The position numbers and the translations under genes are program-made. Of a DNA stretch of 64,000 nt, positions 1-64,000 are shown one piece after another (the first letter of the stretch is position 1; the number at the start of each line of letters is the position of its first letter). This DNA comes from Lachnospiraceae bacterium (GTDB taxonomy: Bacteria; Bacillota; Clostridia; Lachnospirales; Lachnospiraceae). The notes under the pieces are model-generated. The model was not told the origin of the DNA and made no database searches. It saw only the letters and a program-made list of their open reading frames with translations. Location of the stretch: contig SVEE01000011.1 of assembly GCA_015057525.1 (NCBI GenBank), positions 1 through 64,000 on the forward strand. The letters are read 5' to 3'.

Positions 1-1125
1 AAACTCCCAGACGGAAGCAAGTACGGAAAACTTGTAGCAAAAGCCACATTAGAGAACCTTGAAAACTTCATAGTTGATTATTACAAAGCAATGGGCGAAG
101 AAAAGGAAAACTTAGAAGCTGTTTATCCTAAGTTTATAGAATACAAATATTTATCTTCGGAAAAAGGCACAGCCAATAAATTACAATGGGTTTGGAACAC
201 TTACTATAAAGACAGCACCATTATCAAAGTAGAACTTTCAAAAATGACAGTTGGCGATTTATCGGAGTGGCTTTTAGAACTAATTGCTAAGCGAAACCTT
301 ACCAAAAAGAAATATGTAGAAGTCAAAGGTTTAATGAACCAACTCTATGATTATTGCATTAGTCATAATATGGTGCAAATAAATCTACCACGCCAAATTG
401 CTATGCCTTCAAAAAATGTTTTCACTGAACCAAAAACAAAACCAGAAGAAGAAATTATTTATTCTAGTGACACAAAAGGCGAAGTTATCAAAGAAGCACT
501 TGCACAATTTGAAAAAACGAGAAACACCGCTTATTTAGCAATCTGTCTAAACTTCAATCTTGCTCTACGAGTCGGCGAACTTGTGGCACTTCGTGAATGT
601 GATATTAAAGAAGATACCATTCACATTTGCAGAGCAGAAAGCAAAAACTACACCAAAGATAAAAATGGTAAAATTATCCGTGACGGCTACAAAGTAGTAC
701 AACACCCAAAAACAGACGCAGGCATTAGAACTTTGGTTTTAACACCAGACGCCAAAAAGTATATTAAAATGGCACTTGATGAAAACAAAGCCAATGGGCG
801 AAGTGATGAAGATTATATTTTTCTTAGTAAGTCTGGCGAAAGAATGCATGAATATGCTGTGAATAATGTGCTTCGTCGTTGTAACGGCGTAAGAAATGAA
901 AAAGACCGCTTTATTATCTCTGGTAAGCCTAGCGGAAATCATGCAATTAGAAAAACTTGTATCTCGGAATTACATGATAGTCAACTTTTACCAGACAGAA
1001 TGATTTCCGATTTTGCAGGTCATAAAGATATTTCTACAACGCAGAAATATTATATTCATTCTGTTACACCACTTACAGAAAAAGCAGATGTTTTTGCCAA
1101 AGTTTTCAAGCCAAAGGCGGTGTAA
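1..1125 (+). CDS. Tyrosine recombinase (integrase), N-terminus outside window
   Basis: Site-specific recombinase of the tyrosine family, expected to integrate and excise a mobile island. The frame is open from base 1, so the start lies off the left edge; the first internal Met is at 91. The N-terminal part looks like a core-binding helical domain. The catalytic domain shows Arg in ALRVGEL (568-570), the HAIR box (His 940-942, Arg 949-951), the His of GHKDIS (1021-1023) and the nucleophile as the second Tyr of TTQKYYIH (1051-1053). All catalytic residues are therefore present. It reads toward the 3' end of a tRNA-Leu gene 77 bp away, the usual arrangement for an element integrated at a tRNA, so the island should extend to the left of this window. 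ICE, prophage or satellite origin cannot be told. Confidence 0.93.
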   Translation, partial: KLPDGSKYGKLVAKATLENLENFIVDYYKAMGEEKENLEAVYPKFIEYKYLSSEKGTANKLQWVWNTYYKDSTIIKVELSKMTVGDLSEWLLELIAKRNLTKKKYVEVKGLMNQLYDYCISHNMVQINLPRQIAMPSKNVFTEPKTKPEEEIIYSSDTKGEVIKEALAQFEKTRNTAYLAICLNFNLALRVGELVALRECDIKEDTIHICRAESKNYTKDKNGKIIRDGYKVVQHPKTDAGIRTLVLTPDAKKYIKMALDENKANGRSDEDYIFLSKSGERMHEYAVNNVLRRCNGVRNEKDRFIISGKPSGNHAIRKTCISELHDSQLLPDRMISDFAGHKDISTTQKYYIHSVTPLTEKADVFAKVFKPKAV

Positions 1126-1161
1126 CAAAGTGTAACAAAAAATTTCATAAGGACAAAAGAA

Positions 1162-1189
1162 AAAAAGCCTTGAATTTTCAAGGCTTTTT
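1162..1189. terminator. Bidirectional terminator between integrase and tRNA-Leu
   Basis: Perfect 13-bp stem AAAAAGCCTTGAA / TTCAAGGCTTTTT with a 2-nt loop and A/T tracts on both sides. It can end integrase mRNA from the left and tRNA-Leu transcription from the right. Confidence 0.85.
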
Positions 1190-1202
1190 CTTAAAAGGTT
1201 AA

Positions 1203-1286
1203 TGCGGGAGATGGGACTTGAACCCACACGACGTTACCATCACTAGATCCTTAGTCTAGCCTGTCTGCCAATTCCAGCACTCCCGC
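1203..1286 (-). tRNA. tRNA-Leu (anticodon AAG)
   Basis: On the minus strand the acceptor stem is GCGGGAG paired with CTCCCGC, followed by discriminator A. The D arm is CTG/CAG, the anticodon stem CTAGA/TCTAG encloses loop CTAAGGA (anticodon AAG, reads CUU), and the long variable arm has stem GATG/CGTC, as expected for a class II leucine tRNA. The T arm is GTGGG-TTCAAGT-CCCAT. CCA is not encoded. The 3' end faces the integrase, so the attachment site of the island probably overlaps the 3' half of this gene. Confidence 0.95.
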
Positions 1287-1327
1287 ATATATTAAATTGT
1301 GTTAGGCGTTTGCTCAACGCAAATAGT

Positions 1328-1356
1328 ATATTATCATTTTGCATTCACAATGTCAA
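1328..1356 (-). promoter_or_regulatory. Promoter of tRNA-Leu
   Basis: Consensus -35 TTGACA (1351-1356), 17-bp spacer and -10 TAATAT (1328-1333) on the minus strand, about 42 bp upstream of the tRNA 5' end. Confidence 0.85.
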
Positions 1357-1424
1357 CACTTTTTTTCATTTTTTTGCAAATTAACATTTTTTGAATTATA
1401 CATTTTCTAAAATATGTTTGAAAT

Positions 1425-1458
1425 ACAAAAAATGCACCTCATCATGATGAAGTGCATT
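1425..1458 (-). terminator. Terminator of infC-rpmI-rplT operon
   Basis: Minus-strand hairpin with arms ATGCACTTCATC and GATGAGGTGCAT followed by six T, directly after the rplT stop codon. Confidence 0.85.
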
Positions 1459-1478
1459 CTTTCTTTAATCCAAAAAAA

Positions 1479-1835
1479 TTAAGCAATCTTAGACTTTGCT
1501 AACTCTGCAAGCTTAGCAAAACCAGCTGGATCACTGATAGCCATCTCAGAAAGCATCTTTCTGTTAAGGTCTACCTCAGCAAGCTTTAAACCATACATAA
1601 ACTTGCTGTATGAAAGTCCGTTCATTCTAGCTGCTGCATTGATACGTGCAATCCAAAGCTGTCTGAACTGTCTCTTTCTCTGCTTTCTACCAGCATATGA
1701 AGTAGTTAATGCTCTCATAACTGACTGCTTAGCCACTCTATACTGCTTAGATCTAGCTCCTCTATAACCCTTTGCGAGCTTTAATACTCTATTATGTCTT
1801 TTCTTAGCGCCAACGCCGCCTTTAATTCTTGCCAT
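1479..1835 (-). CDS. rplT: 50S ribosomal protein L20
   Basis: Primary 23S rRNA-binding protein needed early in large-subunit assembly. The 118-residue length is standard for L20, and the highly basic N-terminus beginning [19 protein letters not shown] and the segment [19 protein letters not shown] are family signatures. It is the last gene of infC-rpmI-rplT, 21 bp after rpmI, preceded by an AGGAGG site. In Firmicutes L20 is the usual autorepressor of this operon acting on the leader RNA; a fitting attenuator is present upstream of infC (see 2628-2731). Confidence 0.98.
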
Positions 1836-1856
1836 TAGTCTATTCCTCCTAAATTC

Positions 1857-2054
1857 CTAAATATATGGTAAAATCTTCTTCATAACCTTGCTGTTAGTAG
1901 CATCAGTCATGGCTGCTTTTCTAAGATTTCTCTTTCTCTTTGTAGTCTTCTTAGTAAGAATATGACTCTTGTAAGCCTTACTTCTCTTTAATTCACCTGT
2001 TCCTGTCTTTTTGAAACGCTTAGCAGCTGCTTTCTTAGTCTTTAACTTTGGCAT
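1857..2054 (-). CDS. rpmI: 50S ribosomal protein L35
   Basis: Small basic large-subunit protein of 65 residues, the family's usual size, with the typical start [20 protein letters not shown]. It sits between infC and rplT in the conserved order, preceded by a GGAGG ribosome binding site in the short gap after infC. Nothing unusual is seen. Confidence 0.98.
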
Positions 2055-2089
2055 TTTATTTCCTCCTTAAAAATCCTATATATGTTATT

Positions 2090-2596
2090 TTAACGTTTTT
2101 CAGCTAAAAACATTATCATACTACGTCCTTCAAACTTAGCTGGTTTCTCAACGACAGCTACGTCTGAAAGTAATTCTGCAAACTCGTCTAATATAGCCTT
2201 ACTTGTGTTAACATGTGCAAGCTCTCTACCTCTGAAACGAAGAGTAACCTTAACCTTATCTCCTTTAGAAAGGAACTTTCTAGCCATGTTAACCTTAGTA
2301 TTAAGGTCATTAGTATCAATGTTTGGTGATAATCTAACTTCTTTAACTTCGATAGTCTTCTGTTTCTTCTTGGCTTCTTTCTCTCTACGAGCCTGCTCGT
2401 AACGATACTTACCAAAATCCATAATCTTGCATACAGGTGGGTTAGCTGTAGGAGCAATCTTAATTAAATCTACTCCTGCTTCTTCTGCAAGCTTCATAGC
2501 TTCCTTAGAAGTCATAACACCAAGCTGTTCGCCAGTCTCGCTAATAACACGGACCTCTTTATCTCTTATCTGCTCGTTAATCATTAAATCGCTAAT
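2090..2596 (-). CDS. infC: Translation initiation factor IF-3, probable AUU start
   Basis: IF-3 binds the 30S subunit and checks start-codon pairing. The protein carries the conserved MINEQIRDKEVRVI start region, the linker KEAKKKQKTIEVKEVRLSP and the C-terminal domain. The upstream TTG at 2614 gives 174 residues, but the strong GGAGGT site (2609-2604) lies downstream of that codon and so cannot serve it. Seven bases after GGAGGT is an ATT (2596-2594) giving about 168 residues. Another ATT precedes it at 2599, and an ATG lies at 2584. AUU is the known rare start of many infC genes and underlies IF-3 autocontrol, so I place the start at 2596 by inference. Confidence 0.95.
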   Translation of the reverse strand: MSDLMINEQIRDKEVRVISETGEQLGVMTSKEAMKLAEEAGVDLIKIAPTANPPVCKIMDFGKYRYEQARREKEAKKKQKTIEVKEVRLSPNIDTNDLNTKVNMARKFLSKGDKVKVTLRFRGRELAHVNTSKAILDEFAELLSDVAVVEKPAKFEGRSMIMFLAEKR

Positions 2597-2627
2597 AATA
2601 TGCACCTCCAACAATACAATTTTACGT

Positions 2628-2731
2628 AAAAAAAGTGGATAGACAAACTATCCACGCAAAATTCACAATAAAACAATATCGTGCTATTAACCCGAGTCGC
2701 CTACTTGCGCTAAGGTGAGAGTGGATACTCT
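2628..2731 (-). promoter_or_regulatory. Attenuator leader of infC-rpmI-rplT (L20-type)
   Basis: On the minus strand a perfect 8-bp stem GTGGATAG/CTATCCAC (2655-2648 and 2642-2635) is followed by seven T, making an intrinsic terminator just before infC. Upstream, TATCCAC (2727-2721) repeats the 3' arm and can pair with the terminator 5' arm as an antiterminator. That segment is itself inside a small hairpin AGAGT-ATCC-ACTCT (2731-2718). Three mutually exclusive pairings are thus visible. This matches the logic of L20 autoregulatory leaders of Firmicutes; the assignment to L20 is inferred from the operon. Confidence 0.75.
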
Positions 2732-2752
2732 GCTTCTTCAACATACTCAAAT

Positions 2753-2781
2753 AATCTAACACACTCGTCCCTATATGTCAA
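2753..2781 (-). promoter_or_regulatory. Promoter of infC operon
   Basis: Minus-strand -35 TTGACA (2776-2781), 17-bp spacer, -10 TAGATT (2753-2758), placing the start of transcription just before the attenuator leader. Confidence 0.75.
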
Positions 2782-2799
2782 GCACTTTTTAATGTATTT

Positions 2800-3636
2800 T
2801 TATTCATTAAGTAGCATATGAAATTCTTCTAATGTAAGATTGTTATCATACATAAACTGTGCAGCTTCCTTGCCTACATATCTAAAATGCCATGGCTCAT
2901 AGCTAATACCTGTTATATCTGCCTTATCAAGAGGATATCTAAGAATAAATCCGTATTCGTGACAATGTTCCATAAGCCATATATTAACTGGATCCTCTCC
3001 AACTCTCTCTACAAGCATATATTCTGTCTCACTAACTATGTCAAGGCAAAGTCCAGTTTCATGTTCACTGGCACCTACCGGTTGAACAGTTTCGTAAGTA
3101 ACCCTGTATGCTTCTTCTTCAGACATTCCCTGAGCCATATTCATATTTACATTATTCTGAATGACATATGCCTGAACCTCACGATCTCTATATGCAGATA
3201 TTATCTTATAATGTAAACCCGCTGCATTCAAATCTGTAAGCATCTGATTAAGATCAGGATAAATTCTTTCATCTACATCAAGACCACAGTTGAGAGTATG
3301 ATGTGTAAATACATATCCCTCTTCTAAAAGATTATCCACGTTAATCAAGGCAAGAAATTCTTTGTTAGCATCATATATATTCTGACACTGTATTTGAATA
3401 TCCTGAACAACCTCAACTGTTGCCGTAGTAGTATCCTGCGTTGTTACCATTTTTACTTCATCGCCTGATGGCATAGATTTCAAGGTAACGAAGACAATAA
3501 TAATAGAAACAATAATAACTGCACTCATAATCCACTTACGAACCTTGTTATCGTTGTTCTGAGGTTTGATGGTACGGAACAAATACTCCATGTCTCCGTT
3601 AGATCTATCAAATTTTCGTCTAAACTTATCTTTCAT
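2800..3636 (-). CDS. D-alanyl-D-alanine carboxypeptidase, VanY/M15B family
   Basis: Zinc peptidase predicted to trim the terminal D-Ala of peptidoglycan stem peptides outside the membrane. The start is placed at the ATG of MKDKFRRKFD, which has an AAAGGGA site 5 bp upstream; an upstream ATG adds nine residues without a comparable site. A single membrane anchor spans about residues 35-53. The catalytic domain is C-terminal: KIISAYRD, the zinc motif SEHETGLCLDI (His and Asp ligands) and the EPWHFRYVG motif with the third ligand. It has its own promoter and is not coupled to infC. All expected metal and catalytic residues are present. Confidence 0.92.
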   Translation of the reverse strand: MKDKFRRKFDRSNGDMEYLFRTIKPQNNDNKVRKWIMSAVIIVSIIIVFVTLKSMPSGDEVKMVTTQDTTTATVEVVQDIQIQCQNIYDANKEFLALINVDNLLEEGYVFTHHTLNCGLDVDERIYPDLNQMLTDLNAAGLHYKIISAYRDREVQAYVIQNNVNMNMAQGMSEEEAYRVTYETVQPVGASEHETGLCLDIVSETEYMLVERVGEDPVNIWLMEHCHEYGFILRYPLDKADITGISYEPWHFRYVGKEAAQFMYDNNLTLEEFHMLLNE

Positions 3637-3692
3637 GTGCGTCCCTTTGTGTTTACATAACATCTAGTCAACTGTTAATTATGTCTTACTAC

Positions 3693-3721
3693 ATAATAAT
3701 ATGTTTTTAATAACTTATCAA
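3693..3721 (-). promoter_or_regulatory. Promoter of the VanY-like gene
   Basis: Minus-strand TTGATA (3716-3721), 17-bp spacer, TATTAT (3693-3698), about 57 bp upstream of the chosen start. Confidence 0.6.
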
Positions 3722-3815
3722 TATTAAAAGTCTCAATCTTATATAATTATCGACAAATTATGTAATATTTTATACTCAATTTTTAACATTATCTTCCACT
3801 CTGATAATTCATTAC

Positions 3816-3844
3816 TTGACACTTATTACAGTTAAATATAAAAT
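3816..3844 (+). promoter_or_regulatory. Promoter of the CNNM/CorC gene
   Basis: Consensus TTGACA (3816-3821), 17-bp spacer, TAAAAT (3839-3844), followed 22 bp later by AGGAG. Confidence 0.8.
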
Positions 3845-3879
3845 TGTACATATATTTTTTCTAAAAGGAGTTGATATTT

Positions 3880-5172
3880 TTGGACACGAGTCCCATTATT
3901 CAGTTAGTGATAGTTGTTATCCTACTTGCGCTTTCTTCATTCTTTTCTTCAGCAGAAACTGCTCTTACTACAGTTAATCGTATTAAGTTGCGTTCTTTAG
4001 CAGATGAAGGAAAAAAATCAGCATCAAAGGTATTATCAGTAACTGAAAACCCAGGTAAATTACTTAGTACTATACTTATAGGAAACAACATTGTAAACAT
4101 ATCTGCATCAGCGTTAACCACTACACTTTGTACAGAGGTCTTCGGTAACAAGTATGTAGGTATTGCAACCGGTATTCTTACTTTACTGGTTCTCATCTTT
4201 GGAGAAATCACACCAAAGACTTTAGCATCAAGATATGCTGTTCAAATGTCTACTGTCTTTGTTTATCCAATCTCCATATTGATGGTTATCCTCACTCCAG
4301 CTATTTGGTTACTTGACGGTATTACAGGGTTTATATTTAAGCTTTTTAGGCTTGATAAATCAAATTCTGGTAATGCAATGACAGAATCAGAGCTTAGAGC
4401 TATTGTAAATGTCAGCCACGAGGAAGGCGTTATTGAACCAGAAGAAAGATTTATGATTTCAAACGTTGTTGATTTTGGCGATGCACTTTCTAAGGATATT
4501 ATGATTCCTAGAACGGATATGATATGTGCAGACGTGACATCTTCCTTTGACGAATTAGTTGAAATCTTCAAATCAGAGACATTTTCGAGAATACCTATAT
4601 ATGAAGAGTCAAAAGATAAAGTTATTGGTATACTCTACTTGAAGGATCTTTTCTTCTATAGTCAGACTAGGGACACCAAAGATTTTGATGCTAGAAGTAT
4701 TCTTCGTAAACCAGTGTATGTATACGAATATCAAAAAACAAGTCAGATTTTTGCCGATATGAAAACTTCTTCTGTAACTATGGCAATCGTCCTTGATGAG
4801 TACGGTGTTACATCAGGTATGATTACTATGGAAGACCTAATCGAGGAAATCGTTGGTGACATCAGAGATGAGTATGATGATTACGAGAATGATTTTATCA
4901 AAGAGGTTTCTAAGAATAAATATGATGTAGATGCTTCTATTAAGCTTGATGATTTAAATGATGCTCTTGGAACAACTTTTGCATCTGACCATTATGATTC
5001 GCTTGCAGGCTTCGTAATTGAAATATTGGATAGACTTCCGGATGAAGGTGATAAGGCATCCTACAAAAATATAGATTTTGTTGTAACAAGCGTACACAAA
5101 AATCGTATTGAAAGAATCACTCTAACAATTAATGAGATTATAAAAGATAATACAGAGAACGAAGAAGAATAA
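3880..5172 (+). CDS. CNNM/CorC (hemolysin C) family membrane protein
   Basis: Integral membrane protein of the CNNM-CBS-CorC_HlyC architecture; relatives are linked to magnesium or other divalent cation transport, but the substrate here is unknown. The N-terminal about 170 residues form the hydrophobic CNNM (DUF21) domain with several membrane segments. A pair of CBS domains follows (around DIMIPRTDMICADV and MAIVLDEYGVTSGMI), then the C-terminal CorC_HlyC domain (YDVDASIKLDDLNDALGT). I use the TTG at 3880, nine bases after AGGAG; an in-frame TTG at 3871 abuts the Shine-Dalgarno and is unlikely. It ends at a terminator shared with the convergent DUF1836 gene. Confidence 0.93.
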   Translation: MDTSPIIQLVIVVILLALSSFFSSAETALTTVNRIKLRSLADEGKKSASKVLSVTENPGKLLSTILIGNNIVNISASALTTTLCTEVFGNKYVGIATGILTLLVLIFGEITPKTLASRYAVQMSTVFVYPISILMVILTPAIWLLDGITGFIFKLFRLDKSNSGNAMTESELRAIVNVSHEEGVIEPEERFMISNVVDFGDALSKDIMIPRTDMICADVTSSFDELVEIFKSETFSRIPIYEESKDKVIGILYLKDLFFYSQTRDTKDFDARSILRKPVYVYEYQKTSQIFADMKTSSVTMAIVLDEYGVTSGMITMEDLIEEIVGDIRDEYDDYENDFIKEVSKNKYDVDASIKLDDLNDALGTTFASDHYDSLAGFVIEILDRLPDEGDKASYKNIDFVVTSVHKNRIERITLTINEIIKDNTENEEE

Positions 5173-5177
5173 AAAAT

Positions 5178-5207
5178 AAGAGCATCTGTTTAAACAGATG
5201 CTCTTTT
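5178..5207. terminator. Bidirectional terminator between convergent genes
   Basis: Perfect palindrome with 14-nt arms (AAGAGCATCTGTTT and its complement), flanked by A-rich sequence on the left and TTTT on the right, between the CNNM gene and the DUF1836 gene. Confidence 0.9.
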
Positions 5208-5210
5208 AAA

Positions 5211-5891
5211 TTACTTTCTCTTTGGATCTCTTTTTTGTTCCTTTTTAGGATCACGCTTTACATCTTTTCTCGCTTCCTTAGCTGCATTAGCAGCTTCCTC
5301 CTTGGCCTTTTGCTCAGCAGCCATGTCATCAATAATATGTTCCATAAGTTTTTTCTTCATGAAAATATCATATCCCAACAAGGAAAGGAAAGTAAGATTC
5401 TTCAAATAAGCGTCTTCGCTTCCTGGAAAATCCTTCTCAGACAACTCAAATGTTTTAACAACGCTGTTCTCAACATTAAAATATTGATATTTAACTAGCT
5501 CATACATACTACTATAAATATCTTCTAATGAATACTTAGCCTTCGGATTATCATAAAAATTCTCAATCAACGGACTAAGCATAGTCTGAATATCGCTTAT
5601 ACTTACAACATTCTTCAAATAATAAATATATATGAGAAGTATAATGTGTTCTTTTGAATAACGCTTCTTATTAGGTGGTGGAAGCACATCATTCTTCGTA
5701 TAATTATTAATCATTGTCTTGGTAAGTGTTTTATCCTCGTCTGTACGCTTATTCTTAGACAAATGTTTATCCATAAACGTAGTAACCTGATCCATATATA
5801 ACTCTATGGCAGGAATATCCTCTGGAACTATGTAACCAAGCTTTATCCATTCTCTTATTTGTTTTTTAAGTGATTCTTTTTGTATATCCAT
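5211..5891 (-). CDS. DUF1836-family regulator
   Basis: DUF1836 proteins are MerR-like, presumed DNA-binding proteins of Firmicutes with unknown targets. The family segment runs roughly residues 65-180 (KKRYSKEHIILLIYIYYLKN). The last about 30 residues are a highly charged low-complexity tail (EARKDVKRDPKKEQKRDPK) that may bind nucleic acid. The ATG at 5891 lies nine bases from GGGAG; a GTG two codons earlier is possible. The promoter overlaps a perfect 21-bp palindrome (5905-5925), which suggests autorepression, though this is inference. The gene stands alone, convergent with the CNNM gene. Confidence 0.85.
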   Translation of the reverse strand: MDIQKESLKKQIREWIKLGYIVPEDIPAIELYMDQVTTFMDKHLSKNKRTDEDKTLTKTMINNYTKNDVLPPPNKKRYSKEHIILLIYIYYLKNVVSISDIQTMLSPLIENFYDNPKAKYSLEDIYSSMYELVKYQYFNVENSVVKTFELSEKDFPGSEDAYLKNLTFLSLLGYDIFMKKKLMEHIIDDMAAEQKAKEEAANAAKEARKDVKRDPKKEQKRDPKRK

Positions 5892-5904
5892 CTTCACACA
5901 CTCC

Positions 5905-5940
5905 CGATACTATTATATAGTATCGAAAACTATATGTAAA
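5905..5940 (-). promoter_or_regulatory. Promoter with overlapping operator palindrome, DUF1836 gene
   Basis: Minus strand -35 TTTACA (5935-5940), 17-bp spacer, -10 TATAAT (5912-5917). The -10 is embedded in a perfect palindrome, CGATACTAT-TAT-ATAGTATCG (5905-5925), the position of a repressor operator. The predicted start of transcription falls next to the ribosome binding site, giving a leader of only about 14 nt. Confidence 0.75.
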
Positions 5941-5948
5941 GGTTTAAA

Positions 5949-7103
5949 TTAGCTTATTAGGCTATTAACCATATCAAGCTGTTGTATAGTATTTGCCATT
6001 CCATCCTCAGTCAAATACATACCAGTTCGTCGAAGCTGAGCATTATGCGAATTATCTCTTTCAGACTTCATAGAAAAATCAGTAGATAAATTAGCAAGAT
6101 ATATTGCTCCCACATTTGCCTGTTTAAGACCAATCAACTTGTCATTACCCGTGTCATCCTTTATCCACACAGAAAGCTTGCTATATACCTCATCATTTTC
6201 ATCAATCCAGCCATTCCCATCTTCATCATACTCTGCAAGTTCTCTAAATCCGTTACCTGTTTTTGCACCAAAAAGTTCAGTTCCATTGTTAATCTTTCCG
6301 TCCTCATTCTTATCGAAGGCAAGGAAACCTGATCCCTTTGAAAGCAAGGATATTCCATCATCTGTACCATTTCCATCAATATCAAATCTCCATTTTTGGT
6401 CACTTACAGATACAGGATTTGAATCAAGACTTATAACCAATGGGTCAGTCATAACCACCTCAGTTTGCTTTGTAAGAACCTCTGAGCTTTCACAAAATGC
6501 TCTAGACATTTCGATTTCCATATTAAACTCAATAGTTCTTCCATCAGCAGTCACAGCCTTCCCCACTGATGAAAATGTCATACTCTCCTCTTCTTCATAG
6601 GTTGCCTTAGAATAATTAGTGACATTCCACACCGTATATCCATTCTGCCCTGATGACAAATCAACAACTGTTCCTCCCAATGAATTGGCAGTTGAATATT
6701 CACCAAGATAATTTCTTCCATATGGAGAAGCACCAAAAATCATCAAAGATAACCTGTGCCTGAAATCAAGAAGAAACGACCTTATCTGCCTAAGCAGACT
6801 CTGAATCGTAATCTCTTCTTCATCCTGAACTCCACCAATAAATCCATTAGCAGCCAGTAAATCAGTATTACCATCACTAACGCTGGTGGCATCCCTATCT
6901 TCCTTCGTATTCTTCTTACCCGCTGAAGTTTCCTCATAAAGACTGTTCTCAACAGTCTTCTCATAAGATGCCTCAAAGGAATTAGCCGAATACCTAACTT
7001 CACCTGTCCCTATCCCTTTAGCCAGGGACTCATTTGTCTGCGTAAACTTCGCAGACCTAGTAGTTTTTGCTGCCATAGATGCAGCGCTGGAACTAATAAC
7101 CAT
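5949..7103 (-). CDS. Calcium-binding-repeat protein of unknown function
   Basis: A 384-residue protein starting MVISSSAASMAAK, with AGGAGGG just upstream of this ATG; an earlier ATG five codons upstream overlaps the site. No signal peptide or membrane segment is seen. The N-terminal third is Ser/Thr/Ala-rich. The C-terminal half has three aspartate-rich loops of EF-hand/dockerin type: DIDGNGTDDG, DKNEDGKINNGTELFG and DEDGNGWIDENDEVY. Such proteins are common in motile clostridia, but I cannot name a function. The promoter resembles the flagellar sigma-D type (7173-7200), which suggests co-expression with motility genes. Palindrome copy 1 begins immediately upstream. Confidence 0.8.
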   Translation of the reverse strand: MVISSSAASMAAKTTRSAKFTQTNESLAKGIGTGEVRYSANSFEASYEKTVENSLYEETSAGKKNTKEDRDATSVSDGNTDLLAANGFIGGVQDEEEITIQSLLRQIRSFLLDFRHRLSLMIFGASPYGRNYLGEYSTANSLGGTVVDLSSGQNGYTVWNVTNYSKATYEEEESMTFSSVGKAVTADGRTIEFNMEIEMSRAFCESSEVLTKQTEVVMTDPLVISLDSNPVSVSDQKWRFDIDGNGTDDGISLLSKGSGFLAFDKNEDGKINNGTELFGAKTGNGFRELAEYDEDGNGWIDENDEVYSKLSVWIKDDTGNDKLIGLKQANVGAIYLANLSTDFSMKSERDNSHNAQLRRTGMYLTEDGMANTIQQLDMVNSLIS

Positions 7104-7172
7104 ACTTTCCCTCCTCATCTCGGTACAACCCGAAAAACAATCAGTCTACTCACGGAGGTACTTCCACCTATT

Positions 7173-7200
7173 ATATCGGCTTAATCGCTCCCTTAATTTA
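7173..7200 (-). promoter_or_regulatory. Sigma-D (flagellar)-like promoter
   Basis: Minus strand TAAA (7197-7200), 16 bp, GCCGATAT (7173-7180), very close to the sigma-D consensus TAAA-N15/16-GCCGATAA. A TATAAT overlaps at 7170-7175 but has no good -35. The TAAA and spacer lie inside the outer arm of palindrome copy 1. It would drive the calcium-binding-repeat gene. Confidence 0.6.
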
Positions 7201-7738
7201 CCATACCACCACCAAATGGTATTCTCCCCTTAGCCACCACTCATCCCTTGCGCCAGCCACTCCAGTCAATGAATCCTAGTAGCATACAGATGTCTAAGAA
7301 TAAAAATGTGCATCGAAAACTGTTCTAGAAACGCCGGCACTTAGCTTGTACAATTAGGCATATGAGAATAACAAATGTGCTTGGAAACACGCTTTCGCTT
7401 GGACGGAAACGCAGCAGTACGTAAGTGTGAAAAATAAGAACCCTTGATTATCAAATATCTTTGAAATCAAGGGTTCTTATTTTTCGCACTAAGTGCTGGC
7501 GTTTCCTGACAGTTTCCTAGCATCATTTTTATTCTTATATGCCCTTCTTGCAAGCTTATGTACCGCTGCGTTTCGTCCAAGCGAGAGCGTGTTTTCGAGC
7601 ACATTTATTATTCCTTAGACATCTGTATGCTATTAAGAATCAGTTAGTATAATGGCTGGCGCAAGGGTTATGACTCCTTGTTCATTCTGGAGAATACCAT
7701 TTCGTAACCGTCATTGCCGTAATTAAGGGAGCGATTAA
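7181..7738. repeat. Nested palindrome, copy 1 (layers 2 and 3, core K1)
   Basis: This holds the whole gene-free stretch between the calcium-binding-repeat gene and yerC. Left to right: module A 7298-7344, stem S2 7345-7365, module B 7366-7425, core hairpin 7425-7489, A-complement 7489-7534, S2-complement 7535-7554, B-complement 7555-7613. Outside the modules the arms continue as inverted copies with exact runs of 15 bp (7245-7259 with 7653-7667), 14 bp (7214-7227 with 7689-7702) and 18 bp (7181-7198 with 7721-7738). The last two runs lie inside the yerC coding sequence. The inner module pair carries GGAAAC/GTTTCC where the outer pair has CGAAAAC/GTTTTCG. Confidence 0.9.
7425..7489. terminator. 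Core hairpin K1 of palindrome copy 1
   Basis: Arms GAAAAATAAGAACCCTTGAT and complement with an A-rich 5' side and T-rich 3' side on both strands, terminator-like. Nearly identical, in inverse orientation, to the core at 33986-34048. Termination activity is inferred. Confidence 0.6.
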
Positions 7739-7961
7739 CCCTGCTTATTGTGGCAGTAGAAGCTCCTGTTTCTTTTGCTACTTCGAGGTAAGTATGATTC
7801 TCTTTGAGCATCTTAGCTACTGAAAATCTCTGAGCAATAGATAACACTTCATTGACTGTGCAAACATCTTCGAAGAAGTCGAAACACTCTTCAACATTAT
7901 CAAGTGTTAATATAGCTTCAAATAATTCTTTAACTGATTCTGTTCGTATTGTTTTTCCCAT
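7668..7961 (-). CDS. YerC/YecD-family TrpR-like protein
   Basis: A 97-residue helical protein of the TrpR-related YerC/YecD family, with a helix-turn-helix at about residues 55-80 (LEVAKETGASTATISRVNRS). The family is presumed to be DNA-binding transcription factors of unknown target; this is family knowledge, not seen here. It lies 11 bp after the alpha-amylase gene and is probably co-transcribed with it. The last about 70 coding bases also serve as the right outer arm of palindrome copy 1, with a diverged inverted copy at 7181-7260. Confidence 0.88.
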   Translation of the reverse strand: MGKTIRTESVKELFEAILTLDNVEECFDFFEDVCTVNEVLSIAQRFSVAKMLKENHTYLEVAKETGASTATISRVNRSLNYGNDGYEMVFSRMNKES

Positions 7962-7972
7962 ATTATCACCTG

Positions 7973-9427
7973 CTATTTGTTTTCTTTTCTAACCCAAACT
8001 GCTACTGCACTACGATTTACATAGAAATCGCCAAATCCGTCTTCATCTATCTTTATGTTATACTTTGCATTGCCCATTGCATCTGAAAAATGACAGCCTG
8101 CAAACTGCTTACCAATATACATATGCTTTGTTCCACCTGTACCATCAGAGATAACTACAGCCATACCAGAATCAGGATGTTCCTCATCACCTTCTCTTGT
8201 CCATCCGATACAGTTAGGATCATCAAAGTAATCGTGCTGTGGACCGTATGCATTCTTCTTTCTGAGCTTTAAGAGCTTGTCCATTTCACGCTTCTTTGCC
8301 TTAATTTTCTTATCAGGAATTCCCTTGTAATCACCGTAGAATATACATGGGTAGCCTTCCTGTCTGAGAAGTATTATTGCATATGCCATAGGCTTAAACC
8401 AATCCTCAACCCATGACTCAAGTGATTGTCCTGGCTGACTATCGTGATTGTCAACAAATGTAACTGCCATCATAGGATTAACCTTTGATAATGTTCCATC
8501 TAATATAGTTCTTAAGTCGTAATTACCATGAGCTTTAGAACAGTTATGGAAATTAAAGTGAAGTGGTACATCGAAAAGATTAACCTCACCCTCTGTAGCA
8601 CTGATGTAATCCTGTAATACATTTACATCCCAATGCCAATACTCACCTACGGCAAATAAATCTTTATCAGCTTTTTCCTTAACAGCTCTCATCCAATCCT
8701 TGTAAAACCACTTATTTATGTGCTTAACTGCGTCAAGTCTGAAACCATCAAGACCTGCCTCCTCAGTATACCATGCACCCCATCTGAAAAGTTCTTCACG
8801 AACCTCCTGATTGTCAAAATCTAAGTCTGCTCCCATAAGGTAGTCGTAGTTACCAAGCTCCTTGTCTACACTCTGGTCCCAATCCTTGCCCTTAAATCTA
8901 AATATGGCATTCTTAGCTCTGTCCTGATCCCAATCAATTCCATCAAAGTGTTTCCAATTCCAAGTAAAGTCAGAATACTTTCCTTTTCTGCCTGGGAATG
9001 TAAACTTAGTCCAAGCTCCAATAGTTTTTTGCTCACTTATCATCTGGTTTCTACTGTTGCCATTGAACTCTTCTGCTGTTACCTTTTCTATCTCGTCCGC
9101 ACCCATCTTGTGATTCAAAACTATATCAGCATATACATTTATTCCCTTGGAATGTAACGCCTTAATAGCAGCAAGATACTCAGCCTTTGTACCGTACTTA
9201 GTAGGAACAGAACCCTTCTGATTAAACTCTCCTAAATCATATAAATCGTATACTGCATACCCTACATCAGTAGCACCATTTGCACTCTTATACGCAGGTG
9301 GAAGCCACACAGCAGTAACACCAGCAGTCTTAAGCTTAGCTGCATCTGCCTTTAACTCATTCCACAAAGTCTGGTCAGCTGGCAAATCCCACTGGAAATA
9401 TTGCATCATAACACCATTCATACTCAT
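7973..9427 (-). CDS. Cytoplasmic alpha-amylase, GH13
   Basis: Hydrolyses alpha-1,4-glucans or maltodextrins inside the cell; there is no signal peptide. The 484-residue length and start MNGVMMQYFQWDLPAD match the liquefying alpha-amylase subfamily (GH13_5). Catalytic residues are visible: nucleophile Asp in GFRLDAVKH, acid/base Glu in AVGEYWHWD and transition-state Asp in FVDNHDSQP. The start is the ATG of MSMNGVM, five bases after GGAGGG; the frame extends further upstream without a site. yerC follows directly. The likely role is breakdown of imported or stored glucan. Confidence 0.95.
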   Translation of the reverse strand: MSMNGVMMQYFQWDLPADQTLWNELKADAAKLKTAGVTAVWLPPAYKSANGATDVGYAVYDLYDLGEFNQKGSVPTKYGTKAEYLAAIKALHSKGINVYADIVLNHKMGADEIEKVTAEEFNGNSRNQMISEQKTIGAWTKFTFPGRKGKYSDFTWNWKHFDGIDWDQDRAKNAIFRFKGKDWDQSVDKELGNYDYLMGADLDFDNQEVREELFRWGAWYTEEAGLDGFRLDAVKHINKWFYKDWMRAVKEKADKDLFAVGEYWHWDVNVLQDYISATEGEVNLFDVPLHFNFHNCSKAHGNYDLRTILDGTLSKVNPMMAVTFVDNHDSQPGQSLESWVEDWFKPMAYAIILLRQEGYPCIFYGDYKGIPDKKIKAKKREMDKLLKLRKKNAYGPQHDYFDDPNCIGWTREGDEEHPDSGMAVVISDGTGGTKHMYIGKQFAGCHFSDAMGNAKYNIKIDEDGFGDFYVNRSAVAVWVRKENK

Positions 9428-9532
9428 TATTTCCCTCCAAAATATAAATTGTAATATTTTCACACTTTAACAATCTAAAGTGATTATAGCAAATATCCTC
9501 TTTGGAGTAAAGCCAGAATATAAATATTTTAT

Positions 9533-11251
9533 TTACTCATAATAGTCGTTATCGTCATACTCATTGCAGTAATCAAAGTATGTTTCTAATAATAAAATAA
9601 ACTCCTTCTTGTAATCATCTTCATTAACATCATCTACTGAATCTGCAAGCATATAAACTAACTCGCCATTGGCATCTCCCTTATACTCGCTATCCTTTAA
9701 TAGCATTCCGAATGCTGCTACTGCCGCTGCCCATCTTAAATTATCAGAGCCAGCCTCACTGTAATCATCCACATGACAAACATATGAAGAAAGCTTACTT
9801 TCATCCTCATCAATTTCCTTATATCTAACATTTAATGTAAATAACTCGTCACTATATTCACCTGATTCATAAATGCTTTCTTCTTCTGTACCGTACTTTG
9901 ACTCAACTTCTGGTACCTCCATATCTGAATCCACAGGCACAATCTCATATATTGCTGTCACCGAATGTCCAGCGCCCATTTCTCCTCCATCCTTGGTATC
10001 ATCTGCAAAATCTTCTGCAGCCATAACTCTATTCTCGTATCCTATAAGTCTGTAACCCTTAACTAAAGTCGGATTAAATTCCACCTGAAGCTTAACATCC
10101 TTTGCCACAGCTACAAGTGTTGCTCCCATATCATCAACAAGGGCTTTTTTTGCCTCATAAATTGTATCTATATATGCATAATTTCCGTTACCCTTATCAG
10201 CTAAGGTTTCAAGCTTATCGTCTTTATAATTGCCATATCCAAATCCTAAAACACTTAAATATACTCCACTATCCTTCTTCTGAGAGATATATTTTTCAAG
10301 TTCACCTTCACCTGTTATTCCCACATTAAAATCGCCATCTGTAGCAAGTATTACTCTGTTGTTTCCACCTTTTATAAAATATTTTTCTGCCAACTCATAT
10401 GCTGTCTCAATACCTGCTGATGCATGTGTAGAACCACTTGCCTCAAGACTTTCTATAGCTGAAACTATTTCGTAGTAATTGTCTCCTGTCTCTCCTTCTA
10501 ATACAATAGTCTCACTTCCTGCGTATGTTACAATTGACACCCTGTCATTCTCATCAAGATTCTCCACTAGCATTGCCAAAGACTGCTGTACAAGCGGAAG
10601 CTTATTTGCATCATACATAGAGCCAGATGTATCTATAAGGAATACAATATTGGAATCTGGAGCCTCTGAAAAATCTATTGCCTCTGTATTTAAAGAAACA
10701 AGGGCAAGCTGTGTATTCTCATTCCAAGGACAATCAGTATACTCTGTATGAACAGCAAATTTTTCTCCATCCTTAGGTGTTTCGTAGTCATAGTGAAAAT
10801 AATTAATCATCTCTTCTATTCTCACCATTGATGGGTCTACCTCATACCCACCCATAATATTACTTCTTATCTGCGCATAGGATGCTGTGTCAACATCAGC
10901 TGCAAATGTAGAAAATGGTGATACAGAAACTGACATCCAGCTATTTTCCGCCAAATCGTTGTACTCATTTGTATCAAACTCTTCAGGATAAATTATCTCA
11001 TCTTCTTCATAGTATCCTACAGCGCTCTCTGTTTGTACACAATCAAACGCCACATCTACACACTCTTCTGCGCAATCACCATCCGCTACCGCTTCTGTTT
11101 GTACATCTACATCATTTCCTGAATTACTAGTCGTATGCTCTTCCGACTTACCATTATCTGTGTAATCTCTTACCTCACCACATCCAAAAAGTCCTACCGA
11201 CATAATAAGTCCTAATGTTCCTGCTACAACTTTCTTATAGTTTTTCTTCAT
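9533..11251 (-). CDS. VWA-domain lipoprotein (YfbK-like)
   Basis: Predicted membrane-anchored extracellular lipoprotein. The signal peptide ends in lipobox LFGC (Cys 24). After an acidic linker comes the family N-terminal segment SVSPFSTFAADVDTASYAQI, then a von Willebrand A domain beginning NIVFLIDTSGSMYDANKL with an intact DxSxS metal site, then a C-terminal YfbK-type domain. It is the last gene of an operon behind an ECF sigma factor and an anti-sigma-like membrane protein, with a terminator between it and the latter, so expression downstream may be reduced. An envelope-stress role is inferred from context only. The start is chosen at the ATG after GGAGGAAAATATT. Confidence 0.9.
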   Translation of the reverse strand: MKKNYKKVVAGTLGLIMSVGLFGCGEVRDYTDNGKSEEHTTSNSGNDVDVQTEAVADGDCAEECVDVAFDCVQTESAVGYYEEDEIIYPEEFDTNEYNDLAENSWMSVSVSPFSTFAADVDTASYAQIRSNIMGGYEVDPSMVRIEEMINYFHYDYETPKDGEKFAVHTEYTDCPWNENTQLALVSLNTEAIDFSEAPDSNIVFLIDTSGSMYDANKLPLVQQSLAMLVENLDENDRVSIVTYAGSETIVLEGETGDNYYEIVSAIESLEASGSTHASAGIETAYELAEKYFIKGGNNRVILATDGDFNVGITGEGELEKYISQKKDSGVYLSVLGFGYGNYKDDKLETLADKGNGNYAYIDTIYEAKKALVDDMGATLVAVAKDVKLQVEFNPTLVKGYRLIGYENRVMAAEDFADDTKDGGEMGAGHSVTAIYEIVPVDSDMEVPEVESKYGTEEESIYESGEYSDELFTLNVRYKEIDEDESKLSSYVCHVDDYSEAGSDNLRWAAAVAAFGMLLKDSEYKGDANGELVYMLADSVDDVNEDDYKKEFILLLETYFDYCNEYDDNDYYE

Positions 11252-11288
11252 AATATTTTCCTCCTTCATTTTTCTAAATATAATCATG

Positions 11289-11341
11289 AAAAAACTCCGT
11301 ATATCTATCTTTGCAAATTTGCTTACAATAGATATACGGAG
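11289..11341 (-). terminator. Terminator between anti-sigma-like gene and VWA lipoprotein
   Basis: Minus-strand stem CTCCGTATATCTAT / ATAGATATACGGAG (14 bp) with an A/T-rich loop, followed by six T. It could attenuate read-through into the lipoprotein gene. Confidence 0.75.
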
Positions 11342-11381
11342 TAGAAAATATTTTTTATGGAAAAATTTTTTATTTTTTTAT

Positions 11382-12218
11382 TTAATCTATATATTCTTCG
11401 AAATCTACTACAATAACTTTATGGCTTATATCTTCTTCATCCCCTTCATAATAGTCCACCATATACATAAAAACGAAAAACTCCCCATAATCATAATAGG
11501 ACTTGCCTTCTGCATAAATACCAAGTTCCTGTAATAATGCAGTAACCTCTTCGGTATTATCTGCCACCACATGGTCTCCTTGGTTCAAGCCATAATCTTT
11601 TCCTTTAGTATCAATCACTTCTTCAACACATATAACATAACGACCATTTTCATACACAAAGCTATTGGATATTATAGCCGCAGTGTTATAAACTGGGTCG
11701 GAAGAAACCGACGGGTCAGGATAATCCCCTGGGACCTCCTCAACAGGTGCTGCTGTAACTGTTTCTTCCATAGGTGCCTCGTCCATAGCCATTTCATTTT
11801 CGTCAGCCACAGCAGATTCCATTTGAACCTCCTCATCAACAGCTTCATCCATGGCTATTTCACTTTCATCATTCATTGATTTATCGCCTGTTAAATCTCT
11901 AACATTGCCCATTCCAAAGAAAAGAACAGGAGTACCAATAACTAAAAGAACACCAGCTACTGCTAAAACTGTAAATAGTTTCTTATTTCTCTTTTTTCTT
12001 TCCTTTATTTCCTCTTGTTTTATTTGCTGTAATTCAAGAGCATAACCCTCATCAATTCTATTCCATAAATCCGGAGTTTCCATATCAGTTGCATCAAGGT
12101 ATGCCTGAAGCATTTCTTCTGATAATTCATTTTCTGGATTAATATATTCACTAAAATTTATAACGCTATCATCTACGTTATTATTAATATTATTATTCAT
12201 GTTATTATCCATTTTCAT
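11382..12218 (-). CDS. Membrane-bound anti-sigma-like protein
   Basis: A 278-residue protein with an Asn-rich start, a cytoplasmic region of about 80 residues, one membrane segment (LFTVLAVAGVLLVIGTPVLF, about residues 85-105) and a very acidic extracellular part with repeated AMDEA/MEE motifs. The gene overlaps the 3' end of the ECF sigma gene by 14 bp, the usual arrangement for a sigma/anti-sigma pair, so translation is probably coupled. No zinc-finger anti-sigma motif is visible, so the assignment rests on topology and position. It could instead be an effector of the regulon. Confidence 0.7.
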   Translation of the reverse strand: MKMDNNMNNNINNNVDDSVINFSEYINPENELSEEMLQAYLDATDMETPDLWNRIDEGYALELQQIKQEEIKERKKRNKKLFTVLAVAGVLLVIGTPVLFFGMGNVRDLTGDKSMNDESEIAMDEAVDEEVQMESAVADENEMAMDEAPMEETVTAAPVEEVPGDYPDPSVSSDPVYNTAAIISNSFVYENGRYVICVEEVIDTKGKDYGLNQGDHVVADNTEEVTALLQELGIYAEGKSYYDYGEFFVFMYMVDYYEGDEEDISHKVIVVDFEEYID

Positions 12219-12771
12219 AACTACTCAGGCACCTCCTTAACTTTGATATTCCCTGATTATACAGCCAGGTGACTGTTCCCATAGGTTGCCCCGTCATCTG
12301 AGATATTTCTTTAAACTTAAATTGGCCTAATAGTTTTAAATCAACTACTTCTTTTTCTTTAGGCGAAAGTGTCTTCATGGCCTGTCTCATATCCTCTGCC
12401 AAGACAGCCTGTTCTTCCACCCGACTTACACCAGCTTTATCTGAACTTGACTCTATTATGCCTTCCTTGTTATCCTCATTGTCAAATTCCAAAACTTCCC
12501 TATTATTTTTCCTGATAAAATCAATAGCCATATTTCTTGCAATGGTTACAAGCCACGTCTTATGTGGGCTACCTTTCTTAAATGTAGATGCCACCCTAAT
12601 AAGTTTAATAAAGAACTCAGAGGTTATGTCCTCTGCATCCTCCTTACGTTTTACTACATCATATATAACAGCATATATTAGTTTTACATACGCATCATAT
12701 ATACTCTTAAGTCCTAATTTGTTACCATTTACAAGACCATCCATGGCTAATTGAAATTCCGTATCTGTCAT
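12205..12771 (-). CDS. ECF sigma factor (sigma-70 family)
   Basis: Extracytoplasmic-function sigma factor of 188 residues. Region 2 is seen around AEDITSEFFIKLIRVASTFK and the helix HKTWLVTIARNMAIDFIRK. Region 4 is MKTLSPKEKEVVDLKLLGQF followed by KEISQMTGQPMGTVTWLYNQ. It heads a sigma / anti-sigma-like / VWA-lipoprotein operon and has a GGGGGA site. ECF factors commonly autoactivate; I see no clear conserved promoter motif to prove this. Confidence 0.93.
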   Translation of the reverse strand: MTDTEFQLAMDGLVNGNKLGLKSIYDAYVKLIYAVIYDVVKRKEDAEDITSEFFIKLIRVASTFKKGSPHKTWLVTIARNMAIDFIRKNNREVLEFDNEDNKEGIIESSSDKAGVSRVEEQAVLAEDMRQAMKTLSPKEKEVVDLKLLGQFKFKEISQMTGQPMGTVTWLYNQGISKLRRCLSSYENG

Positions 12772-12849
12772 GGATAATCCCCCTTATTTATTGTACGAAT
12801 ATTTTTTCATTTTTTATGGTATATTTTTATTTTTTCTTCCAACCATTTA

Positions 12850-13470
12850 TCACTTGTTTTTGTAATAAAAAATGGCAAGCTGTGTTCTATCTCTAAGCTG
12901 TAGCTTCTCAAGAATTGTACTTATATAATTTCTCACTGTGCCCTCACTTAAAAATAGTCTTCCGGCAATTTCTTTATTACTGTAGCCTGCTGCCACCTCT
13001 TCAATAATTTCCTGTTCTTTATCCGATATGTCATAGGCTGTATAATCAAATTCATTTTTCTTATTCATAAGCTCAGGTAGCTTATCAACTATATCCTTAC
13101 CAAATACACTTTGTCCGCCATAAACTGCATTTAAGGCTGGAATAATACCTTCAAAATCCTGTTTTAATATATAACCCTTGGCTCCTATAGTTAAAGCCTT
13201 GACTATGTATTCGTCGTCCATGAAGGTTGTAAGATATAATATTTTGGCATCCTTATCATCCTTTAATATTATTTCACCTGCTTCGAGTCCTGTCATTCCT
13301 AACATTCTTATGTCCATAAGTAAAACATCTGGCTTATGATTCTTGTATAATTCTATGGCCTCTTCACCACTGCTTCCAACAGCCAAAACTTCAATGCTCT
13401 TATCTGATTCAAGTATTGTTTTTAAAGATATCGCCACCAGTGTATCGTCATCAACCACTAATACTCTCAT
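12850..13470 (-). CDS. NarL/FixJ-family response regulator
   Basis: Two-component response regulator of 206 residues. The receiver domain has acidic residues DDD near the N-terminus, the phosphoacceptor Asp 53 in VLLMDIRM and the conserved Lys in KGYILKQD. The C-terminal LuxR-type helix-turn-helix is IIEEVAAGYSNKEIAGRLFL. It lies 40 bp after the DesK-type kinase gene at 13511 and should be its partner. The neighbouring ABC-2 exporter upstream is the likely target, as in many NatK/DesK-type systems; that link is inference. Confidence 0.95.
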   Translation of the reverse strand: MRVLVVDDDTLVAISLKTILESDKSIEVLAVGSSGEEAIELYKNHKPDVLLMDIRMLGMTGLEAGEIILKDDKDAKILYLTTFMDDEYIVKALTIGAKGYILKQDFEGIIPALNAVYGGQSVFGKDIVDKLPELMNKKNEFDYTAYDISDKEQEIIEEVAAGYSNKEIAGRLFLSEGTVRNYISTILEKLQLRDRTQLAIFYYKNK

Positions 13471-13510
13471 TTATACCTCCTCTTTCCAAGTACTATAACC
13501 AAGTTTCCTA

Positions 13511-14614
13511 TTAATTTCTTGGAAATGTTATAAAAATCTTAAATCCTTTATTAGTTTCTATAGAAATATTTCCATTTAATGCACGAACTCTGTCCTGCAT
13601 ATTTGTAAGTCCAATACCATCACTTTTTGATTTAATGTATGCCGCTGAAGGCTCTTTATTTTCACTATAATTTTTTTGATTACTATTATAATCATGGACA
13701 ACAAGCTGAATCATACCTGGATGCTCTCTTAATATTATGTCAACCTTATCATTCTTACTGTGCTTAATTATATTAGAAACAGCCTCTTTCACAATACCAA
13801 TGATTGCGTATTTATATTTTCTATCCATATAATTTCCAGCATCATAATCTAATCTGCAATCAAACTTATCTTTAAGCTCTGCAATCAAATCCATAATAGC
13901 CTGTTTTAAGTCTACGGATTCATCATGAAGGTCATGAACACTTTCTCTAATGTTGTTCATTGCAACATCCAAATTATTCTTCACAGATTCCAGCTGACCG
14001 TGTAAGGGTTCTTCTTTATTAATAGTCATAAGAGCACCCATCTGCAATATAGAGCGAGTTATCATGTGTCCTACATTGTCATGTATCTCTCTTGCTATTC
14101 TGTTTCTCTCCTTCAAGGTTGCCACATAAACTTCCTGATCTTGCTTCTCCATAAGATGCTTATTTTTCTCCGCAAGAAGAATGGCTCTCTCCTCAGAATC
14201 ATCTCTTATATGCTTAACCAAATTGCTTAGCCTTTCGCTTTCGGCACTCTTGTAATATAGCACACAGGCAATGATGGAAAACAAAACAATTATTGCTATG
14301 GCAATAGGTGATAAATATTCCAAACTAAGAATAAACCAAGCACCTAACAAAACCATTTCTATAGTTAATTTATTTGCATATAGCTCATAAACAATAACTG
14401 GTGCCACCAGAATGAGCTCTGGTTGAAACACACATCCAATCAGATAACATCCTCCCAGCAAGGCTGTGCATTTTCTAGAATCGAGAAAATATGAAAAACC
14501 TGATATTATAATTGCCACAAGAGCAAACACAATAATCTTAGTTATACTCGTCTCGAATAACAGTAAAAACAGAGACAAAAATATTAAAATTAATCTGTCT
14601 ACAATAAATGCCAT
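13511..14614 (-). CDS. Sensor histidine kinase (HisKA_3/DesK-type)
   Basis: Membrane histidine kinase partnering the downstream response regulator. The N-terminal about 130 residues are hydrophobic with several membrane segments, then a coiled linker, the HisKA_3 dimerisation motif NRIAREIHDNVGHMITRS with the phosphorylated His, and the ATPase domain (GIVKEAVSNIIKHSK; KSDGIGLTNMQDRV). The start is uncertain: the frame opens with GTG at 14698, but the ATG at 14614 has GGAGAG six bases upstream and places the first membrane helix at the N-terminus. An extended -10 (TGGTAAAAT) lies between the two, favouring the shorter form. Confidence 0.9.
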   Translation of the reverse strand: MAFIVDRLILIFLSLFLLLFETSITKIIVFALVAIIISGFSYFLDSRKCTALLGGCYLIGCVFQPELILVAPVIVYELYANKLTIEMVLLGAWFILSLEYLSPIAIAIIVLFSIIACVLYYKSAESERLSNLVKHIRDDSEERAILLAEKNKHLMEKQDQEVYVATLKERNRIAREIHDNVGHMITRSILQMGALMTINKEEPLHGQLESVKNNLDVAMNNIRESVHDLHDESVDLKQAIMDLIAELKDKFDCRLDYDAGNYMDRKYKYAIIGIVKEAVSNIIKHSKNDKVDIILREHPGMIQLVVHDYNSNQKNYSENKEPSAAYIKSKSDGIGLTNMQDRVRALNGNISIETNKGFKIFITFPRN

Positions 14615-14703
14615 ATCATCTCTCCATACAATAAACCAATTTCTATCCTTAAAATAATCCTCTTCTATACTCGCGTACATTTTACCACGATTAAACACTT
14701 AAG

Positions 14704-14739
14704 AAAAGAAAAACATCCACCTCATACAGAAGTGGATGT
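14704..14739 (-). terminator. Terminator after ABC-2 exporter operon
   Basis: Minus-strand stem ACATCCAC/GTGGATGT with a short loop and a T-rich tail, just after the last permease stop. It separates the exporter from the two-component genes. Confidence 0.8.
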
Positions 14740-14746
14740 CTTTATT

Positions 14747-15850
14747 CTAGCTAGCTCTGCTAACTCGCATTCTCTTTGATATAACAAGGGATATAGCAAA
14801 AAATGCTAAGGCGTAGAGAAGCTGAATTCCCATACACATAAATATGTCTTTATTCATAACACCTTCCATTATTGAATCTGCTGCCGAAACATACCAGTAA
14901 GTTGGGATGAACTTTGCAATCTTTAACATAGTATCACCAAATATTTCCATAGGTACAAAAACACCACCAAGGAAACTGAATGCTAAACTTAATACATTGG
15001 ATACCATGCTTATAGCCTGTGCCTTAAGCTGGAAATTAGAAATCAAAGTTACAATGGCTGCAGAAAGAATTAAGTAGCAAAGTGCATTAAGTATCAAAAA
15101 TGCATTTATATCCTTAAATACCTCGCCTTTAAACATTACAACCGATACAAGCATAAAACCTAACCAGATTACAAGACTAAGTATTACCGATGCCCCTATA
15201 AGCTGAGCACTTCTGCTTTTTGAACTAAGCGGAGATATATCTGTACGCTCCTTTACCCCCTTTTTGTTTAAAGCAATTATTACAGGTGCTAAAACATTTA
15301 TTAAAAGTCCTAAAAATATATACGAAAGATATGTGAAGAAATAATATATAGTAGGCTTTGTGTTTCCCTTACCCTTCATTGAAACAAGGTCTTTATTATC
15401 AACTGCTGCAATAGTTTTTTCATAAGCCTCATCCTCACTATATCCAGCGATAACATAAGAATCAAAGGTTTTTACAAATGTATCAATCTGGCTGTCTACA
15501 TATGCACCTGTTGTTGTTCCTGGACGCTTAATGTTTGTAAGCTTAAATCCATCTTCTATATAGAGAACATAATCAATCACCTGAAAATAAAGTCTATCCT
15601 GTATAACCTCGTCATCATTTTCTACCTCAACAATATTATGCTTCTCTGTAAGGTATTTTTCTAAATATTCCCCCTTCTTTGAACCATCATTGTTAAATAT
15701 AGCAACATCCATTCGAGTATCCTGATAGGCATTATTACCTGTTCCTATAGATGACATTATCGAAAGCAGAACTGTAAAAATAACAAAGTATGTTATAAAC
15801 GAAGGAAGCTGTTTTTTTGTTATCTTAAAAAATGTATTAAAGACTTGCAT
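14747..15850 (-). CDS. ABC-2 type transporter permease
   Basis: Membrane subunit of an ABC exporter. One N-terminal membrane helix is followed by a large extracytoplasmic region of about 150 residues and then five hydrophobic segments in the C-terminal half, the YhgE/ABC2_membrane_3 layout. The start overlaps the preceding permease gene by 14 bp, so the two are translationally coupled and probably form a heterodimer with the ATPase at 16989. The substrate is unknown; similar operons export peptides or confer antimicrobial resistance. Confidence 0.9.
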   Translation of the reverse strand: MQVFNTFFKITKKQLPSFITYFVIFTVLLSIMSSIGTGNNAYQDTRMDVAIFNNDGSKKGEYLEKYLTEKHNIVEVENDDEVIQDRLYFQVIDYVLYIEDGFKLTNIKRPGTTTGAYVDSQIDTFVKTFDSYVIAGYSEDEAYEKTIAAVDNKDLVSMKGKGNTKPTIYYFFTYLSYIFLGLLINVLAPVIIALNKKGVKERTDISPLSSKSRSAQLIGASVILSLVIWLGFMLVSVVMFKGEVFKDINAFLILNALCYLILSAAIVTLISNFQLKAQAISMVSNVLSLAFSFLGGVFVPMEIFGDTMLKIAKFIPTYWYVSAADSIMEGVMNKDIFMCMGIQLLYALAFFAISLVISKRMRVSRAS

Positions 15851-16985
15851 ATTGTTTTCTCCTTCCTATAATTGAACCACCTATCATAAACGCAACTGAT
15901 AATACAAGCATGGCAGCAATATTGCCAAAAAATCTGTCGTAGGTTTCATAAACGTTAAGTGCATAAAATGCATCACTAATCATAACTGCTGGATTAATTT
16001 TATTAATAAATGGTGCATGGATATCCACAATCATTCTCATATCCATTATCATAAGACCGCTTAAGAAACAAAATACCATATATATTGTTACACACAAGGT
16101 TTCCTTCATTGTTTCTGAAAGCTTACTCAGGGTTCCAATAAAGTAACCTGATGTGACACCTAAAAGACAACCCACAAATATAACTAAGATAATTGCACCT
16201 ATTCTATTACCAAAATTAACACCTATAATGGACAAATATAAAAAGGAAATAAGTGTAAGTCCTGTTAACACAAGCCAAACTGCACTAAGTCCACCAGCAG
16301 TCTGAGCTAAACTGTTTGAACCACCAAGATTTTTTCTTGCACCAAGAGAAGAAAGATTCGCTTGATTTTTTATAGCAAAGCTACATCCGGAAAATCCAGC
16401 AAAGAGACAAGACATTGCTATAAGGTTATAAAAATACTGAATAAATACGTCCATATTTCCGTTAGAGAGAACCTTTTCAGTATTCTCATCTGCCTGTCCC
16501 ATCAATCTAAGCATTACCATAGCCTGTACATCTTTGCTTTCAGAAGCAACATCTGTCATAACAGTAATAATCTGATGATACTGAGAAACTATTGTGGATA
16601 AAATACTCTCTGCAATTCCTTTGTTCTTAACTAAGAGCTTAAGTTCTCCATCCTCTGAATAAAAAACTCCTACTACATCACCATCATCCAAAGAAGCCTC
16701 AGCAGCTTCAAAGCTATCACAATGTGTCACATTAAGAAGCTTTTCTCCTCCCTCTTCATCAAGAGAAATTTCTTCTATAATTCCCGAAAAATTTTCAGCC
16801 ACAAACTCATCCTCTATGTAAGCTGAAACCTTAATATTTTTTACCAAATCACTTTTTTCATAAGCTGTTCCAAAAGTAGAATAAAACAACGTACCTAATA
16901 TGAAAACGAAAATCATACTCCAGAAAATCTGTTGTTTATCTCTTATGACAGTTAAAAAATTATATTTGAAACTATGCCAAAACAT
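15837..16985 (-). CDS. ABC-2 type transporter permease
   Basis: Second membrane subunit of the exporter, with the same layout as its neighbour: an N-terminal helix (QQIFWSMIFVFILGTLFYST), a large outside domain and a C-terminal bundle of membrane helices. It starts 3 bp after the ATPase stop and overlaps the next permease gene. The pair is paralogous in topology though diverged in sequence. Substrate unknown. Confidence 0.9.
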   Translation of the reverse strand: MFWHSFKYNFLTVIRDKQQIFWSMIFVFILGTLFYSTFGTAYEKSDLVKNIKVSAYIEDEFVAENFSGIIEEISLDEEGGEKLLNVTHCDSFEAAEASLDDGDVVGVFYSEDGELKLLVKNKGIAESILSTIVSQYHQIITVMTDVASESKDVQAMVMLRLMGQADENTEKVLSNGNMDVFIQYFYNLIAMSCLFAGFSGCSFAIKNQANLSSLGARKNLGGSNSLAQTAGGLSAVWLVLTGLTLISFLYLSIIGVNFGNRIGAIILVIFVGCLLGVTSGYFIGTLSKLSETMKETLCVTIYMVFCFLSGLMIMDMRMIVDIHAPFINKINPAVMISDAFYALNVYETYDRFFGNIAAMLVLSVAFMIGGSIIGRRKQYASL

Positions 16986-16988
16986 AGG

Positions 16989-17939
16989 TTACACCTCCTT
17001 GTCACGAAGCTCTTTTCCTGTAATTTCAAGGAATACATCATTTAATGTTGGAAGCTCTGAATAAACTCTTCCACATGGTATATCATTCTGATTAATATAA
17101 TCCATTACTCTAATAAGGTTATGCTTTCCACCGCTACATTTTACTGTGAGCTTTCCATCCTCAAATGTAACCATATACACATGATTGATACCCTCTATGG
17201 CCTTTATATGCTCATCGCTTATTGCACTCATCTCCACAACAATAGTCTCAGTGTTCTTAATCATCTTTTTAAGCTCATCCTTAGTACCTATTGCAATATT
17301 CTTACCCTTATCCATAATTGCAATTCTAGTACAAATCTGCTCAACCTCTTCCATATAATGTGAAGTATAAATAATTGTACTTCCCTTTTTGTTAAGCTCT
17401 TCAATTCCCTCAAGTATCTTATTTCTACTCTGTGGGTCAACTGCTACTGTAGGCTCATCCATAATAACAAGCTTTGGCTTATGAGCTATACCACATGCTA
17501 TATTAAGTCTTCTTAATAAACCACCTGAAAGCTTCTTAGGATAGAACTTCTTGAAATCCTGTAAATCTACAAAATCAAGTGCCTCTTCAACATACTGCTT
17601 TCTAGTCTCCTTATCTCTAATATAAAGTCCACAGAAATAATCTACATTCTCATAAACAGTAAGCTCATCATAAACAGCTACATTCTGCATTACCACACCA
17701 ATATTTTTCTTAGCTTCAATATTGTTTGGTGTCATCTTCTCTCCAAACAACTCTATGCTTCCCTTATCGTACGAAAGCAACGACAACAAACAATTAATAG
17801 TTGTAGTCTTACCTGAACCATTCGGTCCCAAAAGTCCGAATATCTCGCCCTCCTTAATCTCCAGATTAAAGTGGTCTAAGGCAAGAACCTCTTTATATCT
17901 CTTAACAATATTCTCAATTTTTACAACTGTTTCGCTCAT
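16989..17939 (-). CDS. ABC transporter ATP-binding protein
   Basis: ATPase subunit of the exporter, 316 residues. It shows Walker A GLLGPNGSGKTTT, signature LSGGLLRRLNIA, Walker B LVIMDEPTVAVDP (VAV replaces the more usual SGL) and the switch His in YTSHYMEE. A C-terminal extension of about 90 residues is typical of drug or antibiotic exporter ATPases. The start is the ATG of MSETVVKI after GGAGG; the frame extends 16 codons upstream without a better site. It is the first gene of the three-gene operon, and palindrome copy 2 lies upstream. Confidence 0.95.
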   Translation of the reverse strand: MSETVVKIENIVKRYKEVLALDHFNLEIKEGEIFGLLGPNGSGKTTTINCLLSLLSYDKGSIELFGEKMTPNNIEAKKNIGVVMQNVAVYDELTVYENVDYFCGLYIRDKETRKQYVEEALDFVDLQDFKKFYPKKLSGGLLRRLNIACGIAHKPKLVIMDEPTVAVDPQSRNKILEGIEELNKKGSTIIYTSHYMEEVEQICTRIAIMDKGKNIAIGTKDELKKMIKNTETIVVEMSAISDEHIKAIEGINHVYMVTFEDGKLTVKCSGGKHNLIRVMDYINQNDIPCGRVYSELPTLNDVFLEITGKELRDKEV

Positions 17940-18048
17940 ATCACTACCTCCATAACTATAAGCACTCTTAAATATCTTACTGTACACATTCTACCTCAAA
18001 CCATACCCCTTAGTAAGTGCCCAATGTCAAAACCCAACATGACATTTG

Positions 18049-18588
18049 TCACAAACCGCAAATATACACCTATAGACCAAAGATAGCTCCACACCCATAT
18101 AAAAAACACACCCTAACCCTTAGCCCTAACATAAAAAAATTCCTGTGCCAGGGTATATATAGCAATAATAAATGCACTCGAAAACACGCTCTCGCTTGGA
18201 CGAAACGCAGCGGTACTAAGTCTTCAGAAACAACCTGTATGAATAAAAATGTGCATCGAAAACTGTTCTAGAAACGCCGGCACTTAGTGCGAAAAAGAAA
18301 AGCCATGGATTACAAAAATGTTTGTAATCCATGGCTTTTCTTTTTCACACTTACGTACCGCTGCGTTTCGTCCAAGCGAAAGCGTGTTTTCGAGCACATT
18401 TGTTATTCTACAGGTTGTTTCTGAAGACTAAGTGCCGGCGTTTCTAGAACAGTTTTCGGTGTGCATTTTTATTGCTATATATGCCCCAGCACAGGAATTT
18501 TTCATTATTTGAAAATAGTGGCTAGGGTGTGTTTTTATATTGGGTATGGAGCTATCTTTGGTCTATAGGTGTATATTCGCGGTTGTCA
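18049..18588. repeat. Nested palindrome, copy 2 (layers 1 and 2, core K2)
   Basis: This fills most of the gene-free stretch between the ABC ATPase and gltA. Left to right: module B 18163-18220, stem S1 18221-18240, module A 18241-18287, core 18291-18346, B-complement 18350-18408, S1-complement 18409-18427, A-complement 18428-18474. The outer arms include a perfect 31-bp inverted match (18061-18091 with 18547-18577), of which 26 bp lie inside the gltA coding sequence. Both module pairs are the CGAAAAC/GTTTTCG type. The core stem is unrelated in sequence to that of copies 1 and 3. Bases 17940-18048 hold only the weak promoter region of the ABC operon. Confidence 0.9.
18288..18349. terminator. 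Core hairpin K2 of palindrome copy 2
   Basis: Perfect 26-bp stem (18291-18316 with 18321-18346) with loop AATG; it begins GAAAAAGAAAAGCCATGG and ends CTTTTTC. The flanks GTGC and CACAC match those of core K1 although the stem sequence differs. Terminator-like on both strands. Confidence 0.65.
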
Positions 18589-19916
18589 GCTACTGATTTG
18601 TAGGCTGGACGAATAATTTTGTTGGCGTTGATAAGCTCCTCTATGCGGTGTGCACTCCAGCCAGCTATTCTGGCAGTCGCAAAGAGTGGAGTGTAGAGTT
18701 CTTCTGGGAGGTCTAACATGCTGTATACGAATCCACTGAAGAAGTCTATGTTAGGGCTAACCCCTTTGTATATTTTACGTTTATCTGCAATTACTTCTTT
18801 GGCAATCTTGGCAACATTCTTATAAAGCTCATACTCTTCCTGCATATTCTTTTCCTCTGAAAGCTTGCCAACGAATTTTTCGAAAAGACATGCTCTAGGG
18901 TCAGATATTGAGTAAACGGCATGTCCCATACCGTAGATGAGTCCTGCTTTGTCGAAAACCTTTTTGTCAAGTATGTCACAAAGATAATCTCTTATGGCAC
19001 CAAGATCATTCCAATTCGGAACATGTTCCTTAAGGTCATCAAACATCTGCTTAACCTTAACATTTGCACCACCGTGCTTTGGACCTTTAAGGGAACAAAG
19101 AGATGCTGCAACAGATGAATATGTATCTGTACCTGATGATGTAACTACGTGAGTTGTAAATGTTGAATTGTTACCACCACCATGCTCAGCGTGAAGACAT
19201 AGTGATAAGTCTAACATTTTTGCCTCTGTATCAGTATACTCCTTGTTCTGACGAAGAAGTCTAAGTAAGTTCTCAGCAGTTGAAAGCTCAGGCTTTTGCT
19301 GATGTATGTAGAGTCCACGTCCTAAATCATAGTGTCTATACGCAAGGTATGAATATACCGCCATAGCAGGGAAGTTTGCAATAAGCTCAACGCTCTGACG
19401 AAGTACATTAGGAATACTGATATCCATAGTCTTTGCATCATACGAGCTAAGAGTAAGTATACACTTAGTCATGGCATTCATTATGTCCTTGCTAGGGTTC
19501 TTAAGAATTACATCACGAACAAAGTGACGTGGCAATTTTCTATATGAACCAAGAATGGTGTTGAATTCCTCAAGTTCTTCTCGATTTGGAAGCTCCCCAA
19601 ACAAGAGAAGATACACGGTCTCCTCATATCCAAATCTATTTTCACTTGTGAATCCTTTAGCTAAATCATTTATATTTATTCCTCTATAAAATAACTCGCC
19701 ATCAATGGGTGTCATTACTCCATCTATTTCTCTGTATGCATTAATAGTAGAAATTTCTGTAAGTCCTGTTAATACACCTTTTCCATCAACATCACGAAGT
19801 CCCCTCTTTACCTCGTATCTTGTGTACAATTCCGGATCTATTATATCTCGTTCTTCACATAATCTAGCTAATCTCTGAATCTCCGGTGTTACAGCTGAAA
19901 ATTCTTTACGATCCAT
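18552..19916 (-). CDS. gltA: Citrate synthase
   Basis: Condenses acetyl-CoA and oxaloacetate to citrate. At 454 residues it has the family's catalytic residues: His in LCLHAEHGGGNN, His in GPKHGGAN and Asp in PNIDFFSG. In this kind of anaerobe it feeds the oxidative branch toward 2-oxoglutarate and glutamate, consistent with the isocitrate dehydrogenase gene 9 kb away; aconitase is not in the window. It follows hsp20 by 38 bp and may be read through from the chaperone operon. Its last about 12 codons form part of the right arm of palindrome copy 2. AGGAG precedes the ATG by six bases. Confidence 0.95.
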   Translation of the reverse strand: MDRKEFSAVTPEIQRLARLCEERDIIDPELYTRYEVKRGLRDVDGKGVLTGLTEISTINAYREIDGVMTPIDGELFYRGININDLAKGFTSENRFGYEETVYLLLFGELPNREELEEFNTILGSYRKLPRHFVRDVILKNPSKDIMNAMTKCILTLSSYDAKTMDISIPNVLRQSVELIANFPAMAVYSYLAYRHYDLGRGLYIHQQKPELSTAENLLRLLRQNKEYTDTEAKMLDLSLCLHAEHGGGNNSTFTTHVVTSSGTDTYSSVAASLCSLKGPKHGGANVKVKQMFDDLKEHVPNWNDLGAIRDYLCDILDKKVFDKAGLIYGMGHAVYSISDPRACLFEKFVGKLSEEKNMQEEYELYKNVAKIAKEVIADKRKIYKGVSPNIDFFSGFVYSMLDLPEELYTPLFATARIAGWSAHRIEELINANKIIRPAYKSVADNREYTPIDQR

Positions 19917-19954
19917 CCAATTCTCCTTTCAGTACATTTCCCATAAAAAAATAA

Positions 19955-20365
19955 TTAACCCTGCTTAATAGGAATTAATTTGCGTTCCTCTCGCTCAACA
20001 GAGATTTCAGGATTAGATATTATTATACTTAATATTCCATCCTTAAACGCTGCTGCAATATCTTCCTGTTTAACCTTTTTTCCTACAAAGAAGCTACGTT
20101 TGCACCCACCAACATGTCTTTCTCTTCTTATGTAGTGTTTCTTGTTCTCATTTTTCTCTAATTGGTCTGACATATCAGGTTTGTTGGCTACTATAGTGAG
20201 CATTCCATCTACAAGCTCAGCCTGCACATCCTCATATCGATAACCGGGAATCTCTATCTCTAACAGATAGTTTCCATCCTTCTCCTGAATGTCGGTTCTC
20301 ATCATCTGGGGTACACTGGTTACATTACTGTCAAAAATATTGATAGTGTGGTCTTCAAATAACAT
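19955..20365 (-). CDS. Small heat-shock protein Hsp20
   Basis: ATP-independent holdase chaperone of 136 residues with an alpha-crystallin domain. Visible family motifs are the beta-strand core NYLLEIEIPGYRYEDVQAEL, RRERHVGGCKRSFFVG and the C-terminal AAFKDGILSIII (A-x-x-x-x-G-I-L). It is the third gene of a chaperone operon, 22 bp after the Hsp70 gene. It could hold clients for the Hsp70/J-protein pair encoded upstream. Confidence 0.95.
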   Translation of the reverse strand: MLFEDHTINIFDSNVTSVPQMMRTDIQEKDGNYLLEIEIPGYRYEDVQAELVDGMLTIVANKPDMSDQLEKNENKKHYIRRERHVGGCKRSFFVGKKVKQEDIAAAFKDGILSIIISNPEISVEREERKLIPIKQG

Positions 20366-20387
20366 ACATATACCTCCTTAAAATAAA

Positions 20388-22082
20388 TTATAAAATGTCT
20401 TCTTCTATGCTATCAAGGAACTCCTTTAATTCAGTTCTAGCCTTCTCTATGTCTGGCTTATTCTGCTTATCAAGGATTCCCTCGAAAATGTTCATTCTAT
20501 TTTGAATCATATGTCTTATATCGCCAGTTGACTCTTCATACATTCTGTCTCCGCGAAGAAGCAAAAGCTTATTCTCCTCTTGCTCTCTTGGGTGTATCTT
20601 AAGAGCTGAAAGTGAAGCAAGTCTCTCTTCTATCTCCTGCTCAGACATATCTGTCTCTTCATTCTTAATAACTATTCTCTTCTTTATCTTTGTAGAAATA
20701 ACTGTTACCTCAACCTCCAGTATAGAGTTTACATCATAGGTGTATGTAACATCTACAGCCTCTTTACCAGCAGGACCTATAGGTACAGGCACCTCAAGCT
20801 CTCCAAGATATACATTGTTTCTTGCATATCTACTCTCTCCCTGAAGTATCTTTACTCTAATAACACTCTGATTGTCTCCTGCTGTATAAAGCCTTTCTGT
20901 TCTACTTACAGGAATAACAGAGTTTCTCTCTATAATTGGGAGGTAATGTCCACTTTCCTTATATCCACCACTTCTAGTCACCACAATATCAGTTCCAAGA
21001 GTAAATGGACATACATCTGTAAGAATCATTTCCTTAACAGCTTCATTTCTCTCCTTCATGGCTGCCTGAGTAGCTGCACCCACTACTACAACCTCATCTG
21101 GATTAATATTTCCATTAGGAAGACGTCCAAATAATCTGCTGACAAATTTTCTAACTATAGGGAGCTTAGTTGCTCCACCAACAAGAATAATTTCTTCTAT
21201 ATCAGAAAGCTTAATATTGGCATCCTTAAGGCTTCGCTCTATAGGCTTCTTAATTTTATTGAGAAGAAGCTGACATGATTTCTCATAATCATCTAATGAT
21301 ATCTCATATTCGTATATCTCTTCACCAATCTTACATTTGAAAGTGGAAACCCTGCTGTCTGCAAATCCCATCTTGCATATTTCAGCCTGCTTTCTAATGT
21401 GATTCTTAGTTTTCTGGTCAAGCAAATCCTGGTCAATGTCCTTCTCACGATAAAACATCTGCTCAAGAATCTCAGTAAAATCTTCTCCGCCAAGATAATT
21501 ATCTCCTGCGACTGCTCTAACCTCCATAATATTCTGGAAGAGCTCAAGAATTGAAACATCAAAGGTTCCTCCACCAAGGTCAAATACAAGGAACTTAGTA
21601 TCTGCATTTTTAAGATTAAGTCCATATGCTATTGCAGCAGCTGTTGGCTCGCTGACAATTCTCTCAACCTTAAAGCCAGCTAATTCACCAGCCTTCTTAG
21701 TTGCCTTTCTCTGAGTATCGTTAAAATATGCAGGAACACTTATTACTGCTTCCTCTATAGTCTGTCCCAGATATACCTCAGCATCCTCCTTGAGAGATTT
21801 TAAAACAAGGCTTGATAATTCTTCAGCCGTAAATTCTTTTTCTCCCAAGATAAATTTTTTATTTGTACCCATGCTTCGCTTAAAAATCTCTGCTGTCTGC
21901 TCTGGATATAACTGTTTTCTCTCCTTGGCAGTCTTACCAACATAGACAATTCCATCCTCGTCAACACTGACCACAGATGGAGTAAGATTCTCACCAAGTT
22001 TATTAGGAATAACCTTAACCTCATCCTTATCCATGTATGCAATTAAACTGTTTGTGGTTCCTAAATCAATTCCTACTATCAT
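20388..22082 (-). CDS. Hsp70-family chaperone (HscC-like)
   Basis: A 564-residue Hsp70, shorter than DnaK (about 610-640) and close to HscC in length and start ([18 protein letters not shown]). Phosphate-binding motifs are visible: [23 protein letters not shown] and [12 protein letters not shown]. The substrate-binding domain is present but the lid is short, and the acidic EEVD-like tail of DnaK is absent. It begins 8 bp after the J-domain/TPR gene and precedes hsp20, so this is a dedicated Hsp70 system separate from the main dnaK-dnaJ-grpE locus. No grpE is seen here. Confidence 0.93.
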
Positions 22083-22090
22083 CTTATTTA

Positions 22091-25000
22091 TTATCCTTTT
22101 TTACCTTCTAGCCTTTTTAGTCTTTCTTCATATAAAGCATCCTTGCCACAGATACTAATAGCTTCTCTGTAGCATACTCTTGCAAGCTCATACTGTTTTA
22201 AAGCCTCATATATAAGTCCCTTCATGTAGAGTGCTTCATGACATCTCTCGTAGAAGCAACCTGAACACCTCACAGACTTAATAGCTCTATCTGCATATTC
22301 AAGAGCCTTCTTATACTTCTTCAACGCCTTGTGAAGTCTTGCCATCTTAATTAAATCCACTGGATTGCTAAGCTTACTGTCTTCTATTATAGCTTTGTTT
22401 AGATATGGTTTCACATCTGGTTTAAACAAGGCTCTCTTGCTTAGAATTACATCTATTAATTCACTATAATAATTTTCTTTGTTGTTTATGTCAAGTTTAA
22501 TAGCCTTCTCATAAAGCTTTTGAGCATCCTCAAACAACCCATGTTTAGTGAAAATATCCGCCATAGTTGTATAAGCTTTTAGGTCATTCTCATCCTTACT
22601 TATAGCAAGCATAAATGTCTCGTTAGCCTTATCCACATATCCATTAGTTCCGTAGAGCTCGCAAAGTCTTCTGATACAAGATTGAACCAGTGCATCATGA
22701 GGTAATGTATCTATACATTTTTTAAGAACATTAACTGCTTCTTCAAACTTGCCAGTTCTCTCTAAAAGAACAGAATAATCATATCCTATATCAGCATTAA
22801 GACCAGCTTCTTCAATATATAAATTATATACCTCATAGCTTTCTTCATACTTATTCATACACTGAAGAGTCCTAGCAAGAAACATATAAAGCTGCAACTT
22901 TTGTTCCTTACTCTCTTCACCTAAAGCCTTTATTGCCTTTTTATAGGAGTCAGCAGCTTTGGCAAATTCCCTGTGTTGCTCATAGATTAATCCTACCTTA
23001 CTGTGACAGTAAACATTTTCTGGCTCATATTTTAATGCCTCCGTAAAGTCCCTAAGTGCACTCTTGTTATTAGACATGGCTCTGTTGATTATTCCTCTGT
23101 GAATGAGGAAAAATACACTGGCGTTTATCTCCATCTGCCTGTCTAACTCCTTAAGAGCATCTGCGAATTTACCTTGATTTTTGTATACAATTCCAAGCCT
23201 ACCATGAGCAGTCTTATGATTATCATCCAACTCAATAGCTTTTATGTAGCATTGAGCAGCTTTGTCATAATCCTGAAGTTTCTCATGGCACACACCCTTG
23301 AGTACATATATCTCCACATATTCCTCCATGTCAGATTCTTCCGGACCGCCTCTTCTTAAAATATTATTAACAATCTGAAGGGCTTTTTCATAATTTTCTT
23401 TCTTCTCATAGAAATATGCCTCATAGTACTCAACATTGTCGCTTTCAATTCCCATTACCTTAAATCGCTCTACAATTTTCTTGGCATTATCATCCTGACC
23501 AAATTTTACATAGATTTTGATTTCCTGTACATATGGTTCTGACACATATGGATATATTGCTATAGCCTTCTCGCAGGCAACCATCGACTCTTTAATATAA
23601 TCCAATTCGTAGCATGCCTTAGACATAAAACTATACGCAATATAGTCTCTGTCATCCTTCTCAATCAATGCCTCACATGCCTTTATACACTCATCATAAT
23701 TCTCTGTAAGATATTCCAGTTCACATTTTGCCTCATAGGAAAGAAGCTTCTCATCATGGTCATACCCCAGAGAAATATCAAGATACTTTCTAGCCTCATC
23801 ATATTTCTTGGTCTTGAGATAACAATCGGATATAAGAAACATAACATATGGCCATCTCTTTTTCTTATCTAAGCTATCCTTGTCAGTTGCCTCTTCAGGG
23901 ATAGCCTCAATTGCCTCCTTCCACTTAAGGAAACATGAAATAGCATTATCATAATCAAAAAGACATAAAAAAGAACGTCCCTTTACATTGTTATATTCAC
24001 AAACCTTATCCTCTGTAGGTTCAAACTCATCAAGGAGATCAATAACCTCATTAAATCTATAGCTCTGATAAAGACTCCATGCCATCTCCATACGTGCTTT
24101 GTTATCTGTTGGGTCCTCTTTAATCCTAGCGCTCATCTTGTCGATAATTCCCTGATTAGCTCTAATCATACCTGCACGGACATTATTGTCATAATGGTTA
24201 ATCTTTAGAAGCTCCATGTACATATCTCTGGACTTCTCAAAATTACCCAAATGATATTCAAGGTCAGCCATCTTTCCCTTGACAATATAATTGTCCTCCT
24301 TAATAGAAGCTGCCCTATCATAGTATTCCTTAGCCATATCATAATCTTCCCTTAATGAGGCTATATCTCCACAACAAAGAAGAATAAATACATCCTCAGG
24401 GAAATCCTCTACCACACCTAAAGCTTTTTTCTGAAGAGACTCTAGTTCAGAAAAAAACTCACTACAAAGAGTTTTTGATTCATCATCAGGAAATTTTTCC
24501 TTAAGCTTATCATGCAACACCTGAACACTGTGTCTTATTCTATTTATCTCCACATAAGGATGACTTACATTTAATTCTTCAAGTTCCTTGAAATACTTAG
24601 ACTGGTTCTCCCTGTCTCTCTTTCTTATGGCAAGGTCCAGCTTAAAATACTTCCCAATAAACTCTTCAAAATCCTCATAATCCCCATCAAAAAGATAGTA
24701 ATTAATCAAATCATCGTACATGGAATTATTAATCATGTAGTCAAGAAAATCCTCTGGATAGATTTCGGCAAGCTCCTTTTTTCTATCCTTAATGTCAAAG
24801 GTTTCCACCAAAAGCTTCCATATAGTCTGAGGTATATAGAAATTCTCCATAAGGAATTTCATAAGAACCTTAAATGCATCCTCCGAAGTATCAAGGGAAA
24901 CAAATTCATCTCGATTAAAGAGCTCTTTCCACTCCTCCACATCTATTCTACGGTAAAAATCCTTATATAGCTCCTCTATATATGTAGCAAGCTGCCCCAT

Positions 25001-25189
25001 AGGTGAGGTGTCCTTCGGCTTATCCTCCATATCAGCTTGTCTTACAGCCTCCTCATAGGCATGTCGTAGTTCCATAAATCCTTCTGGATCATCCTCTGGA
25101 TTAACACTCACAAGCTTTATTCTATATGCTTTTTTTAATTTTTCTTTATCCTTAGTCTTATCAATACCAAGAATCTTCCAAATATTCAT
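22091..25189 (-). CDS. J-domain protein with long TPR array
   Basis: A 1032-residue co-chaperone. The N-terminal about 50 residues resemble a J-domain ([36 protein letters not shown]), but the catalytic HPD tripeptide is replaced by NPE at residues 30-32. From about residue 290 to the end it is a nearly continuous array of tetratricopeptide repeats (for example [20 protein letters not shown] and [15 protein letters not shown]), expected to bind partner proteins. It is the first gene of the operon with HscC-like Hsp70 and Hsp20. The start is the ATG after GGAGGCCGGTTA; earlier Met codons have no site. Confidence 0.88.
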
Positions 25190-25217
25190 TAACCGGCCTC
25201 CAAAAGCTGTTTTTATT

Positions 25218-25246
25218 ATGTTACCACAAACTTTATTTCTTAGCAA
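25218..25246 (-). promoter_or_regulatory. Probable promoter of chaperone operon
   Basis: Minus-strand TTGCTA (25241-25246), 17 bp, extended -10 TGGTAACAT with hexamer TAACAT (25218-25223). The -35 overlaps the T-tract of the preceding terminator. No CIRCE element is seen. Confidence 0.5.
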
Positions 25247-25280
25247 AAAAAGTTGCTGTGGGATAAACCACACAGCAACT
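25245..25280 (-). terminator. Terminator after the secreted-protein gene
   Basis: Minus-strand stem AGTTGCTGTG/CACAGCAACT followed by six T. It lies 180 bp after the stop of the gene at 25462; the stretch between is very AT-rich and otherwise holds only a weak inverted repeat (about 25302-25318 with 25424-25440). Confidence 0.8.
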
Positions 25281-25461
25281 TAGTGTTTCTACATTCTTAA
25301 ACAGGATGCATAGCTTATTATGATATGTAGATGGTTTTATATTTTATTTTTTTTATTTTTATAGATTATATTTGTACGAACAATTTCACGAATATAGAAA
25401 CAAAGATGGTTAAGTATACACTATGCACCCTGCTTAAATTTACAAGTTAAAAAATATGCCT

Positions 25462-25914
25462 TTAGCCTCCATAGTAGCACTCGTTGCTGTAACTATATAT
25501 TGTCTCGTAGCTAGTTCCGCTATATACCTTAATTTCCGACTTAACACGGTATGTAGTGCCTGCTACAAGCGGGAAGTAATAGTTAATATACTCGTAGTAC
25601 CAGTTGTAGTTTGTGTTTGTCCAGCTCCAAACCTTAACCCAGCTACTACCAGATTTCTTTTGAAGTGTCTGAGTAACGGTTATCTTGGTGGCTGTGTCCA
25701 TATAACCGTAAACTGACGTTTGACACAAGGCTGAATCATCAGAAGTTATACCAAGACTTGTACTTACATTGGAGGTATAGGAAAAATACGGGCTAGCTTC
25801 CTCTTCCTCCTTAATGGCTGCCCTTGGCTCCACCGGTGTAATATTAACGAGCATAAAAAGGGCAAGCACCATAGCTACAACTACTCTTAAACTTCTAAGT
25901 ATTCTCCTTTGCAT
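25462..25914 (-). CDS. Small secreted protein of unknown function
   Basis: A 150-residue protein with an N-terminal signal peptide (RVVVAMVLALFMLVNITPV) and probable cleavage after PRAA. The mature part is rich in Tyr, Ser, Thr and Trp and predicted to be mostly beta-strand (TATKITVTQTLQKKSGSS; AGTTYRVKSEIKVYSG). It resembles small secreted DUF6147-type proteins, but I am not sure of that family name. It is downstream of the second ECF sigma operon (26025-27237) with a 110-bp AT-rich gap and may be an output of it; that is inference. Confidence 0.7.
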   Translation of the reverse strand: MQRRILRSLRVVVAMVLALFMLVNITPVEPRAAIKEEEEASPYFSYTSNVSTSLGITSDDSALCQTSVYGYMDTATKITVTQTLQKKSGSSWVKVWSWTNTNYNWYYEYINYYFPLVAGTTYRVKSEIKVYSGTSYETIYSYSNECYYGG

Positions 25915-26024
25915 ATTTCTCCTCCTAAATAAATTTAAAAAATTACCCCTACATATACTATAATCCCTTTTTTCAAAAAAACTGGACGTTTTTTTCGAAA
26001 AAATTTTTATTTTTTTTAATTTTT

Positions 26025-26687
26025 TTAAAAAATGTCGAAAATTTCCTCTCTTGACAGGTTACTGTCTATCTTATTTTTATAATTTCCCTCAAACCAGTAT
26101 ATAGTAATTTGATTATGTTCTTGACTATCATACACCATATATTCCTTGCCATTCTCATCTGTGTATGTTACATATTCGGCACTTTCATTATCATTCAAAA
26201 TCGATGTATTATAAACCAAGCTTTTATTATAAACCAACCTTTTGTCACCATACACATATTCCTTGATGACTGTAAGCTCATTCTCCACACTACTAACTAA
26301 CTCAAACCCTTCCGGCAAATTAGCCTCAATATACTCTGGTGTAATCTCATCGAGATTATCAATATAAGCCATTTGCTCAGGATTTATATTAATTTCATTA
26401 TGAGTTGGAAATATATTAATGAAGAACTTAGTCACCTTTGCTCTGACAGAATCCACACTCAAAATAGGTATCGCTATAAGAGCCACAATTACCAGAATAC
26501 ATAGAAATCTACGCACTGGAGTGGCTATAAGAACAAAATAAGGTTTCTGCTGTCTCTTTATAAGCTTCTTCATCTTTTTATTCATTTTTCTGGATGGAGT
26601 ATATTCTGGTATTTCATCAAGTGCCGGATAATTATAACGCTCATCAAAAGTCGCAATAAGTGCTTCTTTCATCAATTCTTCATTCAT
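26025..26687 (-). CDS. Membrane-bound anti-sigma-like protein (DUF4367-like)
   Basis: A 220-residue protein with a basic cytoplasmic N-terminal region (KMNKKMKKLIKRQQK), one membrane helix at about residues 60-80 (FLCILVIVALIAIPIL) and an extracellular domain resembling DUF4367 (PEYIEANLPEGFELVSSV). It starts 5 bp after the sigma gene. Proteins of this kind next to ECF factors act as anti-sigma factors or sensors; no direct sigma-binding motif can be named here. Confidence 0.75.
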   Translation of the reverse strand: MNEELMKEALIATFDERYNYPALDEIPEYTPSRKMNKKMKKLIKRQQKPYFVLIATPVRRFLCILVIVALIAIPILSVDSVRAKVTKFFINIFPTHNEININPEQMAYIDNLDEITPEYIEANLPEGFELVSSVENELTVIKEYVYGDKRLVYNKSLVYNTSILNDNESAEYVTYTDENGKEYMVYDSQEHNQITIYWFEGNYKNKIDSNLSREEIFDIF

Positions 26688-26691
26688 ATAA

Positions 26692-27237
26692 CTATCCCTC
26701 CTCCATTTTATCTAATATTTTCTTTATTATAGTTCTTGCTCTTCTTAATTTCTTGTATGTACTTTCAATACTTATATCCAAAATGTTGCCTATCTCCTTA
26801 GGCGTAAATCCCATAACCACCGACAAATACATAATTTCATAATATCTATCGGGAATCTTTAGAAATACTTCATTGTATATTTTATCTTTTCTTATTTGAC
26901 CAATAACCGCATCTTCCATATTCACCGGGTCCATATCATCCACAGAATCAATATCTACTGCCTCAGGTATATTTTTTCGCTTATTATATGCTTTAAATCC
27001 TTTATGTCTAGTTAAAATCTTTACATAGTTCTCTGTTTCTTTACTTTCTATATCTTTAATCCTGTGGAAAGTCTTGGCAAATTCAAGAAAGCACTCACTT
27101 GCCACATCTTCAACCTCATGATAATTATCCAGTATATCATTTAGAATAAAAATCACAAGCTTAAAGTATCTTTCATAGAATCTGTTAAACTTATCCTCAT
27201 CTTCGATATCAATTATCGATAAACATATTGCAATCAC
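26692..27237 (-). CDS. ECF sigma factor (sigma-70 family)
   Basis: A 181-residue sigma factor. Region 2 lies around EVEDVASECFLEFAKTFHRI and region 4 is LKIPDRYYEIMYLSVVMGF with helix-turn-helix TPKEIGNILDISIESTYKKL. The start is a GTG (27237-27235) seven bases after GGAGG; the frame runs 23 codons further upstream to an ATG without a site. The segment between regions 2 and 4 is long and acidic. It forms a pair with the DUF4367-like protein. It is not closely similar to the sigma factor at 12205. Confidence 0.9.
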   Translation of the reverse strand: MIAICLSIIDIEDEDKFNRFYERYFKLVIFILNDILDNYHEVEDVASECFLEFAKTFHRIKDIESKETENYVKILTRHKGFKAYNKRKNIPEAVDIDSVDDMDPVNMEDAVIGQIRKDKIYNEVFLKIPDRYYEIMYLSVVMGFTPKEIGNILDISIESTYKKLRRARTIIKKILDKMEEG

Positions 27238-27444
27238 GGTGTTTCCTCCAAATTTCAATAACATATGCTCCATCTTACAGATAGGCAACATGGGTAATGT
27301 TATCAAAATATTAAAGGCTTGCCAATATATTATCGTATGTTTTTATCGCATTTTGTCGACTTTAACAAAGTTTTTTCACAAAAATTATTTTATCACAAAA
27401 CTTTCTTTAGTTGTACATCAAAAGCACTATAATTATAACAAAAT

Positions 27445-27475
27445 AAAAATACTGGCACCATGTACCAGTATTTTT
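27445..27475. terminator. Terminator of icd
   Basis: Stem AAAAATACTGG/CCAGTATTTTT with a 9-nt loop, 12 bp after the icd stop codon, with a T-rich tail on the minus strand. Confidence 0.85.
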
Positions 27476-27486
27476 AGGAATAACTC

Positions 27487-28695
27487 TTATAATGTAGCCT
27501 CTAAAGTAGCTCTAATTGCCTTGATGAAATCCTCACTATTAAGTACAGTTACATTATCTAAGGTTGTAATAAGAGCAAGGTCCTTTGTCATCTTACCATC
27601 TTCAATAGTCTTAATTGTTGCAGCCTCAAGCTTATCAGCAAAAGCCATAAGTTCTGGAAGATTGTCAAGCTCTCCTCTTTTTCTTAAAGCTCCTGTCCAA
27701 GCAAAGATTGTAGCAACTGAGTTAGTAGATGTCTCCTCACCAGCAAGGTGCTTGTAGTAGTGTCTCTGAACAGTACCATGAGCAGCCTCATACTCGTATT
27801 TACCATCTGGTGATACAAGAACTGAAGTCATCATAGCAAGTGAACCAAATGCTGATGAAATCATATCACTCATAACATCACCGTCATAGTTCTTACAAGC
27901 CCAGATATATCCACCCTCTGACTTCATAACTCTTGCAACTGCATCATCGATAAGTGTATAGAAGTACTCGATGCCTGCCGCGTCGAACTTCTCCTTGTAC
28001 TCAGCATCAAAAATATCCTGGAAAATATCCTTAAATGTATGGTCATACTTCTTAGATATAGTATCCTTAGTTGCAAACCAAAGAGTCTGCTTAGTATCTA
28101 AGGCATAGTTGAAGCAGCTTCTTGCAAAGCTCTCAATAGAACCGTTAATATTATGCATACCCTGAATAATACCTGGCTTATCAAAATTATGTATTAACTC
28201 TCTAATTTCAGTTCCATCCTCTGCTGTATAAACAAGCTCAGCCTTACCAGCAGAAGGAATCTTCATCTCACTTGCCTTATATACATCACCATAAGCGTGT
28301 CTTGCAATTGTAATAGGTTTCTTCCAATTCTTAACACATGGCTCAATACCCTTAACAACAATCGGTGCTCTGAAAACTGTACCGTCTAAGATTGCACGGA
28401 TAGTTCCGTTAGGGCTCTTCCACATTTCCTTTAAGCTGTACTCTGTCATACGAGCTGCATTAGGAGTGATAGTTGCACACTTAACAGCAACACCATATTT
28501 CTGAGTAGCATAAGCAGAGTCAAATGTTACCTTATCATCAGTCTCATTTCTATACTCAAGACCAAGGTCATAGTACTCTGACTTTAAATCTATAAATGGA
28601 TAGATAAGCTCATCCTTAATTATCTTCCAAAGGATTCTTGTCATCTCATCTCCGTCCATTTCAACAAGTGGTGTAATCATTTTAATTTTTTCCAT
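27487..28695 (-). CDS. icd: Isocitrate dehydrogenase, NADP-dependent
   Basis: Oxidatively decarboxylates isocitrate to 2-oxoglutarate. The 402-residue length and motifs ([58 protein letters not shown]) match the dimeric eukaryotic-type NADP enzyme rather than the E. coli type. The start is the ATG seven bases after GGGAGG. It is monocistronic with its own terminator. With gltA it supplies the carbon skeleton for glutamate. Confidence 0.95.
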
Positions 28696-28799
28696 CTTTA
28701 TTCCTCCCGTGAAAATACACACTTTTCGCAAAATCACTACCTATTGTAGCACATGTGATTATTTTTTTAAACACTTCTTAAAAGTATTTTGCAATTCTT

Positions 28800-29600
28800 T
28801 TATTTAGACAATATTTGTTCCTTTATGGTTTTAATAACACCTTGGTTTTGCATTGTATCAGCTACATGAGCAGCGGCCGCCTTAACCTCATCTCTAGCAC
28901 TACCTATGGCATAGCTTTCATCTGCACAGGCAAGCATTCCAAGATCATTAATATTATCACCAAATACCATGACCTCATCTCGTTTAACACCAAGCTTATT
29001 CATTATAAATGAGAGTGCAGTTCCCTTATTTATATCCTCTCTTATACAATCCATCCAGTATATTCCCGCTGATGCAATAAGAGTTTTATCCTTCCATTTG
29101 TCGTAATACCATTCCTTAACAACAGTCTCCGCATCCTCAGGATGATATATAGAAACCTTAACTATATCGTCATCCACATTGGCAAGGTCAGAAATAGCCT
29201 TCATATCATAGCGATAATCCTCAGTCATCCATTTAAACAGATAGCTGTCCTCATCCTTCACGTAGGCATAGTCCTTACCACAAAGCATAATATCTATATC
29301 AGGCAGTTTCCATGCATCCTCTACAAGATTTTTAACAAGTTCCTTGTCCATATGCTTTTTTGACCAGGTATTTCCCTCGCTGTCCCTTATAAATCCACCA
29401 TTATCAGTTATATATAAAATATCATCTGCCACTGGTGCAAAAAGTCTTCTTAGGCTTGCATATTGCCTGCCACTTCCTGCCACAAATGTTATTCCTCTGT
29501 TTTTTAATTCTCTTATCACATCATAAATTTCCGGATTAATGTCAAATGTACCATCTGGCACAAGGGTTCCATCCACATCACTTACAACAAGCTTTATCAT
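28800..29600 (-). CDS. HAD-superfamily phosphatase, Cof type
   Basis: Cytoplasmic phosphatase of 266 residues. HAD motif I is VVSDVDGTLVPDG, motif II is in VAGSGRQ, the conserved Lys lies near GTALSFIMNKLGV, and motif III/IV is MVFGDNINDLGMLACA. The C2 cap between the motifs marks the Cof/YidA subfamily, which acts on sugar or nucleotide phosphates. The exact substrate cannot be told. It is a single gene between icd and a divergent membrane-protein gene. Confidence 0.9.
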   Translation of the reverse strand: MIKLVVSDVDGTLVPDGTFDINPEIYDVIRELKNRGITFVAGSGRQYASLRRLFAPVADDILYITDNGGFIRDSEGNTWSKKHMDKELVKNLVEDAWKLPDIDIMLCGKDYAYVKDEDSYLFKWMTEDYRYDMKAISDLANVDDDIVKVSIYHPEDAETVVKEWYYDKWKDKTLIASAGIYWMDCIREDINKGTALSFIMNKLGVKRDEVMVFGDNINDLGMLACADESYAIGSARDEVKAAAAHVADTMQNQGVIKTIKEQILSK

Positions 29601-29712
29601 GTTAATTCCTTTCTAACTTCATAGGTAAATATATTATGTATCTTATTTTCTGCTTTTATTTCACCTCACCCATATTAGCATAAAATAAACCCATACTCAA
29701 GCAAACTATTTC

Positions 29713-29741
29713 TTGAATAAATTTCATATAATATATATACT
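29713..29741 (+). promoter_or_regulatory. Promoter of 29774 gene and birA
   Basis: TTGAAT (29713-29718), 17-bp spacer, TATACT (29736-29741), 33 bp upstream of the ATG, which has an AAAGGGG site. Confidence 0.7.
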
Positions 29742-29773
29742 AGAACAAGGATAAATGAAAGGGGTATTATTTT

Positions 29774-30229
29774 ATGACATATACTTACGCTGTTCAAGGT
29801 AACAAATCCCGCCGTGTAGGTTACAGGGTAATCGGTGGAATATTTTTAGTTGTAGCTGCACTTCAATGTGTAACCTTATTTAAGGGGTATGCAGACCGCA
29901 TTGTGCTAACAGCTATATTTATAGCATTTTGTATGTTCTATGGAATATATCTTGTTGCCAGAACATTTAAGAAACAATCTTTTGACATTACATATAAATT
30001 TTCGGAGGAAGGCATGTTAGTCACTCATCACTATGGGGAAACCAATTATACCTTTGATGACATAGAATTTATTACAATGGTTGCTGCTGACCCAGAGATG
30101 ATGCTTTGTGTTTTAAACATAAAGGCAGGCAAGGATATTTTCAATATACCTTTTACTATGAAGAAGGAGTACTGTGAGAAAATATACGATTTTGTCAATG
30201 AAAGAATCAAGAAAGAAGAAGATGAATAA
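29774..30229 (+). CDS. Small membrane protein with YcxB-like/PH-like domain
   Basis: A 151-residue protein with two membrane helices (about residues 18-35, GYRVIGGIFLVVAALQC, and 43-63) followed by a cytoplasmic domain of about 85 residues with the pattern of YcxB/bacterial PH-like folds (ITYKFSEEGMLVTHHYGETN; IPFTMKKEYCEKIYDFV). Function unknown. It precedes birA by 17 bp and is probably co-transcribed with it. Confidence 0.75.
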   Translation: MTYTYAVQGNKSRRVGYRVIGGIFLVVAALQCVTLFKGYADRIVLTAIFIAFCMFYGIYLVARTFKKQSFDITYKFSEEGMLVTHHYGETNYTFDDIEFITMVAADPEMMLCVLNIKAGKDIFNIPFTMKKEYCEKIYDFVNERIKKEEDE

Positions 30230-30246
30230 AGCATAGGAATATTTGT

Positions 30247-31062
30247 ATGAATATTAGCTCAAAAATTTTTGATATATCTATTATTAACAACGTAATAATA
30301 CATGAAAAGACCACATCCACAAACACCCTGGCTAAAGACTATATTATGAAAGGATGTGTTGATGGCACTCTTATCCTTGCCAAGGAACAAACCGCAGGCA
30401 GAGGTCGTATGGAACGCAGTTTTTCCTCTCCTTCTGGAGATGGGATATATATGAGTCTTGTTGTTAAGCCTGATATATCTCCTGAGCTGGTTTCACAAAT
30501 CACATTGCCTATAGCTCTTTCTATTGTTGATGCCATAGGCGAAATATATAATATCCCTGCCAAGATAAAGTGGCCAAACGACGTTCTTATTAACTCTAAA
30601 AAGGTTTCCGGCATATTAACTGAATACAAAAATGGACATGTTATTATTGGCGTTGGAATCAATGTAAACAACAAGGAATTACCAGGTGAGCTTACTTCAA
30701 CAGCCACTTCTTTGTATTTAGAATCTGGTATTTCGCATGAGCTTTACACTTTAATCGAATCAATTTTTAAATATTTTGACGGATACTATAAAAGCTTCCT
30801 GTCAGACAACAATTTGTCGTCCATCCAGGAAGCTTATAATAACTGTTTAATTAGCTACGGCAAGGAAGTTTACATAATTCCTCACAGCCGTACAGTAGGT
30901 TCCATTAACCCTATGCTTATTTCCACTGAAGATTTATCCCCATATCTTTGTAAGGGAATATCTTCTACAGGTGATTTAATTTGCATAGACAGTGAAGGTA
31001 CTGCCCACTCAATAAATTCAGGAGAAGTTTCAATCCGTGGCTTGCACGGGTATGCACAATAA
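30247..31062 (+). CDS. birA: Biotin--[acetyl-CoA-carboxylase] ligase, no DNA-binding domain
   Basis: Attaches biotin to carboxyl-carrier proteins through biotinyl-AMP. Family motifs: TTSTNTLAKDY, the ATP/biotin loop EQTAGRGRMERSFSSP, IKWPNDVLINSKKVSGIL and the GVGINVNN stretch. At 271 residues it lacks the N-terminal winged helix of bifunctional BirA, so it should not repress biotin genes. The C-terminal SH3-like domain is present (GDLICIDSEGTAHSINSGEV). It converges on the gene at 31069 with a gap of 6 bp and no terminator. Confidence 0.93.
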   Translation: MNISSKIFDISIINNVIIHEKTTSTNTLAKDYIMKGCVDGTLILAKEQTAGRGRMERSFSSPSGDGIYMSLVVKPDISPELVSQITLPIALSIVDAIGEIYNIPAKIKWPNDVLINSKKVSGILTEYKNGHVIIGVGINVNNKELPGELTSTATSLYLESGISHELYTLIESIFKYFDGYYKSFLSDNNLSSIQEAYNNCLISYGKEVYIIPHSRTVGSINPMLISTEDLSPYLCKGISSTGDLICIDSEGTAHSINSGEVSIRGLHGYAQ

Positions 31063-31068
31063 TGCTAC

Positions 31069-33093
31069 TTATCTTAACTCCTGTATTGTTCCAAGACCGA
31101 TAGTAGTTATAACTCCGTCTTCAAAATCCATCTTAACACAGTAGTCACCCAAACATTTGCCTATTGCATATTGGTGTGAGTACTGACTATAAGATGCATA
31201 GTAGTAGAATCCGTGGCTCTCCAAAATCGCCATAGCCTCATCATAGTTCATACCAGGCTGAATTCCAAATACTGTAACCTTATCCATGTAACTTACAAGC
31301 TCTATAGAAACAGAATCCTCACCGGAATCTAAATTAATAACCTTCTCTTCACCTAAATATCCTGTTGTGTCATTAGTAAATTCAACATCTCTATTATTCT
31401 GAAGAAGTCTTGCTACAGTATCTACATCACCACTAGAATTAATATATGCCTCACCTATATCTGTTATATCACCATCGGCGATAACTTCATTCTTCTCCCA
31501 AAGCATTTTAACATAAGCAACTCTGTAGTTTTGCTCTAAAAGATTATCACCATCCATGTACACAGGAATAATTTCCTTGCCAATCTGTTCATTAACCCAG
31601 TTAGCCATCTCATCTCCTGTGAGATTATCACTAAGTTTCTTATCACTTTGGTCTGTAACGTAATATGTATCCTCGTCACTACCCTCTTTATAGAAAATAT
31701 CATATTTTTTATTGTAAGAGTTGGACTGCATATCGAAATCATAGATAGATGCTCTCCACTCACCGTCTATGTTCTCATAATCTGTACTCTCCAAAATAGC
31801 TGTACCATTGTCATAGAACTTAAGGGAGTCTGTATGATGCTCTGCATACTGAGTAATCCATTTATCATTTTCTAAGTCATACTCGTAAATACCAAAATAA
31901 TGCTTTTCTTTTGTGCTAGGTTCAGATGAAAGCCACATAAGAAGTTCTTCTTTGCCATCCTTGTCCACATCATGAACAGCATACTTTTCGTTCATAAACT
32001 CTTCAGGTTCTGTGGCGTCATACTGACCTGTCTCACCTGGTAAATTACCCACGTTAGGTGTACAGAAATCTATTACTGCACCTGCGTAATAATATCTCAT
32101 TTCCTTCTTGATAGCCTCCATGGCTTCAAGTTCCCTTGGATCTGTCATTGTTGCATCACTTACAGTAGCATCAGTTGCTGTGGCAACATTTTCATCCTCG
32201 AAAATTCTATTCTTAATATTTTTAATACCCTTTGTAAGCACAACAACCAAAACAACCATAACAATGGCTGCAATAACAAAAAATATTATTCTAGGTACTA
32301 TGCTAGCAGTACGTTCCTCTTCATCCTCAGCACTATTATCAGTCTCAATCACAGACTTATCTGCTGCATCCTCATTAAGCTCTGCTTTAATCTCAGTTCC
32401 TGTTCTATATTCTTCTGATAATACAAGTTCAGATTCCTCACGGAAAATATATTGAAGGACCGGCATCTGACTAAATGAATAGCCCTCCTGCTTATCATTT
32501 TCCTGACCAGTAACTAAAGCCGTTCTTATAAGATTCTTAATGTAGTTAATTCTCTTTCTAACTACATCCTGACTACATTCCATCTTCTTAGCGATATCCT
32601 TAACAGAAACATTCTCTATGTAATAATACTGAAATACAACCTTAGAAAGGACTGGAAGCTGTCTATATAATCCTAATATGAAATATTGCTTATCTGAGTC
32701 ATCAGGAAAATCCTTAGGTATAATTTTCTCATTATCCTTTGCTGCAGACTCAGGCACACTCTTAAAGCCCTTACCTTTCTGATAATCAGCCTTAAGAAGT
32801 TCCTCCATGTTTTCCTTAACATACTTATATGCATAATCTGTGGCAAGCTGTTCTGCCTTCAATAAAAATGAATCCGACTCACCGTATTCCTTAATATTAG
32901 CAAATATTTCTTCATAAACAGACTTAGCAATATCCTGAGTAATATTATAATCAACAATAATGTCGTCAATTAGCTTTATTATTAAATTATTAGTTAAATA
33001 TACAATAATGTCATAGCTGTCTAATCCCCCAGCAATGTAGTCACTTACCGCATTATTTAACTTTTTGTCGTCTTCTTCTCCGTAAACCTTCAA
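31069..33093 (-). CDS. Transmembrane protein with sigma-factor-like cytoplasmic half
   Basis: A 674-residue single-pass membrane protein. Residues 1-195 look like a diverged sigma-70-type regulator: a helical region-2-like part (residues about 20-110) and a region-4-like helix-turn-helix, VFQYYYIENVSVKDIAKKME then CSQDVVRKRINYIKNLIR (146-193). An acidic linker leads to one membrane helix at about 266-288. The outside part (about 380 residues) contains the calcium-loop-like DVDKDGKEELLMW and a C-terminal domain (VFGIQPGMNYDEAMAILESH). A fused sigma, membrane anchor and sensor is inferred; whether it binds RNA polymerase is untested. It is divergent from PilZ and not in an operon. Confidence 0.75.
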   Translation of the reverse strand: MKVYGEEDDKKLNNAVSDYIAGGLDSYDIIVYLTNNLIIKLIDDIIVDYNITQDIAKSVYEEIFANIKEYGESDSFLLKAEQLATDYAYKYVKENMEELLKADYQKGKGFKSVPESAAKDNEKIIPKDFPDDSDKQYFILGLYRQLPVLSKVVFQYYYIENVSVKDIAKKMECSQDVVRKRINYIKNLIRTALVTGQENDKQEGYSFSQMPVLQYIFREESELVLSEEYRTGTEIKAELNEDAADKSVIETDNSAEDEEERTASIVPRIIFFVIAAIVMVVLVVVLTKGIKNIKNRIFEDENVATATDATVSDATMTDPRELEAMEAIKKEMRYYYAGAVIDFCTPNVGNLPGETGQYDATEPEEFMNEKYAVHDVDKDGKEELLMWLSSEPSTKEKHYFGIYEYDLENDKWITQYAEHHTDSLKFYDNGTAILESTDYENIDGEWRASIYDFDMQSNSYNKKYDIFYKEGSDEDTYYVTDQSDKKLSDNLTGDEMANWVNEQIGKEIIPVYMDGDNLLEQNYRVAYVKMLWEKNEVIADGDITDIGEAYINSSGDVDTVARLLQNNRDVEFTNDTTGYLGEEKVINLDSGEDSVSIELVSYMDKVTVFGIQPGMNYDEAMAILESHGFYYYASYSQYSHQYAIGKCLGDYCVKMDFEDGVITTIGLGTIQELR

Positions 33094-33376
33094 CGTATCT
33101 TACCCCTGTTTTTTTCATATATTATAAAACGAAAAAACCTTTACAAATCTTAATTATTTATTAAGATTTATAATATTTCAAAAAATAATTCCCATCTGCG
33201 ATTTTTCGTTTGCATTTTTTATTATTTAAAACTCAGATAAATTATGCACCCACTTATCAAAACTGTCAAATGATTTATTATTTATCTACATTTTGTATAG
33301 CATTATGATAATTTTTTTGATATAATTATTTAAAATGTTACAAAGCAAACTATATAATATTTTGGAGGATTTCATA

Positions 33377-33721
33377 ATGCACGAAAAAAGAAAATACGAA
33401 AGACTTCCTATCAAACTTACATTGGAAGTTTCTAACCTTTTTAAGCAAGATGGTATAAAGATTGATTCTTTAGATACAGAGATAGAAGTATTTGACATTT
33501 CCAAAGCTGGCATCGGCTTTATGTCAGAAAGCAAATTACCAGTAGGCTATTACTTTAATGCAACATTGGAATTTGAAAGCACAGACGAGATTATCCTCTC
33601 TGTAGTTAAAATCCTTCACGTCAAAGAAATAGGCACATCAGGCTATCGTTACGGCTGTGAATTCATAGGACTTCCAACTATGTACCACCACATCTTCGAC
33701 GAATACGCACAGACATTATAA
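33377..33721 (+). CDS. PilZ-domain c-di-GMP-binding protein
   Basis: A single-domain PilZ protein of 114 residues. The c-di-GMP-binding motifs are intact: R5-K-Y-E-R9 (RxxxR) and D40-I-S-K-A-G45 (DxSxxG). The start is the ATG eight bases after GGAGG; the frame opens 14 codons earlier without a site. An extended -10, TGATATAAT, lies at 33318-33326. Next to exopolysaccharide-type genes (rfbD, sugar transferase) a role in c-di-GMP control of surface polysaccharide or motility is possible but inferred. Palindrome copy 3 starts at its stop codon. Confidence 0.93.
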   Translation: MHEKRKYERLPIKLTLEVSNLFKQDGIKIDSLDTEIEVFDISKAGIGFMSESKLPVGYYFNATLEFESTDEIILSVVKILHVKEIGTSGYRYGCEFIGLPTMYHHIFDEYAQTL

Positions 33722-34332
33722 AACCACAGCACACCCCATATATCTAAGGCTTGTAAATGTATTATATATGCCTTGCATATTAAGATATATAAAGGGTAAA
33801 AATGTGCACCGAAAACTGTTCTAGAAACGCCGGCACTTAGTCTTCAGAAACCACCTGTAGAATAACAAATGTTCCCGAAAACACGCTCTCGCTTGGACGA
33901 AACGCAGCGGTACGTAAGCTTGTGCAATTAGGCATATGAGAATAAAAATGTGGCTGGGAAACTGTCAGGAAACGCCAGCACTTAGTGCGAAAAATAAGAA
34001 CCCTTGATTTCAAAGTTATTTGATAATCAAGGGTTCTTATTTTTCACACTTACGTACTGTTGCGTTTCCGTCCAAGCGAAAGCGGGTTTCCCAGCACATT
34101 TATTATTCTCATATGCCTAATTGTACAAGCTAAGTACCGGCGTTTCTAGAACAGTTTTCGGTGCACATTTTTATTCTTACAGGTGTTTTATGAAGACTTA
34201 GCACCGCTGCGTTTCGTCCAAGCGAGAGCGTGTTTTCGAGCACATTTGTTACTCTTAATATATCTTAATAGACAAGGCATGTGCGAAAATTTACAAGCCT
34301 TAGATATATGGGGTGTGCTGTGAGTTTTATTA
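33716..34332. repeat. Nested palindrome, copy 3 (full: layers 1-3, core K1)
   Basis: This fills the whole gap between the convergent PilZ and rfbD genes. Left to right: A 33795-33840, S1 33841-33859, B 33860-33918, S2 33919-33939, A (GG variant) 33940-33985, core 33986-34048, B-complement (GG variant) 34049-34108, S2-complement 34109-34129, A-complement 34130-34176, S1-complement 34177-34196, B-complement 34197-34254. The outer arms share a perfect 34-bp inverted match (33725-33758 with 34289-34322) and end at both stop codons. This is the longest copy and contains every layer seen in the other two. Confidence 0.92.
33986..34048. terminator. Core hairpin K1 of palindrome copy 3
   Basis: Stem GCGAAAAATAAGAACCCTTG and complement with A-rich and T-rich flanks. 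Its reverse complement nearly equals the core of copy 1, showing that the two copies lie in opposite orientation. It could end both PilZ and rfbD transcripts. Confidence 0.65.
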
Positions 34333-35163
34333 AGCTAAGTATTCTCTAAGGGCGTCTTCCCAGTTGGCAAACTTGAAGTCAGTTGTAAGGGATAACATGT
34401 AATTATCTAATACTGAGTATGCTGGTCTCTTAGCAGGTGTTGGATACTCATCTGTTGTGATGTGCTGTACCTTAGTGTCTACTCCTGCGTATTCGAATAT
34501 TTTCTCTGTAAAATCAGCCCATGAGCAATAGCCTTCACAAGTTCCATGGAAAACTCCATAGTTATCTGTTGGTTCAAGAACATGAATCATTTTTGCAAGT
34601 TCTTTAGCACTTGTTGGAGAACCAATCTGGTCGCCTACAACTCTTACAACATCATTAGTTTTAGAAAGTTCAAGCATAGTTCTCACAAAGTTTTTGCCCT
34701 CACCATAAAGCCATGCAGTTCTTATAATGAAGAATTTGTCGGCAAACTGCTGAACAAATCTTTCGCCTTCTAACTTAGTTTTACCATATGCGCCAAGAGG
34801 TGCCACAGGCGAAAACTCATTATAAGGTTCTGTTGCAGTTCCATCAAATACATAATCAGTAGATATATGCATCATTTTGGCACCAACCTTATTAGCTGCA
34901 ATAGAAAGATTTCTTGGTCCAATGGCATTAATCTTATATGCTAAATCCCACTGAGACTCACATGCATTAACATTTGTATGAGCAGCACAATTGATAATTA
35001 CATCTGGTTTTTGCTCTTCAACAAACTTAATAACCTGCTCTATATTAGTGATATCCAGTTCTGCAACATCTGTATTGATTAACTGAACATCCTCTCCCTT
35101 ATATTCTTCATTGACAGCTCTTCCAAGCTGACCATTACATCCTGTAACTAATATCTTTTTCAT
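34330..35163 (-). CDS. rfbD: dTDP-4-dehydrorhamnose reductase
   Basis: Last step of dTDP-L-rhamnose synthesis. The 277-residue SDR protein has the NAD(P)-binding start KKILVTGCNGQLGRAV, the catalytic HISTDYVFDG (Tyr) with Lys in YGKTKLEGE, and the substrate segment RTAWLYGEGKNFVRTML. It is the last gene of a cluster glmM / sugar phosphotransferase / rfbD, 9 bp after the transferase, so a rhamnose-containing surface polysaccharide is likely. The other rfb genes are not in the window. Confidence 0.93.
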   Translation of the reverse strand: MKKILVTGCNGQLGRAVNEEYKGEDVQLINTDVAELDITNIEQVIKFVEEQKPDVIINCAAHTNVNACESQWDLAYKINAIGPRNLSIAANKVGAKMMHISTDYVFDGTATEPYNEFSPVAPLGAYGKTKLEGERFVQQFADKFFIIRTAWLYGEGKNFVRTMLELSKTNDVVRVVGDQIGSPTSAKELAKMIHVLEPTDNYGVFHGTCEGYCSWADFTEKIFEYAGVDTKVQHITTDEYPTPAKRPAYSVLDNYMLSLTTDFKFANWEDALREYLA

Positions 35164-35172
35164 ATTATCCTC

Positions 35173-36576
35173 CTACTCATGGTAGTCATATGACTCTATG
35201 TTTTCTTCCTCAACATACTCTTCAAAGACCATTTCATCATCCTGCTTAAAAGCCTCTGTACTATCCTTTTTAAGTAAGACTATAATAGTCTGGAATATAA
35301 GCTTAATATCAAGCCACATACTATATTCTTCAATATACATCAAATCAAGTATAAGCTTATCCTTAGGTGATGTGTTATACTTACCAGCAATCTGTGCATG
35401 TCCAGTTATACCAGCCTTAACCCTAAGTCTATATTCAAACTCTGGTAAAACAGATGTATAATTGAATATATTAGCCAACATTTCAGGTCTTGGACCTACA
35501 ACACTCATATCTCCTTTTAATACATTGAAGAACTGCGGTATTTCATCTATTCTGTACTTTCGTAAAAACTTACCTACTCTTGTTACACGGTCATCATTTT
35601 CTACTACAGAATAATTTTCTACATCCTCTTTCATTGTTCTAAGCTTGTATACGGAAAAAATCTTACCATCTCTTGTTGCTCTGTTTTGTTTAAATATAAT
35701 ACTTCCTTTATCTTCAATCTTAATTGCTATTGCAGCAATAAGAAGAATTGGCGATGAAAGAATTATAGCAATAGAAGATAAAACTATATCCATAACACGT
35801 TTTAAGAACTTCTGCTCTAGGGTTAAGCCCTTTGAAAAATGACCAAATACGGAAACGTCATCCAATATAACATGTCTGGAGTTATGTTCTATAACATCAT
35901 GCATATCAGGATTGAAGTAAACATTTTTCATGTTCTGATAACAGAATTCAACTATTTCAGTTCGCTCCTTAATTGGTACATCATATACAAAAATAGTATC
36001 ATGCTCTGAGATGTAGCTCTTTAGATTCTTGTCTCTGTAATCAGCGATTTTAACTATATCATATTGTAATTTAAATTTTCTGATACTTTTTATTATCTCA
36101 TTAAGGCTTCGCTGGGAAGATGTAATTATCACACACTTCTCAGGGTCATACAACCAAAAATAAAGCTTATTTCCGCCATATGTGAATATAAGTATCACTA
36201 TAAACTGCAATAAAATAATGAGTGGCAATAATTCAGGCTGTTCGAAAATGAACGTTTTATTGTTCTTTTCATTAGTATTCATGACTGACAACATAAATGT
36301 TGTAATCACATCCGTAAACACTATCATCAAAAACAGCGAATGAACTATAGGCTTACTCTTTCTTCTTCCTATATCATATCTTCCATATATGTTTGAAAAC
36401 ATATACGACATAATCAGGTATGTGGCTATTGTAACACCAGATGTTCTCGAAAGATTTAATAACTGCCAGTTACTCTTTGAGTACATGCCATAATAAATCC
36501 AAAACAGAATCACCTGCATGGCTATCTTAAGAAGAAATATTATTGAAGTTTCAAGCTTTCTAAGTTCTGCTTTCAT
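35173..36576 (-). CDS. Polyprenyl-phosphate sugar phosphotransferase
   Basis: Initiates polysaccharide repeat units by moving a sugar-1-phosphate to undecaprenyl phosphate at the membrane. The N-terminal half has four to five membrane helices and a flexible cytoplasmic domain. The C-terminal catalytic domain (about residues 265-450) begins with a membrane-dipping helix (KRVMDIVLSSIAIILSSPIL) and contains KLRTMKED, RKYRIDEIPQFFNVLKGDMS and VVGPRPEM, typical of the WbaP/ExoY family. It lies between glmM and rfbD in one operon. The donor sugar is unknown. Confidence 0.93.
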   Translation of the reverse strand: MKAELRKLETSIIFLLKIAMQVILFWIYYGMYSKSNWQLLNLSRTSGVTIATYLIMSYMFSNIYGRYDIGRRKSKPIVHSLFLMIVFTDVITTFMLSVMNTNEKNNKTFIFEQPELLPLIILLQFIVILIFTYGGNKLYFWLYDPEKCVIITSSQRSLNEIIKSIRKFKLQYDIVKIADYRDKNLKSYISEHDTIFVYDVPIKERTEIVEFCYQNMKNVYFNPDMHDVIEHNSRHVILDDVSVFGHFSKGLTLEQKFLKRVMDIVLSSIAIILSSPILLIAAIAIKIEDKGSIIFKQNRATRDGKIFSVYKLRTMKEDVENYSVVENDDRVTRVGKFLRKYRIDEIPQFFNVLKGDMSVVGPRPEMLANIFNYTSVLPEFEYRLRVKAGITGHAQIAGKYNTSPKDKLILDLMYIEEYSMWLDIKLIFQTIIVLLKKDSTEAFKQDDEMVFEEYVEEENIESYDYHE

Positions 36577-36591
36577 ATCTTAACCTTTTAA

Positions 36592-37950
36592 CTATTGTGC
36601 CTCAAAACCCTTTTCTTTAATTACCTGTACAACTGAGTTTACATATTTTTGGCACAATTCATCTGTCTTCGCCTCAACCATAACTCTAATTAATGGCTCG
36701 GTACCACTTTCTCTAAGGAGAATTCTTCCGTCATCTCCCAACTCCTCCTCAACTCTCTTGGCTGCAGCAAGGACGTCTGAATCTTCCATAACCTCAACCT
36801 TGCTTGTTACACGTACATTAACCAAAAGCTGTGGATATATATTAAGTCCTCTTGTAAGCTCGGACATACTTGTTTTATTCTCAACCATAACCTCCATGAG
36901 CTTAAGTGATGTAAGAACTCCATCTCCTGTTCTTGCATTTTTAGAGAATATTATGTGTCCGCTTTGCTCACCACCTAATATGTATCCATTGTCCATCATA
37001 CATTCATAGACATATTTGTCTCCAACAGCAGTCTTAGCATATTCAATTCCCTCTGCGTCAAAGGCTTTGTATAATCCAAGGTTAGACATAACTGTTGTAA
37101 CAACGGTATTATTGTTAAGTCTACCCTTTTCTTTTAAATATTTTCCACATATATAAAGAATTGCATCACCATCAATTAAATTACCCTTCTCATCAACAGC
37201 AAGGCATCTGTCTGCGTCACCATCATATGCAAATCCTGCATCCAACTGATTATCTACAACAAACTTCTGTAATCCCTCTATATGTGTTGAACCACAGTTG
37301 GTATTAATATTTACACCATCAGGTTCATTATTAATTACATATGTCTTTGCTCCTAGAGCATCAAAAACAGCCTTGGCAACCGTAGACGAAGCACCATTAG
37401 CACAATCTAATCCTACCTTAAGATTCTTAAATGATCTTGTTGGTAATGTCATAAGATATCCAATGTATCTGTTTCGTCCCATAGAATAATCAGTAGTTCT
37501 ACCAATAGCTTCACCTGTTGCAAATGGTAATTCTGGAATAATACCATCTATGTATTGTTCTATTTCTTCCTCTACTGATGCTTCCATCTTAGAACCATGG
37601 CTATTAATTATTTTAATTCCGTTATCATAGAATGGATTATGACTTGCTGAAATCATAATACCACAATCAAACTGATCTGCTCTTACAATATATGATACAC
37701 TAGGTGTTGGCGTAACATGCATAAGAAATACATCTGCTCCACTTGCTGTAAGTCCAGCTACAAGAGAGTACTCAAACATATAGCTTGAACGTCTTGTATC
37801 CTTACCTATAACAATTCTAGCTCTTTCACCATCTTTTTTATCTTTACCAAAATAATATCCTAAATATCTGCCTACCTTGTAAGCATGCTCTACTGTTAAA
37901 TCAACATTAGCCTCACCTCTGAAGCCATCTGTACCGAAATATTTTCCCAT
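36592..37950 (-). CDS. glmM: Phosphoglucosamine mutase
   Basis: Converts glucosamine-6-phosphate to glucosamine-1-phosphate for UDP-GlcNAc, the precursor of peptidoglycan and polysaccharides. At 452 residues it has the standard motifs: start MGKYFGTDGFRGEAN, active-site Ser in GIMISASHNPFYDNG, metal-binding DGDADRC and phosphate-binding RESGTEPLIRVM. It is the first gene of the operon with the sugar transferase and rfbD (gaps of 15 and 9 bp). Confidence 0.96.
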   Translation of the reverse strand: MGKYFGTDGFRGEANVDLTVEHAYKVGRYLGYYFGKDKKDGERARIVIGKDTRRSSYMFEYSLVAGLTASGADVFLMHVTPTPSVSYIVRADQFDCGIMISASHNPFYDNGIKIINSHGSKMEASVEEEIEQYIDGIIPELPFATGEAIGRTTDYSMGRNRYIGYLMTLPTRSFKNLKVGLDCANGASSTVAKAVFDALGAKTYVINNEPDGVNINTNCGSTHIEGLQKFVVDNQLDAGFAYDGDADRCLAVDEKGNLIDGDAILYICGKYLKEKGRLNNNTVVTTVMSNLGLYKAFDAEGIEYAKTAVGDKYVYECMMDNGYILGGEQSGHIIFSKNARTGDGVLTSLKLMEVMVENKTSMSELTRGLNIYPQLLVNVRVTSKVEVMEDSDVLAAAKRVEEELGDDGRILLRESGTEPLIRVMVEAKTDELCQKYVNSVVQVIKEKGFEAQ

Positions 37951-38024
37951 ACGAGTATACTACTCCTCTCATATACACAATATTAATGTCATTATATTCC
38001 AATTTGCTAAAAAAGTAAAGGTTA

Positions 38025-39041
38025 CTAGTCCCAGCCGTCCTTATAATCATCATCAATATGCGACTCATATATAAGGCTAAGAAATCCATCTGCAACAGTT
38101 GCAGCACTTTCACTTGTATCTTCTCCAAGACTACCTTCATCAAACTGTGATGCAAGATATATTTCTACAGCCTGCTTGTCGTTGACAATACTAACTTCTG
38201 ACCTTTCACCACCGAATTCTCCATCTAAAGTCCACGGAATCGGGGTTGAACTTTTTATTTTTATTTTAGATGCTTTTATTTTAAAGAATAACTCACTCTC
38301 ATCATCTATCTCGTTCTTGAGAATAGCAGATAAAATCTGCTGTAATTCACCTACATTCTGAGGCATCTTAACAAATAGGCAATCAAATTTACCATCATCT
38401 AACACAACATGCTTTGAACCTCTTATTTTAAAGCCTGCAACAGAAAAGGAATTAGTAATCATTCCGTAAATATATTTGCCCGTAACCACAGAACCATCAA
38501 AGTCTGCTTCAAGCTCAAATGGTCTATAATCCATAACTTTTTTAACCGCCTCAACTACATAGGCCGAATGTCCCATAACCTTTTTTAATGACTGATTAGT
38601 GCTATATGAAATATCCGTAAATATTCCAAAAGCCGCAATATAAACGAAATACTTATCATCAAATTTTCCCACATCAAAACTAACAGGCCTACCTGAAACT
38701 ATCTGCTGAGCTGCTTCAAGAGGTTTTCTGGATATTTGAAGGCTTCTAGCAAAATCATTAGTAGTTCCAACTGGTATATATCCAAGAGGAACCTTCTTTT
38801 CGCCCATATTCATATATCCACACACTGTATTTTCAAGAGTGCCGTCTCCACCTGCACAGACAATTAAATCATAATTAAATCCCTCTGCACATATTTTTCG
38901 CTCAGCATCGTCAGGGCCAGTTGTCGGATATGTGACAACCTCATAGCCTGCTTGTGAAAAAGTCATTATTATCTCGAATAAATCGTTCTTTATTGCTGTC
39001 CTACCAGCTTTAGGGTTGATAATAAAAAGAAGTTTTTTCAT
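38025..39041 (-). CDS. Diacylglycerol kinase-family lipid kinase
   Basis: Cytoplasmic lipid kinase of 338 residues with the DAGK catalytic start LLFIINPKAGRTAIKNDL, nucleotide-binding GGDGTLENTV and GYIPVGTTNDFARSL. The C-terminal beta-sandwich includes TPIPWTLDGEFGGERSE. After that an extra acidic tail of about 45 residues (FDEGSLGEDTSESAATVADG) is not part of the usual fold. Close relatives phosphorylate diacylglycerol or related lipids; the substrate is not certain. It is 26 bp downstream of queC and may share its transcript. Confidence 0.9.
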   Translation of the reverse strand: MKKLLFIINPKAGRTAIKNDLFEIIMTFSQAGYEVVTYPTTGPDDAERKICAEGFNYDLIVCAGGDGTLENTVCGYMNMGEKKVPLGYIPVGTTNDFARSLQISRKPLEAAQQIVSGRPVSFDVGKFDDKYFVYIAAFGIFTDISYSTNQSLKKVMGHSAYVVEAVKKVMDYRPFELEADFDGSVVTGKYIYGMITNSFSVAGFKIRGSKHVVLDDGKFDCLFVKMPQNVGELQQILSAILKNEIDDESELFFKIKASKIKIKSSTPIPWTLDGEFGGERSEVSIVNDKQAVEIYLASQFDEGSLGEDTSESAATVADGFLSLIYESHIDDDYKDGWD

Positions 39042-39067
39042 AATACCACCACCATATTTAAGAAATA

Positions 39068-39733
39068 CTAGCTGTTTCTTCTGCTAAGATAAGCGTCTAA
39101 TCCTTTTTTTCTAAGCTTACAAGAAGGACAATTACCACAGCCATCCCCTATTATTCCGTTGTAACATGTAAGTGTCATATTTCTTATGACATCAAAGCCT
39201 CCCAATTTATCGGCCATCTCCCAAGTTTCTTCTTTATCAATCCACATCAATGGTGTTATTATATCAAATTCATAATCCATTGCCAAGTTAAGAGTAGTAT
39301 TTAGTGATTTTATAAATATATCCCTACAATCTGGATATCCAGAAAAATCACTTTGAGATACTCCTGTAATTATATCTGTAACCTTTTTCCCCTTAGCATA
39401 TATGGCTACAAAAGTAAGAAAAACCATATTTCTTCCTTCTACAAATGAATTAGGAGTCCCCTCATCTGGTGAATCCTCATCAACCACTATATCTTCTCTT
39501 GTGAGGGAATTAGGTGCAAGCTGATTAAGTAATGACATATCAAGAATCTCATGCTCAATACTAAACTTTTTACATATATCCTTGGCACACTCAAGCTCCA
39601 GCTTATGTCTCTGACCATAATCAAAGGAAACTGCATAAACCTTTTTATATTTCTTCATAGCCCACAAAAGACATGTAGTACTATCCTGTCCACCACTAAA
39701 TACTACAACTGCCGCCTCTTTATTTTTATCCAT
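39068..39733 (-). CDS. queC: 7-cyano-7-deazaguanine synthase
   Basis: Makes preQ0 from 7-carboxy-7-deazaguanine with ammonia and ATP. It has the PP-loop [14 protein letters not shown] and the zinc-binding cysteines near the C-terminus ([20 protein letters not shown]). The 221-residue length is normal. It is the last enzyme gene of the queD-queE-folE-queC operon, 17 bp after folE. No queF is seen, so the next step to preQ1 must be encoded elsewhere. Confidence 0.96.
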
Positions 39734-39750
39734 ATTCCAGATTCCTCCGT

Positions 39751-40329
39751 CTATTTAAGCATCATCATCAAACGATTTTGAAGCTGAACATCCTCGTTAA
39801 AACGCCCCTCAAGGGTTGTTGTAACTGTCTTTGCACCGTTATTTTTAATTCCTCTTGCTGTCATACAACTATGACATCCCTCAATTATAACAGCCACATC
39901 ATTTGAGCCTGTTACCTTTTTCATAACATAAGCAATATCTGTACCGATACGCTCCTGCAACTGAAGTCTCTTAGCCACCATGTCTGCAATTCTTGCCACT
40001 TTGCTTAGTCCTAATACCTTTCCCTTAGGAATGTATGCAACAGAAACCTTCATATCATACATAAGGGCAAGATGGTGTTCGCAATAACTGAAAACTTCTA
40101 TATCCTTTACCAGCACCATATCCCCACTGTTTTCTCCTGGCTGTTCAAAGGATTTGTCAAACATAGTTGCAATCTCATCATTGGAATAATTCATCCCTTC
40201 AAAAACCTCTTCATACATTCTTGCAACTCTGTCTGGTGTATCCTTTATACCCTCTCTCTCTGGGTCATCACCAAGAGCGATTAAAATTCCTCTAACATGC
40301 TCTCTAATTGCATCTTTATCTATAGCCAT
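39751..40329 (-). CDS. folE: GTP cyclohydrolase I
   Basis: Converts GTP to dihydroneopterin triphosphate, here the entry to 7-deazaguanine synthesis. At 192 residues it shows the zinc and catalytic motif [20 protein letters not shown] and the C-terminal [14 protein letters not shown]. It lies 1 bp after queE, inside the preQ1-controlled operon, which suggests a queuosine-dedicated copy rather than folate use; it may serve both. Confidence 0.96.
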
Positions 40330-40330
40330 T

Positions 40331-40999
40331 TTATACTCCCTTTCTATCTGGTTCCCAAATATACTTGTGCATCTGCAACTGTAATCTCACATCATTCATC
40401 TGATTGTCAATCATATAATCAACTATATTCTCTGGCTTTATCTGACCAAAGCAAGAGCTTAAATACACCTTAAGTCTATTGCTTAGATTGTATTTGTTAA
40501 TTATACTTTTTGCAACCTCTAAATCTTCATAATCTGACACAACGAATTTAACTGTATCTATCTTTCTAAGAATGTCAAAATTAGAAAGAATCATATATTC
40601 TTCCATCTTGCTTCCTGGAAGCTTGTAGTCCATTGTAAATGTTATATTATCCGATATGTCAATATATTCATCAAGAGCAACAGCCCCGTTAGTTTCTATT
40701 TCTATTCTTAAATCATTATCCTTTGACAGCATCATCAAGAGCCGTTTTATATTTTCCTGAATTAAAGGTTCTCCTCCAGTTAAAGTTATATTCTTAACTC
40801 CAGTATCCTTTATATAGGCATAGATTTCTTCTTCACTCAATATTTCAAATGGAGCCTTTGCCTCATTTGCCCACTTGGTATCACAATATGAGCAATTTAA
40901 ATTACATCCTGCAAATCTTATAAAACAGGCTAATTCTCCTGCTCTCCTTGCCTCTCCATTGATGCTGACAAACTTTTCTACAACCTTATATTTACCCAT
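40331..40999 (-). CDS. queE: 7-carboxy-7-deazaguanine synthase (radical SAM)
   Basis: Radical SAM enzyme turning 6-carboxytetrahydropterin into 7-carboxy-7-deazaguanine. The iron-sulfur motif is CNLNCSYCD, preceded by [20 protein letters not shown], and the SAM-binding ITLTGGEPL follows. The 222-residue length fits. It is the second gene of the que operon, 51 bp after queD and 1 bp before folE. Confidence 0.95.
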
Positions 41000-41050
41000 A
41001 ATATTATCCCTTTTTCATAAGTAAAAATTCTATAATAAATTTCTATGCAT

Positions 41051-41470
41051 TTATCCTGTATATGATGCACAGTTATTAGGTGTTTCATATACAGTTGCCA
41101 ATACAACCTTATATCCCTTTTTACTCATTTCCCTATAAAAATATTCTGAAAATTTTTCTGCTGTTGGCCTAAAGGAAACCTCAACCAATCTAAAATTCTC
41201 TTCTCTTAAAACCTCAAGTGTTTTATCCTTTAAGCTTCCTGTTTCATATATCAGACAATGATCAAAATAGTCCACTATGTTACTTAGGTCCTCTTTTAAC
41301 TTAGAGAAATCCACTATCATCCCTCTATTTTGTCCTTCGACTTCAAGATTTTCGCTTCCGACCTCAATTTCAACCTTCCATCTATGTCCATGTATATTAG
41401 AACATTTTCCCTCATATCCGCTGAGAAAATGTGCACTATCAAAGCTTGCATTAGTTTTTAAGGTATACAT
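41051..41470 (-). CDS. queD: 6-carboxytetrahydropterin synthase
   Basis: PTPS-family zinc enzyme of 139 residues acting on dihydroneopterin triphosphate. The zinc ligands are in FDSAHFLSGYEGKCSNIHGH, which also holds the catalytic Cys, and the conserved Asp-His pair is in YFDHCLIYE; a glutamate near the end (TVYETPNNCASY) binds the pterin. It is the first gene of the que operon, immediately after a preQ1 riboswitch and terminator. AAGGGAG lies 8 bp before the ATG. Confidence 0.95.
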   Translation of the reverse strand: MYTLKTNASFDSAHFLSGYEGKCSNIHGHRWKVEIEVGSENLEVEGQNRGMIVDFSKLKEDLSNIVDYFDHCLIYETGSLKDKTLEVLREENFRLVEVSFRPTAEKFSEYFYREMSKKGYKVVLATVYETPNNCASYTG

Positions 41471-41499
41471 ATGATTTCTCCCTTCACTTATTATCTAAG

Positions 41500-41534
41500 A
41501 AAAAAAGTCGCGAGTGCAACACACTCACGACTTT
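41500..41534 (-). terminator. Attenuator terminator of the que operon
   Basis: Minus strand: AAAGTCG and GTGAG pair with CTCGC/CGACTTT around a short loop (41504-41534, one mismatch), followed by seven T. It lies between the preQ1 aptamer and queD, and no further terminator separates thrC from the que genes. Confidence 0.85.
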
Positions 41535-41552
41535 GAATCCGTAAATTTGTTG

Positions 41553-41594
41553 CCCTAGTTTTGTTTACAGACAGGATGGTACAAACGAACTGTC
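41553..41594 (-). promoter_or_regulatory. preQ1-I riboswitch
   Basis: Minus strand: stem GACAG/CTGTC encloses loop TTCGTTTGTACCATC, followed by the tail AAACAAAACTAGGG. This matches the class I preQ1 fold (UUC start and UAC segment of the loop; A-rich tail ending AACUA that pairs back). A terminator follows and the next genes make preQ0, so control by transcription attenuation is expected. It begins 17 bp after the thrC stop codon. Confidence 0.82.
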
Positions 41595-41610
41595 TTATAT
41601 AATTTATATA

Positions 41611-43098
41611 TTATACTCCAAGAAATTTCTTAACTTCATCCAGCATAGCATCTTTGTCGCATACTGTATTATGTCTTACAGGTGCTGTTCTAATATCCTC
41701 GATTGCCTGTGGAACCTTTACTCCTGATAATCTGTTGAGCTCGTCAACAAGTTCAAAATCAGTCTGCTTATCGTAAGCAGCATCAATAGAATTCATAACA
41801 CTTCTTGTAAACTTGTATGGGCTTGCTGTCGATGCAATAACAGTAGGTGTTTTATCTCCTGTCTCAGCCACATATTTATCGTACACATTAGCAGCAACTG
41901 CTGTATGAGTATCCATAATATATCCGTCAGACTCATAAACCTTCTTAATAGTTTCTGCTGTCTCTGCTTCCGAAGCATATCCGCCAAAGAAATCCTTAAG
42001 CTCTGCTTTCATCTCATCAGTAATTGTGTACTCGCCCTGAGAATTAAGTGCTGTCATAAGCTCTTTGTTCTTAGCCGCATCGTTGCCAGCAATTCTATAG
42101 ATAAGTCTTTCAAGGTTACTTGAAATAAGAATATCCATAGATGGAGAAGTTGTAAGAATAAACTCTCTGTTTCTATCGTAGTTACCTGTAGCAAAGAAAT
42201 CAAATAAAACTTTATTTTCATTAGATGCACAGATGAACTTGTTAATTGGAAGTCCCATTGCCTTAGCATAGTAAGCAGCAAGGATATTACCAAAGTTACC
42301 TGTAGGAACTACTACATTAATCTTATCCCCAGCCTTAATATCTCCACTAGCAACAAGTCTTGTGTATGCATATACATAATAAACCATCTGTGGTACTAAA
42401 CGACCAATGTTAATTGAGTTTGCAGATGAGAACTGATAACCCTTAGTAGCAAGGTAGTCGTTAAGTTCTACATCAGAGAACATCTTCTTAACACCTGTCT
42501 GAGCATCATCAAAGTTACCTGTAATACCAACTACAAATGTGTTATCACCCTTCTGAGTAACCATCTGTTTCTCCTGAATTGGGCTAACACCATTCTTAGG
42601 ATAAAATACAATAATCTTAGTTCCAGGAACATCTGCAAAGCCTGCAAGAGCAGCCTTACCTGTATCTCCTGATGTAGCAGTAAGAATAACTATCTCATTC
42701 TCAACATTATTCTTCTTAGCAGAAGTTGTAAGAAGATATGGAAGAATTGAAAGTGCCATATCCTTAAATGCTATAGTAGAGCCATGGAAAAGCTCAAGAT
42801 AATAAGCACCCGCCTTCTTAACAAGAGGTGCAATCTCTTTAGTATCAAATTTATCATCATAAGCACTGTTTATACAATGTCTTAACTCTTCCTCAGTAAA
42901 ATCTGTGAGCATAAGCTTCATAACATTGTAAGCCACCTCACGATAATCCATCTTCGCTAAATCCTCAAGGGATACGTCAAATGCAGGTATTGAATCTGGC
43001 ACAAATAATCCGCCTTCATTAGCAAGACCCTTCAATATAGCTAAAGATGCTGTTGCTGTTTCCTCTGAATTTCTGGTACTCTTATATATAAGCTCCAT
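41611..43098 (-). CDS. thrC: Threonine synthase
   Basis: PLP enzyme converting O-phosphohomoserine to threonine. At 495 residues it shows the start of the long thrC form (MELIYKSTRNSEETATASLA), the PLP lysine in ELFHGSTIAFKDMAL and the phosphate-binding TATSGDTGKAAL. The start is the ATG seven bases after AAGGAG; an ATG 13 codons upstream has no site. No terminator follows it; transcripts would run into the preQ1 riboswitch leader, whose terminator may also end thrC mRNA. Confidence 0.95.
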   Translation of the reverse strand: MELIYKSTRNSEETATASLAILKGLANEGGLFVPDSIPAFDVSLEDLAKMDYREVAYNVMKLMLTDFTEEELRHCINSAYDDKFDTKEIAPLVKKAGAYYLELFHGSTIAFKDMALSILPYLLTTSAKKNNVENEIVILTATSGDTGKAALAGFADVPGTKIIVFYPKNGVSPIQEKQMVTQKGDNTFVVGITGNFDDAQTGVKKMFSDVELNDYLATKGYQFSSANSINIGRLVPQMVYYVYAYTRLVASGDIKAGDKINVVVPTGNFGNILAAYYAKAMGLPINKFICASNENKVLFDFFATGNYDRNREFILTTSPSMDILISSNLERLIYRIAGNDAAKNKELMTALNSQGEYTITDEMKAELKDFFGGYASEAETAETIKKVYESDGYIMDTHTAVAANVYDKYVAETGDKTPTVIASTASPYKFTRSVMNSIDAAYDKQTDFELVDELNRLSGVKVPQAIEDIRTAPVRHNTVCDKDAMLDEVKKFLGV

Positions 43099-43202
43099 AA
43101 CATAACTCCTTATAGTAAATTTAAATATTTTATCCATATTTCTTCGCTAGATGATAATAACACAATAAATATGCAAAAACAAGCAAAGAATGTGTATATA
43201 CC

Positions 43203-43234
43203 AAAAAAGAAGCTGAAAGATCAGCTTCTTTTTT
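43203..43234. terminator. Terminator after the 3D-domain gene
   Basis: Perfect stem AAAAAAGAAGCTGA/TCAGCTTCTTTTTT with loop AAGA, symmetrical A/T tracts. Confidence 0.9.
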
Positions 43235-43236
43235 AA

Positions 43237-44037
43237 TTATTGAACTATATATACTGCTGTTGTTCTTCTACCAAACTGAAGAGCCTCTGCATGGTTATTA
43301 AAGTAAATATCAATTCTATTTCCCTTAATAGCTCCACCAGTATCCTGAACAGTATAAATCTGTCCGTTGATATTAACTCTTGTACCGAATGGTAAAATAC
43401 TCGTATCTGCTGCAATTGTAACACCCTGAACTGCTGGTGCACCACTAGCTGTTGTAGGGTTTGTCATATTACTCCACTGACCACAACAAATAGGACATGG
43501 ACAATATGCTGTAAGTACGAAATCTCCAACGTATGTGTAAGTACCATTAGCATCTGCATATGTTACAACAACATTAGGATTGATAACAGGCTGTACAACT
43601 TCCGGCTGAGTATCTTCTGTCTGATGCTGTGCTGTTAAAGCATCATATGCCGCTTGGTCTTTCTCATCCTGACGCTTCGAAGAAAGGATTTCGTCTATCT
43701 GTTTCTCTGACTTTTCAAGCTGTGCTAACTGTGTAGTTTCATAAGAAACTGATAACACATCATTGTATGATACAGCCGTAATCTCAAATGTATTACCAGA
43801 AAATGGTTTCTCATCTTCAGCAACACTTGAAAGTGTCATCATAACACCAGATGGTGTTTTGCTCTCTTGTATTCTCGCCACCAATGAAATACTACAAACT
43901 GTTACAAGTGCTGCAATTACAGCTCCTGAACCAATAGTCTTATGGTGGTCATCTATGAAGTTTTTTGAAACTCTGCTTATCTTCTGTAAATCAATGCTTT
44001 TCAGCTTTCCTTTGATTTTTTCTAAGCTAATTTTCAT
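43237..44037 (-). CDS. 3D-domain cell-wall hydrolase, membrane anchored
   Basis: Predicted peptidoglycan-active protein (3D domain, double-psi barrel as in YuiC/YocH/MltA). A membrane helix at about residues 35-55 (TIGSGAVIAALVTVCSISLV) is followed by a linker with predicted coil (about 105-145) and the C-terminal 3D domain from about residue 165. The three conserved aspartates are in IAADTSILPFG, TVQDTGGAIKG and NRIDIYF, and the Cys cluster TAYCPCPICCG is typical of the subfamily. It probably acts in wall turnover. Promoter and operator-like palindrome lie upstream. Confidence 0.9.
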   Translation of the reverse strand: MKISLEKIKGKLKSIDLQKISRVSKNFIDDHHKTIGSGAVIAALVTVCSISLVARIQESKTPSGVMMTLSSVAEDEKPFSGNTFEITAVSYNDVLSVSYETTQLAQLEKSEKQIDEILSSKRQDEKDQAAYDALTAQHQTEDTQPEVVQPVINPNVVVTYADANGTYTYVGDFVLTAYCPCPICCGQWSNMTNPTTASGAPAVQGVTIAADTSILPFGTRVNINGQIYTVQDTGGAIKGNRIDIYFNNHAEALQFGRRTTAVYIVQ

Positions 44038-44106
44038 ACTTTCACCTCTGTGTGAACTTTTCCTTTCGAAATTGTTACAAAATAATTACATTTATCACAC
44101 AAGCAG

Positions 44107-44135
44107 ATTATATTCTAAGCAAGGGGTTTGGTCAA
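44107..44135 (-). promoter_or_regulatory. Promoter of the 3D-domain gene
   Basis: Minus strand TTGACC (44130-44135), 17-bp spacer, TATAAT (44107-44112), 69 bp upstream of the start codon. Confidence 0.8.
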
Positions 44136-44154
44136 GCTTTTTTGGTTTTTTTCG

Positions 44155-44170
44155 TTATTGTGCACAATAA
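44155..44170. promoter_or_regulatory. Operator-like palindrome
   Basis: Perfect 16-bp palindrome TTATTGTGCACAATAA, about 20 bp upstream of the -35 of the 3D-domain promoter, flanked by GGTTTT/AAAACC-type sequence. A regulator-binding site is inferred. The rest of the 302-bp gap is AT-rich with nothing else I can name. Confidence 0.45.
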
Positions 44171-44339
44171 AACCAAGGGGTTTTATGCACTTTACCTAAG
44201 TTTTTTAGAATTATTCGACAAAATTCAATTGTTACAAAGTCTATAACAATTTTGTAATTATAATACTAGACATTATTTTTCCTAACATTTATACTTAAAT
44301 CATCGTTATATTATATGAACAAGCATAAGGAAAAATACT

Positions 44340-45131
44340 ATGGCAGATAAAAAAGGTGTATATACCACCAAGAAAAAAGACGGAAGTACATATTATAGAG
44401 TATCTCTCACCTATAAGAGGAAGCATATAAGTCTTGGAAGCTATAACGAGGAAACAATCGCCCAAAAGGTATATGAAGAGGGACGACTTATAATCGATTC
44501 CACTGATATTAAGCTTGAGGATTACTCAGACAACATGCTGATACCATACAACAAGTTTGTTTGTCTGATTAATTTCAGAGACAACGGCATATATTTCTCT
44601 ACTCCTATATATTTACGAAAGCAATATTTTGAGTATCATTTATCTAAAAATATTATGCTAAAATTTGATAGAGATGATTTGTTCTTCTATGCCTCCCACA
44701 CTATACAACAAAAAGGTGGTTACCTTTTTATAAGTGATTATGGCAGCCAATACAAAATCCTTGGAAGATATGGTGTCAAGCCTTTTGCTGTTTATGAGCG
44801 AGACTATGTCATGGTTAATGGAGACATCTATGACTACAGATATTCAAATATTAAAATATTAAATAATTATACCGGTGTTCTACATAAGACTGATAAAAAC
44901 AAAGACTACTACGAAGCTGTTATACATATAATAGGTAATTATATTGTTGGACACTATGACACGGAAATTCAAGCCGCTGTGGCATATAATAAGGCTGTAG
45001 ATACACTCCATGCCCGGGGAATAACTAAGAATTATACAAAAAATTATATTGTTTCTTTAAAGAAGGAAGAATATTTAGACATGTATAACAAAGTGAAAAT
45101 ATCTGATAAGATAATTAATTATGAGAAATAA
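44340..45131 (+). CDS. AP2/ERF-domain protein, HNH-like remnant
   Basis: A 263-residue protein with two AP2-like segments. The first is residues 6-50 (GVYTTKKKDGSTYYRVSLTY, ISLGSYNEETIAQKVYEE); the second, better one is residues about 180-235 (YEAVIHIIGNYIVGHYDTEI, AAVAYNKAVDTLHARGITKN). Before the second lies VMVNGDIYDYRYSNIKIL, which resembles the degenerate end of an HNH homing-endonuclease domain (usually GN..DNR..NL) but lacks its histidines. AP2 domains in bacteria are mostly found in mobile HNH endonucleases; this looks like a domesticated, DNA-binding derivative. Monocistronic, with a terminator after it. Confidence 0.75.
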   Translation: MADKKGVYTTKKKDGSTYYRVSLTYKRKHISLGSYNEETIAQKVYEEGRLIIDSTDIKLEDYSDNMLIPYNKFVCLINFRDNGIYFSTPIYLRKQYFEYHLSKNIMLKFDRDDLFFYASHTIQQKGGYLFISDYGSQYKILGRYGVKPFAVYERDYVMVNGDIYDYRYSNIKILNNYTGVLHKTDKNKDYYEAVIHIIGNYIVGHYDTEIQAAVAYNKAVDTLHARGITKNYTKNYIVSLKKEEYLDMYNKVKISDKIINYEK

Positions 45132-45138
45132 ATATTAA

Positions 45139-45186
45139 AAGGTCAAGAGCAATACATTTATGTATTTCCCTTGACCTTATTCTTTT
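45139..45186. terminator. Terminator after the AP2 gene
   Basis: Stem AAGGTCAAG/CTTGACCTT with an inner stem AATACAT/ATGTATT and a T-rich tail on the plus strand; A/T-rich on the other side as well. Confidence 0.8.
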
Positions 45187-45200
45187 ATAGATATTCTTTG

Positions 45201-45524
45201 TTATGTATTACTCATAATTATTAATGGTATTACTATGTTTCGTGTAAACGCAATGAAATCAATCACTACGCAAAAGTTTACATATATTTTCTTTTGCGTA
45301 GTTTTTTCCATAGGCTTAAGCTTATAGATAAAATATTGTATAGTTGCTATAAACGCTATAAACAGCATAATCAAAAGCCATTGCATGTTTACAACAATAT
45401 ATCCCAGTATTGTATCTGAAAAATAATACCTATCACATAAACCTGATAAAACTGCAGTAAAAACAAACCATAACGGGTATGTTAGCACAACTAATATATA
45501 CTTTATTATTAAACTATACTTCAT
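45201..45524 (-). CDS. Small membrane protein of unknown function
   Basis: A 107-residue hydrophobic protein with about three membrane helices (around residues 6-28, 40-62 and 83-103) and a short basic loop (KLKPMEKTTQKK). I do not recognise a family. It starts 2 bp after the stop codon of the 1170-residue secreted protein, so the two are co-expressed. Position and topology would fit an immunity or accessory protein of that neighbour, but nothing in its sequence proves it. Confidence 0.65.
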   Translation of the reverse strand: MKYSLIIKYILVVLTYPLWFVFTAVLSGLCDRYYFSDTILGYIVVNMQWLLIMLFIAFIATIQYFIYKLKPMEKTTQKKIYVNFCVVIDFIAFTRNIVIPLIIMSNT

Positions 45525-45526
45525 AT

Positions 45527-48500
45527 TTACTCTCCAAAATATTTTAATAAATATACTTCAAATGATACTTGATCACGACATATTTGTCTAGTTAAATCCA
45601 CAGGTCTAATAGTTCTTTCAAATTTATCATAACCAACAATCTGATTAAACGTCTCTATCGCAATAGATGCACAATTATTAGATAATAAATTATAATAATT
45701 TAGTTCATTACTTTTATTGATTAGAACATCCAATTGTTCGTTAGTTATCCAAACCGAATATCCCCAACTCCTTTTATAGTATTGCTCATACGTTTCTCCG
45801 TCTTGAATACTCTCGTAAAATTTATCTATTTCAGCGACGACCTCTCTATTGTAAAATATACCTGCTTCGTCTCCATCATCTAATTGGGAGTTTTCTGTTT
45901 CAAATATGCCTCCAAACATTTCATTCCCATCTACACTTGTACCGCCAATTGTTATGCACTCCCAATTATCCATACTCTTCCACTCCGCATCTTCCCTATA
46001 ATGAACCATTTTACCATTTTCGTGATCTATTTCATATCCACCAGCTAAACCACCTACATATAATTCATCATCAACAAAGCTTTCGTATAACAAATAAGAA
46101 TGTCCAAAAATCGAATAAGAGCTGGATACTATAGTTAGACGACCAACCATAACCTCCTTTTCTTCGTCAAAATAAATTCCCTTTTGTCTAGGACAGTTAT
46201 CTATATCATCCCAAATTCCATCATTATCCGTATCAGCATTACTAGGGTCTGAATTCATAGTGAATACATATCCACCATCTCTCCTAATTATATCTCCTTC
46301 ATCTGATATATACGTATATCTATGCCTTACTGGTGTTGGATTAATTTCCCGCCCATCCAGCAAGTCATCGCCATCCGAATCATCCAAATATGGGGATGTA
46401 TATATGATTTCTCCATGAATCATTCTCATTCCTACAGTTTCAACTATATCATATAGACCATCTTCATCATTATCAGTTACATCCATCGTTTGTTCTATAT
46501 ATATCTGCTCATACATATCTGATAAGTATCCTTGAAAATATACTCCTTCTGTATATTCGGATATTCTCTGTAACTCCGGAAAATCACTTCCACCTATGCC
46601 AATTGTGTGTATCTGTATTCCCTGTCTAACTGCATAGTCAAGTGTATCATCTTCACAAGGGACACCTTCTCCACTAGATATCAGTATTATCCTGTTAATA
46701 GCAGTAGGGTCTTCTACCGTCTGCCAGTTAAACATACTTATACTCTTCATCAAAGCCTGATCTATATTCGCACCAAACCAGTTATACATTTCCTGCAGAG
46801 TCATGTTAAGTTCCGACTTATCACCTGTAAAATCACTATGTATAAACGGTGCTTCACTATAAAATACAAGTGCTGTCTGGTCATCACCAGACATTCCGTT
46901 TATATATTCCGTTGCTACATCTATCCTCTCGCACGTTTTTACGGCATTCTCAGGAACATAACTTACATTAGGAATTACCCCGTCTATATCCCTCATATAG
47001 CCAGAACAGTCTACGCATATAACTGTATTGTAATGCATGCCCTCTTCTCTTTTACTGTAATCAAGCTCTTGTGCCCAGGCATCATACCACTTCTGCTTGT
47101 CCACAAGCATATATTTACTAAAATGTGTTGTGTTAATCGATGCTGTACCAGCCACCGCATCAAGTGTTGTTTCTATTTCTACAAACTGGTAATTATCTTC
47201 ATCATACCACAGGAACATTAGATTTTCAAAAGGTATATCCCCAAGGCATTCCTTGTCAACCTTAAATGTCAGGGTTGCACTTTCAAACTCTACTTCTGTC
47301 TCTATTTCAAAAGGCTCACCAAATAGTCCTACTACTCTTGAACTGTGATAATCCTTGCCCATTACACTTTCAATAGTTGTATTGTTTTCAAGACATCCTG
47401 TTCCTTCAAGGGATACGGTTATCTCATCAATTGCACAGGCCTCATCCTCAACCACATAAGTGTAAGACTGTTCAAATATTTCATCTCCATCAAGAATTCC
47501 GTCGTCATCGCTATCCTCGTCTTTCGGGTCTGTACCAAGGATTATTTCATCCCCATCCATAAGACCATCATCATCCATATCACAGTCAAGAGGGTCTGTG
47601 CCATATACATTTACCTCATCTCCATCCATAAGAGAATCTTCGTCAGAGTAAGGCTCTATAGGGTCTGTCCCATACTTCAACTCATCCTCGATTACAAGAC
47701 CGTCCATGTCGTAATCTTCCATGTTGTCATCAACGCCGTCTTCATCAGAATCTTTTACAGCAGGGCTTGTAAATGATGAATAAACCTCGTAATAATCACC
47801 AAGGCCATCACCATCTGAATCCTCAAGATTTATATCGCTTCCATAGTAAATCTCATAAGAATCCTCGAGACCATCTCCATCCGTGTCAGGCATTATCACT
47901 TCGTATTCCCCATTAACTACGTCAATAAAGATATATGTTGAATCAGCATATGCTGTCTCACTGACATAACCTCTTACATAAATACTCATATGGCTTGTGA
48001 CATCATTAGGTGTGAATTTATATTCATACTCTGTTGTTGTATCTAAAAGCTCATATGCAACATCATCTGTAGATGTATAAATCTCATATTTTATACATTC
48101 CTTTGTTGAAGCAAAATAAAGTTCCACCTCATTTGATTCTTCCATAAAGCTTCCAAAAAGACAAACCTTTACATCCTCATCTTCTGTGTTGTCACCCACA
48201 ACATACTCAGTAACAACTATATCCCTTACCTCTGCATCCGATATTCCTGGCTCAACAAGGAAACCAAATGTAACACTTGCCCCAGGAGCAATATTCTGAT
48301 TATAAGGCTGACATCCAATAAGGTACTCGCCATCTTTATCCGATATAATTACAGCATCCCATATCTGAGTTATTAGGTTATCACCATAGTTAAACTTAAT
48401 TCTCCAGTCCTCAAGGGCAGTATCCTTGTTGTTGGTAATGGTAAGCTGTGCCTTGTAGCCAAAGCCCCAGTCATCTGTAATCTCATATGCCACAGAATAA

Positions 48501-49039
48501 TCTCCACTTGCAAGCTCAACTTCATTACCAAGAAGAGTGTAATAAGCAGGATACTCTGTAAATGCTTCATAGCAGGTAATCCCAAAAGACACGCTACCAC
48601 CTACGACAATATCCTGATTCCAGCCATCATTCTTTATTACAAAATAATCCTCATAGACTTCTGCAATAGTTGCATTCCATATGTTTGATATGTTCTGCCC
48701 AAGCGGGAATGCCATAGTCCAGTTTTCGATAACCGAATCACCTGTATTAGCGATTGTGATTGTGGCGTTATAACCACTTTCCCAGTAACTATCAAGAGTA
48801 AATGTTACCTGATAATTATCACCCACATAAGCGTTGTTATCAAAAGTTACATCCTGTGTTACAACTTCTTCTGCTGATGACTCTGTTGTAACATCTCCGT
48901 CAGTATCCGCATCTGTGTCAGTCGCAATTACTTCCTCCGCCTGCACACTTCTTCCCTCCAATGAGTTTCCTGTGCCAAGCACTAGAAACATCATTACCAG
49001 GGACATAAAAAATGCCATTAGTTTCTTTTGTTTCTTCAT
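45527..49039 (-). CDS. Large secreted protein: CBM2-like, TSP3, VWA and papain-like domains
   Basis: A 1170-residue exported protein. Signal peptide residues 1-34, cleavage near SVQA. Two beta-sandwich domains of cellulose-binding (CBM2-like) type follow (GYNATITIANTGDSVIENW; GYKAQLTITNNKDTALEDW). Then comes a thrombospondin-type-3 array of calcium loops (DTDGDGLEDSYE, DSDEDGVDDNMEDYDMDG and more) and a VWA domain whose metal motif is DCSGY, with Tyr for the last Ser. After more calcium loops is a C-terminal region of about 220 residues with FGHSYLLYES and SNNCASIAIETF, the His and Cys pattern of papain-like NlpC/P60 or LRAT relatives. An outside, possibly wall- or fibre-bound hydrolase is inferred. 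Confidence 0.8.
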   Translation of the reverse strand: MKKQKKLMAFFMSLVMMFLVLGTGNSLEGRSVQAEEVIATDTDADTDGDVTTESSAEEVVTQDVTFDNNAYVGDNYQVTFTLDSYWESGYNATITIANTGDSVIENWTMAFPLGQNISNIWNATIAEVYEDYFVIKNDGWNQDIVVGGSVSFGITCYEAFTEYPAYYTLLGNEVELASGDYSVAYEITDDWGFGYKAQLTITNNKDTALEDWRIKFNYGDNLITQIWDAVIISDKDGEYLIGCQPYNQNIAPGASVTFGFLVEPGISDAEVRDIVVTEYVVGDNTEDEDVKVCLFGSFMEESNEVELYFASTKECIKYEIYTSTDDVAYELLDTTTEYEYKFTPNDVTSHMSIYVRGYVSETAYADSTYIFIDVVNGEYEVIMPDTDGDGLEDSYEIYYGSDINLEDSDGDGLGDYYEVYSSFTSPAVKDSDEDGVDDNMEDYDMDGLVIEDELKYGTDPIEPYSDEDSLMDGDEVNVYGTDPLDCDMDDDGLMDGDEIILGTDPKDEDSDDDGILDGDEIFEQSYTYVVEDEACAIDEITVSLEGTGCLENNTTIESVMGKDYHSSRVVGLFGEPFEIETEVEFESATLTFKVDKECLGDIPFENLMFLWYDEDNYQFVEIETTLDAVAGTASINTTHFSKYMLVDKQKWYDAWAQELDYSKREEGMHYNTVICVDCSGYMRDIDGVIPNVSYVPENAVKTCERIDVATEYINGMSGDDQTALVFYSEAPFIHSDFTGDKSELNMTLQEMYNWFGANIDQALMKSISMFNWQTVEDPTAINRIILISSGEGVPCEDDTLDYAVRQGIQIHTIGIGGSDFPELQRISEYTEGVYFQGYLSDMYEQIYIEQTMDVTDNDEDGLYDIVETVGMRMIHGEIIYTSPYLDDSDGDDLLDGREINPTPVRHRYTYISDEGDIIRRDGGYVFTMNSDPSNADTDNDGIWDDIDNCPRQKGIYFDEEKEVMVGRLTIVSSSYSIFGHSYLLYESFVDDELYVGGLAGGYEIDHENGKMVHYREDAEWKSMDNWECITIGGTSVDGNEMFGGIFETENSQLDDGDEAGIFYNREVVAEIDKFYESIQDGETYEQYYKRSWGYSVWITNEQLDVLINKSNELNYYNLLSNNCASIAIETFNQIVGYDKFERTIRPVDLTRQICRDQVSFEVYLLKYFGE

Positions 49040-49221
49040 TCTTTTTTTCTCCTTTACTTTATATAATATGTAGGGTTCATACTTTGGTCTTTCAAGAGAA
49101 ATTTCCTGAGTACAAAATACTCCTACACATATATAACAACTATAAAGAATAAAATTAGACATTTTTCTTGAAAAAAATTACTTTTATCAAATAGCAACAA
49201 TAGTGTTTGTACAATACTCAC

Positions 49222-49263
49222 AAAAAAGGGAGATGATTCAAGTTTGAATCATCTCCCTTTTTT
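49222..49263. terminator. Terminator of the dapA-dusB operon
   Basis: 20-bp perfect stem (AAAAAAGGGAGATGATTCAA and complement) with a 2-nt loop, directly after the dusB stop; A/T tracts on both sides. Confidence 0.93.
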
Positions 49264-49277
49264 TAGCTATACTAATC

Positions 49278-50222
49278 TTATTTAACAACTTGACTTACCA
49301 ATTCTTCCATCTCTTCATAGGTTTCCACCTGATTTATGGCTGCTCTAAGCTTAGCTGAATCCTTAAGTCCTTGGGTATACCAAGCCACATGCTTTCGCAT
49401 CTCGTGTATTCCAGTATAATCGCCCTTATATTCAATCATGAGTCTTGTGTGCCTGAGCATTGTATCTCGTATTTCTTCCACGGATGGTCTTGGAAGCTGC
49501 TTGCCTGTAGCAAGATAATGCTTAATCTCACTAAATATCCAAGGATTCCCCTTGGCCGCCCTTCCTATCATAACACTGTCACATCCAGTCTCTTCTTTCA
49601 TGCGAATAACATCTGCACCAGAGCATATGTCTCCATTACCGATAATTGGTACAGAAACTGTATCCTTAACAGCTTTTATAACACTCCAATCCGCCTGTCC
49701 GTGATAATATTGTTCTCTTGTTCTTCCATGTACAGCTATGGCGGATACACCTGCTGCCTCAGCAATTTTTGCTATCTCTGGAGCGTTTATGGTATCTGCT
49801 GTAAATCCAGATCTAATCTTAATTGTAATAGGAAGCTTACATGCCTTTACTAAGGCTTCTACAATTTCACCTATAAGCTTAGGATTTTTCATAAGGGCAG
49901 AACCATCACCATTATTAACTATTTTAGGCACAGGACATCCCATATTTACATCTATAAATGCAAATCCCTTGTCCTCCAGCTTTTTAGCTTGCTCTGCCAT
50001 AAGTTCTGGCTCACTTCCAAAAATCTGAACACCTATAGGCTCCTCCCTCTTATCTGTCATAATAAGTGGACCCGTATTCTTATTGTTATAATACATTCCC
50101 TTGGCACTTATCATTTCTGTGTAAAGAATGTCGCAACCCTGTTCTTTACACAACAAACGAAATGGCAGGTCGCAAATACCTGCCATTGGAGCCAATATGA
50201 TTTTATCCTTAAATGTAAGCAT
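49278..50222 (-). CDS. dusB: tRNA-dihydrouridine synthase
   Basis: FMN enzyme that reduces uridines in tRNA. At 314 residues it has ILAPMAGICDLPFRLLCKE, the FMN/tRNA site VNMGCPVPKIVNNGDGSAL, catalytic Cys in the MGCPV motif, IKIRSGF, VHGRTREQYYHG and IGNGDI. The sequence matches the NifR3/DusB group. It is the last gene of a dapA-dapB-unknown-coaX-dusB cluster and is followed by a strong terminator. Confidence 0.95.
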   Translation of the reverse strand: MLTFKDKIILAPMAGICDLPFRLLCKEQGCDILYTEMISAKGMYYNNKNTGPLIMTDKREEPIGVQIFGSEPELMAEQAKKLEDKGFAFIDVNMGCPVPKIVNNGDGSALMKNPKLIGEIVEALVKACKLPITIKIRSGFTADTINAPEIAKIAEAAGVSAIAVHGRTREQYYHGQADWSVIKAVKDTVSVPIIGNGDICSGADVIRMKEETGCDSVMIGRAAKGNPWIFSEIKHYLATGKQLPRPSVEEIRDTMLRHTRLMIEYKGDYTGIHEMRKHVAWYTQGLKDSAKLRAAINQVETYEEMEELVSQVVK

Positions 50223-50250
50223 TAAAAATCTCCTGACATATTTCGTATAA

Positions 50251-51015
50251 TTATTGTTTTTCGTATATTAACCTTAATCCTTGAAGTGTAAGGTTAGGAT
50301 CATAGACATCTATTCCATCTGAATTCTCAGATATAAGCTTTCCTAAACCACCTGTAGCAACAACCTTAATATCTCCCAAGCCAGAAGCCTCTTTCATCTT
50401 CTTAATAATATATTCTGTCTGACCAATATATCCATAGAATACACCAGCCTGCATGCTGGATACAGTATCCTTTGCAAGTATGGAATCTGGTTTCTTGATT
50501 TCGATTTCAGGAAGCTTAGCTGCACCAGTCCAAAGGGCACTTGCAGCAAGTCTAATACCAGGAGATGTTACACCTGAATGGAAGCTGCCATCTGCAAGAA
50601 CAAGGTCGTGAGTAGTAGCTGTTCCAAAATCTACAACTATAACAGGGCCACCATATAACTCATATGCAGCAACTGCATCCACCAGACGGTCTGCACCTAA
50701 TGCCTTTGGATTAGGTATGGTAACATTGATACCTGTCTTAATTCCTGGAGCTACTATTATAGGTGTAATATCTAAATATTTAATTATACCACTTGTCAAT
50801 GAGTGCATAACCTTAGGAACAACTGACGAAATAATAACGGCAGTAATATCCTTAAGCATAAAACCTTTGATATTTAGCCAATTGCCAAACATTATTCCGT
50901 ATTCGTCTGATGTACGAGATATACCTGTTGTCATACGAAAGGTATTAACTAATCTTTCCCCATCAAATAATCCTACTGTTATATTTGTATTTCCTACGTC
51001 TATTGCAAATAACAT
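50251..51015 (-). CDS. coaX: Type III pantothenate kinase
   Basis: First step of coenzyme A synthesis. The 254-residue ASKHA-fold protein has the phosphate loop [30 protein letters not shown] with the catalytic Asp, and [10 protein letters not shown]. Type III enzymes need a monovalent cation and are not feedback-inhibited by CoA. It sits between a small unknown gene and dusB with short gaps. Confidence 0.95.
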
Positions 51016-51040
51016 TTTGTCACCTCTTTAGGTATATAAA

Positions 51041-51355
51041 TTAGAAGAATGCTTCAAAGTATTGCTCTAACTGTGAAAACAATTCCTTCTTAGTTTCCTG
51101 AAGCTGTTTAACCTTTAAAACACTTCCGATTTCATCATAAAGAATATCCTCTTCATAAGCTTCTGTCTTTATCTGTAAAGAGCCTTCTTCATCAAATTCT
51201 AATATGATTACTCCTCCAACATCCTCGGTAAAAAGAACACACATAATCTGCAGTTCCTGTTTGACCAAGTCAGGAAGTCCTTCAAAGTCTTCATTAAGAT
51301 AATACTTTTGTGCATATTTTGATGCACTACATAAAACTATATTTTCCTGATACAT
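51041..51355 (-). CDS. Conserved small protein of unknown function
   Basis: A 104-residue acidic cytoplasmic protein without signal or membrane segment. It appears alpha/beta, with a hydrophobic central strand (VGGVIILEFDEEGSLQIKTE) and a C-terminal helix rich in Glu, Gln and Phe. It resembles a Lachnospiraceae family that I recall as DUF6145, with low certainty. It lies between dapB and coaX with gaps of 19 and 25 bp and is surely co-transcribed. Confidence 0.7.
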   Translation of the reverse strand: MYQENIVLCSASKYAQKYYLNEDFEGLPDLVKQELQIMCVLFTEDVGGVIILEFDEEGSLQIKTEAYEEDILYDEIGSVLKVKQLQETKKELFSQLEQYFEAFF

Positions 51356-51374
51356 AAATTCACCTTTTATCAGT

Positions 51375-52130
51375 TTAGCCGATTACATCAGCCATATCGT
51401 ACATACCTGCTGGCTTACCTGCAAGGAACTTGGCAGCTTCAACTGCACCCTTAGCGAATACAGACTTAGAATATGCAGTATGCTTGATTTCTATTACTTC
51501 GTCTATTCCTGCAAAAATAACCTCATGCTCACCAACAATTGTTCCACCTCTCACAGCAGAAATTCCAAGCTCCTTAGCTCCTCTTTTCTGTCTAACCTGT
51601 GAACGGTCATATACATACTCATATTCATTGTTTCTAGCTTCATTAATAGAATCAGCAAGTGCAAGCGCTGTTCCCGATGGAGCATCCACCTTTAAGTTAT
51701 GATGTTTTTCAACAATTTCAATATCAAATCCGGCTGGTGCAAATACATTTGCAGCATCCTTCAAAAGTTTCATAAGAGTATTGATTCCAAGACTCATATT
51801 CGCTGACTTAAGTACAGCAACATTCTCTGAAACCTTTGACATCTTATTAAGCTGTTCAGGGCTAAGACCTGTTGTACAAAGAACAACTGGAATTTTCTTT
51901 GCCTCAGAGTAATCTAATAATTTATCAATAACTGTAGAAACAGAAAAATCTATAATTACATCTGCTTCTACATCACATGCGTCAATATCTGAAAATACAG
52001 GATATCCGTTATCCTTATTGTCTACTACATCAATACCTGCAACAATTTCTACCTGGTCATCTTCCTTACAGATAGTAGAAATAATCTGACCCATTTTACC
52101 ATTGCAGCCATGCATGATTATCCTTACCAT
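51375..52130 (-). CDS. dapB: 4-hydroxy-tetrahydrodipicolinate reductase
   Basis: Second dap-specific step toward diaminopimelate and lysine. The nucleotide-binding start is RIIMHGCNGKMGQIISTI; the active site has EKHHNLKVDAPSGTAL (catalytic His, substrate-binding Lys and PSGTA). At 251 residues it is typical of the family. It follows dapA by 18 bp in the lysine-riboswitch operon. Confidence 0.96.
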   Translation of the reverse strand: MVRIIMHGCNGKMGQIISTICKEDDQVEIVAGIDVVDNKDNGYPVFSDIDACDVEADVIIDFSVSTVIDKLLDYSEAKKIPVVLCTTGLSPEQLNKMSKVSENVAVLKSANMSLGINTLMKLLKDAANVFAPAGFDIEIVEKHHNLKVDAPSGTALALADSINEARNNEYEYVYDRSQVRQKRGAKELGISAVRGGTIVGEHEVIFAGIDEVIEIKHTAYSKSVFAKGAVEAAKFLAGKPAGMYDMADVIG

Positions 52131-52148
52131 ATTATCTCCTCTTTCACT

Positions 52149-53036
52149 TTAGAACTCTATACCAAAATCTCTCATAGCCTTTTCAAGTTTACTAGCATTA
52201 GCTGGCTCCATCTCTGAAAGTGGCATTCTAAGGTTACCAGCACAAAGTTTCATAAGCTCAACACCCTTCTTAACAGGGATAGGGTTAACCTCACAGAATA
52301 ATGCATCACAAAGAGGTACTGCCTTAAGCTGAATATCCATAGCACCCTTAACATCTCCATCAAGATACTTTTGTACCATGTCATGAGTCTGCTGTGGAGC
52401 AATGTTAGCAAGAACTGAAATAACACCCTTACCACCAAGTGACATAATAGGTACTACCTGATCATCATTACCTGAGTAAAGGTCGATACATCCATCAGCT
52501 AAGCTCATAAGCTTAGCAACCTGAGAAATGTTACCAGATGCTTCCTTTATTGCAACAATATTTTCCACATTCTTTGCAAGATATACTGCAGTTTCAGGAG
52601 TTATATTAACACCTGTTCTGCTTGGTACATTATAAAGAATGATTGGAAGAGATACACTACTGGCAATTGCAGTATAGTGGTTAATGAGTCCCTTCTGAGT
52701 AGCCTTGTTGTAATATGGTGTAACTATAAGCAATCCATCAACACCAGCCTTCTCAGCCTCCTGTGAAAGATAGATAGCTGTCTCAGTACAGTTTGAACCA
52801 GTTCCTGCAACAACTGGGATTCTCTTATTAACAACCTCCGCACAGAATCTAATGCACTCAATATGCTCCTCATGAGTAAGTGTAGAAGACTCTCCTGTTG
52901 TTCCACAAACAATAATACAATCTGTTCCATTAGCAATATTAAATTCAATAAGGTTCTTAAACTCCTCGTAATTAACCTCTCCGTTGTCCTTAAATGGTGT
53001 TACAATTGCTACACCTGAGCCTGTAAAAATAGCCAT
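52149..53036 (-). CDS. dapA: 4-hydroxy-tetrahydrodipicolinate synthase
   Basis: Condenses pyruvate and aspartate semialdehyde. The 295-residue TIM-barrel protein has the Schiff-base Lys in VAIKEASGNI, the Tyr of ILYNVPSRTG and the substrate loop CGTTGESSTLTHEEH. First gene of the operon, directly behind a lysine riboswitch and terminator, so it should be switched off by lysine; the products feed peptidoglycan as well as lysine. Confidence 0.96.
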   Translation of the reverse strand: MAIFTGSGVAIVTPFKDNGEVNYEEFKNLIEFNIANGTDCIIVCGTTGESSTLTHEEHIECIRFCAEVVNKRIPVVAGTGSNCTETAIYLSQEAEKAGVDGLLIVTPYYNKATQKGLINHYTAIASSVSLPIILYNVPSRTGVNITPETAVYLAKNVENIVAIKEASGNISQVAKLMSLADGCIDLYSGNDDQVVPIMSLGGKGVISVLANIAPQQTHDMVQKYLDGDVKGAMDIQLKAVPLCDALFCEVNPIPVKKGVELMKLCAGNLRMPLSEMEPANASKLEKAMRDFGIEF

Positions 53037-53086
53037 AATTTTTTCCTCCTAAAAATTTGTTATAGCAATATAGGTGTTGTTACTGT

Positions 53087-53117
53087 AAAAAAGGTTGGCA
53101 CAGATAAAGTGCCAACC
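53087..53117 (-). terminator. Lysine-riboswitch terminator
   Basis: Minus-strand 9-bp stem GGTTGGCAC/GTGCCAACC followed by six T, between the aptamer and dapA. Confidence 0.9.
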
Positions 53118-53145
53118 CGAAATAAATCCCTTGTTATTTATTCCA

Positions 53146-53308
53146 AAGTAGCGCTCCATCTTACGATGACAGTCATACAGCTCTTAACTGCACAACCAGG
53201 AAAATGGTGCTTAGACAACCACAATCCTTCGGCGACGTTCCCTTTCTTCCATGTTCTTCTGATCTAAGTCATCCCATGAACTACTAATAAGCATCGCACC
53301 TCTACCTA
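53146..53308 (-). promoter_or_regulatory. Lysine riboswitch (L box)
   Basis: Minus strand shows the class signatures in order: GTAGAGGTGCGATGC (P1 5' side and the conserved loop), AGTAGT, AAAGGGAACGTCGCCGAAGG, and a closing P1 strand GGAGCGCTAC that pairs with GTAGAGGTGC with wobble. Terminator and dapA follow. This accounts for the whole 344-bp gap before dapA. Confidence 0.95.
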
Positions 53309-53350
53309 AATAATCGCTATATATACAGCCCTTGGCTGTCAGTTGAAATG

Positions 53351-53379
53351 ATTATAACACCAGTATTTATATATGTCAA
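53351..53379 (-). promoter_or_regulatory. Promoter of the lysine-riboswitch operon
   Basis: Perfect consensus on the minus strand: TTGACA (53374-53379), 17-bp spacer, TATAAT (53351-53356). The -35 ends 1 bp before the stop codon of the SSB-like gene. Confidence 0.93.
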
Positions 53380-53380
53380 T

Positions 53381-54010
53381 CTATTCTAAGCATTCCATTT
53401 TGCTGACTGAAACCTCATAAGCTACCTTGTTTACAATCTCATCCTGACCAACCTTTTTCTGGTATTCTCTACTTTGAATTCTACCCCAGACAGCCACATG
53501 CTCACCTACTGCAAGTTTGCCTGCAAATCTGGCATTTCTTCCCCAACATATACAAGGTATATAATCTGATTTACCATATGCTCGATTTACCGCAAGTAAT
53601 ATATCCGCAATTTCTCTTCCTAAAGGTGTCATACGGTATACAGGTTCCTTACATATGTATCCATCAAGATAAATCTGATTAGGTTTGTTTTCCCTATCAT
53701 CAATCTCAGTAATCACCTCTATCTCTCTTACAAACACAGAAAGAATAAGTCTATTTTTATTCTCCTCATGCTTGTTATAGGAACGAAATTGTCCCTTGGC
53801 AAGTACCTTTTCACCTATATGTGAATTCTCTACATCAAATAATCGGTCCGATACCATAAGTGGTATAACATCGTGGGCATCGCTTAATCTGCTGACAATT
53901 ATATCCACCATATAAAATCCTTCACCAAAGATTTCATGGCTGAATCTAAAGTCCGATACGATTTCTCCTGCTACTACTACTTGATTGTTGTTTAAAATTT
54001 TCTCTGTCAT
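53381..54010 (-). CDS. SSB-like protein with two OB folds
   Basis: A 209-residue protein related to single-stranded DNA-binding protein and built of two OB-fold halves: residues about 8-100 (NNQVVVAGEIVSDFRFSHEI) and 110-205 (NQIYLDGYICKEPVYRMTPL, CICWGRNARFAGKLAVGEHV). The second half is closest to bacterial SSB. The acidic SSB tail (DDIPF) that recruits partners is missing; the protein ends SVSKMECLE. A specialised role in repair or primosome function is possible. Start is the ATG six bases after GGAGG. Confidence 0.85.
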   Translation of the reverse strand: MTEKILNNNQVVVAGEIVSDFRFSHEIFGEGFYMVDIIVSRLSDAHDVIPLMVSDRLFDVENSHIGEKVLAKGQFRSYNKHEENKNRLILSVFVREIEVITEIDDRENKPNQIYLDGYICKEPVYRMTPLGREIADILLAVNRAYGKSDYIPCICWGRNARFAGKLAVGEHVAVWGRIQSREYQKKVGQDEIVNKVAYEVSVSKMECLE

Positions 54011-54152
54011 ACATTTCCTCCTTATTTTGTCACGCTTTTTGTGATTTATGGTCCGCATTTTATCCCCTTATGCAGATTCCATTCGTGTACATATATATGT
54101 ATATTCTGTAAGGATTACATTTATGACTAAAAAATTTAATTTATTAAATATT

Positions 54153-54378
54153 AGTTGCGTATGATTCAACATGGTAATCTCATAGATATGAGTTACAACA
54201 GCAAACCACTGCAACGCGCTGACAAACTAACTAATAACTTCGACTAAGACTCTCAGTAATGCCTTCGAGCCTAAGTCTTCGTAATTAGTGGATTTCGTCA
54301 GTCGCTAAATACGCAGTTTAAAAGTTTGCTGATTTCAACTCATATCTATGAGATTACCATGTTGAACCATACGCAACT
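54153..54378. repeat. Long imperfect palindrome, different family
   Basis: Arms of about 110 bp in the 493-bp gap between the divergent SSB-like and methyltransferase genes. The outer arms match almost perfectly (AGTTGCGTATGATTCAACAT at 54153 with its near complement ending at 54378; then ATCTCATAGATATGAGTT with its complement). The inner part pairs less well (ACTAATAACTTCGACTAAG with CTAAGTCTTCGTAATTAG). It carries no A or B module. It does not look like an intrinsic terminator since U-tracts are missing. Outside it the gap is AT-rich promoter DNA. Confidence 0.85.
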
Positions 54379-54503
54379 TTTACATACAAGCTAAAGTAAA
54401 TAATTCAAAATACAATATTATAATTTATGTAGAAAGAAATAACACTATCACTTATAATATTATTATGTTGAAATAAATTTTGTTCTAAAATTAGGAGATA
54501 AAA

Positions 54504-55367
54504 ATGAATAATATTATAGAAATAACAGACTTTAACGCACCAGAGCTTGATATATATGCTAGACTTACAGAAAACCAGCTTTTAAATAGACACGAACCTG
54601 ATAAAGGTATTTTTATTGCTGAAAGCCCTAAAGTTATAGAGCGTGCCCTTGATGCAGGCTGTGAGCCAATTTCAATTTTAATAGAAAAAAAGCATATTGA
54701 AACTCAAGGAAAAGATATTCTTGAGCGCTGTGGGGATATTCCTATTTATACTGCTGAATTTGATGTTCTTACACAGCTAACGGGATTTAAGCTGACTCGT
54801 GGTATGCTTTGTGCCATGAAAAGGCCTCTTCTTCCAAGTATTGAAGAAGTATGTAAAGATAAGAACAGAATTGTTATATTGGAAAATGTAATGAATCCTA
54901 CTAATGTTGGTGCTATATTTAGGTCGGCTGCTGCCCTTAATATGGATGCAGTCCTACTCACGTCTGGATGCAGCAACCCTCTGTACAGGCGTTCAATAAG
55001 AGTTAGTATGGGAACAGTATTTCAAATCCCTTGGACTTTTATTGAAAACGATAATTATGATACTTTCGATGTATCTATAATTCCAGAAACAAACAACGTT
55101 CCTTCAAGTTACATAGATGAAATAAAAGCTTTAGGCTTTAAAACCGCTGCAATGGCATTAGATGATAACTCTGTTTCTATCGATGATAGTGTTCTTAATT
55201 CAGAGGAAAAACTTGCTATAATTTTGGGAACAGAAGGGGATGGTCTTGCCACTTCGACCATAGCAGATTGCGATTACACAGTTAAAATACCTATGGCACA
55301 TGGCGTTGATTCCCTTAACGTAGCTGCGGCAAGCGCCGTAGCATTTTGGCAACTTGGAAAAAAATAA
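54504..55367 (+). CDS. TrmH/SpoU-family RNA methyltransferase
   Basis: SAM-dependent 2'-O-ribose methyltransferase of the SPOUT fold, 287 residues. Motif 1 is ILENVMNPTNVGAIFRSAAA, motif 2 IILGTEGDGL and motif 3 KIPMAHGVDSLNVAAASAVA, forming the SAM knot. An N-terminal substrate-binding domain of about 110 residues (KGIFIAESPKVIERALDAG) points to rRNA or tRNA as target. The modified position is unknown. It stands alone, divergent from the SSB-like gene. Confidence 0.92.
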   Translation: MNNIIEITDFNAPELDIYARLTENQLLNRHEPDKGIFIAESPKVIERALDAGCEPISILIEKKHIETQGKDILERCGDIPIYTAEFDVLTQLTGFKLTRGMLCAMKRPLLPSIEEVCKDKNRIVILENVMNPTNVGAIFRSAAALNMDAVLLTSGCSNPLYRRSIRVSMGTVFQIPWTFIENDNYDTFDVSIIPETNNVPSSYIDEIKALGFKTAAMALDDNSVSIDDSVLNSEEKLAIILGTEGDGLATSTIADCDYTVKIPMAHGVDSLNVAAASAVAFWQLGKK

Positions 55368-55510
55368 AAAAAAGCCGAACGGCTAAATGAATTATAGAAC
55401 AAATAGATATATGCTAATTTAAAATTTATCATATATTTATAGGTAATTCAACATAAATAGTCCCAATTTTGCTACATTTAATTATCAAAATAATACATAT
55501 CGTTTGTATA

Positions 55511-55539
55511 TTGATATTTATATATAAAATTCATATGAT
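55511..55539 (+). promoter_or_regulatory. Probable promoter of 55590 gene
   Basis: TTGATA (55511-55516), 17-bp spacer, TATGAT (55534-55539); a second possible -10 TATAAT overlaps at 55539-55544. Confidence 0.55.
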
Positions 55540-55589
55540 ATAATCTCATTATGCTACAGATAATTATGTTTATACGAGGAGGAGAAATC

Positions 55590-56477
55590 ATGGATAATAA
55601 TATTCAAGAAAACGTAGTTGAAACACAGGAAAACATTCCTGTTGGGTTGGAAGTTAAAAAACCTTCCAAGAAGAAGTTTATAATTATAAGTGCTGTTGCA
55701 GTTATTGCAATTCTTGCAGTAGTATTAATACTACTCCTTGGAAACTCAGGCAAGGGTAAAATTGAAATCAACGGAAAAAAATGCACTTATTCTGCAGAAG
55801 CCGGAATCGAAGGTGTAGAAAAAGCATGTGATGGTGTAGTTGTATGCGATTCAGGAAATTGCACATATTACCCAACTTCAGGCGAAGCAGAAGAAGTTTC
55901 TATGATGGATATATTTGACGGAAAATATCCTGTAGTATTTTTCCCACCATTTATTAACTTCGACGAAGACTTGGCAGGTTTTAATTACAATATTTATGGT
56001 GAATTTAAAACACAGTATGGTGCAACCCACGAATCATCTTCTAGCGATTTATCAGAGAAAGATTTCCTTGAAGTTGATGACATGTTCTATATGATTTACA
56101 CTGATGAAGGAACTCTTGATTGGGATGATATCAAAAAGGATTACGACAAAATTGCTTCATCTGGCTCATTTAAAGATATAGATTATTTTGAAAGCGCATT
56201 ATTAGTTGCTGCTGATGTGGTTAAAATTAATGCTTATGAAGACAACGCACAAGCTGTAATCGATACGTATAATACTGCATCTTCAAGCGGAAAAGAAAAT
56301 ATGATGTTATGGCTTGCTCGTGGCAAAGCCATCCAAATGCTCTTGGACGGAGACATTGAGTATGTTGCAATAGAAAGCGTATATTGCCAATCTGGCAGAG
56401 ACAACTCGTTAAATATCTATATGTACACATCTAAGGAAGATGCACAAAAAGTTATGGAAAATATGGGAATAAAATAA
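55590..56477 (+). CDS. Single-pass membrane protein of unknown function
   Basis: A 295-residue protein with a short cytoplasmic N-terminus, a membrane helix at about residues 30-50 (FIIISAVAVIAILAVVLILL) and an extracellular part of about 240 residues. Outside, two cysteines in CDSGNC and others (KKCTYS; YCQSG) could form disulfides. No family is recognised. The start is the ATG five bases after GGAGGAG; the frame opens 13 codons earlier. It is followed by a terminator and converges on the methyltransferase gene at 56588. Confidence 0.7.
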   Translation: MDNNIQENVVETQENIPVGLEVKKPSKKKFIIISAVAVIAILAVVLILLLGNSGKGKIEINGKKCTYSAEAGIEGVEKACDGVVVCDSGNCTYYPTSGEAEEVSMMDIFDGKYPVVFFPPFINFDEDLAGFNYNIYGEFKTQYGATHESSSSDLSEKDFLEVDDMFYMIYTDEGTLDWDDIKKDYDKIASSGSFKDIDYFESALLVAADVVKINAYEDNAQAVIDTYNTASSSGKENMMLWLARGKAIQMLLDGDIEYVAIESVYCQSGRDNSLNIYMYTSKEDAQKVMENMGIK

Positions 56478-56550
56478 TATTTGCGAGGGGATATTTTTAT
56501 TGATAAAAAACAAGCAATAAAAATCGCAAAGAAAATTTAAGTAATTACAA

Positions 56551-56581
56551 AAAAATCTCGGGTCAAAAACCCGAGATTTTT
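56551..56581. terminator. Bidirectional terminator
   Basis: Perfect 13-bp stem AAAAATCTCGGGT/ACCCGAGATTTTT with loop CAAAA between the convergent genes at 55590 and 56588. Confidence 0.92.
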
Positions 56582-56587
56582 TCTTTT

Positions 56588-57382
56588 TTACCCTCTCTGC
56601 CTCAACACCTCATAGGAAATAACTGCAACCGAGGTGGCTGCATTAAGTGACTCAACCTTACCCTTCATAGGTATTTTTAATAAATCATCTGCCTTACCAC
56701 TTATCTCTTCACTAAGGCCTTTACCTTCATTTCCAATAAGAAATGCACATGATTTTGTAAAATCTTTCTCATAGAAATCCCGTCCTTTTAAATGAGCCCC
56801 ATAGATGGTTACACCTTTTTCTTTAATTACATCTATGTCTGCTGCTAAATTCTCTGACACATATACAGGTACTCTGAATATAGAGCCCATTGTAGAACGC
56901 ACAACCTTGGGATTATAGACATCCACAGAATCACTACTTAAAACTATACCTGTTGCTCCTGCTGCCTCTGCTGTACGCATTATGGTTCCTAAGTTGCCTG
57001 GGTCTTGAAGTCGCTCCGCTATTATAAGAAACGTTTTGTCAGAAACACTGTTATCTTTACCTTCACCTAATACATCTTCTAAGCTCCACTTATTCATCTT
57101 AACAAGTGCCATAACTCCCTGAGGTGTACCCGTATCAGAAATTCCTCCAAACACCTTATCTGTAACTATACATGGTTCTACACCACAACCATCAACTAAT
57201 TCAGTATTATCTTTATAAAAGCTTTCTGATACATAGATAGATACTATACTTGTATTAGGTATCTCTTTGAACATCCTTATACCCTCAACAATATATACAC
57301 CCTGTTCATATCTTTCCTTAGAGGACTTAACCAGCTTTTTTACTTCTTTAATTTTTTCATTGGAAGCTGATGTAATTATCAT
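56588..57382 (-). CDS. TrmH/SpoU-family RNA methyltransferase
   Basis: Second SPOUT 2'-O-methyltransferase in the window, 264 residues. Motifs: IIAERLQDPGNLGTIMRTAE, FLIGNEGKGLSEEI and KIPMKGKVESLNAATSVAVI. The N-terminal domain (KKLVKSSKERYEQGVYIVEG) is of the RNA-binding L30e-like type, as in RlmB/YsgA relatives. Its ATG overlaps the dnaE stop codon by 4 bp (ATGA), so translation is coupled to DnaE. Confidence 0.93.
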   Translation of the reverse strand: MIITSASNEKIKEVKKLVKSSKERYEQGVYIVEGIRMFKEIPNTSIVSIYVSESFYKDNTELVDGCGVEPCIVTDKVFGGISDTGTPQGVMALVKMNKWSLEDVLGEGKDNSVSDKTFLIIAERLQDPGNLGTIMRTAEAAGATGIVLSSDSVDVYNPKVVRSTMGSIFRVPVYVSENLAADIDVIKEKGVTIYGAHLKGRDFYEKDFTKSCAFLIGNEGKGLSEEISGKADDLLKIPMKGKVESLNAATSVAVISYEVLRQRG

Positions 57383-60300
57383 TGTTTTTTCTCCCTTACG
57401 AGGACGTTACTTTCGCCCCATTCATTTTTCAATCTGTCGAGAATTTTTGAGTCGGCTAAAACCTTATATCTGTTTCCCATTCGTTTAATCTTACGTTCTT
57501 CTCTAAGCTGAACCCAGACTTCAGTTCGACCAGAATGTTCACCTAAAATATTGAGAAATCTTTGCTCATTGTTATTGAAAGTTTCTTCATTCTCAAAGCA
57601 TACCCATAGTTCCTTTGTCTCTGCATCCACATCACTCTTTATTTGTTCAAATGTGTGGATTTCTGATATAAGTAGCTTTGCTTCATCCTCTGTCACAGAG
57701 GCGTTGCCCTTGATTAAGACCTTATTATCCTTAATGATTAGATGCTTAAATCTTGCATAATCTCTTGGGAAAACCACAACCTCAACTGTACCATACAAAT
57801 CCTCTACAGTAACAAATGCCATGTTATCCCCATGTCTAGTAGTCTTTATTGTTATTGCTTCTATCATACCACCGATAGTGTAAGGTATTTTATCCTTAAC
57901 CTTAAACTCACCTGTTTCATCATCAGGAACAAAGTCTATAGATTTTGCAGTAACTCTTTTCTCAATAATATCCATATAATCGTCAAGAGGATGTCCGCTT
58001 ATATATATACCTAACATTTCCTTTTCTTTTGCAAGCTTATCTTCCTTAGAATACTCTTCTACATCAGGATATTGAATCTGAAAATCAGATTTTTCACTTT
58101 CTCCAAGGAAATCCATAAGGGACATCTGACCTGTCATAGCATTCTTTTTGTCCTGTCCTGCTTGTTCAATAATCTTTGGATAAATCATCATCATCTGTCT
58201 TCTGTTATATCCAAAACTGTCAAATGCACCTGCTCCAATAAAGCTTTCTATGGTTCTCTTATTTGCCTCTTTGTTAGATAATCTCTTAACAAAATCATCT
58301 AAGCCAGTAAAAGGACCATTGGTATCTATTTCCTCTCTTATAATATCTGTAACTCCGTCACCAACACTTTTCACTGCTGAAAGACCATATCTAATACAGT
58401 CACCATCTACAGAAAAATCTCCTCTTCCAAGATTAATATCAGGAGGAAGAATCTTTATTCCCATGGCTCTACAGGTCTGTATATAAGCAGAAACCTTGCC
58501 TGAATTTTCTTTTACAGATGAAATAAGTGCTGCCATAAACTCAACAGGATAGTGACATTTTAAATATGCTGTTTGATATGCAACAACAGCATATGCAGCT
58601 GCGTGTGATTTATTAAAGGCATACTTTGCAAAATCTGTCATTTCATCAAAGACTTTGTTGGCTATTTCTTCACTTATTCCTCTACTTATACACCCAGGAA
58701 CACCTTCAGCTTCGTTGCCATACACGAAGTTTTGACGCTCCTTCATCATAACGTCAGCTTTTTTCTTGGACATAGCTCGTCTAACAAGGTCGCTTCGACC
58801 AAGTGTATATCCAGCAAGCTCCATAACTATCTGCATAACCTGCTCCTGATAAACTATACACCCATAGGTAGGTGCCAGGATTTTTTCAAGAGCTGGATGA
58901 TCATATGTAACTGCATTAGGATTTTCCTTGCCCTTAATATAAAGCGGAATAAAATCCATAGGACCTGGACGGTAGAGAGAAACTCCCGCTATAACATCTT
59001 CTATGTTAGACGGTTTGAGTTCCTTCATGAAGTTCTTCATTCCACCACTTTCAAGCTGGAAAACACCCTCTGTCTTACCAGCAGAAATCATATCATAAAC
59101 TTCTTTATCGTTGAAATCTATTTTTTCAATATCAATATCTATACCATGATTATCCTTAATGTGTTTAATTGTATTCTGAATAACAGTAAGGGTTCTAAGA
59201 CCAAGAAAGTCCATCTTAAGAAGACCAAGTTCTTCTATGGTTGTCATATTATACTGTGTTGTAATTGCATCCTCACTTCCTCTTGAAAGGGGAACATACT
59301 CATCAATAGATTCTCTACCGATAACAACACCTGCTGCATGCATAGATGAATGTCTTGGAAGTCCCTCCAGCTTTAACGCCATGTCAATTAATCTCTTAAT
59401 CTGAGGTTCCTCATCATACATAGCAATAATTTCCTTGCTACCCTCCATTGCCTGAGCAAGAGACATAGGGACATTTTTACCCGGTTCATTAGGTATGGCC
59501 TTGGCAACCTTATCACATAAGCTGTACGGCATATCCATAGCACGTCCAACATCTCTGATACACATCTTCGCAGCCATTGTACCAAAGGTTACAATCTGAA
59601 CAACCTTTTCCTTGCCATATTTTCTGACAACATAATCAATAACCTCCTGCCTTCTTTCGTAGCAGAAGTCAATATCTATATCGGGCATGGTAACACGTTC
59701 TGGGTTAAGGAATCTCTCAAAAAGTAAGCTGTATTTAATAGGGTCTATATTTGTTATTTCAAGACAATAGGAAACAATACTTCCGGCAGCTGAACCTCTA
59801 CCAGGACCTACAGCTATGCCGTTATCCTTACCATATCTGATGAAATCCCAAACAATAAGGAAATAATCCACATATCCCATATTTTTAATAGTATTAAGTT
59901 CAAAATCCAGTCTCTCCTGCAATTCAGAAGTAACAGGATTGTATCTTTTTTCAAGACCTTTCTGACAGAGCTCCTTCAAATAAGAAAATGCGTCATAGCC
60001 TTCTGGAACATCAAATCTAGGCACCTTTTGCTCACCAAATACAATGTCCACATTACACATATCTGCTATCTTATTTGTATTTTCAATGGCCTCCTTAGCA
60101 TAAGGAAAGAGGGATGCCATCTCTTCTGCTGACTTAAGATAATATTGGCCTCCGTCATATCTCATTCTATCTTGATCGGACACAAGCTTACCTGTCTGTA
60201 TACAAAGAAGAACATCGTGCGCCTCAGCATCCTCTGCCTTTATGTAGTGAGAGTCATTTGTAACAACCATTGGGATTCCCGTTTCCTGAGATAAACGCAT

Positions 60301-60870
60301 TATACCAGAATTAACTATCTGTTGCTCGGATATTCCATGGTCCTGCATCTCAAGATAATAATTACCCTCTCCAAATATTTCCAAATGTCTTAATGCAGCC
60401 TCTTTCGCCTGCTCATAATTATTCTTTCTGAGATTTACCGCAACCTCTCCAGCCAAACATGCACTAAGTGCAATAATACCATCGCTGTATTCTTTTAAAA
60501 CTTCCATGTCAACACGAGGTTTGTAGTAATATCCTTCTGTGAATCCACGAGATACTATTTTTGATAAATTCTTGTAACCCTGATTATTTTTAGCAAGCAA
60601 AACAAGATGATAATATCTATCATCACCTTTACTAATTTCTCTGTCAAATCTTGAGCCTGGTGCAACATAAACCTCACAACCAATAATAGGCTTTATTCCC
60701 ACAGCCTTGGCAGCCTTATAAAAATCAATGGCACCATACATAACACCGTGGTCAGTTATAGCAAGAGATTTCATTCCAAGCTCAGCGGCCCTAGCCACTA
60801 ATTCCTTAATCTTGGCCGAACCATCTAAGAGACTATATTCAGTATGGACATGTAAATGAGTAAATTCCAT
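57379..60870 (-). CDS. dnaE: DNA polymerase III alpha subunit
   Basis: Replicative polymerase of the DnaE type, 1163 residues. The N-terminal PHP domain starts FTHLHVHTEYSLLDGSAKIK; the palm holds GPGRGSAAGSIVSYCL and the catalytic aspartates in MPDIDIDFCYERRQEV; KYAFNKSHAAAYAVVAYQ and helix-hairpin-helix and OB-fold regions follow (IPYTIGGMIEAITIKTTRHG; VTVEDLYGTVEVVVFPRDY). In clostridia PolC is the main leading-strand enzyme and DnaE assists, so PolC should be elsewhere. It is followed by an overlapping methyltransferase gene. Confidence 0.97.
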   Translation of the reverse strand: MEFTHLHVHTEYSLLDGSAKIKELVARAAELGMKSLAITDHGVMYGAIDFYKAAKAVGIKPIIGCEVYVAPGSRFDREISKGDDRYYHLVLLAKNNQGYKNLSKIVSRGFTEGYYYKPRVDMEVLKEYSDGIIALSACLAGEVAVNLRKNNYEQAKEAALRHLEIFGEGNYYLEMQDHGISEQQIVNSGIMRLSQETGIPMVVTNDSHYIKAEDAEAHDVLLCIQTGKLVSDQDRMRYDGGQYYLKSAEEMASLFPYAKEAIENTNKIADMCNVDIVFGEQKVPRFDVPEGYDAFSYLKELCQKGLEKRYNPVTSELQERLDFELNTIKNMGYVDYFLIVWDFIRYGKDNGIAVGPGRGSAAGSIVSYCLEITNIDPIKYSLLFERFLNPERVTMPDIDIDFCYERRQEVIDYVVRKYGKEKVVQIVTFGTMAAKMCIRDVGRAMDMPYSLCDKVAKAIPNEPGKNVPMSLAQAMEGSKEIIAMYDEEPQIKRLIDMALKLEGLPRHSSMHAAGVVIGRESIDEYVPLSRGSEDAITTQYNMTTIEELGLLKMDFLGLRTLTVIQNTIKHIKDNHGIDIDIEKIDFNDKEVYDMISAGKTEGVFQLESGGMKNFMKELKPSNIEDVIAGVSLYRPGPMDFIPLYIKGKENPNAVTYDHPALEKILAPTYGCIVYQEQVMQIVMELAGYTLGRSDLVRRAMSKKKADVMMKERQNFVYGNEAEGVPGCISRGISEEIANKVFDEMTDFAKYAFNKSHAAAYAVVAYQTAYLKCHYPVEFMAALISSVKENSGKVSAYIQTCRAMGIKILPPDINLGRGDFSVDGDCIRYGLSAVKSVGDGVTDIIREEIDTNGPFTGLDDFVKRLSNKEANKRTIESFIGAGAFDSFGYNRRQMMMIYPKIIEQAGQDKKNAMTGQMSLMDFLGESEKSDFQIQYPDVEEYSKEDKLAKEKEMLGIYISGHPLDDYMDIIEKRVTAKSIDFVPDDETGEFKVKDKIPYTIGGMIEAITIKTTRHGDNMAFVTVEDLYGTVEVVVFPRDYARFKHLIIKDNKVLIKGNASVTEDEAKLLISEIHTFEQIKSDVDAETKELWVCFENEETFNNNEQRFLNILGEHSGRTEVWVQLREERKIKRMGNRYKVLADSKILDRLKNEWGESNVLVREKKQ

Positions 60871-60922
60871 ATTTCCCCCATTATCTTTCTAGTAAATATC
60901 TTTGTATTATGTTAACCAATAA

Positions 60923-61507
60923 TCAAAACATATATTTTATAAAAGGAAACACCTTGGAAACCTTTTCTACTCTCATCGGTACTACGACTTTGTTTTTAAT
61001 ATATTTAAAAGTATAATCCTCACCTTTATCAGCCAACATATTTAAATATTTCTCTAATGTTTTTCTTGACTCATCATGCAGGAGAGTTTTTGCTCTTCCT
61101 TTTAAATAATACTCAAGAGGTTGACTCTGTGTATAGCTTTCTTTGTTGTATATTTTACATGCAGCTATTCTATCACAAAACATTTCGATGATGTATTCCT
61201 TTGGCATAGGCATACCCACAATTCCCTTAGACTTATCCAGGCTATAATCAAGCCAATATTCTAAATGATGCTTATTTCTACCCTTGTGGTGGAGCCATGA
61301 TGTTGTATAACCTTTATCTTCTCTCTCTGCATCATTAGGACTTCTATTACCCTGATAATATTTTGCACCCACAGAAAATTCAGTCCACGAGTATTTAGAT
61401 AAATCATGAAGCAACCCCTGCTTATAAAGTCCAACCTTAAAACAGTGTTTCATAACCATAAACTTGTGTTTATTTATTGTTTTAAAATGTTCCCAGCACT
61501 TAATCAT
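60923..61507 (-). CDS. DUF5662-family protein
   Basis: A 194-residue protein of a family common in Firmicutes and their phages, function unknown. Conserved histidine/aspartate motifs LLHDLSKYSWTEFSVGA and WLHHKGRNKHHLEYWLD resemble a metal-binding HD-like arrangement, so hydrolase activity is conceivable but not shown. The C-terminal third is basic and helical. It lies between apbE and dnaE on the same strand with gaps of 39 and 52 bp. Confidence 0.82.
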   Translation of the reverse strand: MIKCWEHFKTINKHKFMVMKHCFKVGLYKQGLLHDLSKYSWTEFSVGAKYYQGNRSPNDAEREDKGYTTSWLHHKGRNKHHLEYWLDYSLDKSKGIVGMPMPKEYIIEMFCDRIAACKIYNKESYTQSQPLEYYLKGRAKTLLHDESRKTLEKYLNMLADKGEDYTFKYIKNKVVVPMRVEKVSKVFPFIKYMF

Positions 61508-61546
61508 TCTGTCACCTCTATTTCTTATAAGGATTAATTAACCTAA

Positions 61547-62611
61547 TTACTCCGTTACAAATATGTCTGTTAAACCATCTGTCAAAATAATATTATTATC
61601 TTTATCTACAAAAACGGCTTCTGCATTATACTTATCAAGCAAAGCTATAGATGCCTCATATCCCAATACAAAACATGCGGTAGACAAAGCATCGCTATAA
61701 AGACCATTCTCGCATACAACTGTTACGGATGCCAAACCTGCATCTGCTGGCATTCCTGTGTTTCTGTCAATAATATGATGATATCTTATTCCATCAACCA
61801 TAAAATATTTTTCGTAATATCCTGATGTAGAAATACATATGTCCGTACCTGACGAAAATTCTAAATAACCAAGCATCTGGCTGGCATCACCCTGTGGGTC
61901 CCTTATCCCCACCTTCCATGGTGTATTATCATCCTTATTTCCATAAACTAATATGCTTCCACCTACACTTACACATGCACCCTTTATTTCATTTGCTTCA
62001 AGCCAATTTTTCACAATATCTAGGGCATATCCTTTACCTGTTGCACCCAAATCTATGACCATACCTTCTTGCTTTATAACAATTCCTTCGTCGGTCAAAG
62101 AAAGCTTCTCATAACCTACATTTTTACTGGCACTTTCTACGAGAGACATATCTGGCACAACGAAGCTGTCACTGTCAGCCCCCTCAATATTCCATACATC
62201 CGCTATAGGTCTAATAGTTATATCTAAAGCACCCTGACTATTACTACAAACATCCAAGGAAAGTGATATTGCATCGTACAAAATGTCAGACAAAACATAT
62301 TCCTGACCAGATACATACTCCGTGTTAATATTATTTAACTCACTTTCATCATTTCGCCAAGAAATATATTTCTCATCTAGCATTTTTACCTCATCAAGCA
62401 CTGATGCGAATTGGTTATTCATATCATCATGATAAAGGGTAATACTAACAGATGTACCCATAACAAACCCGTACAATGTATCACCTGATTCATATTCTAT
62501 TTTAGAATTTTTCTCGTCATTAGATATTATATTTGAAACTAGTTTAAATACAAAAATCATACCTACTGACAAGACAATCACTTTGAATAGGGTTATTATT
62601 TTTTTGCTCAT
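61547..62611 (-). CDS. apbE: FAD:protein FMN transferase (ApbE family)
   Basis: Covalently attaches FMN to a threonine of target proteins outside the membrane, such as Rnf or NQR subunits. The N-terminus is a membrane helix (LFKVIVLSVGMIFVFKLVS) without lipobox Cys. The ApbE domain includes FVMGTSVSITLYH, VIDLGATGKGYALDIVKNW, TSGYYEKYF and HHIIDRNTGMPADAGLAS with the magnesium-binding Asp. At 354 residues the length is normal. No flavinylation target is encoded in the window. Confidence 0.94.
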   Translation of the reverse strand: MSKKIITLFKVIVLSVGMIFVFKLVSNIISNDEKNSKIEYESGDTLYGFVMGTSVSITLYHDDMNNQFASVLDEVKMLDEKYISWRNDESELNNINTEYVSGQEYVLSDILYDAISLSLDVCSNSQGALDITIRPIADVWNIEGADSDSFVVPDMSLVESASKNVGYEKLSLTDEGIVIKQEGMVIDLGATGKGYALDIVKNWLEANEIKGACVSVGGSILVYGNKDDNTPWKVGIRDPQGDASQMLGYLEFSSGTDICISTSGYYEKYFMVDGIRYHHIIDRNTGMPADAGLASVTVVCENGLYSDALSTACFVLGYEASIALLDKYNAEAVFVDKDNNIILTDGLTDIFVTE

Positions 62612-62641
62612 TTATTGTGCTCCAAAACATATTGGAAGACT

Positions 62642-63988
62642 CTAATTTAATATGTCTCCGTTACTCTCAATAAGAGTTTTATACCAATGACCTGATTCCT
62701 TTATAGTCCTTGATAATGTGTTGTAATCCACATAAATCAAACCAAATCTTTTATCGTAACCTTCTGACCATTCAAAGTTATCTGTTGATGACCAGTAAAG
62801 ATATCCCATTATAGGAATCCCATCGTCACTTGCTTCCATAAGAGACTTCACATATCTGGCAATATAATCAATACGTTTCATATCACATATCTTGCCGTTT
62901 CTGTCTATCCAATCTAAATCCGCAAAACCATTTTCTGCTATCAAAATAGGTTTACCATATCTCTCATATAAAAATTTAGGTGCCCAGTACATAACTCTTT
63001 CATCTACAACCCAATTCAAAGTATTCCTTGGAACACCTTGGTATTCATTGGTTGCATAATGATTTGGATTTCTAAGACCTCTGCTGAAATATATATTAAC
63101 AGCATTAAAATCAAGAGGCTGAGAAATTATTTCCATATCCTCTTTAGACGGATGAATCATATCTTCTCCAAAAATCTCATATGCTTCATCAGGATACTTG
63201 CCTAAATACACTGGGTCTGACCACCATGTTATTGAGTAAAAAAGCGTTTGCTTCATACTCATAGTTGTGCGACGTGCTTCCTCAATAGCCTCAGCCGTAT
63301 TGTCCTTTGGAATATACGCTGGTCCCATTGGGACAAAAGTGACTAGCGGTGGTTGTTTAGCGTACTTACGTATACATTTTACCGCTCTTCCATGAGCCAA
63401 TAAAATATTGTGACTCATTATAATCATATCCCTATCACAGGTTACGAGAAATGGTGCATGAGCTCCATGAAAATATCCATTTCCAATAATACACTGTGGC
63501 TCATTTATAGTCATCCAATACTTAACTCGGTCTGATAACGCCTCTACTACTATCTTTGTGTATTCCTCAAACCATAAAGGTGATTCATCATTAAGCCAGC
63601 CACCCTTTCTATACAGTTCATAAGGATAATCCCAATGATGCAGAGTAACCATAGGTTCAATCCCAGCTGCTAAAAGCTCATCAATTAAGTCAGAATAAAA
63701 CTTAATTCCTTTCTCGTTTATTTTACCTGTTCCATCAGGTAAAATACGGGTCCAGCTAATTGATAATCTATAATACTTTAATCCAATCTCTTTAAATAAA
63801 GCGATATCTTCCTTATATCTGTGATAGTGGTCGCAAGCCACATCTCCTGTTTCTGAATATTTAACTCGACCAGCCTTTCTGCTGTGAACATCCCATATTG
63901 ACAGGCCTTTTCCATCCTCATTATAGGCGCCCTCTATCTGATATGCAGCAGAAGCAGCTCCCCATATAAAATCTTTAGAAAACCCCAT
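62642..63988 (-). CDS. 6-phospho-beta-glucosidase/beta-glucosidase, GH1
   Basis: Cytoplasmic glycoside hydrolase of 448 residues that cleaves beta-glucosides. GH1 motifs: start FSKDFIWGAASAAYQIEGAY, acid/base Glu in MTINEPQCI, nucleophile Glu in LIAENGF. The residues following (YLYWSSTDNFEWSEGYDKRF) with Glu and Trp match non-phosphorylated beta-glucosidases better than 6-phospho enzymes, but this is not decisive. The gene is complete: GGAGG is visible five bases before the ATG at 63988. No PTS or other transporter is in view. Confidence 0.93.
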   Translation of the reverse strand: MGFSKDFIWGAASAAYQIEGAYNEDGKGLSIWDVHSRKAGRVKYSETGDVACDHYHRYKEDIALFKEIGLKYYRLSISWTRILPDGTGKINEKGIKFYSDLIDELLAAGIEPMVTLHHWDYPYELYRKGGWLNDESPLWFEEYTKIVVEALSDRVKYWMTINEPQCIIGNGYFHGAHAPFLVTCDRDMIIMSHNILLAHGRAVKCIRKYAKQPPLVTFVPMGPAYIPKDNTAEAIEEARRTTMSMKQTLFYSITWWSDPVYLGKYPDEAYEIFGEDMIHPSKEDMEIISQPLDFNAVNIYFSRGLRNPNHYATNEYQGVPRNTLNWVVDERVMYWAPKFLYERYGKPILIAENGFADLDWIDRNGKICDMKRIDYIARYVKSLMEASDDGIPIMGYLYWSSTDNFEWSEGYDKRFGLIYVDYNTLSRTIKESGHWYKTLIESNGDILN

Positions 63989-64000
63989 AACTTCCTCCAA

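What the first reader, a model, noticed from the sequence alone, without database searches (positions are those of the whole stretch)
33716..34332. Undescribed-looking family of giant nested palindromes with alternating A and B modules (three copies)
Copies lie at 7181-7738, 18049-18588 and 33716-34332. Each arm alternates two conserved modules: A begins AATAAAAATGTGC, contains GTTCTAGAAACGCCGGC and ends CACTTAG; B begins AATAACAAATGTGC, contains CGCTTGGACGAAACGC and ends GTACGTAAG. Between modules are about 20-bp stems of other sequence that pair with the opposite arm. A always lies opposite B-complement, never A-complement. Read in the direction of the adjoining gene, the order is layer 1 (A), stem S1, layer 2 (B), stem S2, layer 3 (A), core K1. 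Copy 3 has all layers, copy 2 has layers 1-2 with another core, copy 1 has layers 2-3. A mosaic of alternating units recalls enterobacterial BIME/REP elements, but sequence and size differ and I know no match.
Basis: partly seen in the sequence, partly recalled or inferred. Interest (0 to 1): 0.92.

Follow-up and report, generated by a model that had tools for sequence, protein, structure and literature searches.

The report
Lachnospiraceae DNA palindromes with home-made arms
The three giant palindromes belong to an apparently undescribed family of repeated DNA hairpins found widely in one family of gut bacteria, in which a shared core sits between long arms that look copied, back to front, from whatever DNA lies next to it, sometimes from the end of a neighbouring gene.

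Summary
Copies 1-3 are real giant hairpins whose layers alternate as described, and four more copies lie elsewhere in the genome (7 loci, 16 layers, every layer A against B'). One layer is a conserved motif of about 110 nt. A covariance model finds it in 100 of 295 related genomes, all in the window's own family (100 of 180; 0 of 115 in other families), with 15-49 matches in each of nine genomes counted more fully. No Rfam family matches at its gathering score. The arms outside the motif differ between loci but are self-complementary (median 54 bp). G.T and A.C mismatches are equally common in them (232 vs 222), so pairing is not kept as RNA on the motif strand. In copies 1 and 2 the far arm holds inverted copies of the 3' ends of yerC and gltA. 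In one relative, nine copies with 98.5% identical cores have arms only 41-42% alike, yet each arm pairs with its own partner. Best reading: a dispersed DNA hairpin whose arms are written locally by fold-back template switching. How the core moves is unknown. Y1 (RAYT-type) transposases are absent from 29 of 37 congeneric genomes that all carry the motif, so it fails the REP/RAYT test.

The parts
7181..7298 (.). Copy 1, far (left) outer arm: no ORF of 80 aa or more listed here, holds degraded inverted copies of the yerC 3' coding end
   Evidence: Exact inverted blocks of 18 and 14 nt; SW 29 vs maximum 13 of 200 shuffles; arms 7245-7298/7614-7667 83% complementary; ORF list
7299..7344 (+). Copy 1 outer layer, module A
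7345..7366 (+). Copy 1 stem S2, pairs with 7534-7554
   Evidence: by eye
7367..7425 (+). Copy 1 inner layer, module B
7426..7488 (.). Copy 1 core hairpin K1
   Evidence: by eye
7489..7533 (+). Copy 1 inner layer, A complement
7555..7613 (+). Copy 1 outer layer, B complement
7614..7738 (.). Copy 1 near (right) outer arm; from 7668 on it is the 3' coding end of yerC (Trp_repressor family)
18049..18163 (.). Copy 2 far (left) outer arm, includes a 26-nt exact inverted copy of the gltA end with its stop codon
18164..18220 (+). Copy 2 outer layer, module B
18221..18241 (+). Copy 2 stem S1
   Evidence: by eye
18242..18287 (+). Copy 2 inner layer, module A (inner layer matched by model R1 with 62.6 bits in L234)
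18288..18349 (.). Copy 2 core hairpin K2
   Evidence: I14, 97% complementary, 4-nt loop
18350..18407 (+). Copy 2 inner layer, B complement
18428..18473 (+). Copy 2 outer layer, A complement
18474..18588 (.). Copy 2 near (right) outer arm; 18552 on is the gltA 3' coding end
33716..33794 (.). Copy 3 left outer arm, from the stop codon of the PilZ gene
33795..33840 (+). Copy 3 layer 1, module A
33841..33860 (+). Copy 3 stem S1
   Evidence: by eye
33861..33918 (+). Copy 3 layer 2, module B
33919..33940 (+). Copy 3 stem S2
   Evidence: by eye
33941..33985 (+). Copy 3 layer 3, module A
33986..34048 (.). Copy 3 core hairpin K1 with A-tract/T-tract flanks (could terminate transcription both ways)
34049..34107 (+). 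Copy 3 layer 3, B complement
34130..34175 (+). Copy 3 layer 2, A complement
34197..34254 (+). Copy 3 layer 1, B complement
34255..34332 (.). Copy 3 right outer arm, ends at the stop codon of the convergent rmlD-type gene

Best explanation
A dispersed, DNA-level hairpin element of Lachnospiraceae. Shown: a conserved core of about 110 nt (A ... core hairpin ... B', with an asymmetric internal loop facing a GCGARAGC mini-hairpin) recurs 15-49 times in each of nine well-counted genomes, mostly outside ORFs; outside it nearly every locus has its own long self-complementary arms; in copies 1 and 2 the far arm is an inverted copy of the neighbouring gene's 3' end. Inferred: once a core sits at a site, the nascent strand folds back at the hairpin during DNA synthesis and copies one flank onto the other side as an inverted duplicate (template switching). 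Repeated rounds keep the arms matched and can replace them in blocks. Purifying selection on neighbouring genes decides which flank survives as the template and tends to stop the arms near the stop codons. Nested layers arise when a further core lands inside the core of an older one; direct repeats created by same-orientation nesting would be deleted, which favours alternation. How cores move is unknown; it is not a Y1 transposase acting in all hosts.
For: Core family and structure: alignment of 58 motifs, covariation score 0.402 vs 0.160 shuffled and at most 0.184 when slid. Copy number and reach. 164 of 180 motifs are not inside an ORF of 120 aa or more. Arms: shorter arm median 54, 5-95% 29-96, max 130 bp in 180 loci. 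Not RNA-kept on the motif strand: G.T 232 vs A.C 222, p=0.67 (164 vs 145 in an overlapping set of 115). Inverted copies of coding ends: yerC 18- and 14-nt exact blocks, SW 29 vs shuffled max 13; gltA 26 nt, SW 31 vs max 14. Polarity: GltA ends alike in the 29 orthologue loci read, and the copied yerC part lies in its Trp_repressor domain. Ten further gene ends reach 12-32 nt into arms, 4 of them checked as real genes. Core/arm boundary in G122: 9 copies, core 98.5% identical, adjacent 24 nt 41-42%, background 27-30%; own-arm pairing score 14.0 vs 5.8 across copies. Paired changes between related loci (L092/L143: 3 matched pairs, 1 unmatched substitution, 1 gap; L091/L139) and block replacement of both arms (L038/L133 site 1; a second hairpin family at gltA), read from alignments. 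Simple long hairpins are rare: a gapped scan of 441.5 kb recovers 10 of 11 known copies and only 2 other palindromes with a centre of 40 nt or less. Nested pairs opposite in 10 of 10.
Against: At L038/L133 site 1 both arms changed in at least one lineage, which one fold-back copy cannot do alone. Arms up to 130 bp are long for a template switch. 4 of 180 loci have no usable arms (L099, L116, L077 twice). One conserved pair, 19-141, is C-G 38 times and T-G 18 times, a wobble that RNA would allow. In some genomes part of the arm sequence is shared between copies (the 148-bp group, G006), so arms are not wholly local. Replication orientation is biased in G006 (27 of 32, confounded with gene direction; 19 vs 4 on the deduplicated subset) but not significantly elsewhere (82 vs 63, p=0.13; 24 vs 17, p=0.35). 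Only 31 of 151 facing stop codons lie within 10 nt of an arm edge, so 'stops at the stop codon' is a soft rule. No insertion caught in the act; only one genome per species is held.
Confidence: 0.5

Rival explanations
1. A structured RNA motif in 3' UTRs (terminator, mRNA stabiliser or regulator) with a conserved core and free stems.
For: Strong covariation, a GNRA-like GCGARAGC mini-hairpin, pair 19-141 with 18 T-G, K1/K2 cores that resemble bidirectional terminators. Many copies have a gene 3' end on one side (151 facing stop codons among the loci examined).
Against: No wobble excess in the arms (232 vs 222), while 4 tRNAs from the same loci give 10 G.T and 0 A.C (small). The covarying pair 32-116 is C-G 37 / T-A 21 with no T-G. 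Nested layers lie on opposite strands. Of 129 single copies with near neighbours 60 lie with both genes, 32 against both and 37 between genes of mixed direction. No Rfam match at gathering score. Symmetric mismatches alone do not exclude a role on both RNA strands.
Confidence: 0.15
2. A non-autonomous mobile element whose core inserts into the tip of hairpins that already exist (terminators or older copies), so the arms are the old hairpin.
For: Nesting inside S1/S2 stems; in G006 the element lies after gltA where two congeners (G026, G035) have terminator-like hairpins, by eye; sharp core/arm boundary in G122.
Against: Arms take in 26 nt of gltA and, patchily, about 70 nt of yerC coding sequence. 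Simple long hairpins are scarce as targets: 2 in 441.5 kb beside 11 known copies. No cis partner protein stands out among 838 clustered ORFs; Y1 transposase absent from most congeners.
Confidence: 0.2
3. A DNA structure under selection (protein-bound hairpin or cruciform, for example in replication or chromosome organisation), with arm pairing kept by selection point by point.
For: Conserved motif across the family, 27 of 32 copies on the same replication strand in G006, divergent doublets 12 of 12.
Against: Strand bias not general; block replacement of both arms; arms copied from coding sequence; 80 of 180 family members have none detected with the strict filters.
Confidence: 0.15

Closest known systems
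REP / BIME / REPIN elements with RAYT transposases (PMC2817692, abstract read)
   Same: Extragenic palindromes, many copies per genome, alternating orientation when clustered.
   Different: Core about 110 nt with three helices, largely locus-specific arms up to 130 bp, concentric nesting instead of tandem mosaics, no Y1 transposase in most congeners.
Template-switch mutations that create and maintain hairpins (PMC8794818, abstract and start of introduction read) and homogenise inverted-repeat arms / invert spacers (PMC8604942, start of abstract in search listing)
   Same: Inverted copies of adjacent sequence, multi-base paired changes, near-perfect stems.
   Different: Here the process would recur at dozens of sites around one dispersed conserved core, and copy gene 3' ends.
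MITEs and other small palindromic repeats (ERIC, Correia, RUP; recalled)
   Same: Short, non-coding, dispersed, fold as hairpins.
   Different: The conserved part is in the middle and the ends differ between loci, even between near-identical cores.
TwoAYGGAY RNA (RF01731; Rfam match in L110)
   Same: A hairpin motif that lies close 5' of this motif in L110.
   Different: A different sequence; it does not overlap the motif reported here.
Coding palindromes in Nematomorpha mitochondria (PMC6649704, start of abstract in search listing)
   Same: Long inverted repeats that involve coding sequence.
   Different: There both arms code; here the far arm is a non-coding copy.

Membership tests
REP/RAYT | RAYT (Y1_Tnp, PF01797) gene in the genome, flanked by the repeats | tested here: not met
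   PF01797 in 8 of 37 congeners, absent from G000 and G006; in the family 42 of 100 motif-bearing vs 50 of 80 motif-free genomes. Flanking by the repeats was not looked at
REP/BIME | Clustered units in alternating orientation | tested here: met
   Nested 10 of 10 opposite; doublets under 300 nt 12 of 12 divergent; 7 of 7 G000 loci alternate. Pairs 300-1200 nt apart: 2 of 6 divergent in the same calls
REP/BIME | Short (20-40 nt) palindrome with a GTAG-type foot (recalled) | tested here: not met
   Motif about 110 nt plus arms; consensus
Structured RNA family (Rfam) | Match to a curated model | tested here: not met
   Window and 19 loci: no gathering-level match on the palindromes; with 11 loci at E<=0.1 only below-gathering matches fall on them, to microRNA and one staphylococcal sRNA model, which I take as chance hairpin likeness
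Structured RNA family (Rfam) | Covarying stems | tested here: met
Structured RNA family (Rfam) | G-U pairs tolerated over A-C | tested here: not met
   232 vs 222 in the arms of 180 loci; one motif pair (19-141) does show T-G 18 of 58
MITE / IS-derived element | Conserved terminal inverted repeats | tested here: inconclusive
   Ends differ between near-identical cores in G122, but in the 148-bp group and in G006 arm ends are partly shared
MITE / IS-derived element | Direct target-site duplication | not tested
   No systematic search made; needs empty sites from strains of one species
Template-switch hairpins | One arm is an inverted copy of sequence with an independent identity | tested here: met
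   yerC and gltA ends

The most novel reading that the evidence does not exclude
A new mode of DNA dispersal: a hairpin core joins a DNA end or stalled fork as a cap, and insertion itself makes an inverted duplication of the target flank, so that every copy builds its own palindrome out of local, even coding, sequence, and later copies enter the tip, giving concentric alternating shells.
Probability: 0.2. Interest if true: 0.92.

Novelty: new variant of a known kind. Interest (0 to 1): 0.72.

Why it matters
It is a repeat widespread in one bacterial family, found in no Rfam family nor in the papers searched here, and it offers a dozen or more natural examples per genome of palindromes that seem to be written from neighbouring DNA. 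That makes the origin and upkeep of long palindromes directly testable in bacteria. It also warns that strong covariation in intergenic hairpins need not mean RNA: the pairing here varies without the wobble preference expected of RNA.

Tried and rejected
Y1/RAYT partner: rejected by distribution. Partner encoded next to the element: 838 ORFs clustered; the clusters in most loci look like ABC ATPases, regulators and transporters, by eye without a family search. Phage origin: 0 exact matches of one pattern in viral contigs. General replication-strand rule: strong in G006, not significant elsewhere. Gene-orientation rule: not met. Absence of SbcD as a requirement: weak or absent SbcD in 49 of 100 motif-bearing vs 14 of 80 motif-free family members (outside the genus 25 of 63 vs 14 of 80, p=0.004), but G000 itself has SbcD; not corrected for kinship, the weak/absent split was set by eye from E-values, and the numbers were typed by hand into the script. 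attC-like boxes were only looked at by eye and not tested. A first, ungapped scan for coreless palindromes found 5 in 441.5 kb but missed the 8 known G006 copies in those stretches, so it was replaced by a gapped scan. Paper searches that found no description; related mechanism papers came from 80, 81, 96; sought literature on the GCGAAGC mini-hairpin.

Rows dropped: of 72 non-redundant motifs 58 went into the alignment. Most of these loci were fetched by an exact pattern, so the letters of that pattern are invariant by construction; the covariation rests on stems outside it. Of 208 model matches, 14 at locus edges, 11 long outer nested ones and 3 duplicates were left out of the arm statistics; 4 weak-arm loci stayed in the count of 180. 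G122: 10 of 16 matches were fetched; one of the 10 (L274, core one base shorter) is not in the nine compared. Doublets: one overlapping pair (L077) was left out. Several nested loci are related to each other (L071/L085, L107/L150, two in L055), so 10 of 10 is fewer than 10 independent events; 4 of the 12 doublets are from one genome (G027). The tRNA control has only 4 tRNAs. Copy numbers are lower bounds: at most 150 candidates per genome were scored.

Full report
Observation. Copy 3 folds into one rod (-340.7 kcal/mol; 20 shuffles -150.2 +/- 5.3). A DNA search of the window's own assembly (2,348,111 bases, 21 contigs) finds four more loci on C6, C7, C11 and C20. Anchor scans show alternation in all 7 loci: 16 layers, each A against B' or B against A', none A against A'. 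One exact AATAAAAATGTGC hit on C5 is taken as chance.

A family. Searching relatives with one copy gave hits in 15 of 295 genomes, the own genome included, mostly short ones over the B module (one of them, L017, looks like chance in a coding region); reading these loci showed mostly single-layer hairpins with the same motif in other genera. 58 of 72 non-redundant single-layer motifs were aligned. The shared structure is: outer stem, a GRCC/KGYC step, a variable inner stem, the ACGYCGGYRCTTAR ... YTTAGTACCGYTRCGT helix, a core hairpin, and the mini-hairpin AGCGARAGCG opposite a short single strand. Because most loci came through the pattern, its letters are conserved by construction; the stems are not. 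82.1% of cells pair; covariation 0.402 against 0.160 for shuffles and at most 0.184 for slid partners. The model R1 finds the motif in 100 of 295 relatives: all 37 genomes of the window's genus, 63 others of its family (100 of 180 in all) and none of 115 genomes of other families (family sizes by order of handles). In a class-wide sample 7 of 291 match, all in this family, of which 10 are in the sample. Fuller counts are 32 in the complete genome G006 (E<=0.001) and 15, 16, 16, 18, 19, 43, 47 and 49 in eight others (E<=0.0001). Rfam has no gathering-level match on the palindromes in the window or in 19 further loci; below gathering score only microRNA models and one staphylococcal sRNA touch them.

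DNA rather than RNA. In the outer stems of 180 loci there are 8434 Watson-Crick pairs, 232 G.T and 222 A.C mismatches (p=0.67); a first overlapping set of 115 gave 164 and 145. RNA pairing on the motif strand should spare G.T and purge A.C, as in the few tRNAs of the same loci (10 vs 0 in 4 tRNAs). Within the motif the covarying pair 32-116 is C-G 37 times, T-A 21 times, never T-G; against this, pair 19-141 is T-G in 18 of 58. I conclude that arm pairing is kept at the level of DNA, or by a copying process; a role on both RNA strands is not excluded by this test.

Arms are local. Outside the motif the arms differ between loci but pair with each other: shorter arm median 54 bp, 5-95% range 29-96, maximum 130; 4 of 180 have none to speak of. 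The cleanest case is G122: nine copies with a 108-nt core 98.5% identical (four exactly identical) have adjacent 24-nt arms only 41% and 42% identical between copies (27-30% further out), while each copy's own arms pair far better than arms of different copies (14.0 vs 5.8). In the 148-bp group and in G006 the arms keep more shared sequence.

Where the arms come from. In copy 1 the near arm runs through the 3' end of yerC (Trp_repressor family), and the far flank holds exact inverted blocks of 18 and 14 nt of that coding sequence (SW 29, maximum 13 in 200 shuffles). In copy 2 the far flank holds 26 nt of the gltA end including the stop codon (SW 31, shuffled maximum 14). GltA ends alike in the 29 loci compared and the yerC part belongs to the conserved domain, so the gene copy is the original and the far arm the copy. 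Of 151 facing stop codons 31 lie within 10 nt of an arm edge, 19 further inside and 101 outside; a stricter screen keeps ten gene ends that reach 12-32 nt into arms, stop codon included, of which the four tested by Pfam are real genes, panC-, phosphofructokinase- and rfbB-like ones among them. Arm edges come from an extension that may overrun by a few bases. In copy 3 (stem limits) and at C6 the palindrome runs from one stop codon to the other of two convergent genes. Simple long hairpins that could have served as targets are rare: a gap-tolerant scan of 441.5 kb (window and 19 stretches of G006) recovers 10 of 11 known copies and 7 others, of which 2 have a centre of 40 nt or less.

Change over time. 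Between L092 and L143 the arms differ by three matched pairs of substitutions, one unmatched substitution and one gap; in L091/L139 whole clusters are matched (read by eye). At L038/L133 site 1 the motif and its inner stem are conserved at the same place but about 20 bp of both arms are different and again complementary, while at site 2 the arms are conserved and the core hairpin is replaced. A second hairpin family at gltA in L244/L254/L259 shows the same coordinated block replacement. Template switching is known to create and maintain hairpins (PMC8794818, abstract) and to homogenise inverted-repeat arms and invert spacers (PMC8604942, start of abstract in listing).

Arrangement rules. Nested pairs are in opposite orientation in 10 of 10 (some loci are related) and in all G000 loci. 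Neighbouring copies less than 300 nt apart are divergent in 12 of 12; in the eight the two members are 63-83% identical and the flanking genes, where called, run in several directions. Pairs 300-1200 nt apart are divergent in 2 of 6. Deletion between direct repeats can explain the lack of same-orientation pairs but not the lack of convergent doublets; this part is unexplained. In G006 the motif lies on the G-rich (leading-strand) sense in 27 of 32 (my tally by replichore, and genes there run the same way), but the bias is not significant in other genomes, so I do not build on it.

What moves it is open. Y1 transposases occur in only 8 of 37 congeners although all carry the motif. No specific protein stands out beside it. 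SbcD is weak or absent more often in motif-bearing genomes (49 of 100 vs 14 of 80), which fits tolerance of palindromes, but G000 has it.

Verdict. A real DNA repeat, widespread in one family, that none of my Rfam and paper searches found described, working most likely as a dispersed hairpin whose arms are written from local DNA by fold-back copying (0.5). It behaves like BIMEs in its alternation but fails the RAYT test.

Noticed in passing
window 54153-54378: A fourth giant hairpin of a different family: 42-nt arms 98% complementary around an asymmetric 142-nt centre, upstream of the ORF at 54504; DNA fold z -13.5.
   Followed up: partly
L215 1248-1546, L223 8702-9000, L228 9010-9349, L232 5957-6454 (G006): Four more strong palindromes with centres of 84-257 nt that are not among the R1 matches; other cored hairpin families seem to be present too.
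   Followed up: no
L244, L247, L254, L259, downstream of gltA: A second hairpin family (GATTTGCTAAATCAAAGCG ... CGCAAATC) after gltA in four congeners; arms vary coordinately in the three aligned.
   Followed up: partly
L249 after gltA; L008 about 1600-1700: A third hairpin type carrying CCGACCACTGTCGCGGCC.
   Followed up: no
L110 6220-6385 and similar sequence in L043, L051, L066, L116, L146, L153, L144 and others, 5' of the motif: A conserved palindromic stretch upstream of the 148-bp version of the motif; in L110 it is the Rfam family TwoAYGGAY (RF01731, 89.9 bits). Why the two hairpins keep company is open.
   Followed up: partly
L024 (G146:C21) about 1500-1900: Direct tandem array of the motif with 187-bp period, at least three units.
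   Followed up: no
G000-G179: SbcD (TIGR00619) is weak or absent in 49 of 100 motif-bearing and 14 of 80 motif-free family members.
   Followed up: partly
L052, L086, L097, L120, L121, L123, L115, L126: Record titles say Muribaculaceae, Bacteroides, Selenomonadaceae or Mogibacterium; as the model found the motif only in the window's family these may be mislabelled bins.
   Followed up: no
window 53141-53312 (-) and 1203-1286 (-): Lysine riboswitch (RF00168) and a tRNA.
   Followed up: no
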